Below, piece by piece: positions 1 through 44,648 of a stretch of 44,648 bases of DNA (within the stretch, counting starts at the first letter, position 1; each line of letters begins with the position of its first letter). The notes beneath the pieces were generated by a model that had not been told where the DNA came from, ran no database searches, and worked only from the letters and a program-made list of their open reading frames with translations. A program made the position numbers and the translations under genes. Source of the stretch: Kocuria rosea (GTDB lineage: Bacteria; Actinomycetota; Actinomycetes; Actinomycetales; Micrococcaceae); the NCBI RefSeq assembly GCF_023715525.1, contig NZ_JAMBOG010000024.1:1-44648 (forward strand). Direction: 5' to 3'.

Positions 1-116
1 TGGCCGGGCGGGAACACGACCTCGTGGCCCAGCCGCTCCAGCACGCGCACGGTGGCCAGCGCGACCCTCGGGTACATCGCGTCCACGATGCACGTGGCGA
101 ACAGTGCGATTCTCAT
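1..116 (-). CDS. lutA: LutA-like (Fe-S) oxidoreductase, N-terminal fragment
   Basis: The reverse complement starts with ATG at 116 and stays open to the window edge, giving 38 codons beginning MRIALFATCIVDAMYP and ending in VVFPPG. The TC..D..YP pattern followed by LERLGHEVVFPPGQ is the N-terminus of the cysteine-rich CCG domain of LutA/YkgE, a subunit of the LutABC L-lactate oxidation complex. The gene is cut by the left edge, so its CCG motifs are not visible. The divergent FadR-type regulator and the operator between them support a lactate role. Other CCG proteins, such as glycolate oxidase GlcF, are less likely because they do not start this way. Confidence 0.8.
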   Translation of the reverse strand, partial: MRIALFATCIVDAMYPRVALATVRVLERLGHEVVFPPG

Positions 117-173
117 GCGGCCTCCGGGGAAGGGACGAGCGGGGAGCCCGGGCGACACCGAACACACCACCTG

Positions 174-184
174 TGGTCTGACCA
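174..184. promoter_or_regulatory. LldR/LutR-type operator TGGT-CTG-ACCA
   Basis: TGGTCTGACCA is a perfect dyad with a 3-base centre and matches the TGGT-N3-ACCA operator of the PdhR/LldR/LutR branch of GntR regulators. It lies 58 bases upstream of the lutA start, and a minus-strand TATGGT (186-181) that could be its -10 box overlaps it. Outer ACCAC/GTGGT sequences at about 166-177 and 191-196 extend the symmetry. Repression of the lut operon by the regulator at 357-1070 is inferred. Confidence 0.7.
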
Positions 185-356
185 TAGTAGGGTGGTGAGT
201 CCCGTCACACAATCGGGCTCGCCGACAGGGGCCCCTGCCCCGCTCCCGGCCTCGAGGCGCCGGCGTTGCACCGGGGATGGGCCCGGCGGGCACGGCAGGG
301 CCGCCGGTGGTGTCCCTAGAATGAACCGCACCCGTCCGTCCCCTCAGGAGCTGCCC

Positions 357-1070
357 GTGCCCGCGGCCTCACGCACGTACACCGTCGTCCTCGACTGGCT
401 CGAGGAGCGGCTGCGCTCCGGGGAGATCTCGGTGGGCGACAAGCTGCCGGGGGAGCGCCAGCTCGCCGAGGAGTTCGCCATCTCCCGCGCCTCGGTCCGG
501 GAGGCGATCCGCATCCTCGACGCCATGGGCCTGGTCCGGTCCTCGACCGGCTCGGGGCCCAGCGCCGGGGCCATCGTCATCTCCGAGCCCTCCGCGGCGC
601 TCGCCTGGGCCCTGCGGATGCACGTGGCCACCCGGTCCCTGCCCGTGCGGGACCTCGTCCAGACCCGCCTGCTGCTCGAGACGCAGTCGGCACGGGAGGC
701 GGCCGCCGCCCCCGACACCCCGGAGCGCACGGCCACCCTTGAGCACGCCGCCGCCCTGGTCGCGGCCATGGACGACCCCGGCCTGCCGGACGAGCGCTTC
801 CACGCCCACGACGCCGAGTTCCACGTGCTGCTGTCCTCGCTGGCCGGCAACCTGGTGGTCGGGACGATCATGTCCTCGCTGCGCCAGGCCACGATCGGCT
901 ACGTGCAGGAGACCGTCGCGCGCCTCGAGGACTGGCCCCGGGTGCGCCGCACCCTCCAGCAGCAGCACCACGAGATCCTCCGGGCGTTCCGGGAGCGGCG
1001 GAGCGAGGACGCCGCGACGGCGCTGCGGGAGCACATCACGTGGTTCTTCGGCCTGAGCGGCAACGGCTGA
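357..1070 (+). CDS. lldR: FadR-family GntR regulator, probable lactate repressor
   Basis: This is a 237-residue transcription factor. A winged helix-turn-helix comes first (DKLPGERQLAEEFAISRASVREAIRIL), then an all-helical FCD ligand domain with metal-type residues in HAHDAEFHVLL and further His near the end. LldR/LutR members bind lactate and release lut/lld operons. It is divergent from lutA with an LldR-type operator between. I chose GTG 357 because AGGAG (346-350) sits 6 bases before it and TAGAAT (317-322) is a good -10 box. The in-frame ATG at 321 overlaps that box and has no ribosome site. The lactate assignment rests on context, as FadR-type ligands vary. Confidence 0.8.
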   Translation: MPAASRTYTVVLDWLEERLRSGEISVGDKLPGERQLAEEFAISRASVREAIRILDAMGLVRSSTGSGPSAGAIVISEPSAALAWALRMHVATRSLPVRDLVQTRLLLETQSAREAAAAPDTPERTATLEHAAALVAAMDDPGLPDERFHAHDAEFHVLLSSLAGNLVVGTIMSSLRQATIGYVQETVARLEDWPRVRRTLQQQHHEILRAFRERRSEDAATALREHITWFFGLSGNG

Positions 1071-1098
1071 GCGACCTCACCGGACCCCTGCCCCAGCA

Positions 1099-1137
1099 CG
1101 ACGGCGGCCCCACCGGGATCTGGTGGGGCCGCCGTCG
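1099..1137 (+). terminator. Strong hairpin terminator after lldR
   Basis: A perfect 16-bp stem (1099-1114 with 1122-1137) and 7-base loop lie 29 bases after the regulator stop and are followed by TTG rather than a long U tract, as is usual at high GC. Confidence 0.8.
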
Positions 1138-1151
1138 TTGCTCACGTGGTG

Positions 1152-1253
1152 CACGGTAGGGGGCCCAGGGCCGAGGGGTTGCAAGGTGATCCAAGCCTTG
1201 CGCGGCCGCTTCCCGGTACAGGGGGGACGGTCCCGGGGCGGCCCCCTACCGTG
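1152..1253 (-). ncRNA. Nested inverted repeats, candidate structured RNA
   Basis: CACGGTAGGGGGCC (1152-1165) is the exact reverse complement of 1240-1253, 74 bases away. Inside lie GCAAGG/CCTTGC (1181-1186 with 1196-1201) and CCCGG/CCGGG arms (1212-1216 with 1233-1237). The whole 1141-1473 gap lies between converging genes and no reading frame in it looks coding. Transcription, strand and function are unproven. Minus is suggested because a motif shared with the peptide promoter (1414-1403) faces this way. It could instead be an elaborate terminator for the response regulator gene. Confidence 0.3.
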
Positions 1254-1402
1254 AGCAGGTCGGTGGACCATCCGGTCCTGCGCGGAGCCCTGAGGGGGGA
1301 CTCGGGCCGCGCCGCGCCGGACGGATGTCTCTCATCCCGTCCACCGACGTTCTTCTCTGCTCGCACCACTGATTCTGCCGGACACCACAATGCAATTGAA
1401 TG

Positions 1403-1414
1403 CACTTTTGTCCA
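1403..1414 (-). promoter_or_regulatory. Second copy of the TGGACAAARGTG motif
   Basis: On the minus strand this reads TGGACAAAAGTG, against TGGACAAAGGTG at 2243-2254 in the peptide promoter. The wider match is 14 of 17 bases. It lies 60 bases past the regulator stop and is followed by TGCATTCAATTGCA, a near palindrome. A role as a binding site is inference. Confidence 0.35.
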
Positions 1415-1473
1415 CTCCCTGGTGGCCGTTCGTCCCGGCCTGCGGCAGGTCCTCCGCAACTGGGCGGAAGGCC

Positions 1474-2151
1474 TTAGAGATCCCGCAGCTGGGGGTCCAC
1501 GAGCCCGCTCTGGTACGCCTTGATCAGCGCCTGCACGCGGTCCCGCACGCCGAACTTCTCGCACACCCGGCCGAGGTAGGCCTTCACGCTGCCCTCGGAG
1601 ACATGCATCTGCTCGGCGATCTCCCGGTTGCTGAGCCCCTGCGCGAGGAGGGAGACGGTCTCCATCTCCCGCTCGGTGAGCAGGGACCGCAGGCCGTCGT
1701 CCGCCGGCCGCTGCTGCTGGTCGGGGACCGAGATGACGTTGTCGGCGAGCGCCCGGGCGATGGCCGGGGACAGCGCGATCTCGTTGTCGAGCACCTGGTG
1801 CACCGCCGTGATGATCTCGTCGGGCCGGGCGTCCTTGACGAGGTAGCCGGCGGCCCCCGCACGCAGGGCGGGCACGACGAACTCCAGGGTCGAGAACGTG
1901 GTGAGCGCCAGGACCTTGGACCGGGGACTGCTCCGGGTGATCTCCCGGGTCGCCTCGATCCCGTCCATCACGGGCATCTTCATGTCCATCAGCACCACGT
2001 CCGGATCCGAGGCGCGGCACCGGTCCACGGCCTCACGGCCGTTCGCCGCCGTCCCGATCACCTCGAACCCCGGCTCGGCGGAGAAGAAGGACTTCAGGGC
2101 CTCCAGCATCAGCGGCTGGTCGTCCACGACGAGCACTCTGCAATCTGTCAC
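1474..2151 (-). CDS. NarL/FixJ-family response regulator
   Basis: This is a 225-residue two-component regulator. The receiver domain covers roughly residues 4-120 with the acidic pair D10-D11, phospho-acceptor D56 (VVLMDMKMP) and Lys in GYLVKDARPDE. A LuxR-type helix-turn-helix follows at about 155-215 (LTEREMETVSLLAQGLSNREIAEQMHVS). The partner is the kinase encoded divergently at 2578-3810, whose HisKA_3-type core is the usual match for NarL regulators. The start GTG at 2151-2149 has no Shine-Dalgarno. The minus-strand TAGACT (2163-2158) ends 6 bases before it, so the mRNA is probably leaderless. Target genes are inferred: most simply the peptide operon and its own gene. Confidence 0.93.
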   Translation of the reverse strand: MTDCRVLVVDDQPLMLEALKSFFSAEPGFEVIGTAANGREAVDRCRASDPDVVLMDMKMPVMDGIEATREITRSSPRSKVLALTTFSTLEFVVPALRAGAAGYLVKDARPDEIITAVHQVLDNEIALSPAIARALADNVISVPDQQQRPADDGLRSLLTEREMETVSLLAQGLSNREIAEQMHVSEGSVKAYLGRVCEKFGVRDRVQALIKAYQSGLVDPQLRDL

Positions 2152-2152
2152 T

Positions 2153-2290
2153 TCTGCAGTCTATTTTTCGATGCGCCTACATGCGCAACACGACGTCCCC
2201 ATATCTGCAGTGCGTCATCTTCGACTTAAGTCACAAAAGGACTGGACAAAGGTGAATGGACCCCTTTGGTTCACTTTGGCAAAGTAAAGG
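2153..2290. promoter_or_regulatory. Divergent control region with dyads and repeats
   Basis: This is an unusually AT-rich stretch between the regulator and the peptide gene. TCTGCAGT occurs at 2153-2160, overlapping the regulator -10 box, and again at 2204-2211. GACTTAAGTC (2223-2232) is a perfect palindrome. CAAAGG/CCTTTG (2247-2252 with 2263-2268), GTGAA/TTCAC (2252-2256 with 2270-2274) and the palindrome ACTTTGGCAAAGT (2273-2285) form overlapping dyads. These are candidate regulator sites. I could not fix a convincing -35/-10 pair for the peptide gene. Confidence 0.5.
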
Positions 2291-2391
2291 ACAGCAGGAC
2301 AGCACACCCCCCTCGGCAGGGACACCTCTCCCCCACGGTCCCCGCCATCCCCCCGATCCGGTGCCGTCCGCGACCTTCATAGGAGCCCCCC

Positions 2392-2547
2392 GTGAGCAAG
2401 AAGAAGCTGACCACCGCCATCGCGTCCGTCACCCTCGCCGCTTCCTTCATCATCGCCCCCGTCGCCCCCGCGACCGCCGGCCCGATGATCAACGTCAACA
2501 TGGGTCCCCGCGCCACGATCTGCTACTACGTGCCCTTCTGGTGCTAG
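2392..2547 (+). CDS. Exported small peptide ending CYYVPFWC, candidate signal
   Basis: GTG 2392 is preceded by AGGAG (2381-2385) with 6 bases between. The 51-residue product starts MSKKKLTTAIASVTLAASF, a textbook signal peptide with three lysines, a hydrophobic core and the cleavage-type end APATA before Gly30. The remaining 22 residues start GPMINVNMG and end with CYYVPFWC, the last Cys being the C-terminal residue. Two cysteines around six mostly aromatic or hydrophobic residues suggest a disulfide ring. The gene lies 30 bases before a membrane histidine kinase on the same strand and is divergent from a response regulator, so an extracellular signal for that kinase is the simplest reading. 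No RiPP maturation enzyme is nearby. I do not recognise a family. A bacteriocin is the main alternative. Confidence 0.7.
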   Translation: MSKKKLTTAIASVTLAASFIIAPVAPATAGPMINVNMGPRATICYYVPFWC

Positions 2548-2577
2548 TCCCCCGGGCCCTGTGCTACACCTCTTTGG

Positions 2578-3810
2578 GTGAGCGCCATAACTGAAACCCC
2601 GCAGCGAGCACCGCGCACAGCCGAGAAAAGTTCGTTCTTCTACGCCGAGCCCCTGGCCCGGTGGCTGAGCACGGTGCTCCTGCTGTTCGCGGTCTTCGGC
2701 GCCATCGACGACCTGCGGAACCTGTTCCAGGGGTGGTTGAACGGCTCCATCCACACGGCCGACAAGGAGGAGGCGCTCGACAGCATCCTCGCCTTCGCCG
2801 CGATCGGCATGCTCGCCACGCGCGCGCCCTGGGCCTCCCTCGTCTCCATCGGCTGCCTCGCGTTCTCGTGGCACATCGATGAATACCCCATGGCTGCGCT
2901 CAGCACCTGCATGGTCACCGTCGCCGTCGTGGCCACGGCCACGCGCCGCTTCATCGCCGTCCACCTGACCGTCTATGGCGTATGGATCGTGCTGTCGTCG
3001 CTCAAGCACCCCGACGACTCGATCATCTTCTGGAGCCTGATCGCAGTCACGATGGCCGGCGCGCTCATCGGCGCGGCCGTGCGGTACTTCCGGACCCAGC
3101 GGCGGCGCAGCGAGGAGCGGGTCCGGGACCTCGAGGTCCTCAACGAGCGCCTGCGGGAGGACGAGCGCCAGGCACTGGCCCGCGACCTGCACGACGTCGT
3201 CGCCCACGAGCTGACCCTCATCACGATGCAGACGATGAGCCGCCGGCGCTCCGGGGACGTCTCGGAGCTGCACCAGGTCCTCGAGACCGTGGAGGGGGCC
3301 GCCCGCTCGGCGCTGCACGAGCTGCGGGTCCTGCTGCGGCTGCTGCGCAACGAGAACGACGGCGACCACCCGCGCGACGTCACGGGGGCGGGCCTGTCGA
3401 TCGGCAGCCTCGAGCACGTGGTGACGTCCCTGGCGGGCAGCCTCAAGGACCTGCGCTTCGACCCGCAGGTGGTGATCACCGGCGACATCGAGTCCGCGCC
3501 CACCACGGTGCGGGGCACGGCCGCCCGCATCCTGCAGGAGGCGGTCACCAACATCATCAAGTACGCCCCCCGCGGCGCGGTGGTCGGCATCGAGGTGACG
3601 GCCGACGCGCAGGAGCTGAGCCTGGTCGTGCGCAACCCCCTGCCCCGGTCCGGCACCGGCAGCCGCTCCTCCGAGCTGTCCTCCGGGCTGGGCCTGCGCG
3701 GGATCACGGAGCGCGTGTCCCTGCTGGGCGGGCAGGCCGAGAGCGGGCCCCGGGACGGGCACTGGGTGCTGTCGGTGTGCCTGCCGGTGAACGGCAGCGA
3801 GGCCCTGTGA
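2578..3810 (+). CDS. Multi-pass membrane histidine kinase, NarL-partner type
   Basis: The product has 410 residues. The N-terminal 170 residues hold about six hydrophobic segments (near 28-46, 68-80, 86-98, 106-122, 124-141, 149-170) with short loops and no large extracytoplasmic domain. A coiled linker leads to a HisKA_3 dimerisation helix with phospho-acceptor H205 (ARDLHDVVAHELT), then an ATPase domain with N-box LQEAVTNIIKYAP and G-box SSGLGLRGITERVSLLGG. Polytopic sensors with little outside the membrane often read small hydrophobic or peptide ligands, and the exported peptide gene lies immediately upstream. The start is GTG 2578. Its ribosome site is weak, so coupling to the peptide transcript is likely. 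The stop overlaps the atl start by GTGA. Confidence 0.93.
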   Translation: MSAITETPQRAPRTAEKSSFFYAEPLARWLSTVLLLFAVFGAIDDLRNLFQGWLNGSIHTADKEEALDSILAFAAIGMLATRAPWASLVSIGCLAFSWHIDEYPMAALSTCMVTVAVVATATRRFIAVHLTVYGVWIVLSSLKHPDDSIIFWSLIAVTMAGALIGAAVRYFRTQRRRSEERVRDLEVLNERLREDERQALARDLHDVVAHELTLITMQTMSRRRSGDVSELHQVLETVEGAARSALHELRVLLRLLRNENDGDHPRDVTGAGLSIGSLEHVVTSLAGSLKDLRFDPQVVITGDIESAPTTVRGTAARILQEAVTNIIKYAPRGAVVGIEVTADAQELSLVVRNPLPRSGTGSRSSELSSGLGLRGITERVSLLGGQAESGPRDGHWVLSVCLPVNGSEAL

Positions 3811-4148
3811 GCTCACTGGTCGAGCGCGTCGCGGCGGTCGTCGCGGCGATCCCGGCGGGGCGGGTGCTGAGCTACGGGGACGTGGCCGAGCTGGCCGAGT
3901 GCCGTTCCGCCCGCGCCGTGGGCACGGTCATGGCGCGCAACCCCACCGGCGCGGCCCTGCCCTGGTGGCGCGTGGTGGACCGGGACGGCGTCCTGGCCGA
4001 CCACCTGCAGGCCGAGGCCCGCCGGCGCTACCGCGACGAGGGCACCCCCCTGCTCGAGGACGACCGGCACCTGGTCCGCGTCGACATGGACCGCGCCCGC
4101 TGGAGCCCGGACCCCGGCGCCGGGATTGATCCCGGGAGGGCTCAGTAG
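3807..4148 (+). CDS. Alkyltransferase-like protein (ATL, MGMT-type fold)
   Basis: This 113-residue protein is like the C-terminal DNA-binding domain of O6-alkylguanine-DNA alkyltransferase (GRVLSYGDVAELAECRSARAVGTVMARNP). The active-site PCHRV motif reads PWWRV (residues 52-56), so the acceptor Cys is replaced by Trp. That marks ATL proteins, which bind alkylated guanine and hand it to nucleotide excision repair without transferring the alkyl group. GTG 3807 overlaps the kinase stop (GTGA), implying translational coupling, although a functional link to signalling is not evident. The 3' end overlaps the convergent purC by 7 bases. Confidence 0.88.
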   Translation: MSSLVERVAAVVAAIPAGRVLSYGDVAELAECRSARAVGTVMARNPTGAALPWWRVVDRDGVLADHLQAEARRRYRDEGTPLLEDDRHLVRVDMDRARWSPDPGAGIDPGRAQ

Positions 4149-5122
4149 TCGGCGGGGCCGGCCACCTCGAAGAAGTTCCCCTCCGGGTCGAAGCTCTTGC
4201 CCGTGAGCCGCTCGAAGGCCTCGACGTAGCGGGCGCGCGTCCTCTGGACCACGTCCTCCGGCAGCGGGGGCACGGGCCCCGACCCGCTCCACCCGGAGGC
4301 CTCGGAGCGCAGCCAGTCCCGCACGTACTGCTTGTCGAAGGAGGGCTGGGCCCGGCCGGGGTCGTAGGTCTCGGCGTCCCAGAACCGGGAGGAGTCCGGG
4401 GTCAGCACCTCGTCCCCGAGGGTGATCGCCCCGCGGTAGGAGTCCAGCCCGAACTCCACCTTGGTGTCGGCCACGACGATCCCGCGCTCGCGGGCGATCT
4501 CCTCCGCGGCGGTGTAGATCTTCAGCGTCAGCTCGCGCAGCCGTTCCGCGACGGCGCGGCCCACGGCGTCGGCCATCTCGTCGAAGGTGACGGGCATGTC
4601 GTGCTCCCCCACGGCGGCCTTGCCGGTGGGGGTGAAGATCGGCGGGGCGAGCCGGGAGCCGTCGACGAGCCCCGGGGGCAGCTCGATCCCGCAGACCTGA
4701 CCCGTGGCGCGGTAGTCCTTGAGCCCGGAGCCGGTGAGGTAGCCCCGGGCGATGCACTCCACCGGGAACATGGACAGGTTCTTGCAGATCACGGCCCGGC
4801 CCCGCACGGACTCGTGGACGTCCGTGGACAGGACGTGGTTGGGGATCTCGGCGAGCTGCTCGAACCACCACAGGGACAGCTGCGTGAGGATCTTGCCCTT
4901 GTCGGGGATCTCCGTGGGGAGGATCTCGTCGAACGCGCTGATCCGGTCCGTGGCCACCACGAGCACGGAGCCCGCGCGGTACTCGGCGTCGTCGTAGATC
5001 GCCACGCCCGTGGCGCGCAGCCGCGACTCGTCGGGGACGTAGAGCTCGCGGACCTTGCCGGAGTAGACGTGGGTCCACCCGGGGATCTGCGGCGGGACGG
5101 TGACGGTGCTGTGCTCGCTCAT
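4142..5122 (-). CDS. purC: SAICAR synthetase (PurC)
   Basis: This 326-residue enzyme joins CAIR and aspartate using ATP to make SAICAR in purine synthesis. Visible family features are YSGKVRELY near the start (nucleotide loop), ATDRISAFDEILPTEIPDKG, the signature VECIARGYLTGSG, and VADTKVEFGLD for metal and substrate binding. The length is slightly above the usual 290-310 of actinobacterial enzymes. The start ATG at 5122 lies inside the purD stop (ATGA overlap), so purD-purC form a translationally coupled pair on the minus strand. The stop region overlaps the convergent atl. Confidence 0.97.
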   Translation of the reverse strand: MSEHSTVTVPPQIPGWTHVYSGKVRELYVPDESRLRATGVAIYDDAEYRAGSVLVVATDRISAFDEILPTEIPDKGKILTQLSLWWFEQLAEIPNHVLSTDVHESVRGRAVICKNLSMFPVECIARGYLTGSGLKDYRATGQVCGIELPPGLVDGSRLAPPIFTPTGKAAVGEHDMPVTFDEMADAVGRAVAERLRELTLKIYTAAEEIARERGIVVADTKVEFGLDSYRGAITLGDEVLTPDSSRFWDAETYDPGRAQPSFDKQYVRDWLRSEASGWSGSGPVPPLPEDVVQRTRARYVEAFERLTGKSFDPEGNFFEVAGPADY

Positions 5123-6441
5123 GCCTGCTCCTGCCGGGGGGCGGAATTGGAAACGGTGGGGAGGTCGACCTGACCGCGGGACGCCTTCAGGGCGATGTCG
5201 GTGCGGTGCTGGGAGCCCTCGAGGGCCACGAGCTCCACCCCGCGGTACGCGCGCTCGCGCGCCTGGTCGAGGCCGGCCCCGAGGGCGACGACGGCGAGCA
5301 CGCGGCCGCCGGCCGAGACGACGCGACCGGCGTGCTCGCCGTCGGGGGCCACGGCGGTGCCGGCGTGGACGACGTGGACGTCCTCGAGCGCCTCCGCCGC
5401 CTCGAGCCCGCCGATCGGGTCGCCGGTGCGGGGGGTGCCCGGGTAGTCCTGCGCCGCGACGACGACGGCCACGGCGGACTCGGGGCGCCAGCGCAGCCGC
5501 TCGGCCTCGTCGAGCCGGCCGGTCGCGGCGTCGAGCAGCAGCCGGCCCAGCGGGGTGGCGAGGCGGGCCAGCACGGCCTGCGTCTCGGGGTCCCCGAACC
5601 GGGCGTTGAACTCGATCACCCGCAGGCCCCGGCGCGTGACGGCGAGCCCGCAGTAGAGCACGCCCACGAACGGGGTCCCGCGGCGGCGCATCTCGTCCAC
5701 GGTGGGCCGGGCCACCCGCTCCACGACCTCGTCCACGAAACCGTCCGGCAGCCACGGCAGCGGCGTGTAGGCGCCCATGCCGCCGGTGTTGGGGCCCTCG
5801 TCGCCGTCGAAGATGCGCTTGAAGTCCTGGGCGGGGCTCAGCGGGATCACCCGGGTGCCGTCCGTGAGCACGAACAGGGACACCTCGGGACCGTCGAGGT
5901 ACTCCTCGATCACCACGGACCCGCCCGCGGCGAAGCAGGCGGCGGCGTGGGCGAGGGCCTCGGCGCGGTCGGCGGTGACGACCACGCCCTTGCCCGCGGC
6001 GAGCCCGTCGTCCTTCACGACGTAGGGGGCGCCGAACCCGTCGAGGGCGTCGGCGGCCTCGGCCTCGGTCGTGGCCACGCGCGCCATCGCGGTGGGCACG
6101 CCGGCCGCCGCCATGACCTCCTTGGCGAACGCTTTGGAGCCCTCGAGCCGGGCCGCGGCCCGCGACGGTCCGAAGACCGGGAAGCCGGCCTCCCGCAGGG
6201 CGTCGGCCACGCCCGCGACGAGCGGGGCCTCCGGGCCGACGACGACGAGGTCGGCCCCCAGCTCGCGCGCCAGCCCGGTGGCCGCCGCCGGGTCGTTCGC
6301 GTCCACGGCGTGCACCGGGACGATCTGCGCGATCCCGGCGTTGCCCGGGGCGCAGTGCACCTGCTCGACCTCCGGATCGGCCAGCAGGGCACGGATGATT
6401 GCGTGTTCGCGGCCGCCGGGGCCCAGTACCAAAACCTTCAC
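5119..6441 (-). CDS. purD: Phosphoribosylamine-glycine ligase (PurD)
   Basis: This 440-residue ATP-grasp enzyme makes GAR from phosphoribosylamine and glycine. It opens with MKVLVLGPGGREHAI, and the ATP-grasp core shows APYVVKDDGLAAGKGVVV and the family motif DGDEGPNTGGMGAY, followed by VIEFNARFGDPETQ with catalytic metal ligands. The start is GTG 6441. The minus-strand TAGCCT (6453-6448) sits 6 bases before it, so the purD-purC message is probably leaderless. No purine riboswitch was seen upstream. Confidence 0.97.
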   Translation of the reverse strand: MKVLVLGPGGREHAIIRALLADPEVEQVHCAPGNAGIAQIVPVHAVDANDPAAATGLARELGADLVVVGPEAPLVAGVADALREAGFPVFGPSRAAARLEGSKAFAKEVMAAAGVPTAMARVATTEAEAADALDGFGAPYVVKDDGLAAGKGVVVTADRAEALAHAAACFAAGGSVVIEEYLDGPEVSLFVLTDGTRVIPLSPAQDFKRIFDGDEGPNTGGMGAYTPLPWLPDGFVDEVVERVARPTVDEMRRRGTPFVGVLYCGLAVTRRGLRVIEFNARFGDPETQAVLARLATPLGRLLLDAATGRLDEAERLRWRPESAVAVVVAAQDYPGTPRTGDPIGGLEAAEALEDVHVVHAGTAVAPDGEHAGRVVSAGGRVLAVVALGAGLDQARERAYRGVELVALEGSQHRTDIALKASRGQVDLPTVSNSAPRQEQA

Positions 6442-6608
6442 GCTCCCAGGCTAGTTCTCGGCAGGGGGCGTTGACACATCGTCGCCGCGCCCGGGCCCAA
6501 ACCTCCAGGATAGCTAAGCACCCTGATCTCCCCCAGGGGGTGGCCCGGGACCCGGAAATCCGCGCCGGCACCCCCGTGAGGCCCGTCACACCGGCCTACC
6601 ATGGCCGC

Positions 6609-6932
6609 ATGGACACGAGCACACGCATGCTGGCGGCCTCGGCCGCCGCGGTCGCCGGCCTCCTCCTGGCCAGCTGCGACAACACCGAGACGGAGCAGAC
6701 GCCGGAGACTCCCGCCGGGACCTCCGCCGCGACCACGGCGAACACCGGCGCCACGGCCGGCACGGGCGCGCCCGAGGCCACGATGGGCGCCGGCACCGGC
6801 GACGAGACCAGCGACACCGGCGCCGACGGCACCGTGCCCGAGGGCGGGGCCGGCGGCGAGGGCGGCGGCGCCGGCGGAGCCGCCGGCGGCGAGGGCGCCG
6901 AGGGTGGGGCCACCGGGGGCACCGGCGGCTGA
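6609..6932 (+). CDS. Low-complexity lipoprotein
   Basis: This 107-residue product has a short signal sequence with lipobox LLLASC (lipidated Cys23). The rest is Thr/Ala/Gly/Glu-rich and ends in Gly-rich repeats of the GGEGG/GGAGG type with no recognisable fold. It is probably anchored on the outer face of the membrane, and its role is unknown. TACCAT (6597-6602) ends 6 bases before ATG 6609, favouring that start over the out-of-frame ATG at 6601 and suggesting leaderless translation. The composition could also arise from non-coding GC-rich DNA, but the lipobox and promoter placement argue for a real gene. Confidence 0.7.
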   Translation: MDTSTRMLAASAAAVAGLLLASCDNTETEQTPETPAGTSAATTANTGATAGTGAPEATMGAGTGDETSDTGADGTVPEGGAGGEGGGAGGAAGGEGAEGGATGGTGG

Positions 6933-6987
6933 GCCCTCCCCGGGGCGGCCCCGGCGGGGGTGACATCGGGGCTGACATACTGGGGCG

Positions 6988-8019
6988 ATGCAGACCTTCA
7001 CCTCGGAGCGCGCCGTGGACCTCGCCGTGATCGAGCGCAGCGGCTTCGTCGAGTCCCGCCACCGCGGATCCGCCGTCGTCCTCGCCCCCGACGGGGCGGT
7101 GGCTGTGGAACTGGGGGACGTCTGCGCGCCGATCTTCCCCCGCTCGACGCTCAAGCCGTTCCAGACGATCGCCGCCATGAAGGCCGGCGTGCCCCTGCGC
7201 GGGGCGCAGGTGGCCATCGCCTCCGCGTCCCACATCGGCTCCTTCGAGCAGCTCGAGGCCGTCCGCTCCATCCTCGACGCCGCCGGGGTGGACGAGGACG
7301 CCCTGCAGTGCCCGCCGGACTGGCCCGAGGACGAGGACGTGCGCGCCGAGCTGGTGCGCACCGGGCACGGGCGGGCCCGGATCTGCATGAACTGTTCCGG
7401 CAAGCACGCGGCCTTCCTCTGGGCCTGCACGGAGAACGACTGGCCGACCGAGGATTACCTCGACCCGGGGCACCCCCTGCAGCGCACGGTCCTGGAGACG
7501 GTCGCGGAGTTCGCCGGGGAGCCCGTCGCCCACGTGGGCGTGGACGGCTGCGGGGCGCCCCTGGCGGCGATCTCCCTCACCGGCCTCGCCCGCGCCTACT
7601 CGACCCTGGGGCGCGCGGCCGGCAACCTGGCGGCGGACGCCCGCGCCGCCACCGTGGCCCAGTGCATGCTCGACTACCCCGAGTACGTGCACGGGCGCGG
7701 GAAGTACAACACCGTGGTCATGGAGGAGCTCGACGTCGTGGCGAAGCTCGGCGCCGAGGGCGTGCTCGCGCTCGGCACCCGCGACGGCTGGTCGGTGGCC
7801 CTCAAGGTGCTCGACGGCGGCTCCCGCGCCAACGCGCTCGTCGGGCTGAGCCTGCTCGCCCACGCCGGGGCCGTGCCCGCCCCGGCCGCCGCCGCCGTCA
7901 TCGGGCAGGTCGTGCGCCCGATCACCGGCGCGGGCCGCCCCGTGGGCCGGATCCGCCTGGCGGACCCGCTCGTGGAGCTGCTCGGCCCGGAGCTGGTCCG
8001 GGCGCTCGGGCAGGAGTAG
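6988..8019 (+). CDS. L-asparaginase, PF06089 type
   Basis: This 343-residue protein matches the asparaginase family first described in Rhizobium etli, unrelated to E. coli AnsA/AnsB. Motifs are FPRSTLKPFQTIA, ASASHIGS, ICMNCSGKHAAFL with the conserved CSGKH nucleophile region, GVDGCGAPLAAISL, and HGRGKYNTVVM. It hydrolyses asparagine to aspartate and ammonia in the cytoplasm. CATACT (6976-6981) lies 6 bases before ATG, a probable leaderless start. The next gene begins 3 bases after the stop, so both are co-transcribed. Aspartate is a PurC substrate, but a link to the adjacent purine genes is speculative. Confidence 0.92.
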   Translation: MQTFTSERAVDLAVIERSGFVESRHRGSAVVLAPDGAVAVELGDVCAPIFPRSTLKPFQTIAAMKAGVPLRGAQVAIASASHIGSFEQLEAVRSILDAAGVDEDALQCPPDWPEDEDVRAELVRTGHGRARICMNCSGKHAAFLWACTENDWPTEDYLDPGHPLQRTVLETVAEFAGEPVAHVGVDGCGAPLAAISLTGLARAYSTLGRAAGNLAADARAATVAQCMLDYPEYVHGRGKYNTVVMEELDVVAKLGAEGVLALGTRDGWSVALKVLDGGSRANALVGLSLLAHAGAVPAPAAAAVIGQVVRPITGAGRPVGRIRLADPLVELLGPELVRALGQE

Positions 8020-8022
8020 GCC

Positions 8023-8388
8023 GTGGCCCGCCGCCGGATCGACCCCGCGGACGGCACCCTGGCCCTGAGCGCCTGGCGGGCGGACCCCGACGGGGCGCCG
8101 CGCCGGACGGTGGCCACCGCCGTGCGCTACGCCCTCGAGGAGCTCGCCGAGCGCGTGCCCGGCAACAGCGTGGAGGTGCGCGTCCCGCCCTTCGGCGTGA
8201 CCCAGTGCGTGACCGGGCCGCGGCACACCCGCGGCACCCCGCCCAACGTCGTCGAGACCGACGCCCGCACCTGGCTGGGCCTCGTCACGGGCTCGGTGGC
8301 CTGGGCGGAGGCCGTCACGGCGGGATCTGTTGTGGCCTCGGGCACACGGACCGACCTCGCGGAGGTCCTCCCCCTGTTCTGCCGGTAA
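8023..8388 (+). CDS. Sterol-carrier-like family protein
   Basis: This 121-residue cytoplasmic protein starts at GTG 8023, 3 bases after the asparaginase gene. The pattern AVRYALEELAERVPGNSVEVRVPPFGVTQC followed by TPPNVVETDARTWLGLVTGSVAWAEAV matches the small actinobacterial proteins annotated as SCP-type or sterol carrier family, usually next to purF. The biochemical role is not established; the fold suggests binding a hydrophobic ligand. Confidence 0.75.
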   Translation: MARRRIDPADGTLALSAWRADPDGAPRRTVATAVRYALEELAERVPGNSVEVRVPPFGVTQCVTGPRHTRGTPPNVVETDARTWLGLVTGSVAWAEAVTAGSVVASGTRTDLAEVLPLFCR

Positions 8389-8398
8389 CCTGGAGGGC

Positions 8399-8791
8399 AT
8401 GAGCTCCGCACCCTCGACCCCTTCCTCGCGCCTGCCCTCGGGGAGGTCCTTGCGGCGGCGCCGCCGGGGGCGGGCGGCCGTGCCGCTCGCAGCGTCGGGC
8501 ACCCAGCCGATGATGCTGCGCCGCGCCCCCAACATCTGGGCGTTCGTGGTGCTCGGGGGCGTCCTCGGCGTCGTCCTCGGCCTGCTCGTGGGGTTGCTCG
8601 GGGCGGGCAGCGCCCAGTTCACCCCGGGGGCCGTGGTCATGTTCATGGTCTCGGTCTTCGCCATCCTGGGCCTCGCCGCCGGCGCGGCGGCGGCCCTGGT
8701 GCTGGACCGGATCTCCGTGGCCCGCGCGCGGGCCGTCACCACCGAGGTCGTGGACGGGGACGCCGACGCCCCTGACGGCCCAGAAGCATGA
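8399..8791 (+). CDS. Small two-helix membrane protein near purF
   Basis: This 130-residue product has a basic N-terminus (RSLRRRRRGRAAV) and two clear membrane segments (about residues 48-72 and 78-103), followed by an acidic tail. Proteins of this shape are conserved upstream of purF in actinobacteria without a known function. ATG 8399 follows GGAGGG (ribosome site), and TAACCT (8386-8391) inside the previous stop could also serve as a -10 box. Confidence 0.75.
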   Translation: MSSAPSTPSSRLPSGRSLRRRRRGRAAVPLAASGTQPMMLRRAPNIWAFVVLGGVLGVVLGLLVGLLGAGSAQFTPGAVVMFMVSVFAILGLAAGAAAALVLDRISVARARAVTTEVVDGDADAPDGPEA

Positions 8792-8807
8792 GAGAAGGCC
8801 GATCTAC

Positions 8808-10580
8808 GTGATTCGCCCTGATGGACAACTCAGCCACGACCTCCTCCCCGGCGAGAAGGGCCCCCAGGACGCGTGCGGCGTCTTCGGCGTCTGGGCCCCC
8901 GGCGAGGACGTCGCGAAGCTGGCCTACTACGGCCTCTACGCCCTGCAGCACCGCGGCCAGGAGTCCGCCGGCATCGCCGCGAGCGACGGCGAGCGCATCG
9001 CCGTCTACAAGGACATGGGCCTCGTCTCGCAGGTCTTCGACGAGACCACCCTCAACACCCTCACCGGGCACCTGGCCGTGGGCCACTGCCGGTACTCCAC
9101 CACGGGAGGGTCCCACTGGGCCAACGCCCAGCCGACCCTGGGCGCCACCCCCCACGGGACCGTGGCGCTCGCGCACAACGGCAACCTCACCAACTCCGCG
9201 CAGCTCTACGACCAGCTCATTGACAAGTCCGGCTTCCCCTCCAGCGGCGAGATGGCGCAGGGCAACACCACGGACACGGCCCTGGTCACGGCGCTGCTCG
9301 CCGAGCACCCGCACGGCTCCCTCGAGGAGGCGGCCATGCACCTGCTGCCGCAGCTGGTGGGCTCCTTCTGCCTGGCGTTCATGGACGAGCACACGCTCTA
9401 CGCCGCCCGGGACCCGCAGGGCATCCGCCCGCTGGTCCTCGGCCGGCTCGACCGCGGCTGGGTGGTCGCCTCCGAGACCGCCGCGCTGGACATCGTCGGC
9501 GCGTCCCTGGTCCGGGAGATCGAGCCCGGCGAGTTCATCGCCATCGACGAGCACGGCCTGCGCACGCAGCGCTTCGCCGAGACCCGCCGGGCGGCCTGCG
9601 TGTTCGAGTACGTCTACCTGGCCCGCCCGGACACCACGATCAACGGCCGCTCCGTCTACGAGTCGCGCGTGGAGATGGGCCGCCGGCTCGCCCGCGAGCA
9701 CACGGTCGACGCCGACCTCGTGATGCCCACCCCCGAGTCCGGGACGCCCGCGGCCATCGGCTACGCGGAGGAGTCGGGCATCCCGTTCGGCAACGGCCTC
9801 GTCAAGAACGCCTACGTGGGCCGGACCTTCATCCAGCCCTCGGACACCATCCGCCAGCTCGGCATCCGGCTCAAGCTCAACCCGCTGAAGTCCGTGGTGG
9901 CGGGCAAGCGCCTGGTGGTCATCGACGACTCGATCGTGCGCGGCAACACCCAGCGCGCCCTGATCCGGATGCTCCGGGAGGCCGGGGCCGCGGAGATCCA
10001 CGTGCGCATCTCCTCCCCGCCCATCAAGTGGCCCTGCTTCTACGGCATCGACTTCGCCTCCCGGGCCGAGCTGATCGCCAACGGGCTGGGCGTCGAGGAG
10101 ATCCGGGCCTCGCTGGGCGCGGACTCCCTGGGCTACATCTCCGAGGACGGCATGATCGACGCCACCCGGCAGGAGCGCGCCGAGCTGTGCACGGCGTGCT
10201 TCTCCGGCACCTATCCCACGCGCCTGCCGGACGCGGACAAGCTCGGCAAGAACGTGTTCGAGTCCCGCCGCCCCGCCGGCTCCTCGGCGCAGCGGGACCA
10301 GGCCGCACCGGCCGTTCCCCGGCGCCCCGAGCACGCCTCGGCGGTGTCCATCGAGACCCACCCCTCCGCCACGGACGGGCGGGTCCGCGCCGCCGGCAGC
10401 GCCTGCATCTCCGACGAGGACAGCGGCATCCAGGACAGCTCCGTGGGCTGCGACCCGGGGCCCGACTCCGACCTCGAGGACGTGCTGCTGCCCGAGGACC
10501 GGGTGCCCGCCCGGTCCGGCGCCGCCCCCGTGCCCACCGCAGAGCCCGCCCCCCAGAACGAGACCCCGAAGGACGCCTGA
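8808..10580 (+). CDS. purF: Amidophosphoribosyltransferase (PurF)
   Basis: PurF catalyses the first committed step of purine synthesis, turning PRPP and glutamine into phosphoribosylamine. A 22-residue propeptide precedes Cys23 (QDACGVFG), the Ntn nucleophile exposed after self-cleavage. RGQESAGIA and HNGNLTN mark the glutaminase domain, and VVIDDSIVRGNTQ is the PRPP loop. Cysteines in RAACVFEY, KWPCFYG and CTACFSG match the four Fe-S ligands of the Bacillus-type enzyme. The 590-residue length exceeds the usual 500-520 because of a C-terminal tail of about 85 residues rich in Pro, Ala, Asp and Ser with no homology I can name. GTG 8808 follows GAGAAGG. purM starts 1 base after the stop. Confidence 0.97.
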   Translation: MIRPDGQLSHDLLPGEKGPQDACGVFGVWAPGEDVAKLAYYGLYALQHRGQESAGIAASDGERIAVYKDMGLVSQVFDETTLNTLTGHLAVGHCRYSTTGGSHWANAQPTLGATPHGTVALAHNGNLTNSAQLYDQLIDKSGFPSSGEMAQGNTTDTALVTALLAEHPHGSLEEAAMHLLPQLVGSFCLAFMDEHTLYAARDPQGIRPLVLGRLDRGWVVASETAALDIVGASLVREIEPGEFIAIDEHGLRTQRFAETRRAACVFEYVYLARPDTTINGRSVYESRVEMGRRLAREHTVDADLVMPTPESGTPAAIGYAEESGIPFGNGLVKNAYVGRTFIQPSDTIRQLGIRLKLNPLKSVVAGKRLVVIDDSIVRGNTQRALIRMLREAGAAEIHVRISSPPIKWPCFYGIDFASRAELIANGLGVEEIRASLGADSLGYISEDGMIDATRQERAELCTACFSGTYPTRLPDADKLGKNVFESRRPAGSSAQRDQAAPAVPRRPEHASAVSIETHPSATDGRVRAAGSACISDEDSGIQDSSVGCDPGPDSDLEDVLLPEDRVPARSGAAPVPTAEPAPQNETPKDA

Positions 10581-10581
10581 C

Positions 10582-11742
10582 ATGGCCCAGCAGCCCGCCC
10601 CCGACAACCGCACCGTCACCTACGCCAGCGCCGGCGTGGACGTCGAGGCGGGCGACCGCGCCGTCGAGCTCATGAAGAGCGCGGTCAAGGCCACCCACAC
10701 CGCGAACGTGATCGGGGGCGTGGGCGGCTTCGCCGGGCTCTTCGACGTCTCCGAGCTGCTCGCCTACCGCAGGCCCTACCTCGCCACCTCCACCGACGGC
10801 GTGGGCACGAAGGTCGCGATCGCCCAGACCCTCGACGTCCACGACACCATCGGCTACGACCTCGTGGGCATGGTCGTGGACGACATCGTGGTGGTCGGCG
10901 CCAAGCCGCTGTTCATGACCGACTACATCGCCACGGGCCGCGTGGTGCCCGAGCGGATCGCGGACATCGTGCGCGGCATCGCCGGGGCCTGCCGGCAGGC
11001 GGGCACCGCCCTCGTGGGCGGGGAGACCGCGGAGCACCCGGGGCTGCTGCGCCCGGACGAGTACGACGTCGCGGGCGCGGCCACCGGCGTGGTCGAGGCC
11101 GACGAGCTGCTGGGCCCGGACCGGGTGCGGGCGGGCGACGTCGTCATCGGCATGGCCTCCTCCGGGCTGCACTCCAACGGGTACTCCCTGGTGCGCAAGG
11201 TCGTCAACGTCGCCGGCTGGTCGCTGGACCGGCAGGTCACCGAGCTCGGGCGCACCCTGGGCGAGGAGCTGCTCGAGCCCACCCGCGTCTACGCCGCCGA
11301 CGTCCTCGACCTCGCCGCGGCCTTCCCCGTCAACGGGCCCGACCGGGCGACCGGCCACGGCGTGCGCGGCTTCAGCCACGTCACCGGCGGCGGCCTCGCC
11401 GCGAACCTGGCGCGCGTGCTGCCCGCCGGCCTCGAGGCGACCGTGGACCGCTCCACGTGGGAGCTGCCCGCGATCTTCCAGCTCATCGGCCAGCTGGGCA
11501 ACGTGCCCCTGCCCGACCTGGAGCGCACCCTGAATCTCGGGGTGGGCATGGTCGCCGTCGTCGACCCGGCCGTGGCCGACGACGCGGTGGCCCACCTCGG
11601 TGCCCGCGGGCTGGGGGCGTGGATCATGGGCACCGTCGGCGCGATCGACCCGGAGGCCGACCACAGCGGTCCCGACTGGGTGCAGGGCGCCAAGGGCGTC
11701 GACGGCGGCGCGGTGCGCCTCGTCAACGCCTACGCGGGCTGA
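10582..11742 (+). CDS. purM: AIR synthetase (PurM)
   Basis: This 386-residue enzyme closes the imidazole ring of FGAM to give AIR, using ATP. Recognisable segments are VTYASAGVDVEAGDRAVELMK, the Gly-rich loop VIGGVGGFAGLFD, ATSTDGVGTKVAIA, MVVDDIVVVGAKPLFMTDYIA, GGETAEHPG and ASSGLHSNGYSLVR, all in family order. It is directly downstream of purF and co-transcribed with it. A hairpin terminator follows at 11860. Confidence 0.97.
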   Translation: MAQQPAPDNRTVTYASAGVDVEAGDRAVELMKSAVKATHTANVIGGVGGFAGLFDVSELLAYRRPYLATSTDGVGTKVAIAQTLDVHDTIGYDLVGMVVDDIVVVGAKPLFMTDYIATGRVVPERIADIVRGIAGACRQAGTALVGGETAEHPGLLRPDEYDVAGAATGVVEADELLGPDRVRAGDVVIGMASSGLHSNGYSLVRKVVNVAGWSLDRQVTELGRTLGEELLEPTRVYAADVLDLAAAFPVNGPDRATGHGVRGFSHVTGGGLAANLARVLPAGLEATVDRSTWELPAIFQLIGQLGNVPLPDLERTLNLGVGMVAVVDPAVADDAVAHLGARGLGAWIMGTVGAIDPEADHSGPDWVQGAKGVDGGAVRLVNAYAG

Positions 11743-11859
11743 GCCTGCCCCGGGCGGCCGTCGAGGGGCGGGGCCGAGCGGCTGCGGGCTCCCCCGCGCC
11801 CCTCGGCGCCGCCCCTCGGCGCCGCCCCGGTCCGGGCGGGGCGCGCAGGAACGCAAAGG

Positions 11860-11884
11860 AGGTGCCCGTCCGTGACGGGCACCT
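11860..11884. terminator. Hairpin terminator between purM and DUF3073
   Basis: An 11-bp perfect stem (AGGTGCCCGTC with GACGGGCACCT) and a 3-base loop are followed by CTGTTG. It lies between convergent genes and could serve both. Just upstream, CCCCTCGGCGCCG is directly repeated (about 11798-11823). Confidence 0.8.
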
Positions 11885-11927
11885 CTGTTGCGCTGATGCA
11901 GTTGAGACGAGCGGATCTCCCGGGTGG

Positions 11928-12152
11928 TTACCGGCGGTAGTCCTCGTCGTAGTCGTCGGCGTACTTGTCGACGTAGACGGAGTAGTCGTCCTCGTCCTCG
12001 TCGATGCGGTCCTGGACCGGCTCCTCCACGGGGGAGGACTGCTCGCTGCCGCGCAGCTCGCGCTGCAGAGCGGTCAGATCGGTCTGCGGGCTGAAGTACT
12101 TCATCTCCCGCGCCTGCCGTGTCGCCTTCGCCTTTTGACGGCCGCGCCCCAT
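11928..12152 (-). CDS. DUF3073 family protein
   Basis: This 74-residue acidic protein begins MGRGRQKAKATRQAREMKYF, the hallmark of DUF3073, an actinobacterial family commonly found beside purM. The N-terminus is basic, and the C-terminus is a run of Asp/Glu/Tyr (DEDEDDYSVYVDKYADDYDEDYRR in outline). It has no membrane segment and its function is unknown. The 254 bases upstream (12153-12406) hold no gene I can support. Confidence 0.9.
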   Translation of the reverse strand: MGRGRQKAKATRQAREMKYFSPQTDLTALQRELRGSEQSSPVEEPVQDRIDEDEDDYSVYVDKYADDYDEDYRR

Positions 12153-12406
12153 GGCGTGACCCCCTCTGTCTCTTGGTCCGGGTGGCGGTACACAGGCACA
12201 GAGTACGGCCCCGGAAATGTCTTATGAATGGTTCGTGGGTCCAGGGTACATGGTTTGCCCGCCCGGTGCGCCCGCCCGGGCTCCGGCACGGCGCTCTGTC
12301 GGCAACGTCACGGGCAGCACCCGGGCTCCGCCCCGGGCCACGCGCGCGAACAGGCGACCGAGCCGCGGCGGGACGCCGGGGAGGACGCCGGCGGGCGGGG
12401 GCCGCG

Positions 12407-15022
<2,616 letters not shown>

Positions 15023-15105
15023 GAGGGCTCCTTGTCGGTGGACGAGCTGGTGCGAACTGACCCGGCCGCTGCTCCACACCGAGTGCGCTCCAGCAGTTCA
15101 GCTAA

Positions 15106-15126
15106 CCTGAGTCTATCTCACTCAAC
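15106..15126. promoter_or_regulatory. HAIR box upstream of clpB (HspR operator)
   Basis: CCTGAGT-N7-ACTCAAC matches the HAIR consensus CTTGAGT-N7-ACTCAAG at 12 of 14 arm positions, 84 bases before the clpB start. HspR is encoded at 37546-37995 in this window. Confidence 0.85.
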
Positions 15127-15224
15127 CTTGGGCGACCAGAGATTATTTCCCGGACCGTGCCCCGACGCCCGCCGTTCACGGGGCAGCCCTCGCTCCCCGG
15201 CCGGGCTCGTGCCCGGAGTACAGG

Positions 15225-15240
15225 GAACGGTGTACCGTTC
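15225..15240. promoter_or_regulatory. Operator palindrome before cmtR
   Basis: GAACGGT-GT-ACCGTTC is a perfect 7-bp dyad with a 2-base centre, ending 4 bases before the cmtR ATG. Bound repressor would cover the ribosome site and probably the transcription start, as expected for ArsR/SmtB-type autoregulation. Confidence 0.7.
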
Positions 15241-15244
15241 GAGC

Positions 15245-15577
15245 ATGACCGCGGTCACCCGCACGCACACCACGGCGCTGTCCCGGCTGGGCCAGGCCCT
15301 CTCCGACGGGACGCGGGCCCGGGTCCTGCTGGCCCTGCGGGACGCCCCGGCCCGGCCCTCGGAGCTGGCCCGGGCCCTGGGGGTGTCCAAGCAGGTGATG
15401 TCCAACCAGCTGGCCTGCCTGCGCGGGTGCGGACTGGTCGCGGCCACCCCGGAGGGGCGCAGCACCTGGTACCGGCTCGCCGACCCCCGCCTCGGGGACG
15501 TCCTGGAGAGCCTGCTGGAGCTGGTGGTCGCCGTGGACCCGGACTGCTGCACCCCGGAAGGATGCACCTGCTCATGA
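15245..15577 (+). CDS. cmtR: CmtR-type Cd/Pb-sensing ArsR repressor
   Basis: This 110-residue winged-helix repressor has the recognition region ARALGVSKQVMSNQLACLRGCGL. C58 and C62 in LACLRGCG plus C101/C102 near the C-terminus match the three thiolate ligands of Mycobacterium CmtR (C57, C61, C102), which senses Cd(II) and Pb(II). Two extra cysteines end the protein (EGCTCS). It is the first gene of a two-gene operon with a CDF transporter, whose ATG overlaps this stop (ATGA), and a palindromic operator sits at its start codon. Metal identity is inferred from the ligand pattern. Confidence 0.88.
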   Translation: MTAVTRTHTTALSRLGQALSDGTRARVLLALRDAPARPSELARALGVSKQVMSNQLACLRGCGLVAATPEGRSTWYRLADPRLGDVLESLLELVVAVDPDCCTPEGCTCS

Positions 15578-16281
15578 CCTCCGTGTCGATCGGGCCCCCG
15601 CCCCTCAGCGCGGCCCGCCGGGCGCTCCTGCACCGGAGGGTGCGCCGGATCGTGGCCGCCACGATCGCCTACAACGTGCTCGAGGCGGTCATCGCCCTCA
15701 CCGCCGGCACCATCGCCTCCTCCTCGGCGCTGATCGGCTTCGGGCTGGACTCGATCGTGGAGGTCCTCTCCGCGGCGGCGGTGGCCTGGCAGTTCGCCGC
15801 CCCCGACCCGCACCGCCGGGAGAGGGCGGCCATGCGGGTCATCGCCTTCTCCTTCGTCGGCCTGGCCGCCTTCGTCACCGTCGACGCGGTGCGCACCCTG
15901 GCCGGGGCGGCCGAGCCCGAGCACTCCCCGGTGGGGATCACCCTGGCGGCGGTGAGCCTGGTAATCATGCCCCTCCTGTCCTGGTTCGAGCGCCGCACCG
16001 GCCGGGAGCTGGGCTCGGCCTCGGCGGTGGCCGACTCCAGGCAGACCCTGCTGTGCAGCTACCTCTCCGCCGTGCTGCTGGTGGGGCTGCTGCTCAACAG
16101 CACCCTGGGCTGGTCCTGGGCCGACCCGATCGCCGCCCTGGTCATCGCCGCCGTCGCGCTCAAGGAGGGCCTGGAGGCCTGGCGCGGGGACGCCTGCTGC
16201 ACCCCCCTGCCCGTGCTCCTCGACGGGGACGAGGGCTGCGCCGACGGGTGCGGCTCCGGCTGCTCCTGCTGCGCCCGCTGA
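15574..16281 (+). CDS. CDF-like cation transporter with Cys-rich tail
   Basis: This 235-residue membrane protein has about five to six helices and resembles cation diffusion facilitators but lacks the usual C-terminal cytoplasmic domain. The expected metal-site helices read GFGLDSIVEVLSA and ASAVADSRQTLLCSYLS, so the site is Asp-rich rather than the typical HxxxD pair. The C-terminus carries a cysteine cluster (DACC, then CADGCGSGCSCC) suited to soft metals. Translation coupled to cmtR (ATGA overlap) points to efflux of Cd, Pb or a similar ion. ATG 15562 is an alternative start in the same frame; GGAAGG at 15556 favours the later one. Confidence 0.85.
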   Translation: MTSVSIGPPPLSAARRALLHRRVRRIVAATIAYNVLEAVIALTAGTIASSSALIGFGLDSIVEVLSAAAVAWQFAAPDPHRRERAAMRVIAFSFVGLAAFVTVDAVRTLAGAAEPEHSPVGITLAAVSLVIMPLLSWFERRTGRELGSASAVADSRQTLLCSYLSAVLLVGLLLNSTLGWSWADPIAALVIAAVALKEGLEAWRGDACCTPLPVLLDGDEGCADGCGSGCSCCAR

Positions 16282-16315
16282 TCCGCCCGGCCCATGGCCG
16301 ACTAGGGTTCGGAGC

Positions 16316-17674
16316 ATGGACTCCACGGGACCCGGCACAGGACCGGCAGGAAGGCCGCCGGCGCCGGCCCGCCGACGGCGTGGAGGCCTGCGCGTCGTCC
16401 TCGTGGCCGCGCTCGCGGCGCTGCTGACGGTCCTGGGCGCACCGGCGGCCACGGCGCACACGGAACTGGTCGGCACGGACCCGGCCGACGGGCAGGTCCT
16501 GCAGAGCACTCCCACCACGATCACCCTGTCCTTCAACGAACCCGTCGGGGCCACGCCGGAGGCCGTCCGGCTGCTCGCCCCCTCCGGGGACCGGATCCCG
16601 CTCACCGCCCGGGCCCTGGACAGCACCGTGGGGCTCACGCCGTCGACCGCCCTCGGGGACGGGACGCACACCGTCCTCTGGCAGGTCACCTCCGCCGACG
16701 GCCACCCCGTCTCGGGCTCCTTCACGTTCTCGGTGGGCGAGCCCACCGCCACCACCGTCGAGGTCCAGCAGCACGCCCCGTCGGCGGCGACCGCCCACTA
16801 CGCGGCCCAGACGCTGACGTACGCCGGGGTGCTCGCCACCTCCGGCCTCGTCGTCTTCGACCTCCTGCTGTTCGCGCCCCGGCCCGGCACGGCGTTGCGT
16901 GCCCGCCGCCGGCTGCACCGGCTGATGCACCTCGGCGCGGCGCTCGCGGTGGCCGGGACCGTCGTCTCGGTCCTGGCCTCGGTGCTGTGGCAGGCCGGGG
17001 CGGCCCCGGTGTCCCTCACGGATGGCGCCCTGTGGCGTGCCGCCGCCGGCTCCGGCTCCGCCCTGGCCGCCGTGCTCACCACGGCCGGAGTCCTCACCGC
17101 GGCGCTGGCCGCGCCCCGGGCCGCCGGCCGCGGCGGCGGGCGCCTGGCCCGGGGAGCGGCCCTGGGCGGAGCCGGGCTGGCCGGCGCCTCCCTGGTGGTC
17201 ATCGGCCACACCCGCAGCGCCGAGCCGGCATGGCTCGTCGTGCCCGCCGATGCCGTGCACGTCGCCGCCGGGCTCGTGTGGGTCGGGGGGATCCTCGGGC
17301 TGGTCACCGTCCTGGGGCGCACCTCCGACACCTCCCCCCGCCAGGCCACCCTGACGCTGTCCCGCTTCTCCGCCGTCGCGGGGTGGGTGGTGCTGGCCCT
17401 GGCCGCCACCGGTCTGCTCCTGGGCTGGCGCATCCTGGGCGGTCCCGGGGCCCTGGTGTCCACCGGGTACGGCCGGATCCTGCTGCTCAAGATCGCCGTC
17501 GTCCTGGGCGTGGTCGCCGTCGCGGCCTGGAACCGCTTCGTCCACCTCCCCCGCGTCCTCACCCGGCCCGACTCCCGGGTCCTGGCCGACCTGCAGTCGA
17601 CGATCCAGGGAGAGGGCGCCCTGCTGGTGCTGGTGCTGGCCGTCACCGGCGTGCTCACCTCGCTGAGCCCCTGA
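16316..17674 (+). CDS. CopC-CopD fusion, copper handling
   Basis: This is a 452-residue secreted and membrane protein. A Tat-like basic start and hydrophobic helix end at ATA before His48 (HTELVGTDPADG), so the mature chain would begin with the Cu(II)-binding His of CopC. HTVLWQVTSADGHPVSGSF supplies the Asp/His ligands. From about residue 155 a multi-helix CopD domain follows with conserved HxxAG-type residues (ADAVHVAAGLVWVGG). The two proteins are separate in Pseudomonas and often fused in actinobacteria. TAGGGT (16303-16308) is 7 bases before ATG, a probable leaderless start. Confidence 0.92.
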   Translation: MDSTGPGTGPAGRPPAPARRRRGGLRVVLVAALAALLTVLGAPAATAHTELVGTDPADGQVLQSTPTTITLSFNEPVGATPEAVRLLAPSGDRIPLTARALDSTVGLTPSTALGDGTHTVLWQVTSADGHPVSGSFTFSVGEPTATTVEVQQHAPSAATAHYAAQTLTYAGVLATSGLVVFDLLLFAPRPGTALRARRRLHRLMHLGAALAVAGTVVSVLASVLWQAGAAPVSLTDGALWRAAAGSGSALAAVLTTAGVLTAALAAPRAAGRGGGRLARGAALGGAGLAGASLVVIGHTRSAEPAWLVVPADAVHVAAGLVWVGGILGLVTVLGRTSDTSPRQATLTLSRFSAVAGWVVLALAATGLLLGWRILGGPGALVSTGYGRILLLKIAVVLGVVAVAAWNRFVHLPRVLTRPDSRVLADLQSTIQGEGALLVLVLAVTGVLTSLSP

Positions 17675-17827
17675 CGGCCTGCGCGCCGATCCCGATCCGC
17701 TCCGCCAGGTGAGCGGCGGGGGGACAGCAGCGGTCCGGCCGGGACGCACCCGCGCCGGTTCCCCGTTTCCGCACGGCGGAGACCTACGCTGGAACTCCCC
17801 GACAGCACCACGCGAAGAGGCACCCCC

Positions 17828-18340
17828 ATGAGCAAGCAGATCGTCTTCACCGCCCTGGCCCTGGCGTCCGGCCTCGCGCTGGCCGGCTGTTCCGGCTCCC
17901 CCCAGGCCGAGGGACAGAGCCCGACGACGCCCCCGGCGGCCTCCGCGACCGCCTCGCGGGCCGGTGCGGCCACCACCGCCGCCGAGACGCCCGGTGACGA
18001 GGCCACCGCCGCCACCGGCACCCCCGGCGACGAGGCGACGACCGCGACCGGCGCCCCCGAGGAGGAGGCCACCGCCGCCACCGACGCCCCCGGCGACGCG
18101 GGCCAGGTCCCGGGCTCGGCCGGTGCCCCCGACCCGTCCGCCGAGGTCGACATGCCCGGTGCGATGCCGGATCAGAACTTCACCTACGAGGAGGCCTACG
18201 CGGCCTGGCAGAACGGGATGCCCTACTACGACGCCTTCTGCCTCAACTACGACCCCACGACCCCGGCCGGGATCTCCCAGTGCGAGGGCATCGAGCTCGG
18301 CACCGTCGACAGCATCACCGGCGAGTACATCGGCGGGTGA
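17828..18340 (+). CDS. Lipoprotein with Thr/Ala/Pro-Asp repeats
   Basis: This 170-residue lipoprotein has lipobox LALAGC (Cys21). Residues 30-100 are a disordered spacer with an imperfect repeat of about 11 residues (TPGDEATAATG, then APEEEATAATD). The C-terminal 60 residues look folded (NFTYEEAYAAWQNGMPYYDAFCLNYDP.., then SQCEG), with two cysteines that could form a disulfide. I do not recognise the domain. It may be a surface sensor or wall-associated protein. TACGCT near 17785 is a possible -10 box. Confidence 0.75.
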   Translation: MSKQIVFTALALASGLALAGCSGSPQAEGQSPTTPPAASATASRAGAATTAAETPGDEATAATGTPGDEATTATGAPEEEATAATDAPGDAGQVPGSAGAPDPSAEVDMPGAMPDQNFTYEEAYAAWQNGMPYYDAFCLNYDPTTPAGISQCEGIELGTVDSITGEYIGG

Positions 18341-18351
18341 CGGCCGCCGCC

Positions 18352-18388
18352 GGGGTCCCCGTGCCCAGGACGCGGGCACGGGGATCCC
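18352..18388 (+). terminator. Terminator after the repeat lipoprotein
   Basis: 15-bp arms (18352-18366 with 18374-18388) pair with one G-T wobble around a 7-base loop, 11 bases past the stop codon. The remaining gap to 18695 has an AT-richer patch with TTGACT at about 18495 but no gene I can support. Confidence 0.7.
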
Positions 18389-18695
18389 GTCGTCGGGCGG
18401 GGCGGCGTGGCATCCCTCACCGTCGGTGCCGGAACCTGGGCCTGACCTGGTCCTCCGCTCGCCGGCCGCGCGGTGTGACCAATCAGATAGTGCCTTGACT
18501 GGGGAGTACGGCCCCGTCCGCCGGAAAATGGAGAGGAAGGCGCGAGCGACGCCGGACCCGCGCGGCAGTCAGGCACTGCCCGGGACCCGGCATGCCGCAC
18601 CGGCGCCCCGTGCGGATCCGGGCGCCGGGCCAGGCCCGTCGACAGCCGCCTCCGCCTGCCTCCCTCCCCTACTTCCGCGCGTCAGGAGCATCCTC

Positions 18696-19154
18696 ATGAG
18701 CTCGCAGCAGTCCCTCGACGACCACGACCGCACCCGCACCGCTCCCGTCCCCGTGCGGGTCTTCGACGACGTGGCCGACACCCCCTGGACCCCCGCCCCG
18801 CGGTGGTGGAACCACCCCATGACGGTCGCCGTGACCGCCACGCTGTGCGCGTGCGTGCTCACGGTCGTCCCCTCCCTTCCCCCCATGACCGGGTTCCTCG
18901 TCGCCCTCACCGGCTACGTCGCCGCCCTCGGCCTCGCGATCAGCCGCTGGTGGTGGTCGACCAGCCGTGACCGCGCCGGCGCGGAGGCCGCGTGGGTCGC
19001 CGGCCAGAGCGGCTACGCGCTGTCGGTCGCCGAGGGCGCGCTGCGCTGGACCGACGAGGACGGGACCAAGTCGGCCCGGCTCGACCACCACCGCGGCGGG
19101 TGGCGCCTGAGCCTCTACGACGTCCACGCCCCGGTCCTCCAGCACGGCGCCTGA
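18696..19154 (+). CDS. Unknown two-helix membrane protein
   Basis: This 152-residue product has a charged N-terminus, two adjacent membrane segments (about 44-62 and 66-83), and a soluble C-terminal half (SGYALSVAEGALRWTDEDGTKSARLDHHRGGWRLSLYDV) of mixed beta character facing the cytoplasm or outside. I do not recognise the family. AGGAG at 18684-18688 precedes ATG 18696 by 7 bases. It appears monocistronic. Confidence 0.65.
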   Translation: MSSQQSLDDHDRTRTAPVPVRVFDDVADTPWTPAPRWWNHPMTVAVTATLCACVLTVVPSLPPMTGFLVALTGYVAALGLAISRWWWSTSRDRAGAEAAWVAGQSGYALSVAEGALRWTDEDGTKSARLDHHRGGWRLSLYDVHAPVLQHGA

Positions 19155-19314
19155 GCGCACGCCGCCCGGCGCCGGCCGGGTGCCCCGCGCCGGTGGGCCC
19201 CCGGGACCGGCGCCGGGAACCATCAGGGGACTGCGCACTCCGCTAGGGTGGACGGCTGGTCCGTGCGGCTCCGCGCCGCCGACCGTGCCCGTGCCCCCGA
19301 CGGAAGACAGCTCC

Positions 19315-20850
19315 ATGCCGACACAGACCTCCCAGCCGCCCCACCAGCCGCACCCCCGAACCAGCGCTCCCGCGGCCCGGACCCGCCCGAGATCGCGCCG
19401 CTTGCGCGTGAGCGACGTGAACGTCGTCGACGAGCGGATGCTGCGCCGGGCGGTCGCGGGAACGGTGGTGGGCAACGCCATGGAGTGGTACGACATCGGC
19501 GTGTACGGCTACCTCGCCGTCACCATGGGACAGGTGTTCCTCTCGGACGCCGAGAGCTCCGTGCAGGTCCTCTTCTCGCTGGGCGTCTTCGCCGCCACGT
19601 TCATCGCCCGCCCGCTGGGCGGGGTGTTCTTCGGACGCCTGGGCGACCGGCTGGGCCGGCAGAAGGTGCTGGCGACCACGCTGATCCTGATGGCCGCGTC
19701 CACGTTCCTGATCGGCGCCCTGCCCGGCTACGCCACCCTCGGGTTCCTCGCCCCGGTCCTGTTGCTGGTGCTCAAGCTGCTGCAGGGCTTCTCCACCGGC
19801 GGTGAGTACGCCGGCGCCACCACGTTCGTCAGCGAGTACGCCCCCGACAAGCGGCGCGGCTTCCTCGCCAGCATCCTCGACCTCGGCAGCTACCTGGGCT
19901 TCGCCGCCGGCGCCGCCGTGGTCTCCGTCCTGCAGCTGAGCCTCACCGACCAGGCCATGCTCGAGTGGGGCTGGCGGATCCCCTTCCTGGCCGCGGGTCC
20001 GCTGGGCCTGATCGCCGTCTACTTCCGGCTGAAGATCGAGGAGTCCCCCGCCTTCCAGGCCACCCTGGACGCCCAGGAGTCGTCGAACGGCCAGGACGCG
20101 GACGGCGTCGCCCACGGCACCGTCTCGCTGGTGCGCACCTACTGGCGGCAGATCACGCTGGCGGTCGTGCTGGTGGCCGCGGCCAACACCGTCGGCTACG
20201 CCCTCACCTCCTACATGCCGACCTACCTCACCGACGCCATGGGCTACGACCCGGTGCACGGGACGCTGCTGACGATCCCCGTGCTGGTGGGCATGTCCCT
20301 GTGCATCCCGCTCGCCGGCCGCCTGTCGGACCGGATCGGGCGCCGCCCGGTGCTGTGGCTCGGAGCCGGGTGCACCATCGTGCTCTCCCTGCCGGCCTTC
20401 CTGCTCATCGGAGTGGGCGAGGTGTGGACCACCCTGGCCGGCCTGGCGCTGATCGCCCTGCCGGTGACCTTCTACGTCGCGAACCTGGCCTCCGCCCTGC
20501 CGGCGCTGTTCCCCACGGCCAGCCGCTACGGCGGCATGGGCATCGCCTACAACTTCGCCGTCGCGATCTTCGGGGGCACCGCCCCGCTGATCATCGAAAG
20601 CCTCATCCAGCTCACCGGCAACGAGCTCATGCCGGCGTTCTACCTGATGTTCACGTCGGTGGCCGGAGCGATCGCGATCTGGTTCATGCACGAGTCCGCC
20701 AACCGGCCCCTGCCCGGGTCGCTGCCCAGCGTGGCCACCGAGCAGGAGGCGCACGACCTGGTCGAGACCCAGGACTCCAACCCGGACCTGGACGTCGCGG
20801 CGCTGCCGCTGCCGCCCGAGCCGGAGGCCGCGGCGTCCAGGGCGCGGTGA
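19315..20850 (+). CDS. MHS-family MFS transporter, proline/betaine type
   Basis: This 511-residue permease has twelve predicted helices. NAMEWYDIGVYGY near the first helix, FIARPLGGVFFGRLGDRLGRQKVL in the loop after helix 2-3, and LKLLQGFSTGGEYAGATTFVSEYAP are signatures of the metabolite:H+ symporter family that includes ProP. Substrates are typically proline, betaine or dicarboxylates, and the exact one cannot be read here. TAGGGT (19244-19249) is a likely -10 box and GGAAG precedes ATG 19315. A 22-bp hairpin terminates the unit. Confidence 0.92.
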   Translation: MPTQTSQPPHQPHPRTSAPAARTRPRSRRLRVSDVNVVDERMLRRAVAGTVVGNAMEWYDIGVYGYLAVTMGQVFLSDAESSVQVLFSLGVFAATFIARPLGGVFFGRLGDRLGRQKVLATTLILMAASTFLIGALPGYATLGFLAPVLLLVLKLLQGFSTGGEYAGATTFVSEYAPDKRRGFLASILDLGSYLGFAAGAAVVSVLQLSLTDQAMLEWGWRIPFLAAGPLGLIAVYFRLKIEESPAFQATLDAQESSNGQDADGVAHGTVSLVRTYWRQITLAVVLVAAANTVGYALTSYMPTYLTDAMGYDPVHGTLLTIPVLVGMSLCIPLAGRLSDRIGRRPVLWLGAGCTIVLSLPAFLLIGVGEVWTTLAGLALIALPVTFYVANLASALPALFPTASRYGGMGIAYNFAVAIFGGTAPLIIESLIQLTGNELMPAFYLMFTSVAGAIAIWFMHESANRPLPGSLPSVATEQEAHDLVETQDSNPDLDVAALPLPPEPEAAASRAR

Positions 20851-20860
20851 GCCGGGACCG

Positions 20861-20907
20861 GATGGCAGGAGCCGCCGCGGACGACGTCCGCGGCGGCTCC
20901 TGCCATC
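20861..20907 (+). terminator. Very strong hairpin terminator
   Basis: 22 perfectly paired bases (20861-20882 with 20886-20907) surround a 3-base loop, 11 bases past the transporter stop. Confidence 0.85.
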
Positions 20908-21054
20908 ACGGCCCGTCCCCGGGGCCGCACCGGGGGGGGCGGCCCGGCACGGCGGCGGGGAGAACTCGTGGTGCCTCGACCCGTCCGGCACCCCGCCGGC
21001 TCCGAACTCCTGGTGACACGGCAGGCACGCACCCGGAGCAGGGAGAAAGACACC

Positions 21055-21849
21055 ATGGCTTTCGACATCGACAGATACGCCCGCGAGTCCGTGAGCATGA
21101 ACTGGGAGGACCTGGGGCTGGAGGCGTTCCGCGACGATCCGCTGCCCCCGGACACCCTGCGCACGCTGCGCTACATGTGCGACATCGAGTTCCACACCGT
21201 GTGCTATCTGCGGGACATGCTCGTCAGCCCCTCCCGACGGGACCCCGAGGTCAGCACCTTCATGACCATGTGGAACCACGAGGAGTTCTGGCACGGGGAG
21301 GCGCTGGCCCACGTCCTGGCGCTGCACGGCGTCACCGTCGCCTTCGACGAGGTCAAGGCCAGGCGGGTCAAGCTCGGCTGGCGCGACCGGATCAGCCCGG
21401 TCAAGCAGTCCGTGCTCTCGAACCTCGTCGGCAAGGACTTCGTCGCGGTCCACATGCTCTGGGGCGCGGTGAACGAACGGTCGGCCCACGCCGGGTACAA
21501 GCGGCTGGCCGCCCTCGAGGACCACCCCGTGCTGGCCCCCCTGCTGCGGCGCATCGCTGCCCAGGAGACCAAGCACATCGCCTTCTACACCACGCAGGCC
21601 CGCGCCCGGCTGGAGGAGAGCCCCAAGGCGCAGAAGCTGGCCCGTCTCGCGCTGCGCACGGCGTGGCAGCCCGTCGGGTCCGGGGTCTCGGACGAGGACG
21701 AGGTCACCCACGTGATGGCCCACCTGTTCTCCGGCCCGGAGGGGCGCAAGGAGATCGAGGCCATCGACCGGCAGATCGCGAAACTGCCGGGGATGGAGGG
21801 ACTCACCGTCGTCGCCGACGCCATGGACGCCCGGGGCGTGCCGGCATGA
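21055..21849 (+). CDS. Ferritin-like diiron protein
   Basis: This 264-residue, mostly helical protein carries a full set of diiron ligands: E45 (CDIEFH), E77-x-x-H80 (HEEFWHGEALAH), E141 (VNERSAH) and E171-x-x-H174 (QETKHIAFY). That E, ExxH, E, ExxH pattern is the carboxylate-bridged site of ferritin-like oxidases, including acyl-ACP desaturases and R2-like enzymes. The substrate is unknown. ATG 21055 follows GGGAGA. Its stop overlaps the start of a paralogue whose site is largely lost. The two convergent copper genes downstream are probably unrelated. Confidence 0.8.
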   Translation: MAFDIDRYARESVSMNWEDLGLEAFRDDPLPPDTLRTLRYMCDIEFHTVCYLRDMLVSPSRRDPEVSTFMTMWNHEEFWHGEALAHVLALHGVTVAFDEVKARRVKLGWRDRISPVKQSVLSNLVGKDFVAVHMLWGAVNERSAHAGYKRLAALEDHPVLAPLLRRIAAQETKHIAFYTTQARARLEESPKAQKLARLALRTAWQPVGSGVSDEDEVTHVMAHLFSGPEGRKEIEAIDRQIAKLPGMEGLTVVADAMDARGVPA

Positions 21850-22685
21850 GCGCCGGCAGCGGCTTCGACGTGCGCGCCTACATGCGCGCCCCGCACGTCC
21901 TGCGCCCGTCGCACCTCGACCCGCAGGCCGTGCCCACGCCCGCCCCCGCGACGCTCGCGACGTTGGCGCACCTGTGGTGCGCCGAACGCGGCCTGCTGGG
22001 GCGTCTGCGGGACGTCCTGCTCACCCCCACCCATGCCGAGTCGCGGGTGACCGCCTTCCTCACCACGTGGTCCTACGAGCAGTACTGGCTGGCCGAGACC
22101 CTGCGCGCGGTCCTGGCCGCCCACGGCCCCGCCCCGCAGGAACCGGCGGACACGGTTCCCGGAGGGCTGCTGCGCGCGTGGGACGAGCGGCTGCGGCCCA
22201 CCGTGGACGCGGTCGGCACCAACCTCCTGGGCGCGGACGTCACCGGCGCGCACATGGTCACCAGCTGGCTGGACACCGCCGTCCTGGCCCTGCACTACCG
22301 CCGGCTGGGCTCGGCCGAGCCGGCGCTGGGCGAGCTGACCGGTGCCGTGGCCGCCCTCAAGGAGCGGCACCTGGCGTTCTACACCGAGGAGGCCGCGACC
22401 CGCCTGGCCGCCCGCGCGGGCGCACGCCGGATCGCCCGGGTCGCGACCGCGCGGTGGTCCTGGCCGGGCACCCGCTACGCCGGGCCCGCACCGGCCCGGG
22501 CCGGTGCGGGCCTCCTGCTCGCCGACCCGGCGTGCCGCGCCCGCGTGGCCGCGATCGACAGCGGCGCCGCCGCGTTCCCGGGCCTGGCCGGGATCCGCCC
22601 GGTGCGCACCGCGCTCGGGCGCCTGGCGCCCCGGTCCGCCGAGGGTCCCGCGCACGCGGTGCGCGGGACCCTCGTGCTGCCCTGA
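21846..22685 (+). CDS. Paralogue of the diiron protein, metal site degraded
   Basis: The 279 residues align along their length with the preceding protein (FLTTWSYEQYWLAETLRAVLAAHG against the upstream HEEFWH helix, and ALKERHLAFYTEEAATRL against QETKHIAFYTTQARARL). Of the six iron ligands, the first Glu (E47) and the last His remain. The first ExxH has become Q79/L82, and the Glu positions of helices 3 and 4 are replaced. It therefore probably cannot bind a diiron centre and may be a structural partner, forming a heterodimer with its neighbour. ATG 21846 overlaps the upstream stop (ATGA). The last 45 coding bases contain a perfect hairpin. Confidence 0.72.
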   Translation: MSAGSGFDVRAYMRAPHVLRPSHLDPQAVPTPAPATLATLAHLWCAERGLLGRLRDVLLTPTHAESRVTAFLTTWSYEQYWLAETLRAVLAAHGPAPQEPADTVPGGLLRAWDERLRPTVDAVGTNLLGADVTGAHMVTSWLDTAVLALHYRRLGSAEPALGELTGAVAALKERHLAFYTEEAATRLAARAGARRIARVATARWSWPGTRYAGPAPARAGAGLLLADPACRARVAAIDSGAAAFPGLAGIRPVRTALGRLAPRSAEGPAHAVRGTLVLP

Positions 22686-23373
22686 CCCCGCCCGCGGCCA
22701 GGCCGAGCAGGCCGGCGACCAGCGCCGCCCGGCCCAGCGCGGTGCCGGTGGACGCCTCCTGCGAGACGGTCTCCTGCGCGCCGGCCGCCGGCGTGGTGCC
22801 GTGGTCGTGGCCCGTCTCCTCGGCGGCGGTGGTGGTCAGCGAGGGGGCCGGGTGCTGCGGCTCCTCCTGGCCCTCGACGGCGGGCTCCTCCCAGGCCACG
22901 GTCCGTCCGTCGGTGTAGCTCTGGGTCACCGGCAGGAGGATCTCGGTCCCCTCGGCCGGCAGCGGGCCCACCGAGATGGTGAAGGTCTGGAACTCGCCCG
23001 GGCCGATCGTGTGCTCCTCGTCCGCGGTCCAGGTGATCGTGGAGACCGCCTCCGTGATGGCGCCCTCCCCGACGGTGGCGGGGCTCGCCAGCTCCTCCTC
23101 GGCGAGCTCGGCGGTCCAGCCCTCGACGGGCCTCACGCGCACGGAGGCGAAGGGCGTGCCGGCGGGCAGCTCCAGCTCGAGCTTGTTCGTGGAGGCCGTG
23201 TCGGACTCGTTGGGCACCGAGAAGGTGACCTGCGTGTAGCCCCCGGCCGCCGTGGTGGTCGAGGTGGCCGTCACGTGGGCGGCGGCCGGGGACAGCCCGA
23301 GGGCCGTCAGCCCGGCCGCGACCGAGAGGGCGCCGGCGCCCTTGACCAGGCGCGCGGTGGTGGTGTTCGTCAT
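22357..23373 (-). CDS. ycnI: YcnI-type copper protein (DUF1775)
   Basis: A signal peptide ends AAA before His33 (HVTATSTT), so the mature protein starts with the copper-binding His of YcnI. An immunoglobulin-like domain follows (YTQVTFSVPNES.., WTADEEHTIGPGEFQTFTISVG), then a linker with HDHG and one C-terminal membrane helix (about 200-222, ALVAGLLGLAAGG). Relatives normally end soon after this helix, but no stop occurs in frame until 22357. As written, the frame therefore adds about 115 Arg/Pro/Gly-rich residues and overlaps the convergent paralogue by 329 bases. The true end is uncertain. ATG 23373 has AAAGG upstream. The copper membrane protein gene at 23463-24086 precedes it. Confidence 0.75.
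   Translation of the reverse strand: MTNTTTARLVKGAGALSVAAGLTALGLSPAAAHVTATSTTTAAGGYTQVTFSVPNESDTASTNKLELELPAGTPFASVRVRPVEGWTAELAEEELASPATVGEGAITEAVSTITWTADEEHTIGPGEFQTFTISVGPLPAEGTEILLPVTQSYTDGRTVAWEEPAVEGQEEPQHPAPSLTTTAAEETGHDHGTTPAAGAQETVSQEASTGTALGRAALVAGLLGLAAGGVRAARGSRAPRARDPRRTGAPGARARCAPGGSRPGPGTRRRRCRSRPRGRGTPGRRAGGPHRPGPVRARRSGCPARTTARSRPGRSGVRPRGRPGGSRPPRCRTPGAAP
22641..22673. terminator. Bidirectional hairpin inside convergent gene ends
   Basis: A 15-bp perfect stem (22641-22655 with 22659-22673) has a 3-base loop. It lies within the last codons of the plus-strand paralogue and within the overlong minus-strand ycnI frame, and probably terminates both. Confidence 0.65.
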
Positions 23374-23462
23374 GGGAGTGCCTTTCAGCTCCGCCCCGGG
23401 GATCCCGGGGCGCGTAGGAAGTTCAGGGGGCAGCAGGGGCGCCCGTCGCGGAGCCGGCGGGC

Positions 23463-24086
23463 TCACGCCCGCCCGGTCTCCCACGGGCCCGCCGGGACGG
23501 GCGGTCCGCGCCCGCGCTCCGGGGACAGGCCCCGCCACACCGGTGCGGGAGGCTCCGGCGGGGGCGGGCAGGGCCTCGGGGTCCCGAGCGGCAGCCGGGG
23601 CGGGCGGGACGGGGCGAGCAGGGGCCGCAGCCACTCCAGGGCCCACCACAGGCCGGCCTCGGCCCGGGACAGCAGCACCGCGGTGACCGCGGCCGCCAGG
23701 ACGTGCCCGCCGAGCATGGCCAGCCCCGGCCCCGTCAGCTCGTGGCCCCCGGCTCCGGGGGCCAGCCCCGGCAGGCACGACGGGGCGGCGGGATCCACCG
23801 GGTGGCTGTGCCCGCCGGCGGAGCAGGCCGTGGGGGCGGAGAGCACGGTGAACGCCTCGTGCAGGCCCAGCTGGGCGATGCCCACGGTCGCCAGCATCCG
23901 GGCCGGCGTCAGCCGGTGCCCGGCCAGCCAGGCCACCGGGCCCAGCACGCACGACGCCACACCGAGCAGGAGGAGCGGGGGCGGGAGGGTGCCGCCGCCG
24001 AGCAGGTGACCCGCGACGGCCAGGGAGGTCACGGTGGCCGTCACGAGCAGCGCTCGGAGCAGTCGCACAGGGGCACGCCGCCTCAT
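23463..24086 (-). CDS. Membrane protein of the ycnI copper unit
   Basis: This 207-residue product has about four to five hydrophobic segments and a His/Cys-containing outer loop (TACSAGGHSHPVDPAAPSCLPG) that could bind copper. The C-terminus is Pro/Arg-rich. ATG 24086 has GGAGGG 6 bases upstream on the minus strand. Its gene lies 89 bases before ycnI, so the two are likely one operon. I do not recognise a named family. Confidence 0.72.
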   Translation of the reverse strand: MRRRAPVRLLRALLVTATVTSLAVAGHLLGGGTLPPPLLLLGVASCVLGPVAWLAGHRLTPARMLATVGIAQLGLHEAFTVLSAPTACSAGGHSHPVDPAAPSCLPGLAPGAGGHELTGPGLAMLGGHVLAAAVTAVLLSRAEAGLWWALEWLRPLLAPSRPPRLPLGTPRPCPPPPEPPAPVWRGLSPERGRGPPVPAGPWETGRA

Positions 24087-24242
24087 CCGCTGCCCTCCAC
24101 CGTGCGCGTCACCAGGTCCGGCGGGAACTCGCACCGGTCCCGCCCCCACGAACCTACCCGCAGCCCGCCGCAGCGGGAAAAGCGGCCCCGTGCACTCCCG
24201 GGCACGGGGCCCCGGCCGGAGGGCCTTCGCTAGCCTGGCGGC

Positions 24243-24860
24243 ATGGACTTCCTCGCGATCCCCACGCTCACCGGTGCCCTCACCACGCTCGAACCGCTGG
24301 CGCCCGAGCACGCCGGGGAACTGGCCCAGGCGGTCGCGGAGGAGGACCTGCACGAGCTCTGGTACACCCGCCTGCCCTCCCCCGGGGGGATGGTCGCCGA
24401 GATCGAGCACCGGCTGGACCGGCACGCCGCAGGCCAGGTGGTGCCCTGGACGATCCGCCGCACCAGTGACGGCCGGGCCGTCGGCATGACGACGTTCCTC
24501 AACATCCGTCCCGACCACCGGCGCCTGGAGATCGGCTCCACCTGGATCGCCCCGTCCGCCCAGGGCACGGGGGTCAACACCGAGGCCAAGCTGCTGCAGC
24601 TGGCCCACGCCTTCGAGACCCTGGGCTGCATCGCCGTGGAGTTCCGCACGCACTGGCACAACCAGCGCTCCCGCCGCGCCATCGCCGCCCTGGGTGCCAA
24701 GCAGGACGGGGTGCTGCGCAACCACGACCTGTGGCGTGACGGGACCGTGCGCGACGTCGTCGTCTTCTCCGTCATCGACCGCGAGTGGCCCACCGTGCGG
24801 CTGTCCCTGACCGAGAAGCTGCGGGCCCGACGGGCACGGGCGGTGCCCCCCGCGCCCTGA
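24243..24860 (+). CDS. GNAT N-acetyltransferase, RimJ/RimL-like
   Basis: This 205-residue single-domain acetyltransferase has the strand WIAPSAQGTGVNTEAKLLQLAHAFE, containing the acetyl-CoA loop (QGTGVN), and EFRTHWHNQRSRRAIAALGAKQDGVLRNH, typical of the Acetyltransf_3 group. The substrate is unknown, perhaps a protein N-terminus or a small amine. TAGCCT (24231-24236) is 6 bases before ATG, so the mRNA is probably leaderless. A hairpin follows at 24925. Confidence 0.88.
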   Translation: MDFLAIPTLTGALTTLEPLAPEHAGELAQAVAEEDLHELWYTRLPSPGGMVAEIEHRLDRHAAGQVVPWTIRRTSDGRAVGMTTFLNIRPDHRRLEIGSTWIAPSAQGTGVNTEAKLLQLAHAFETLGCIAVEFRTHWHNQRSRRAIAALGAKQDGVLRNHDLWRDGTVRDVVVFSVIDREWPTVRLSLTEKLRARRARAVPPAP

Positions 24861-24924
24861 GCAGGCCCCGCCCCGGCGCCTGCGGTCCCCGGGGGACGGC
24901 CCTGCTCGTCCCGCGCCGCCAGGA

Positions 24925-24958
24925 CGGCGCCGCCCGCGTTCCGGCGCGGGCGGTGCCG
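24925..24958. terminator. Hairpin between GNAT and phosphatidyltransferase genes
   Basis: 14-bp arms with one mismatch (24925-24938 with 24945-24958) surround a 6-base loop and are followed by TTTCGG. It lies between convergent genes. Confidence 0.7.
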
Positions 24959-24987
24959 TTTCGGTGCGCCGGTGCGCCGCGACGGTG

Positions 24988-25578
24988 CTATCCGGGCGGG
25001 GCCTGCCGGCCGGTGACCTGGCGGAAGTACTGCACGCCGGCCACCACGTGCAGCACGGCGGCGACCTGGACCAGGACCCGGCCGACGTCGACCACCGTGG
25101 CGCTGGAGAACGCGGGGCCCGCGAGGATGAGCACGGACCCGACCATCAGCGCCGCGGTCTTGACCTTGCCGGCCTTCGTCACGCGCAGCGCGCCGAACGA
25201 GCTGTACCGCCACGCGGCGATGCCCACCACGACGTCCACGGCGACGACGACGACGAGCACCCACCAGGGGAAGAGCCCCACGACGCTCGCGGCGACCGCG
25301 ATCGCCACGGTCCCCAGGCGGTCGGCGATGGGATCCATGATCTCCCCGACCCGGCTGCGCTGGTTCAGGGCCCGGGCCAGGACGCCGTCGACCCAGTCGG
25401 TCAGGGAGAAGGAGGCGACCAGCACCAGGGCACGGACGGGCTCGTCCTGGATGTCCAGGACGGCGAACACGGCCGGGACGATGAGGCAGAAGCGCACCAC
25501 CGAGACGACGTTCGGCAGCGTGAGCCGGCGGTGGTAGTACGGCGACTCCACCGGCTCGGCCGTGTCCTGGTGCTCCAT
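24988..25578 (-). CDS. CDP-alcohol phosphatidyltransferase
   Basis: This 196-residue membrane enzyme has the full motif D-x2-DG-x2-AR-x8-G-x3-D-x3-D, seen as DWVDGVLARALNQRSRVGEIMDPIAD, which binds Mg and the CDP head group. Five to six hydrophobic helices follow. It makes a phospholipid from CDP-diacylglycerol and an alcohol; PgsA-like or cardiolipin-type activities are both possible. I chose ATG 25578. The frame stays open to GTG 25785, which would add 69 charged residues, but that GTG lies only 3 bases after the minus-strand TAGCCT box. Confidence 0.82.
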   Translation of the reverse strand: MEHQDTAEPVESPYYHRRLTLPNVVSVVRFCLIVPAVFAVLDIQDEPVRALVLVASFSLTDWVDGVLARALNQRSRVGEIMDPIADRLGTVAIAVAASVVGLFPWWVLVVVVAVDVVVGIAAWRYSSFGALRVTKAGKVKTAALMVGSVLILAGPAFSSATVVDVGRVLVQVAAVLHVVAGVQYFRQVTGRQAPPG

Positions 25579-25788
25579 GGGTCCGCCCCGTTCCTCCCGC
25601 CGTGCCGCGCGGACCGGTCGGGGCCGCGCAGGCCCTGCTTCCGAGGGTAGGCCATGGGCCGCGCGCTCCGCCCGTCCGCGCCCGTCGGCGACGCCGGGCA
25701 GACCCGGCACCTTCCCCCGGCGCCGCTCCGGCGCCGGTCCGGTTGCGTCCTCCTCGCCCTTGTCGTCGTTGTCGTCGATGCTCACCTG

Positions 25789-25798
25789 AGGCTAGGGT
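25789..25798. promoter_or_regulatory. Overlapping divergent -10 boxes
   Basis: TAGGGT (25793-25798, plus) and TAGCCT (25794-25789, minus) share their TA. One would drive the SulP gene and the other the phosphatidyltransferase gene. Promoter activity is inferred from matching boxes elsewhere in the window. Confidence 0.45.
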
Positions 25799-25850
25799 TC
25801 GATGGGCCCGCGGCCCGCCCCGCCCTCCCCTCGTCCCCAGGAGCTCCTGC

Positions 25851-27389
25851 ATGTCCGCTGTCGCAGCGAACCGCCCGGTGGGCGGCCCCCACGCCCCCTC
25901 GCCGGAGCAGCGGCAGTCGGTGCGGGCCACGCTGAGGAATCCCCGGTGGTTGAAGACCGAGGTCCTGGCCGGGCTGGTGGTGGCCCTGGCCCTGATCCCG
26001 GAGGCGATCGCGTTCTCGGTCATCGCCGGGGTCGACCCCCGGCTGGGGCTGTTCGCGTCCTTCACCATGGCGGTGACCACCGCCGTCCTGGGCGGGCGCC
26101 CGGCGATGATCTCCGCGGCCACCGGGGCGGTGGCCCTGGTGATCGCCCCGCTGGTGGCCTCCCACGGGCTGGACCACTTCATCGCCGCCGTCATCCTCGC
26201 CGGGGTCCTCCAGGTCGTCCTCGCCCTGATCGGCGCTGCGAGGTTGATGCGCTTCGTGCCCCGGTCGGTGATGGTCGGCTTCGTCAACGCCCTGGCCATC
26301 CTGATCTTCACCTCCCAGGTGCCCGAGCTGATCGGGGTGCCCTGGGCGGTGTACCCCCTGACGGCCCTGGGGCTGCTCATCGTGTTCGTCTTCCCGAAGC
26401 TCACCACCGTGGTGCCGGCACCGCTGGTGGCCATCGTGGTGATCACCGCCATCGTGGTGCCCCTGGGCCTGGAGGTGCCCACCGTCGGGGACAAGGGCGA
26501 ACTGCCGGACTCCCTGCCCTCCCTGGTCCTGCCCGACGTGCCCTTCACCCTGGAGACGCTGCGGATCATCGCCCCCTACGCCCTGACCATGGCGCTGGTG
26601 GGGCTGCTGGAGTCGCTGATGACCGCCAAGCTCGTCGACGACGTCACCGACACCGGCTCGGACAAGACCCGCGAGTCCTGGGCCCAGGGCGTGGCCAACG
26701 TCGTCACCGGGTTCTCCGGGGGCATGGGCGGGTGCGCGATGATCGGCCAGACCATGATCAACGTGCGCGCCTCCGGAGCCCGCACCCGGATCTCCACGTT
26801 CCTGGCCGGGATCTTCCTGCTCATCCTCGTCGTCGCCCTGGGCGAGGTCGTCGCCGCCATCCCCATGGCCGCGCTGGTGGCGGTCATGGTCTTCGTCTCC
26901 TGGGCCACCTTCGACTGGCACTCCATCCGCCCCTCCACCCTCGCCCGGATGCCCGTGGCGGAGACCCTGGTGATGGCCTCCACCGTCGCCGTGACGGTGT
27001 GGACCCACAACCTCGCCCTGGGCGTGGTGGTCGGGGTGCTCGTGGCGATGGTCGCCTTCGCCCGCCGGGTCGCCCACCTGGTCTCGGTGGACCGGACCGT
27101 CGAGCAGCGCGACGGGAAGGACACCGCCGTCTACACCGTCCACGGGGAGCTGTTCTTCGCCTCCTCCAACGACCTCTACACGATGTTCGACTACGCCAAC
27201 GACCCGCAGCAGGTCCTCATCGACCTCACCGGCTCCCACCTGTGGGACGCCTCCACCGTCGCCGCCCTGGACTCGGTCACCGACAAGTACGCCCGCTACG
27301 GCAAGGACGTGCGCATCGTGGGCCTGAACCAGCCCAGCCGCCGGATGCGGGCACGCCTGTCCGGGACGCTCCACACCGGCGGCCGCTGA
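25851..27389 (+). CDS. SulP-family anion transporter with STAS domain
   Basis: This 512-residue permease has a transmembrane part of about 10-14 helices opening with LAGLVVALALIPEAIAFSVIAGVDP, the conserved SulP entry, plus GGRPAMISAATGAVALVIAPLV and GMGGCAMIGQTMINVRASGARTRIST. A cytoplasmic STAS domain occupies about the last 110 residues (VYTVHGELFFASSNDLYTMFDY, then VLIDLTGSHLWDASTVAALD). The substrate is likely sulfate or bicarbonate and cannot be decided here. AGGAG lies 7 bases before ATG 25851. Confidence 0.95.
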   Translation: MSAVAANRPVGGPHAPSPEQRQSVRATLRNPRWLKTEVLAGLVVALALIPEAIAFSVIAGVDPRLGLFASFTMAVTTAVLGGRPAMISAATGAVALVIAPLVASHGLDHFIAAVILAGVLQVVLALIGAARLMRFVPRSVMVGFVNALAILIFTSQVPELIGVPWAVYPLTALGLLIVFVFPKLTTVVPAPLVAIVVITAIVVPLGLEVPTVGDKGELPDSLPSLVLPDVPFTLETLRIIAPYALTMALVGLLESLMTAKLVDDVTDTGSDKTRESWAQGVANVVTGFSGGMGGCAMIGQTMINVRASGARTRISTFLAGIFLLILVVALGEVVAAIPMAALVAVMVFVSWATFDWHSIRPSTLARMPVAETLVMASTVAVTVWTHNLALGVVVGVLVAMVAFARRVAHLVSVDRTVEQRDGKDTAVYTVHGELFFASSNDLYTMFDYANDPQQVLIDLTGSHLWDASTVAALDSVTDKYARYGKDVRIVGLNQPSRRMRARLSGTLHTGGR

Positions 27390-27445
27390 GCCCGGGGCGA
27401 GCGCTCCGCCGAGCGTGCCCGACCGCCCGCGGGCGGCGGGGCGGC

Positions 27446-27470
27446 GCCGCCCCTGCCGCCGAGGGGCGGC
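27446..27470 (+). terminator. Hairpin after the SulP gene
   Basis: GCCGCCCC (27446-27453) pairs with GGGGCGGC (27463-27470) over a 9-base loop, 57 bases past the stop. TACGCT at 27478-27483 just after it is a possible -10 for the next gene. Confidence 0.5.
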
Positions 27471-27542
27471 CGCGCCCTACGCTGGGCCGTCAGGCGCCCC
27501 GCGCCCTCGTCCCGGCCCGATGCGAGACCCCAGGAGCCCGCC

Positions 27543-27977
27543 ATGGATCCCCGCGTCCACTTCGTCACCCTCGCCACCCCGGACCTCGACGCCGCCCGGG
27601 ACTTCTACGGGCGCGGACTGGGCTGGGCGCCCCTGCTCGACGTCCCCGGGGAGATCCTGTTCTTCCAGGTGGCGCCCGGCCAGGTGCTCGCCCTGTTCGA
27701 CGCCGCGAAGTTCGCCGCGGACCTCGGTCGTCCCGCCGGCGTGCCGGCCGGTGCGTCCGGGGTGACGCTCGCGCACAACGTGGGCGGACCCGACGAGGTG
27801 CGCGCCGTGGTCGAGGCGATGGCGGCCGCGGGCGGGACCGTGCTCACGTCCCCGCGGCCCGGGGCCTTCGGTGGCGTCTTCCACGCCCACGTCGCGGATC
27901 CCAACGGGGTCGTGTGGGAGATCGCGCACAACCCGGGGTGGCGCGTCGACGACGACGGGACCGTGCACCTGGGCTGA
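27543..27977 (+). CDS. VOC-superfamily (glyoxalase-like) protein
   Basis: This 144-residue protein has the paired beta-alpha-beta-beta-beta fold of vicinal oxygen chelate enzymes: [23 protein letters not shown] in the first module and [22 protein letters not shown] in the second, with a terminal Glu metal ligand (VWEIAH). His7 and His near 123 could complete the site. The reaction is unknown; the options are lyase, dioxygenase or resistance protein. Hairpin and promoter signals suggest a single-gene unit, and it converges with the DinB gene. Confidence 0.88.
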
Positions 27978-28013
27978 CCGCCCGCCGGGGTGCGCCGGGA
28001 CCTCCCCGCCGGC

Positions 28014-28565
28014 TCAGCCGCGGACGTCGAAGCGCAGGTGGTGCTCGACGTCGTGCAGGAAGTAGGCGGCGAAGCTCGCCACGGTGAAGTCCTTGCCGTC
28101 GCCGCGGCGGCCGGGCCGGGACCACTGCTCGTCGCCGACGGCGTCGAAGGCGTCCGCCGTGGCGCGCAGCTCCTGGGCCAGCTGCCCGGAGACCTCGTAG
28201 GGGTCCTGCAGGTTGTATCGGTCCGCGACCGCGTCGGCGTCCTGGTCCCAGGCGGGGAAGACGGGGTCCTCCTCGGTGAGCATGAGCCGCAGCCGCTCCC
28301 GGAACACGCGGCAGAGGTCGCGGACGTGGCACGCGTACTCGAGCGGGGACCACGTGCCCGGCCGGGGACGGTCCGTCATGCCGAGCCGGTCGAGGACCGC
28401 GGCCCACCGCTCGGTCGTGGCGCGCACGCGCTCTCCCGTGGTCGTGACGTCGAACCCCGGGTCGAAGCCGCAGTCGGCGCACCCCTCGGTGAGGACCACG
28501 GTCCAGTCCTTGGTCTCGGTCGGAACGGGCGAGGTGTCGGGGATCTCGGGTCGCTCGGCGCTCAT
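28014..28565 (-). CDS. DinB-family protein
   Basis: This 183-residue four-helix-bundle protein has histidines in SPLEYACHVRDLCRVF and YFLHDVEHHLRFDVRG placed as in the metal triad of DinB/YfiT proteins, some of which are thiol-dependent transferases using mycothiol or bacillithiol in their hosts. An N-terminal Cys pair (GCADCGFDPG) is notable. The minus-strand TAGATT (28577-28572) is 6 bases before ATG 28565, a probable leaderless start. Confidence 0.85.
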   Translation of the reverse strand: MSAERPEIPDTSPVPTETKDWTVVLTEGCADCGFDPGFDVTTTGERVRATTERWAAVLDRLGMTDRPRPGTWSPLEYACHVRDLCRVFRERLRLMLTEEDPVFPAWDQDADAVADRYNLQDPYEVSGQLAQELRATADAFDAVGDEQWSRPGRRGDGKDFTVASFAAYFLHDVEHHLRFDVRG

Positions 28566-28574
28566 GCGGCCAAT

Positions 28575-28751
28575 CTACCGGGACGTCCGCCGGGTGCCGA
28601 GAGGCAGGAGCCGGGACGGGCGGCGCCTCCCGGCCACCGCGGCCATGAGCGAGGTGAACGCCATGAGGGCGGCGCTGAGGAGCAAGGACTGCCGGCCGTC
28701 GAGGCGGACCAGCCCCGCGCCCGGCCCGGCGAGGCGGGCCGGGCCGCTCAC
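28575..28751 (-). CDS. Possible small membrane protein (58 residues)
   Basis: GTG at 28751 overlaps the stop of the upstream membrane-protein gene (GTGA), and the frame closes with TAG at 28575. The product has one hydrophobic stretch (QSLLLSAALMAFTSLMAAVAG) and a basic tail (RRRPSRLLPLGTRR), a common shape for tiny membrane proteins. It has no recognised family. Support is the coupled start and the fit to the gap; chance cannot be excluded. Confidence 0.4.
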   Translation of the reverse strand: MSGPARLAGPGAGLVRLDGRQSLLLSAALMAFTSLMAAVAGRRRPSRLLPLGTRRTSR

Positions 28752-29281
28752 CACCCCTGCCGGTCCAGGATCTCGTCCTCGGTGAGCGGTTCCCCGCGCT
28801 GGATGCGCCGGGTCCGGCGCCGGTCGGCCGCCGCGAGGACCAGGGCGGCGCTCGCCGCCACGAACGAGAGGATGCCGAGGGTGTTGGCGAACCCGGCGGA
28901 CAGCCCCAGCAGCCCGGGGCCGGTGACCCGGGTGAGGAGGGAGGCGCCGGTGCCGCCGACCCGGTCGGGCAGCACCGCCCCGAACGCGAGGACGACCCCC
29001 CACGCCGTGAGCGTCGTGAGCGTCGAGCGCAGGGACGCGGCGGCCGGCGCGTGCGCCCGGGCGTCCCCGCGCAGGACCACGGCCGCGGCCGCGAGCAGGA
29101 CGGTCAGCGGGGCCGCGAGCAGCGCGGCGTAGAGGAGCACGAGGTCCCCGGCCGCACCGGCCAGCCCGCGACCGGCGGCGACCCAGACGCCGAGCACGAG
29201 CGCCGCCGGCAGCGCGAGGACGGGGACGGCCCGCTGCACGCCCGAGGAGCGGCGCGGGACGGGGTCGAGGGGTGCGTGCAC
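28748..29281 (-). CDS. Unknown four-helix membrane protein
   Basis: This 177-residue product has four hydrophobic helices (about 18-38, 44-64, 82-100, 118-146) and a charged tail ending RRTRRIQRGEPLTEDEILDRQGW. I do not recognise it. GTG 29281 is chosen because the minus-strand TAGACT (29294-29289) ends 7 bases upstream, matching leaderless starts elsewhere in the window. The frame itself is open further upstream, over the HAD gene. Confidence 0.7.
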   Translation of the reverse strand: MHAPLDPVPRRSSGVQRAVPVLALPAALVLGVWVAAGRGLAGAAGDLVLLYAALLAAPLTVLLAAAAVVLRGDARAHAPAAASLRSTLTTLTAWGVVLAFGAVLPDRVGGTGASLLTRVTGPGLLGLSAGFANTLGILSFVAASAALVLAAADRRRTRRIQRGEPLTEDEILDRQGW

Positions 29282-29374
29282 GCGCGCCAGTCTACGTCCG
29301 GCCCCGCGCGCCCGGCCCGGGCCTGCCGGGCGCGGGCCGGGGGCCCGGGAGGACGCCCCGCTAGGCTGGAGCAC

Positions 29375-30088
29375 ATGTCGTCCCCCGCCTTCCCGCACGC
29401 CGTCCTCTTCGACCACGACGGCACCCTCGTCGACACCGAGCCCCTGTGGGACCGCGCCAAGCAGAACCTCGCCGCCGAGCACGGCCTGGTCTGGACCCCC
29501 CAGGACACCGACGCGACCCTGGGCCGGCCGGTCGCCGAGACGATTTCCCGGATGCAGCGGATCGGGGTGCCGCTCGACGACCGCGCCCTGTTCCAGGCGG
29601 TCTTCGAGCACAGCATCCGGGTCCTGGAGGGCGCGGAGCTGTCCTTCATCGAGGGCGTGGAGGCCCTGCTGCAGGACCTGGCGGCCGCGGGGATCCCGGC
29701 GGCCATCGTCACCAACGCGACCTCCGCGATGGCCCGGCACACCGCGTCCATGGCCCCGGCAGGCCTGTTCCGGGTCCTGATCGGCACCGACGAGTACGCG
29801 CAGGGCGTGCGGCTCAAGCCCGATCCGGACGCCTACCTGACCGCCGCGCGGCGGCTCGGGGTGGATCCCGCCCGGTGCGTCGTGGTCGAGGACTCCCCCG
29901 CGGGGGCGGCCGCGGGCGTCGCGGCGGGCATCCCCACGGTCGTGGTCCCCGGCGAGCAGCCCGTCGAGCCCGGCGCCGGCGTGCTGCACCTGTCCTCCCA
30001 CCGGGAGCTCACCCTGGAGCTGCTGCGGTCCCTGGACCCGCAGGCCCCGTCGTCGCCCTTCCACCCCGCCCAGGAGGCCCGCCCGTGA
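29375..30088 (+). CDS. HAD-family phosphatase, first of a tandem pair
   Basis: This 237-residue haloacid-dehalogenase hydrolase has motif I VLFDHDGTLVDTEP (nucleophile Asp), motif II IVTNATS, the Lys of motif III in GVRLKPDPDAYL, and motif IV VVVEDSPAGAAAG. A helical cap between motifs I and II places it with beta-phosphoglucomutase and phosphoglycolate-phosphatase relatives. The substrate is unknown. TAGGCT (29362-29367) is 7 bases before ATG. The stop overlaps the next paralogue (GTGA). Confidence 0.9.
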   Translation: MSSPAFPHAVLFDHDGTLVDTEPLWDRAKQNLAAEHGLVWTPQDTDATLGRPVAETISRMQRIGVPLDDRALFQAVFEHSIRVLEGAELSFIEGVEALLQDLAAAGIPAAIVTNATSAMARHTASMAPAGLFRVLIGTDEYAQGVRLKPDPDAYLTAARRLGVDPARCVVVEDSPAGAAAGVAAGIPTVVVPGEQPVEPGAGVLHLSSHRELTLELLRSLDPQAPSSPFHPAQEARP

Positions 30089-30744
30089 GCTCCCCCGGAT
30101 TCCCCGCCGCCGTGCTCTTCGACCACGACGGCACCCTCGTGGACTCCGAGCCGCAGTGGGCGGTGGCCAAGCGCGCGGTCGCCGCCCGCTACGGCGTGGG
30201 GTGGAGCACGGAGGACGACCTCGCGACCCTGGGCAAGACCGTCCCCACGTCCGCGGAGCTGATGGTCCGGCGCGGCGCGGCCGGCACGGTCGAGGGCATC
30301 ACCGCCGAGCTGGGGCGGGAGGTGGCGGCCGCGCTCACGGGCGAGGTGCCGTTCCTGCCCGGGATGCGCGAGCTGCTGGCCGAGCTGGCGGAGGCCGGGA
30401 TCCCGGGCGCGGTCGTCACCAACGCCCTCACCGTGGTCGCGGAGGGCACGGCCTCCGGGGCGCCGGGCGTGCTGGGCGTGGTCGTCTCCCAGGAGGACGT
30501 CGAGCACGCGAAGCCGCACCCGGAGCCCTACCTGCTCGCCGCCCGGCGGCTCGGCGTCGACCCGGCCCGGTGCGTGGCGGTCGAGGACTCGCAGACCGGC
30601 GCGGCCAGCGCCGCGGCCGCCGGGATGCCGGTGGTCGTGGTGCCGGGCGAGCTCACGGTGGACCCCGCGCCGGGGCTCGTGCCCGTCCGGTCCCACACCG
30701 AGGTCACGCTGGCGTTCCTGCGCTCCCTCGACCCCTCCGCCTGA
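30085..30744 (+). CDS. HAD-family phosphatase, second of a tandem pair
   Basis: This 219-residue paralogue of the preceding gene has the same FPxAVLFDHDGTLVD start, motif II VVTNALT, KPHPEPYLLAARRLGVDPARC and motif IV VEDSQTGAASA. The catalytic residues are all present, so both copies should be active. The cap is diverged, suggesting a different substrate. It starts with GTG inside the upstream stop, so the pair is translationally coupled. Confidence 0.9.
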   Translation: MSSPGFPAAVLFDHDGTLVDSEPQWAVAKRAVAARYGVGWSTEDDLATLGKTVPTSAELMVRRGAAGTVEGITAELGREVAAALTGEVPFLPGMRELLAELAEAGIPGAVVTNALTVVAEGTASGAPGVLGVVVSQEDVEHAKPHPEPYLLAARRLGVDPARCVAVEDSQTGAASAAAAGMPVVVVPGELTVDPAPGLVPVRSHTEVTLAFLRSLDPSA

Positions 30745-30827
30745 CGGAGCCCGTCACCGGGCCCGCGGCCGTCGCGAGGACCCGACCGCCGCGTCGAGGG
30801 CGTCCCCGGTGTCCCGGACGGCCGCGC

Positions 30828-30876
30828 GGGCGCACCTCCCGCTCCGGCGTGGTGCCGGTCGGCGGGTGGTGCGCCC
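30828..30876. terminator. Bidirectional hairpin between HAD and helicase genes
   Basis: 15-base arms with a single mismatch (30828-30842 with 30862-30876) surround a 19-base loop between convergent genes. Confidence 0.6.
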
Positions 30877-30893
30877 TCGCGGACGGAGCGGGC

Positions 30894-32456
30894 TCAGCGC
30901 GTCGCGGCGCCCTGGGGGGCCGAGGCGCGGCGCGGGCTGCGGCTGCGGCGGCGCGCCGCCGCGGCCTGGGTGGCGCGGTCCGGCATGGACTCGGTGGAGT
31001 ACGCCGGTGCTGCGGAGCGCGACGAGGCCGAGGAGCGGGACGGCGCGGAGGAGCGCGCCGGCGCCGCCGAGCGGGAGGCCGAGCCGGTGCCGGGGCGGGA
31101 GCCGCCGCGGTTGCCGCCCTCGGAGCGCTGATCGCGGGAGGCGCTGCGCGGCTGGTCGGCACGGGTCTGGCCGCCGCGGCCGCGGCCGCCGCCCGAGCGG
31201 GCGCGTCCCTGGCCGGTGCGGGCGCCGCCGGAGCGGGCGCCGCCCTGGACCTGGACGGGCTGGGGCACGTAGTCGACCTTCTCGGCGCGCTCGCCGATCA
31301 GGTCGGCGACGACCTGCGAGCCGAGGGTCACGGCGTCGAAGTCCGCCGTGACGCCGGCGGCCTTCATGAGCTGCGTGACCTCGCGGCGCTCCTCCTTGGT
31401 AGCCACCGTGACGACGGAGCCGGAGGCGCCGGCGCGGGCGGTGCGCCCCGAGCGGTGCAGGTAGGACTTGTGCTCGGTGGGCGGGTCGATGTGCACGACC
31501 AGCTCGACCTCGTCCACGTGCACGCCGCGGGCGGCGACGTCCGTGGCCACGAGCACGCGCACCTCACCGGCGGAGAACTGGGCGAGGTTGCGGTCCCGGG
31601 CGTTCTGCGACAGGTTGCCGTGCAGGTCCACGGCGGGGATGCCCAGCTGCGTGAGCCGGCGGGCCATCTTCTTGGCGCGGTGCTTGGTGCGCGTGAACAT
31701 CACGCGGCGGCCCGTGCCGGAGGCGAGGGCCTCGACGAGCTCCTGCTTCTCGTCCGCGTCCACGACGAGCACGTGGTGCTCCATGGTGGACACGGCGGCC
31801 TGCGGGGCGTCCACCGAGTGCTTGACCGGGTTGGACAGGAACTGCTTCACGAGCTTGTCCACGCCGCCGTCGAGCGTCGCCGAGAACAGCAGCCGCTGCC
31901 CACCCTGCGGGGTGCGCTTGAGGATGCGGGTCACCACGGGCAGGAAGCCCATGTCGGCCATGTGGTCGGCCTCGTCGATGACCGTCACCCGGACGTCGTC
32001 CAGGGTGAGGACGTTCTGCTTGAGCAGGTCCTCGAGGCGGCCGGGGCACGCGATGACGATGTCGGCGCCCTTGGCGAGCGCCTTCTCCTGGTTCTTCTGC
32101 GAGACGCCGCCGAAGATCACGGTGGTGGTCAGCCCGGCGGCCTCGGCCAGCGGGGCGATCGTCCGGTCGATCTGGGTGGCGAGCTCGCGGGTGGGGGCCA
32201 GGACCAGGCCGGTGGGCCGGTTCGGGCGGCGGGCGGCGCGGGCGCCGTTGCCGGTGAGCCCGGCGAGCCGGGACACCAGCGGCAGCGCGAACGCCACGGT
32301 CTTGCCGGAGCCGGTCCTGCCGCGGCCGAGCACGTCGCGCCCGGCGAGGGAGTCGGGGAGGGTCTTCTCCTGGATCGGGAACGCCGACTCGATGCCCTGC
32401 TGGGCGAGGACGGCGGAAAGGGCCTTGGGCACGCCAAGGTCGGTGAAAGTAGCCAA
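30894..32456 (-). CDS. DEAD-box RNA helicase
   Basis: This 520-residue ATP-dependent RNA helicase shows the Q motif near FTDLGVPKAL..GIESAFPIQE, Walker A GRTGSGKT (variant of AxxGxGKT), motif Ia PTRELA, motif II VIDEADHMADMG (DEAD box), motif III SAT, and HRSGRTARAG (motif VI). The last 130 residues are a disordered RGG/Ser-Arg tail as in CsdA/RhlE-type cold and ribosome-assembly helicases. The frame has no ATG start. TTG 32456 (giving MATFTDLGV) fits the family, while TTG 32492 is the upstream alternative. A possible promoter TAGGGT on the minus strand (32652-32647) would give a leader of about 185 bases. Confidence 0.92.
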   Translation of the reverse strand: MATFTDLGVPKALSAVLAQQGIESAFPIQEKTLPDSLAGRDVLGRGRTGSGKTVAFALPLVSRLAGLTGNGARAARRPNRPTGLVLAPTRELATQIDRTIAPLAEAAGLTTTVIFGGVSQKNQEKALAKGADIVIACPGRLEDLLKQNVLTLDDVRVTVIDEADHMADMGFLPVVTRILKRTPQGGQRLLFSATLDGGVDKLVKQFLSNPVKHSVDAPQAAVSTMEHHVLVVDADEKQELVEALASGTGRRVMFTRTKHRAKKMARRLTQLGIPAVDLHGNLSQNARDRNLAQFSAGEVRVLVATDVAARGVHVDEVELVVHIDPPTEHKSYLHRSGRTARAGASGSVVTVATKEERREVTQLMKAAGVTADFDAVTLGSQVVADLIGERAEKVDYVPQPVQVQGGARSGGARTGQGRARSGGGRGRGGQTRADQPRSASRDQRSEGGNRGGSRPGTGSASRSAAPARSSAPSRSSASSRSAAPAYSTESMPDRATQAAAARRRSRSPRRASAPQGAATR

Positions 32457-32600
32457 AACTGGGATACGTCTTTCGATCGGATGTCCCGGCAAGGGGGTAG
32501 CGCGCCGGGTTGCGCCGAATGACTCCTGGAGCCCCTAGGAGCGGGCAGAAACCGTCTGGAACGGTGCCGCGCGAAGAAGAACGGGGTGCTCGACGCCTGC

Positions 32601-32626
32601 CTGTTCCCCCGTCGTCGGGGCAACAG
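32601..32626. other. Stem-loop in the leader between helicase and DoxX genes
   Basis: CTGTT-C-CCCCG-TCGT-CGGGG-C-AACAG forms a near-perfect stem with one internal mismatch. It lies in the 365-base gap and, read on the minus strand, in the presumed helicase leader. DEAD-box genes are often controlled through long leaders; that role here is inference. TAGTGT at 32771-32776 is the likely -10 of the plus-strand gene. Nothing else in the gap looks coding. Confidence 0.45.
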
Positions 32627-32821
32627 TGCCATGTGCAATACCGCCCACCCTACAGCACCGGCCGGTAACCGCTGCGGAAGTGTGGGCGAGAGCACGGTGG
32701 CGACCCCATTCGGGCCCCGCCCGGACCCGCCGGGCCGGGTTTCTCCCGGCCCGGGGAACAACGCCCCTGATAGTGTCGTTGACGTCTCCACGAGCCCGCC
32801 CCCTCCTGAAAGGACCCGACC

Positions 32822-33217
32822 ATGAGCCTCTCCAACGCGATCCTGCGCGGCGTCTCCGGCGCCTACCTGCTCCAGTCCGGCTACGGCAAGAAGGACCTTC
32901 CCACCGAGGCCGCCGAGGGGCTCAAGCAGTTCGCCGCGACCGGCGTGCCGCAGTTCAAGGAGTGGGACGCGGACACCTTCGGCAAGTTCGTGGCGTACTC
33001 CGAGATCGGCATCGGCGCCGCCCTGCTGACCCCCTTCGTCAGCAAGCGCCTGGCCGGCCTGGCGCTCGGCGCGTTCTCCGCCGGGCTGCTGTCGCTGTAC
33101 TTCAGCAACCCGGACATGACGCAGGAGGACGGCGTCCGCCCGAGCGAGGCCGGCGTGGGCCTGTCCAAGGACGTCTTCCTCGCCGCGATCGCCGCGGCCC
33201 TGGTGGTCTCCAAGTAG
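32822..33217 (+). CDS. DoxX-like small membrane protein
   Basis: This 131-residue protein has three hydrophobic segments (about 59-75, 78-97, 115-130) and a DoxX-like sequence (YSEIGIGAALLTPFVSKRLAGLALGAFSAGLLSLYF). The N-terminal third is soluble (LKQFAATGVPQFKEWDADTFGK). The family has ill-defined roles in redox or thiosulfate metabolism. GAAAGG precedes ATG 32822 by 8 bases. A hairpin follows at 33238. Confidence 0.75.
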   Translation: MSLSNAILRGVSGAYLLQSGYGKKDLPTEAAEGLKQFAATGVPQFKEWDADTFGKFVAYSEIGIGAALLTPFVSKRLAGLALGAFSAGLLSLYFSNPDMTQEDGVRPSEAGVGLSKDVFLAAIAAALVVSK

Positions 33218-33237
33218 GGTCCTCGCCCCGCGCCGCC

Positions 33238-33275
33238 ACGGGTGCCGCTCGTCCTGCGGGACGGGCGGCACCCGT
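33238..33275. terminator. Hairpin after the DoxX-like gene
   Basis: ACGGGTGCCGC (33238-33248) pairs perfectly with 33265-33275 and extends inward by CGTC/GACG after one unpaired base. TTCTTCC follows. Confidence 0.7.
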
Positions 33276-33350
33276 TCTTCCGCGCCGCGGGCCGTGGCCC
33301 GGGACGCCGGAGGCGGCGGGAGGACGGCCCCGGACCCGCCCGCCGTTCCG

Positions 33351-33390
33351 ACCGTCCGGGTCGCACCGTCCGGGTCGCACCGTCCGCGTC
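33351..33390. repeat. 14-bp tandem repeat, 2.9 copies
   Basis: ACCGTCCGGGTCGC occurs at 33351-33364 and 33365-33378, followed by a shortened third copy (33379-33390) with one change. The array ends at the stop of the mutarotase gene. Confidence 0.8.
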
Positions 33391-34261
33391 AGGCCGGCGA
33401 CGCGCCCACGTCCCCGGCCGTGGCCTCGACCGACACCCGGTAGCCCATGGTGTGGGTCCGGCCCGGTTCCAGGTGCACGGCGTTGGCCAGGGCGTTGGCG
33501 CCCTCCACGCACACGAAGTCGGTCCAGCCGTCGCCCACGTCGGGCTGCCCGGCGGCCTTCTCCGCCCACGGGTTCCACACCACGGCGTTCGCGGAGCCGG
33601 TCCTGCGGATCCGCAGGACGCGGCCGAGCTGCTCGTCGACGACGGCGACCTCCCCGGCCGAGTCGTAGACCCGGTCGGTTTCGCCCTCGAACGTCACCTC
33701 CCCCTCCTGCACGCACCCGTCCTCGCCCGTGACCTTGTCCCGGTAGGTCGCCCCGTCCAGCCCCTGGATCCGCACGTGCCGGATGTCGCCCACCACGAAG
33801 TAGGTGTGGAGCGCCTCCTCGAAGTCGAACGCGTGGTCGTCGGTGTTGGTGACGCTCAGCTCGAGCACGAGCTCGGGCCCGAAGCGCACGACGTACTCGG
33901 CCTCGAAGCGGTGCGGGAACAGCTCCCGGTGCGCCGGGTCCGTGACGTCCGCGTCGGAGAACCCGTAGACGACCACGGCCTCGTGGTCGGAGGACTCCCG
34001 CGTCAGGACGTGCCAGGGCAGCGTCCGGGTGAAGCCGTGCTTGGGCTCCGTCCCGCCCGAGGGCCCGTCGGCGAACCACGGGAAGCAGACGGGGACGCCG
34101 CCGCGGATGGGCCGGCCCCGCTCGAGGGCCGTGCTCGGGGACAGCCACAGCACCGGGGCGTGGCCCGTGGGGATCCATTCGACGACGTGGGCGCCCTGGT
34201 CGTGGACGGCGCCGGTCGCGTCCGCGCAGGAGAAGGGGCGGGGCTCGGGGAGTGGGTTCAT
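33389..34261 (-). CDS. Hexose-6-phosphate mutarotase (aldose epimerase type)
   Basis: This 290-residue protein of the YeaD/YMR099c group interconverts alpha and beta glucose-6-phosphate. Features are GHAPVLWLSP, PIRGGVPVCFPWFADG, KHGFTRTLPW, the catalytic His in FEEALHTYFVV, and the catalytic Glu late in DFVCVEGAN. It is cytoplasmic and monomeric in the family. The minus-strand TAGCCT (34273-34268) lies 6 bases before ATG 34261, so translation is probably leaderless. Confidence 0.93.
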   Translation of the reverse strand: MNPLPEPRPFSCADATGAVHDQGAHVVEWIPTGHAPVLWLSPSTALERGRPIRGGVPVCFPWFADGPSGGTEPKHGFTRTLPWHVLTRESSDHEAVVVYGFSDADVTDPAHRELFPHRFEAEYVVRFGPELVLELSVTNTDDHAFDFEEALHTYFVVGDIRHVRIQGLDGATYRDKVTGEDGCVQEGEVTFEGETDRVYDSAGEVAVVDEQLGRVLRIRRTGSANAVVWNPWAEKAAGQPDVGDGWTDFVCVEGANALANAVHLEPGRTHTMGYRVSVEATAGDVGASPA

Positions 34262-34277
34262 GCCCCCAGGCTAGACG

Positions 34278-34311
34278 GAGGGCCCGGCCCCCGTCAGGAG
34301 GCCGGGCCCTC
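34278..34311 (-). terminator. Terminator of the AGCS gene
   Basis: GAGGGCCCGGCC (34278-34289) pairs perfectly with 34300-34311 over a 10-base loop, 43 bases past the minus-strand AGCS stop. Confidence 0.75.
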
Positions 34312-34353
34312 GGGCGCCCGGCGGTGCGGCGGTCGGCGCCGCCGCGCCCGGGC

Positions 34354-35799
34354 TCAGACGCCGGTGCGCTCGTAGGAGTCGATCGCCCCGGGGTGGCCCT
34401 CCATGAAGGCGTCGACCTGCCGGCGGTCGGCGCGCAGCTTCGGGTCGTTGCTCAGATAGTGCTTGGTCTCGCGGGCGACGAGGCCCGAGAGGATGAGCAG
34501 GCCGATGAGGTTGGGGATCGCCATCAGGCCGTTCATGACGTCGGCGAAGTTCCACACGACCGCCAGCGGGACGGTGCAGCCCACGTAGACGACCAGGGAG
34601 AACACCACGCGGTAGGGCATCACCGCGGCACGGCCGAAGAGCCGCTCCATGCACCGCTCGCCGTAGTAGGCCCAGCCGAGGATCGTGGAGTAGGCGAACA
34701 TCACGAGGCCGACGGTGACGACGACGTGCCCCCACTGGCCGGGCAGGCCGTGCGTGAACGCGTCACCGGTCATGGTCGCGGCGAACTCCCCGCCCTGCTC
34801 CCACACGCCGGTGGTGACGATGACCAGGCCGGTGCAGGAGACCACGATGATGGTGTCGATGAAGGTCTGGGTCATGGAGACCAGGCCCTGGCGGACCGGG
34901 TGGGTGGTCTGCGCGGCGGCGGCGGCGATGGCCGCGGAGCCCATGCCGGACTCGTTGGAGAAGATGCCGCGGGCCACGCCGTAGCGCACGGCCAGGGCCA
35001 GGGTGGAGCCGATGAACCCGCCCGTCGCGGCGGTGCCGGTGAACGCGTCCGTGAAGACGAGGACCAGCGCGGCGGGGATCTCCGTCACGTTGACGATGAG
35101 GATGTAGAGCGCCCCCAGGACGTAGAACAGGATCATGACCGGCACGAAGCCGGCGGTGACCTTGCCGATGGACTTGATCCCGCCCACGAGGACCACCAGG
35201 GTCAGGACCGTGAGCACGACGCCGGTGAGCCAGGTGGGGACGCTGAAGGAGCTCTCCAGGTTCGTGGCGATGGAGTTGCCCTGGGTCATGTTGCCGATCC
35301 CGAAGGCGGCCAGGGCCGCCGCGATCGCGAAGAACAGCGCCAGGAACTTCCCGAAGCCGTTGCGGATGCCGCGCTCGAGGTAGTACTGCGGGCCGCCCGA
35401 GATCTCGCCCTTGGCGTCCTTGGTGCGGAAGCGCACGGCCAGGAACGCCTCCGAGTACTTCGAGGCCATGCCGAACAGGCCGGTGACCCACATCCAGAAC
35501 AGGGCGCCGGGTCCGCCGATGGAGATCGCGGTGGCCACGCCCACGATGTTGCCGGTGCCCACGGTCGCCGCGAGCGCGGTGGTGAGGGCCTGGAACTGGG
35601 AGACGTCGCCCTCCTCGGCGCCCTCGTCCTTGCGGTCGAACAGGGCCAGGCGCAGGGCGGAGCCCAGCTTGCGGAACTGGACGCCGCCGAGGCGCACCGT
35701 CAGGTAGACGCCGGTGAGCAGCAGCAGGGGGATGAGGACGTAGGGCCCCCAGATGATGCCGCCCAGCGTGCCGAGGGCGGTCTCAATGGTCTCGAGCAT
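34354..35799 (-). CDS. Sodium:alanine symporter (AGCS family)
   Basis: This 481-residue permease has about eleven helices. ATVGTGNIVGVATAISIGGPGALFWMWVTG and MASKYSEAFLAVRFRTKDAKGEISGGPQYYLERG are the family signatures for sodium and amino-acid binding, and SNESGMGSAAIAAAAAQTTHPVRQG contains the later conserved motif. It imports alanine or glycine with Na+. ATG 35799 follows GGGAGA. I looked for a glycine riboswitch in the 184-base upstream gap and saw none. Confidence 0.95.
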   Translation of the reverse strand: MLETIETALGTLGGIIWGPYVLIPLLLLTGVYLTVRLGGVQFRKLGSALRLALFDRKDEGAEEGDVSQFQALTTALAATVGTGNIVGVATAISIGGPGALFWMWVTGLFGMASKYSEAFLAVRFRTKDAKGEISGGPQYYLERGIRNGFGKFLALFFAIAAALAAFGIGNMTQGNSIATNLESSFSVPTWLTGVVLTVLTLVVLVGGIKSIGKVTAGFVPVMILFYVLGALYILIVNVTEIPAALVLVFTDAFTGTAATGGFIGSTLALAVRYGVARGIFSNESGMGSAAIAAAAAQTTHPVRQGLVSMTQTFIDTIIVVSCTGLVIVTTGVWEQGGEFAATMTGDAFTHGLPGQWGHVVVTVGLVMFAYSTILGWAYYGERCMERLFGRAAVMPYRVVFSLVVYVGCTVPLAVVWNFADVMNGLMAIPNLIGLLILSGLVARETKHYLSNDPKLRADRRQVDAFMEGHPGAIDSYERTGV

Positions 35800-35983
35800 G
35801 TGGTCTCCCGTGGGTGTCGGGTGGATCGGGGAAGCGGGAACGGAACGGCTGTGATATCCGTCTCAGCCGCAGGCATTGAATCACACGTTGGGCCGTGCGC
35901 CGGACACCGGCCGGCCGGAACCCCCACATTCTGGTCCCGCGCCGTTTCCCGGCTGTTACGGCCGGACCCGGGACAATGGCCCC

Positions 35984-36592
35984 ATGAGACTCGCCGTGTA
36001 CACCGGGGCCTCCTTCGGCTCCGACCCCGCGTTCACCGAGGCCGCCCGGGCCTTCGCCACCACCCTCGCCCGCCGGGGCGTGGGCGTCGTCTACGGCGGC
36101 GGCCACGTGGGCCTGATGGGCGTCGTCGCCGACGCCGCGCTCGCCGCGGGCGGGGAGGTGATCGGGGTGATGCCGCAGTCCCTGGTCGACGACGAGACCG
36201 CCCACACGGGCCTGACCGAGCTGCGGGTCGTGCGGACGATGCACGAGCGCAAGGCGGAGATGGCCGCGCTCGCCGACGGGTTCGTCGCGCTGCCCGGCGG
36301 GCTGGGCACCCTCGAGGAGATCTTCGAGGCGTGGACCTGGCTCCAGGTCGGCGTGCACGCCAAGCCGGTCGGCTTCCTCAACGTCTCGGGGTACTGGACG
36401 CCGCTGCTGGAGGCGGTGGGCTCCATGGCCGCCGCGGGGCTGGTGCGCCCGCAGTACCGGGACGCCGCGGTGGTCGCCGAGGACGCCGACGGCATCCTCG
36501 CCCGGTTCGCGACCTGGGAGGCCCCGCGCCGGCGTTGGGCGGAGCCGCCCGTGCCCGGGGCCGCCTCCGGCGCCCGGGGCCCTAGGATGTAG
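35984..36592 (+). CDS. LOG-family nucleotide phosphoribohydrolase
   Basis: This 202-residue Rossmann-like protein opens with MRLAVYTGASFGSDPAF and contains VVYGGGHVGLMGVVADAAL and the diagnostic PGGLGTLEE (PGGxGTxxE) with R in MHERKAEM. The family cleaves cytokinin riboside 5'-monophosphates and related nucleotides, releasing the base, and is often misannotated as lysine decarboxylase. GACAAT (35972-35977) lies 6 bases before ATG. trmB follows after 4 bases. Confidence 0.92.
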   Translation: MRLAVYTGASFGSDPAFTEAARAFATTLARRGVGVVYGGGHVGLMGVVADAALAAGGEVIGVMPQSLVDDETAHTGLTELRVVRTMHERKAEMAALADGFVALPGGLGTLEEIFEAWTWLQVGVHAKPVGFLNVSGYWTPLLEAVGSMAAAGLVRPQYRDAAVVAEDADGILARFATWEAPRRRWAEPPVPGAASGARGPRM

Positions 36593-36596
36593 GGCG

Positions 36597-37424
36597 ATGA
36601 CCGAGCAGATCCCCTCCCCCGCCGAAGAACCCGCCGACGAGCCTGCGCAGGAACCCGCGCAGGCGCCCGTCCCGGGTGCCGTCCCCGAGGCGTTCCACCG
36701 CCAGCCGTACTCCTTCGTCCGCCGCGGCGACCGCCTCACCGCCCGCCGGCAGAAGGCCTGGGACGACTGGGCCCCCACCCGTGTGCTGGACGTGCCGCGG
36801 GTGCGCACGGACACGTCGGTGCACCCGGACCACGACTTCGACGCCGCGGCGGCCTTCGGTCGCGAGGCACCCCTGGTGGTGGAGGTCGGCTCCGGGCTGG
36901 GCGAGGCGATCGTGGCCGCCGCCGCCGCGCACCCCGAGCGCGACTTCCTGGCCGTCGAGGTGTACAAGCCCGGCATCGCGGACCTGCTGCTCAAGGCCGG
37001 GCAGGCCGGCGTGGACAACGTCCGGGTGGTGCAGGCCAACGCCCCGGAGGTCCTGGAGCACCTGCTCGGGCCGGCCTCGGTGGAGGAGCTGTGGGTGTTC
37101 TTCCCGGACCCCTGGCACAAGACGCGCCACCACAAGCGCCGGCTCGTCTCGCCCGCGTTCGCGGAGCTCGCCGCCCGCGTGCTGCGCCCGGGCGGGCTGT
37201 GGCGGCTGGCCACCGACTGGCAGGAGTACGCCGTGGTGATGCGGGAGGTCCTCGACGCCTCCCCCCGCTTCGAGAACCTCCACCCGGGGCCGCTCGCCGA
37301 CGACGAGCACCCCGACGTGGGCTGGGCCCCGCGCTGGGAGGGCCGGGTCCTGACCAGCTTCGAGCGCAAGGCGCAGGAGGCCGGCCGGATCCCGCGGGAC
37401 CTCACCTACCGCCGCCTGCCGTGA
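36597..37424 (+). CDS. trmB: tRNA (guanine-N7-)-methyltransferase (TrmB)
   Basis: This 275-residue SAM-dependent enzyme modifies G46 of tRNA. A Pro/Glu/Ala-rich N-terminal stretch of about 30 residues precedes the domain. The SAM loop is VVEVGSGLGEAIV, followed by the acidic FLAVEVYKPG, and the signature FFPDPWHKTRHHKRRLV contains the catalytic Asp and tRNA-binding basic residues. TAGGAT (36583-36588) lies 8 bases before the ATG even though the LOG gene ends only 4 bases upstream, so an internal promoter is possible. Confidence 0.95.
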   Translation: MTEQIPSPAEEPADEPAQEPAQAPVPGAVPEAFHRQPYSFVRRGDRLTARRQKAWDDWAPTRVLDVPRVRTDTSVHPDHDFDAAAAFGREAPLVVEVGSGLGEAIVAAAAAHPERDFLAVEVYKPGIADLLLKAGQAGVDNVRVVQANAPEVLEHLLGPASVEELWVFFPDPWHKTRHHKRRLVSPAFAELAARVLRPGGLWRLATDWQEYAVVMREVLDASPRFENLHPGPLADDEHPDVGWAPRWEGRVLTSFERKAQEAGRIPRDLTYRRLP

Positions 37425-37440
37425 GCGCCGCGGCACCGGA

Positions 37441-37466
37441 GGGGGACGGCTTCGCCGCCGTCCCCC
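37441..37466. terminator. Hairpin between trmB and hspR
   Basis: GGGGGACGGC pairs perfectly with GCCGTCCCCC over a 6-base loop, 17 bases after trmB. It lies between convergent genes and can serve both. Confidence 0.75.
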
Positions 37467-37545
37467 CAGCTGCTCCCCGCGCGGAGGCCCGGCGCGGGGG
37501 TCTGCGCGGCGTGCCTCCCAGCCCGGGCCGCCAGGCCCGGTCCTC

Positions 37546-37995
37546 TCAGCGCTCCTGCCGGCGCTCCGGCAGCGGGGGCCGGTAGAGCACGACGGCCTGG
37601 GAGACCTTGCGGGCGCGCGGGCGCGAGCCGCGGGCCATCCGCACGATGTCCCCCCCGACGCCGGCGGCGAAGATCCGGGAGGACTCCTCGGCCCGCTCGC
37701 GGGACTCCTCCAGCTCCTGGCTCAGCTCCGCGACCCTCGCCTGCAGCGCCGCGACCTGGTTCTCGAGCTGCAGGATCCGCCGGATGCCCTCGAGGGACAC
37801 GCCCTGCTGGGAGAGCACCTGGATCTGCTGCAGCTTCTCGATGTCCCGCTGCGAGTAGCGGCGGGCCCTCCCCGGCGCCCGGGACGGCTTGACGAGGCCG
37901 AGCCGGTCGTACTGGCGCAGGGTCTGCGGGTGCATCTCGGCGATCTCCGCGGCCACGGAGATCACGAACAGCGGCTGGTCGGCGTCGAGGGCCAT
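37546..37995 (-). CDS. hspR: HspR heat-shock repressor (MerR family)
   Basis: This 149-residue DNA-binding protein has a MerR helix-turn-helix (FVISVAAEIAEMHPQTLRQYDRLGLVKPSR), a wing (GRARRYSQRDIEKLQQI) and a long coiled-coil (about 80-115) for dimerisation. HspR binds HAIR boxes with DnaK as co-repressor, forming a feedback loop. HAIR boxes are present before dnaK and clpB here. It is the last gene of dnaK-grpE-dnaJ-hspR, starting 1 base after dnaJ. Confidence 0.96.
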   Translation of the reverse strand: MALDADQPLFVISVAAEIAEMHPQTLRQYDRLGLVKPSRAPGRARRYSQRDIEKLQQIQVLSQQGVSLEGIRRILQLENQVAALQARVAELSQELEESRERAEESSRIFAAGVGGDIVRMARGSRPRARKVSQAVVLYRPPLPERRQER

Positions 37996-37996
37996 C

Positions 37997-39004
37997 TCAG
38001 ACCCTGGCCTTCCGCGCCAGCTCCACCCGCGGGTCCTCGCCCGCGGTCGCCTCGGCGAACGCCCGGACGGCGGCGCGGGCCGGCTCGTCTAGCTCGGCCG
38101 GCACGTGCACCTCGACGGTGACGATCATGTTGCCCGTGCCCTTGGCGGTGGCGAAGCCGCGGCCCTTCACGCGGAAGCGCCGGCCCGACGACGTGCCCGC
38201 GGGCACCTTGAGCTTCACGGCCGCGCCGTCCAGCGTGGGCACCTCGATGGTCGCGCCCAGGGCGGCCTCCGGGAACGTGATCGGCACGGTGAGCTCGACG
38301 TCGTCCGCGCCCTCCACGCGCGTGAAGACCGGGTGGGGGCTCACGTGCACCGTGACGTAGAGGTCACCGGGCCCGCCGGGGCCGGAGTGGCCCTTGCCGG
38401 CGAGCTTGAGCTTCTGCCCGTCGCGCACGCCGCGCGGCACGCGCACCGTGGTCTCCTGGCCGTTGCCGCGGCGCAGCTTGACCGTGGTGCCCTGGACCGC
38501 GGAGCGGAACGGGATGGTGGTCTCCGTGCGGATGTCCTCGCCGCGGGCCGGCGGGGCCTGGTAGCCGCCCGGGGCGCCGTAACCGCCGGCGCCCCCGAAC
38601 TGCGTGAACAGGTCCTCGAAGCCGCCGCCGCCCCCGAAGCCGCCGCCGGGGGTGCTGTAGGTGGTGCGGCGGCGTCCGCCGCCGCCGCTGAAGAGGTCGC
38701 CGAAGAGGTCCTCGAAGTTCGCGGACCCGCCGCCGCCACCGGGGCCGCCCGCGGTGAAGCGGGCGCCGGAGCCCATGGCGCGGATCGCGTCGTACTGCTT
38801 GCGCTCCTCGGGGTCGGAGAGCACGGAGTTCGCCTCCGTGATGTCCTTGAACCTCTTCTCGGCCTCCGCGTCGCCCTGGTTCTGGTCCGGGTGGTACTGG
38901 CGGGCGAGCTTGCGGTACGCCTTCTTGATGTCGGCGTCGGACGCGTCCTTGGAGACGCCGAGAATGCTGTAGAAGTCCTTGTCGATCCAGTCCTGGCTGG
39001 CCAT
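37997..39004 (-). CDS. dnaJ: DnaJ co-chaperone without zinc finger
   Basis: This 335-residue protein has a J domain (DFYSILGVSKDASDADIKKAYRKLARQYHPDQN, with HPD), a long Gly/Phe region (about 85-165) and C-terminal substrate domains. No cysteines and no CxxCxGxG repeats occur, so it is a type II (CbpA-like) J protein, common in the actinobacterial dnaK operon alongside a separate zinc-finger DnaJ elsewhere. AAAGGAGG precedes ATG 39004. It delivers unfolded clients to DnaK. Confidence 0.95.
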   Translation of the reverse strand: MASQDWIDKDFYSILGVSKDASDADIKKAYRKLARQYHPDQNQGDAEAEKRFKDITEANSVLSDPEERKQYDAIRAMGSGARFTAGGPGGGGGSANFEDLFGDLFSGGGGRRRTTYSTPGGGFGGGGGFEDLFTQFGGAGGYGAPGGYQAPPARGEDIRTETTIPFRSAVQGTTVKLRRGNGQETTVRVPRGVRDGQKLKLAGKGHSGPGGPGDLYVTVHVSPHPVFTRVEGADDVELTVPITFPEAALGATIEVPTLDGAAVKLKVPAGTSSGRRFRVKGRGFATAKGTGNMIVTVEVHVPAELDEPARAAVRAFAEATAGEDPRVELARKARV

Positions 39005-39085
39005 GACGCCTCCTTTCTGGTGGGCCGGTCGGGGGCCCTGTGGACAGAGCCCGGACGGGAGTCCTGGGGTGGGTGCCGGGACGGC

Positions 39086-39115
39086 GAGGGGAGGCCCGCT
39101 GCCGGACCTCCCCTC
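39086..39115 (-). terminator. Hairpin between grpE and dnaJ
   Basis: GAGGGGAGG (39086-39094) pairs with CCTCCCCTC (39107-39115) across a 12-base loop in the 140-base gap inside the operon. It may attenuate transcription or protect an mRNA end, so that dnaJ and hspR are made at lower levels. That effect is inferred. Confidence 0.45.
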
Positions 39116-39144
39116 CCGTCGCCCGGATCAGGCCGTGCCCGGCC

Positions 39145-41719
<2,575 letters not shown>

Positions 41720-41750
41720 TCTGTCACATGAGCGCCGATTGTCAACCTAA

Positions 41751-41771
41751 GTTGAGTCGGGTCCGCTCAAT
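41751..41771. promoter_or_regulatory. HAIR box 2 upstream of dnaK
   Basis: GTTGAGT-N7-GCTCAAT is a weaker match (11 of 14), 31 bases beyond box 1. Paired HAIR boxes around the promoter are known for actinobacterial dnaK operons. Confidence 0.75.
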
Positions 41772-41841
41772 TCAGGGGTCCGTCCCCGTCGACGGCCCCC
41801 GCTCTTCCCGACGGCGCGCGGCCCGGCTTACAATGCCCGCT

Positions 41842-41927
41842 ATGTATCCGATCGCACCCGTGCGCGTGGACGGCCCCCGACGTCCGCGCGCGGTCGCCGC
41901 CCGCCCCCGGGGACGCGACCGCAGGTG
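41842..41927 (+). CDS. Possible leaderless 28-residue leader ORF
   Basis: TACAAT (41829-41834) is 7 bases before ATG 41842. The frame encodes 28 residues starting MYPIAPVRVDGP, Arg/Pro-rich after that, and stops with TGA overlapping the GTG of the kinase gene (GTGA). The arrangement looks like a coupled upstream ORF, but the peptide itself has no recognised features. The other reading is a plain 5' leader for the kinase gene. Confidence 0.4.
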
Positions 41928-42518
41928 ATCGACGTCGACCTCCAGCTGGACCCGGCGCTCGCCGCGTCCAACGCCGCAGGCATCGACCTGGCCCGCCTGC
42001 TCCCCAGCCCGAGCCGCCGCCCCTATCTCGTCGGCCTCGACGGCCGCTCGGGCGCCGGCAAGACCACCCTCGCCGAGCAGCTGTGCACGGTGCTGCGGCC
42101 CGTCCGGGACGTCACCGTCTTCCACCTGGAGGACCTCTACCCCGGCTGGGACGGGCTCGAGGCCGGGACCCGCGCCTACGTCGAGACCGTCCTGGCCCCG
42201 CTGCGGGAGGGCCGCGACGCCGAGTGGACGGCCTGGGACTGGATGACCGGCACCCCCGGCACCCCGCGGCTGACCCGCGTGGCCGAGGTCGTGGTGCTCG
42301 AGGGCGTGGGCGCCTGCAGCGCCGCGGCCCGCGAGCTGCTGGACGTCTCGGTGTGGGTGGAGCTGCCCACGGCCCTGCGCTACGACCGGGCCCTGAGCCG
42401 GGACGGCCACTACTACGCCAAGCACTGGGACCGGTGGGCGGCCCAGGAGGAGGCCTACCTCGCGGAGGACCCCGTGTGGGACCGGGTCGACATCCTGCAC
42501 CCGGGCCCCGTGAGCTGA
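41925..42518 (+). CDS. P-loop kinase, uridine-kinase-like
   Basis: This 197-residue cytoplasmic protein has Walker A GRSGAGKTT near residue 42, then VFHLEDLYPGWDGL (a substrate-binding Asp/Tyr pattern like uridine kinase) and VVVLEGVGACS for the second acidic strand. HYYAKHWDRWAAQEEAY near the end resembles the lid of nucleoside kinases. The substrate is unknown. GTG 41925 is the start. pabC follows 28 bases later and is probably co-transcribed. Confidence 0.82.
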   Translation: MIDVDLQLDPALAASNAAGIDLARLLPSPSRRPYLVGLDGRSGAGKTTLAEQLCTVLRPVRDVTVFHLEDLYPGWDGLEAGTRAYVETVLAPLREGRDAEWTAWDWMTGTPGTPRLTRVAEVVVLEGVGACSAAARELLDVSVWVELPTALRYDRALSRDGHYYAKHWDRWAAQEEAYLAEDPVWDRVDILHPGPVS

Positions 42519-42546
42519 ACGACCGGACGCACCGACAGGAGAGCCC

Positions 42547-43440
42547 GTGACCAGCACCGTCGTCGTCCTCGACGCCGCCCGCCCCGAGGGGGCCCTGGTC
42601 GACCCGGCCGTCCCGCTCGTGCGGATCGACGACCAGGGCCTCACCCGCGGGGACGGGGTGTTCGAGACCATGCGCGCCGTCGACGGTCGGGTGCAGAAGT
42701 TCGAGGCCCACTACCAGCGCCTGACCGCCTCCGCCCGGCTGGCGCAGCTGCCGGTGCCGGACGCGGCGGTGTACCGGGCGGCGGCCGGGCTGGCCCTCGC
42801 CCACGCCGCCCCCGGCGGGGAGGGCGGTCTCGGCGCGGAGCACAGCGTGAAGATCGTGGTCAGCCGCGGCACCCCCGAGGACGGCCCCTGGTCGTGGATC
42901 GCGGTGACCCCCGTGCCGGAGTCCACGTTCCGTCAGCGCCGCGAGGGCGTCGACGCGGTCCTGCTGCCGCGTGGGCACGACCCCGCCCAGGACGCCGGGT
43001 ACCCGTGGCTGCTGCCCGGCGCCAAGACCCTCTCCTACGCCGTCAACATGGCCGCCCTGCGCCACGCCCGCTCGCTCGGGGCGGACGAGGCGGTCTTCAC
43101 CGCGGAGGACCGGCGGGTGCTGGAGGGGGCGACGTCCTCGGTGATCTGCGCCCGCGTGCGCGAGGGCGCGCGCACGCTCGTGACGCCCGAGCCCTCGCAC
43201 GGGATCCTCCCCGGGACCACCCAGGCCAAGATCTTCGCGGCCGCCCGCCGGGACGGCTGGGAGCTCGGCTACGGGCCGCTGTACCCCGCGGACCTCATGA
43301 CGGCGGACGCCGTGTGGCTCGTCTCCAGCGTGCGCCTGGCCGTGCCGGTGCGCCGGCTCGACGCGCAGCCGCTGCCGGTGGACCCGCAGCTCACCCGCCT
43401 GGTCACCGCCTGGGTCACCGGGGACGCCCCGGCCAGCTGA
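42547..43440 (+). CDS. pabC: Aminodeoxychorismate lyase-like class IV aminotransferase
   Basis: This 297-residue PLP enzyme shows DDQGLTRGDGVFETMRAVDGRVQKFEAHYQRL, the standard class IV start, and GAKTLSYAVNMAALRHARSLGADEAVF with the PLP Lys and the aminodeoxychorismate-lyase TLSY motif. EGATSSVICA and PSHGILPGTTQAK follow. It most likely makes p-aminobenzoate for folate. D-amino-acid or branched-chain aminotransferase activity cannot be excluded. GTG 42547 follows AGGAG. The IS element begins 9 bases after the stop. Confidence 0.88.
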   Translation: MTSTVVVLDAARPEGALVDPAVPLVRIDDQGLTRGDGVFETMRAVDGRVQKFEAHYQRLTASARLAQLPVPDAAVYRAAAGLALAHAAPGGEGGLGAEHSVKIVVSRGTPEDGPWSWIAVTPVPESTFRQRREGVDAVLLPRGHDPAQDAGYPWLLPGAKTLSYAVNMAALRHARSLGADEAVFTAEDRRVLEGATSSVICARVREGARTLVTPEPSHGILPGTTQAKIFAAARRDGWELGYGPLYPADLMTADAVWLVSSVRLAVPVRRLDAQPLPVDPQLTRLVTAWVTGDAPAS

Positions 43441-43449
43441 GGGCCTAGG

Positions 43450-44515
43450 TGTAGTTCCCAGGGAGGTTGTGATCAGCGTGGCGTGAGCACATGAGGCGAG
43501 GACCTCCGGTATCGAAGGGGTTACCACACCTTCCTCGACCCACCGGAGGTCCTCGTGACTCACCCTAATGCCCCGTTGACCCCCACCGGCCGGCTGCGGC
43601 TGGCCCGTACGATCGTCGAGGACGGATGGACGGTGCGCCGGGCCGCTGAACGCTTCCAGTGCGCCCCGGCCACCGCCGCCAAATGGGCCGCCCGCTACCG
43701 GGCCGGGGAACCCATGACCGACCGCTCCTCCCGCCCGCACACCAGCCCCCGGCAGACACCCCGTCGGGTCGAGCGGCGGATCCTGGCCCTGCGGGTCACC
43801 CGCCGGTGGGGCCCGCACCGGATCGGTTACCACCTGGGCCTGGCCCACTCCACGGTCGGGCAGGTGCTGGCCCGCCACCGGGCGCCGCTGTTGGCTCACC
43901 TGGACCAGGTCACCGGCCTGCCGGTGCGCCGGCCGGCGGTGGTGCGCTACGAGCACGAGAAGCCCGGGGACCTGGTGCACGTGGATGTGAAGAAACTCGG
44001 GCGGATCCCCAACGGTGGCGGGCACCGGGTGCTGGGCCGGGAGGCGGGGCGGAAGAACAATCCGCGCACCGGGCTGGGGTATGCGTTCTTGCACCACGCC
44101 GTGGATGACCACTCGCGGCTGGCGTACTCGGAAATCCTCGCCGATGAGCGCAAGGAGACCGCCGCGGGCTTCTGGACCCGCGCCAGCGCGTTCTTCGCCG
44201 GTCACGGGATCACCGTGGCGAGGGTGCTCACTGACAACGGTGCCTGCTACCGCTCTCACGACTTCCGGAACGCGCTGGGGCCAGCGGTGGCGCACAAACG
44301 CACCCGCCCCTATCGGCCCCAGACCAACGGCAAGGTCGAGCGGTTCAACCGCACCCTGGCCGCCGAGTGGGCCTATGCCCGGCCCTACAGTTCAGAACAG
44401 GCCCGGGCGGCCGCCTACCCGGACTGGGTGCATCACTACAATCACCACCGACCCCACACCGGCATCGGAGGCCTCGTCCCCGCAGCCCGCGTTCACAACC
44501 TCCCTGGGAAATACA
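43450..44515 (+). mobile_element. Complete IS481-family insertion sequence
   Basis: The element is 1066 bp and begins TGTAGTTCCCAGG and ends ...CCTGGGAAATACA. Its inverted repeats match over about 25 bases with one or two mismatches (left 43450-43474, right 44491-44515). It carries one transposase gene and an internal hairpin just before it. Intact ends, target duplication and an open frame suggest recent insertion downstream of pabC. Confidence 0.92.
43497..43555 (+). promoter_or_regulatory. Hairpin hiding the transposase ribosome site
   Basis: CGAGGACCTCCGGT (43497-43510) is perfectly complementary to 43542-43555, which contains the GGAGG ribosome site and the first base of the GTG start. 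Read-through RNA entering from pabC would fold and block translation, while a transcript starting inside the loop would not. Function is inferred by analogy with other IS elements. Confidence 0.6.
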
Positions 44516-44520
44516 CCTAG
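43555..44520 (+). CDS. IS481-family DDE transposase
   Basis: This 321-residue protein has an N-terminal helix-turn-helix (WTVRRAAERFQCAPATAAKWAARYR) and an rve-type catalytic domain with D144 (HVDVKKLGRIPNGGGHR), D227 (VLTDNGACYRS) and E262 (NGKVERFNRT). The start is GTG 43555, with GGAGG 4 bases upstream. The TAG stop (44518-44520) lies outside the IS, inside the duplicated CCTAGG target, so the reading frame is closed by host DNA. Confidence 0.95.
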   Translation: MTHPNAPLTPTGRLRLARTIVEDGWTVRRAAERFQCAPATAAKWAARYRAGEPMTDRSSRPHTSPRQTPRRVERRILALRVTRRWGPHRIGYHLGLAHSTVGQVLARHRAPLLAHLDQVTGLPVRRPAVVRYEHEKPGDLVHVDVKKLGRIPNGGGHRVLGREAGRKNNPRTGLGYAFLHHAVDDHSRLAYSEILADERKETAAGFWTRASAFFAGHGITVARVLTDNGACYRSHDFRNALGPAVAHKRTRPYRPQTNGKVERFNRTLAAEWAYARPYSSEQARAAAYPDWVHHYNHHRPHTGIGGLVPAARVHNLPGKYT

Positions 44521-44521
44521 G

Positions 44522-44648
44522 TGTACTGCCCAGGGTGGTTGGTTGAGGTGCGGCGACTTATCTGCGCTGGTTGATGCATGAGGAGGGCCTCCTGCGTTGG
44601 AGTGGAAGTGTCTAGGTTCCGCATCCGACGAGGAGGCCCTCGATGTCC
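44522..44648 (+). mobile_element. Left end of a second IS481-like element
   Basis: TGTACTGCCCAGGGTGGTTGGTTGA starts directly after the shared CCTAGG and resembles the first IS end (TGTAGTTCCCAGGGAGG..). GAGGGCCTCCT (about 44584-44594) is complementary to AGGAGGCCCTC just before ATG 44643, repeating the hairpin-over-ribosome-site layout. The transposase is cut by the window edge after two codons. Confidence 0.8.

What the first reader, a model, noticed from the sequence alone, without database searches (positions are those of the whole stretch)
1474..3810. Unrecognised exported-peptide / membrane kinase / response regulator cassette
Seen: a GTG-started 51-codon gene with a good ribosome site encodes a signal peptide plus a 22-residue tail ending CYYVPFWC. 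It sits 30 bases before a six-helix histidine kinase with no extracellular domain and is divergent from a NarL-type regulator. Known: Gram-positive peptide quorum systems use the same kit (small exported peptide, polytopic kinase, regulator), but agr-type systems need AgrB/AgrD and a LytTR regulator, which are absent here. Inferred: a Sec-exported, disulfide-closed autoinducer peptide with a HisKA_3 kinase. I know of no described family with this tail.
Basis: partly seen in the sequence, partly recalled or inferred. Interest (0 to 1): 0.87.

Follow-up and report, generated by a model that had tools for sequence, protein, structure and literature searches.

The report
Secreted looped-peptide signalling cassette in actinobacteria
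In Kocuria and related bacteria a tiny, probably exported peptide with two cysteines at its tail sits beside a membrane sensor kinase whose sensing half varies along with the peptide, which looks like a previously undescribed way for these bacteria to talk to their own kind.

Summary
In detail: a 51-codon GTG gene (2392-2547) encodes a signal peptide plus a 22-residue tail ending CYYVPFWC, 30 bases before a six-helix HisKA_3 kinase and divergent from a NarL-type regulator. It is not an isolated oddity. Such a peptide ORF lies directly upstream of 46 of 60 kinases in one branch of HisKA_3 kinases and of 0 of 81 outside it, in Kocuria, Micrococcus, Citricoccus, Nesterenkonia, Piscicoccus, Raineyella and Arachnia among others. 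In window-type loci the regulator and kinase core are conserved while loop and membrane sensor vary; kinases with 94-98% identical cores can have 37-44% identical sensors. Such allelic mosaics mark peptide pherotype systems (agr, ComQXPA). A second group (A2) shows no loop-sensor link beyond relatedness. No AgrB match in the genome; no modification enzyme recognised beside the cassette. Best reading: a Sec-exported, disulfide-closed autoinducer read by its neighbouring kinase, working like ComQXPA or agr but a member of neither. Secretion, disulfide and kinase activation are unshown; regulated genes are unknown.

The parts
1474..2151 (-). NarL-type response regulator, divergent from the peptide gene
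   Evidence: Response_reg 1.2e-30, GerE 6.4e-17; 89-98% identical among seven orthologous Kocuria loci
2152..2391 (+). divergent promoter region; blocks conserved in all seven closest loci: AGTCRC, CTGGACAAAGGT (2242-2253) and TTGGCA (2276-2281); a regulator site and a -35 element are proposals only
   Evidence: alignment; position
2381..2385 (+). ribosome-binding site AGGAG, six bases before GTG
   Evidence: AGGAG present in all seven loci
2392..2547 (+). prepeptide gene, 51 aa, GTG start
   Evidence: homologues
2392..2478 (+). predicted Sec signal peptide, 29 residues ending PATA (cleavage site placed by eye)
   Evidence: sequence; hydrophobic core and AxA motif
2479..2544 (+). predicted mature 22-residue peptide (follows from that cleavage site)
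2521..2544 (+). C-terminal loop CYYVPFWC; Cys44, Pro48 and Cys51 invariant in 17 aligned relatives
2578..3810 (+). HisKA_3 sensor kinase, 410 aa
2659..3087 (+). six-helix membrane sensor (about residues 28-170; the end of the sixth helix is an estimate), the variable half of the kinase
3190..3192 (+). codon of the predicted phospho-acceptor His205 in LARDLHDVVAHELT
   Evidence: H205 invariant in 21 rows

Best explanation
A three-gene peptide-pheromone system. The 51-residue precursor is exported by Sec and cut after its signal peptide (inferred). The two C-terminal cysteines of the roughly 22-residue product close into an 8-residue disulfide loop outside the cell, using the general VKOR/DsbA oxidation machinery (inferred). 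The loop is recognised in the membrane by the six-helix sensor of the neighbouring kinase (inferred from co-variation). The kinase phosphorylates the divergently encoded NarL-type regulator, which probably feeds back on the shared promoter and controls other genes (inferred; targets unknown). Alleles of loop plus sensor form specificity groups (pherotypes) that recombine onto conserved kinase cores (the mosaics are shown for kinases; cognate specificity is inferred).
For: Peptide ORF upstream of 46 of 60 kinases in one branch and 0 of 81 outside (uniform scan). A regulator like the window's is found divergent and upstream in 42 of the 46 peptide loci; the rest are two upstream on the same strand (L025, L127), one about 3 kb downstream (L116) and none seen in L118 (seven of the 42 are printed 'none' by the script because the open frame runs on, but lie on the minus strand upstream). 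At least 24 of 27 same-genus genomes carry such an ORF, and eight genomes (seven of that genus, one of another) carry two different cassettes, each peptide beside its own kinase (counted). Signal peptide kept while the mature part differs: L007/L009 pN 0.02 against 0.44; within one loop type the mature part is constrained: L011/L012 pN 0.02, pS 0.29. Same loop in different backgrounds: P0005 has the window's first 31 residues (bar the start codon) with loop CKWWPVFC, also in P0007 and L009. Among nine window-type kinases same-loop pairs have 66-99% identical sensors, different-loop pairs 37-64%; partial correlation sensor-loop given core 0.73, 1 of 2000 permutations as high. Mosaics: P0034/L011 sensor 0.37, core 0.97; P0036/L007 0.44/0.98 while P0036/L009 0.83/0.82; P0028/L011 0.41/0.94. 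Exactly two Cys after the signal peptide in 45 of 46, an AxA motif near the end of the hydrophobic core in 39 of 46 (a loose test). Own genome has one VKOR and one Thioredoxin_4 (DsbA-like) match.
Against: No experiment. 14 of 60 branch kinases have no such ORF (one at a contig edge, one probably misplaced in the tree), including a second kinase of the window's own genome (L003). In group A2 (12 kinases) the loop does not correlate with the sensor beyond relatedness (partial r 0.03, 801 of 2000 permutations). In group A1 the contrast is strongest against L006 and L007; among L008-L012 different-loop pairs have mature pN only 0.10-0.32 and sensor pN 0.23-0.33, and in most pairs with L008 or L010 the signal peptide differs too (pN up to 0.33). 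Near-duplicate rows (L007/P0031, L011/L012) help the correlation. The Cys pair was part of the search pattern, so the Cys count is partly circular outside groups A1/A2. Peptides of the mosaic kinases P0028 and P0036 were not seen. A co-fold of peptide and kinase gave mean pLDDT 37-46 over the first 40 residues, no information. Some loops (CQAFGRC, CQVAGRC) are little hydrophobic.
Confidence: 0.77

Rival explanations
1. Membrane-held accessory peptide: the signal peptide is not cleaved and the Cys-pair tail acts in the same cell on the kinase, as a small connector protein (in the manner of MgrB on PhoQ) or as a redox or envelope sensor subunit.
For: Small ORF beside a kinase, single N-terminal hydrophobic segment, two extracytoplasmic Cys; co-variation with the sensor would also be expected.
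Against: AxA-type motif near the end of the hydrophobic segment in 39 of 46 (loose test in Ala-rich sequence); alleles of sensor swap on nearly identical cores, which suits social specificity groups better than a private subunit; the loop varies where a redox subunit would not need to.
Confidence: 0.13
2. Bacteriocin-like peptide: a secreted antimicrobial loop peptide whose producer senses it through the adjacent kinase (immunity or dose control).
For: Short, hydrophobic, Cys-closed exported peptides are common among bacteriocins and lantibiotic systems combine toxin and signal (both recalled).
Against: The two flanking genes of the window are a GntR/FCD regulator and a DNA_binding_1 protein, not immunity or export genes; reading other loci by eye I recognised no shared gene beyond the three; matched sensor alleles would not be required.
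Confidence: 0.06
3. Chance or mis-called ORF.
For: Short ORF in high-GC DNA with long overlapping frames.
Against: Single-sequence search finds it at E 1.4e-19 to 1.8e-10 in four other genomes and weakly at the kinase in many more; AGGAG conserved in seven of seven close loci; codon pattern; 0 of 81 control kinases. The profile hits in 19 of 27 same-genus genomes (E below 1e-12) include the 17 rows it was built from.
Confidence: 0.01

Closest known systems
ComQXPA of Bacillus (ComX pheromone, ComP HisKA_3 kinase, ComA regulator)
   Same: HisKA_3 polytopic kinase with its regulator (ComA as NarL-type is recalled), small precursor gene directly before the kinase gene, variable peptide C-terminus and variable kinase N-terminus (PMC4008528, abstract and passages seen: ComP carries PF07730; the C terminus of ComX is its most variable part; none found outside Firmicutes).
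   Different: ComX is modified on a Trp by the isoprenyl transferase ComQ (PMC4008528 passages). Here the precursor has a signal peptide, a Cys pair and no Pfam match, and no transferase was recognised beside it; the regulator is divergent.
agr (AgrBDCA) of staphylococci
   Same: Cyclic peptide read by a transmembrane kinase; hypervariable alleles spanning agrB, agrD and agrC (PMC10482373, passages seen).
   Different: Needs AgrB (no match in the window's genome); thiolactone, not disulfide; LytTR regulator (recalled) versus GerE here; the kinase here is HisKA_3.
ComCDE/Blp-type systems of streptococci
   Same: Secreted peptide plus kinase plus regulator with pherotypes (pherotypes: PMC5629823, search listing only).
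   Different: Double-glycine leader and ABC exporter (recalled); none recognised beside the window cassette.
MgrB-PhoQ
   Same: Small membrane protein with two extracytoplasmic Cys acting on a kinase (recalled).
   Different: MgrB stays in the membrane and does not form swapping alleles (recalled).

Membership tests
ComQXPA | HisKA_3 (PF07730) polytopic sensor kinase | tested here: met
ComQXPA | NarL-type (GerE) response regulator beside it | tested here: met
ComQXPA | ComX-family precursor (PF05952) | tested here: not met
   Pfam scan of the peptide: 0 families at E 0.1
ComQXPA | ComQ isoprenyl transferase gene adjacent | tested here: not met
   the two flanking genes scanned are a GntR/FCD regulator and a DNA_binding_1 protein; genes further out were not scanned
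agr | AgrB peptidase | tested here: not met
   PF04647 search of the own genome: no match; no control genome passed the family cut-off
agr | AgrD precursor family | tested here: not met
   no Pfam or NCBIfam match of the peptide
agr | LytTR-type regulator | tested here: not met
   the adjacent regulator carries GerE; the rest of the genome was not searched for LytTR
peptide pherotype system (works-like) | variable alleles joining peptide and sensor on a conserved core | tested here: met
   for window-type (A1) kinases; not seen in group A2
peptide pherotype system (works-like) | extracellular peptide activates the kinase | not testable with these tools
   needs supernatant mass spectrometry and a reporter
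MgrB-like connector | uncleaved membrane anchor | tested here: inconclusive
   AxA motif in 39 of 46 leans to cleavage; no dedicated predictor or experiment
bacteriocin cluster | dedicated immunity or export genes adjacent | tested here: inconclusive
   two flanking genes of the window scanned, neither fits; other loci read by eye only

The most novel reading that the evidence does not exclude
A whole, undescribed class of actinobacterial pheromone systems in which a plain Sec-exported, disulfide-closed loop peptide needs no dedicated maturation enzyme or exporter, is read by a six-helix HisKA_3 kinase, and exists as pherotype alleles that move between species by swapping the peptide-sensor block onto conserved kinase cores.
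Probability: 0.63. Interest if true: 0.92.

Novelty: new variant of a known kind. Interest (0 to 1): 0.85.

Why it matters
The two-component peptide quorum systems described in the sources that I saw are chiefly Firmicute ones: a 2014 census found comQXPA-like loci in no other phylum (PMC4008528, abstract), while a pathway-database survey reports parts of known systems elsewhere, such as most Nis proteins in actinobacteria, agr in alpha-proteobacteria and ComP-ComA in deinococci (PMC8895600, passages). A self-contained peptide-kinase-regulator module in Micrococcaceae, Dermatophilaceae and Propionibacteriaceae would give these bacteria a testable private language, with simple chemistry (a disulfide loop that can be made synthetically) and natural sensor chimeras ready for specificity tests.

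Tried and rejected
Regulon by promoter motif: CTGGACAAAGGT occurs exactly three times in the own genome, plus eight places with one mismatch. The two other exact copies precede what read by eye like paralogous short membrane-protein ORFs, within a more symmetrical repeat CTGGACAAAGGTCTA, so the motif was not used as a regulon marker. Co-fold of mature peptide and kinase as one chain: mean pLDDT 37-46 over the first 40 residues, no information. PDB fold search of the kinase model: 698 matches at E 10, the 50 listed are led by DesK (1.6e-9); the listed titles name kinases or related signalling proteins, and I saw none that I could assign to the membrane sensor. Class-wide search with the sensor profile: 235 of 394 genomes match at E 1e-22; I read upstream regions of only six places (L003, L228, L229, L230, L244, L232), of which L229 has a peptide (CSYYPDWC); the others I presume to be general HisKA_3 kinases. 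Correlation of loop and sensor in group A2: none beyond relatedness. A wider swap test with the kinases next to P0005 and P0007 was not possible; the last protein search used a strict cut-off (1e-80), scored only 8000 candidates and may have dropped them. Ten paper searches of an open-licence PMC library: among the papers listed (6 to 20 per search, out of up to 469 found) I recognised none describing such a cassette; subscription papers are not held. Passages, not whole papers, were seen of PMC4008528, PMC8895600, PMC13220807, PMC10482373 and PMC9659744; the others as search listings.
Full report
What is there. The window (G000:C17; genus Kocuria by its named protein relatives) carries a 51-codon GTG gene at 2392-2547 with AGGAG six bases upstream, a 410-residue kinase at 2578-3810 and a NarL-type regulator at 1474-2151 on the other strand. 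The peptide reads MSKKKLTTAIASVTLAASFIIAPVAPATA | GPMINVNMGPRATICYYVPFWC (cleavage placed by eye). It matches no Pfam or NCBIfam family. AlphaFold2 (21 aligned kinases, mean pLDDT 82.7) gives six membrane helices with 2-4 residues between them, then a kinase core whose best-ranked solved structure is DesK.

Relatives. A protein search found seven proteins (the window's own included), and a profile search of 5.8 billion proteins found 26, Kocuria and hypothetical or uncharacterised wherever a source names them. A search of 59 related genomes with the kinase and with the peptide showed small ORFs beside the orthologous kinases. Reading the 23 highest-scoring best-of-genome kinase loci (L006-L028, the window's included) gave a signal-peptide ORF with a C-terminal Cys pair directly upstream in 23 of 23; of all 30 loci that one search gave, 25. 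Type A, matched in 19 of 27 same-genus genomes by a profile built from 17 of these loci, has invariant Pro26, Pro39, Cys44, Pro48 and Cys51 in 17 aligned rows: C-x3-P-x2-C. At least 24 of 27 same-genus genomes have a cassette of some type (counted); of the other three, the one locus read in G020 (L075) has none, and no locus of G019 or G026 was read. Eight genomes (G001, G002, G003, G011, G014, G017, G021 of the genus and G029 of another) have two different cassettes.

Named relatives. A scan of one genome per species returned the best 80 kinase loci. 21 of 80 carry the ORF directly upstream, 12 of them Kocuria or Micrococcus records that I treated as repeats of loci already read; L115 has one whose Cys pair is not at the very end. 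They include Raineyella antarctica (..LVMCYYLPWLC), Arachnia propionica (CSTPFFHLFCRQ), [Pseudopropionibacterium] massiliense (CGYFLYLFCR), Citricoccus (CGFWGFFC), Nesterenkonia (CYVFDRFFRNC), Micrococcus (three loci) and Piscicoccus (CELVPIFCS).

One kinase branch. A quick maximum-likelihood tree of 69 kinases has a split of 37 (35 with the ORF) against 32 (none), SH-aLRT 95. Enlarged to 141, the split is 60 (46 with) against 81 (none), SH-aLRT 91 on each side; the label needs 11 changes on this tree, against 38.9 for shuffled labels. No bootstrap was run and several rows are long. Misses in the 60: L001 (long branch, probably misplaced), L003, L071, L075, L120, L123, L124, L125, L126 (contig edge), L128, L130, L133, L228, L230. 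A uniform automatic scan gave 43 of 59 against 0 of 81, with 79 of 2800 resampled regions positive and 3 of 59 against 0 of 81 on the opposite strand (three technical misses explained; L120 looks spurious by eye).

Anatomy of 46 peptides. Loop lengths: 6 residues in 31, 5 in 7, 7 in 4, 8 in 1, 9 in 3. Pro stands at loop position 4 in 25 of 46, at least one aromatic in 42 of 46, an AxA motif near the end of the hydrophobic core in 39 of 46 (loose), and exactly two Cys after the signal peptide in 45 of 46. The scan pattern demanded a C-terminal Cys pair, so the Cys figure is partly built in outside groups A1 and A2. A regulator like the window's lies divergent and upstream in 42 of 46 loci, upstream on the same strand in two, about 3 kb downstream in one, and was not found in one (with seven printed 'none' reassigned by their coordinates). 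Beyond the three genes I recognised no shared neighbour when reading 16 loci by eye. The own genome has one VKOR and one Thioredoxin_4 match and no AgrB match.

Selection and mosaics. In the seven closest loci (A1) the regulator is 89-98% identical and the kinase core 80-95%. Same-loop pair L006/L007: mature pN 0.14, sensor pN 0.19. Different-loop pairs with L006: mature pN 0.46-0.62, sensor pN 0.37-0.43, signal peptide pN 0.12-0.33. L007/L009: signal peptide 0.02, mature 0.44. L011/L012, same loop: mature pN 0.02 with pS 0.29. Weaker: different-loop pairs among L008-L012 have mature pN 0.10-0.32 and sensor pN 0.23-0.33, and in most pairs with L008 or L010 the signal peptide differs as well. 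Sensor pS exceeds core pS (L008/L011 0.52 against 0.20), but so it does in the same-loop pair L006/L007 (0.50 against 0.33), so this alone does not prove recombination (all). Across 21 kinases the sensor-loop correlation given the core is 0.46 (0 of 2000 permutations as high); in the nine A1 kinases 0.73 (1 of 2000); in the twelve A2 kinases 0.03 (801 of 2000), a negative result.

In 25-column windows P0034/L011 runs at 0.28-0.56 through the sensor (one further window reads 0.00 over a gapped stretch), 0.72 over the linker and 0.96-1.0 from there on; P0028/L012 behaves alike, 0.24-0.64, 0.60, then 0.84-1.0. P0005 joins the window's first 31 residues to the loop CKWWPVFC found in L009 and P0007.

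Mechanism. Shown: the genes, their linkage, the conserved loop frame, the selection pattern and the kinase mosaics. Inferred: Sec export and cleavage, disulfide closure, binding to the membrane sensor, phosphorylation of the divergent regulator, feedback on the shared promoter (blocks conserved in seven close loci). Unknown: the regulated genes. A hypervariable region spanning agrB, agrD and agrC is described for agr (PMC10482373, passages), and for ComQXPA the C-terminus of ComX and the N-terminal domain of ComP are variable (PMC4008528, passages).

Comparison. It works like ComQXPA and agr. It fails defining tests of both: no ComX family match and no ComQ recognised beside it; no AgrB match, no AgrD family match, a GerE instead of a LytTR regulator. 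I therefore rate it a new variant of a known kind, peptide-pheromone two-component signalling. In the listings of ten searches of an open-licence library I recognised nothing like this cassette; that library lacks most subscription papers.

Noticed in passing
G000:C4:103767-104486 (L003): The window's own genome holds a second kinase of the peptide-linked branch (E 7.3e-51 to the sensor profile) without a recognisable Cys-pair ORF; a response-regulator frame follows it on the same strand, and the ORF just before it ends without a Cys pair.
   Followed up: partly
L135, L147 (type C cassettes, Kocuria): Type C cassettes (LLCQYYGRCSR) lie next to what reads by eye like a UDP-GlcNAc 2-epimerase gene, a possible hint at an envelope or polysaccharide output.
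   Followed up: no
L013-L018, L020-L024 intergenic regions: In group A2 only a few tens of bases seem to separate the divergent regulator and peptide starts, with GATCATAARC in all 11 aligned loci, so the genes may be transcribed without leaders.
   Followed up: no
G000:C14:20542, G000:C29:5485 (L186, L188): Two short membrane-protein-like ORFs, apparently paralogous, each preceded by CTGGACAAAGGTCTA, an operator-like repeat.
   Followed up: partly
L075, L120, L123, L130, L133: Branch kinases without a neighbouring peptide (a Kocuria, Austwickia, two Arthrobacter, a Rothia MAG): possible listeners, or systems with an unlinked or Cys-free peptide.
   Followed up: partly
window 252-1070 and 3807-4148: Flanking genes: a GntR/FCD regulator and a DNA_binding_1 (alkyltransferase-like) protein whose GTG overlaps the kinase's TGA stop.
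   Followed up: no
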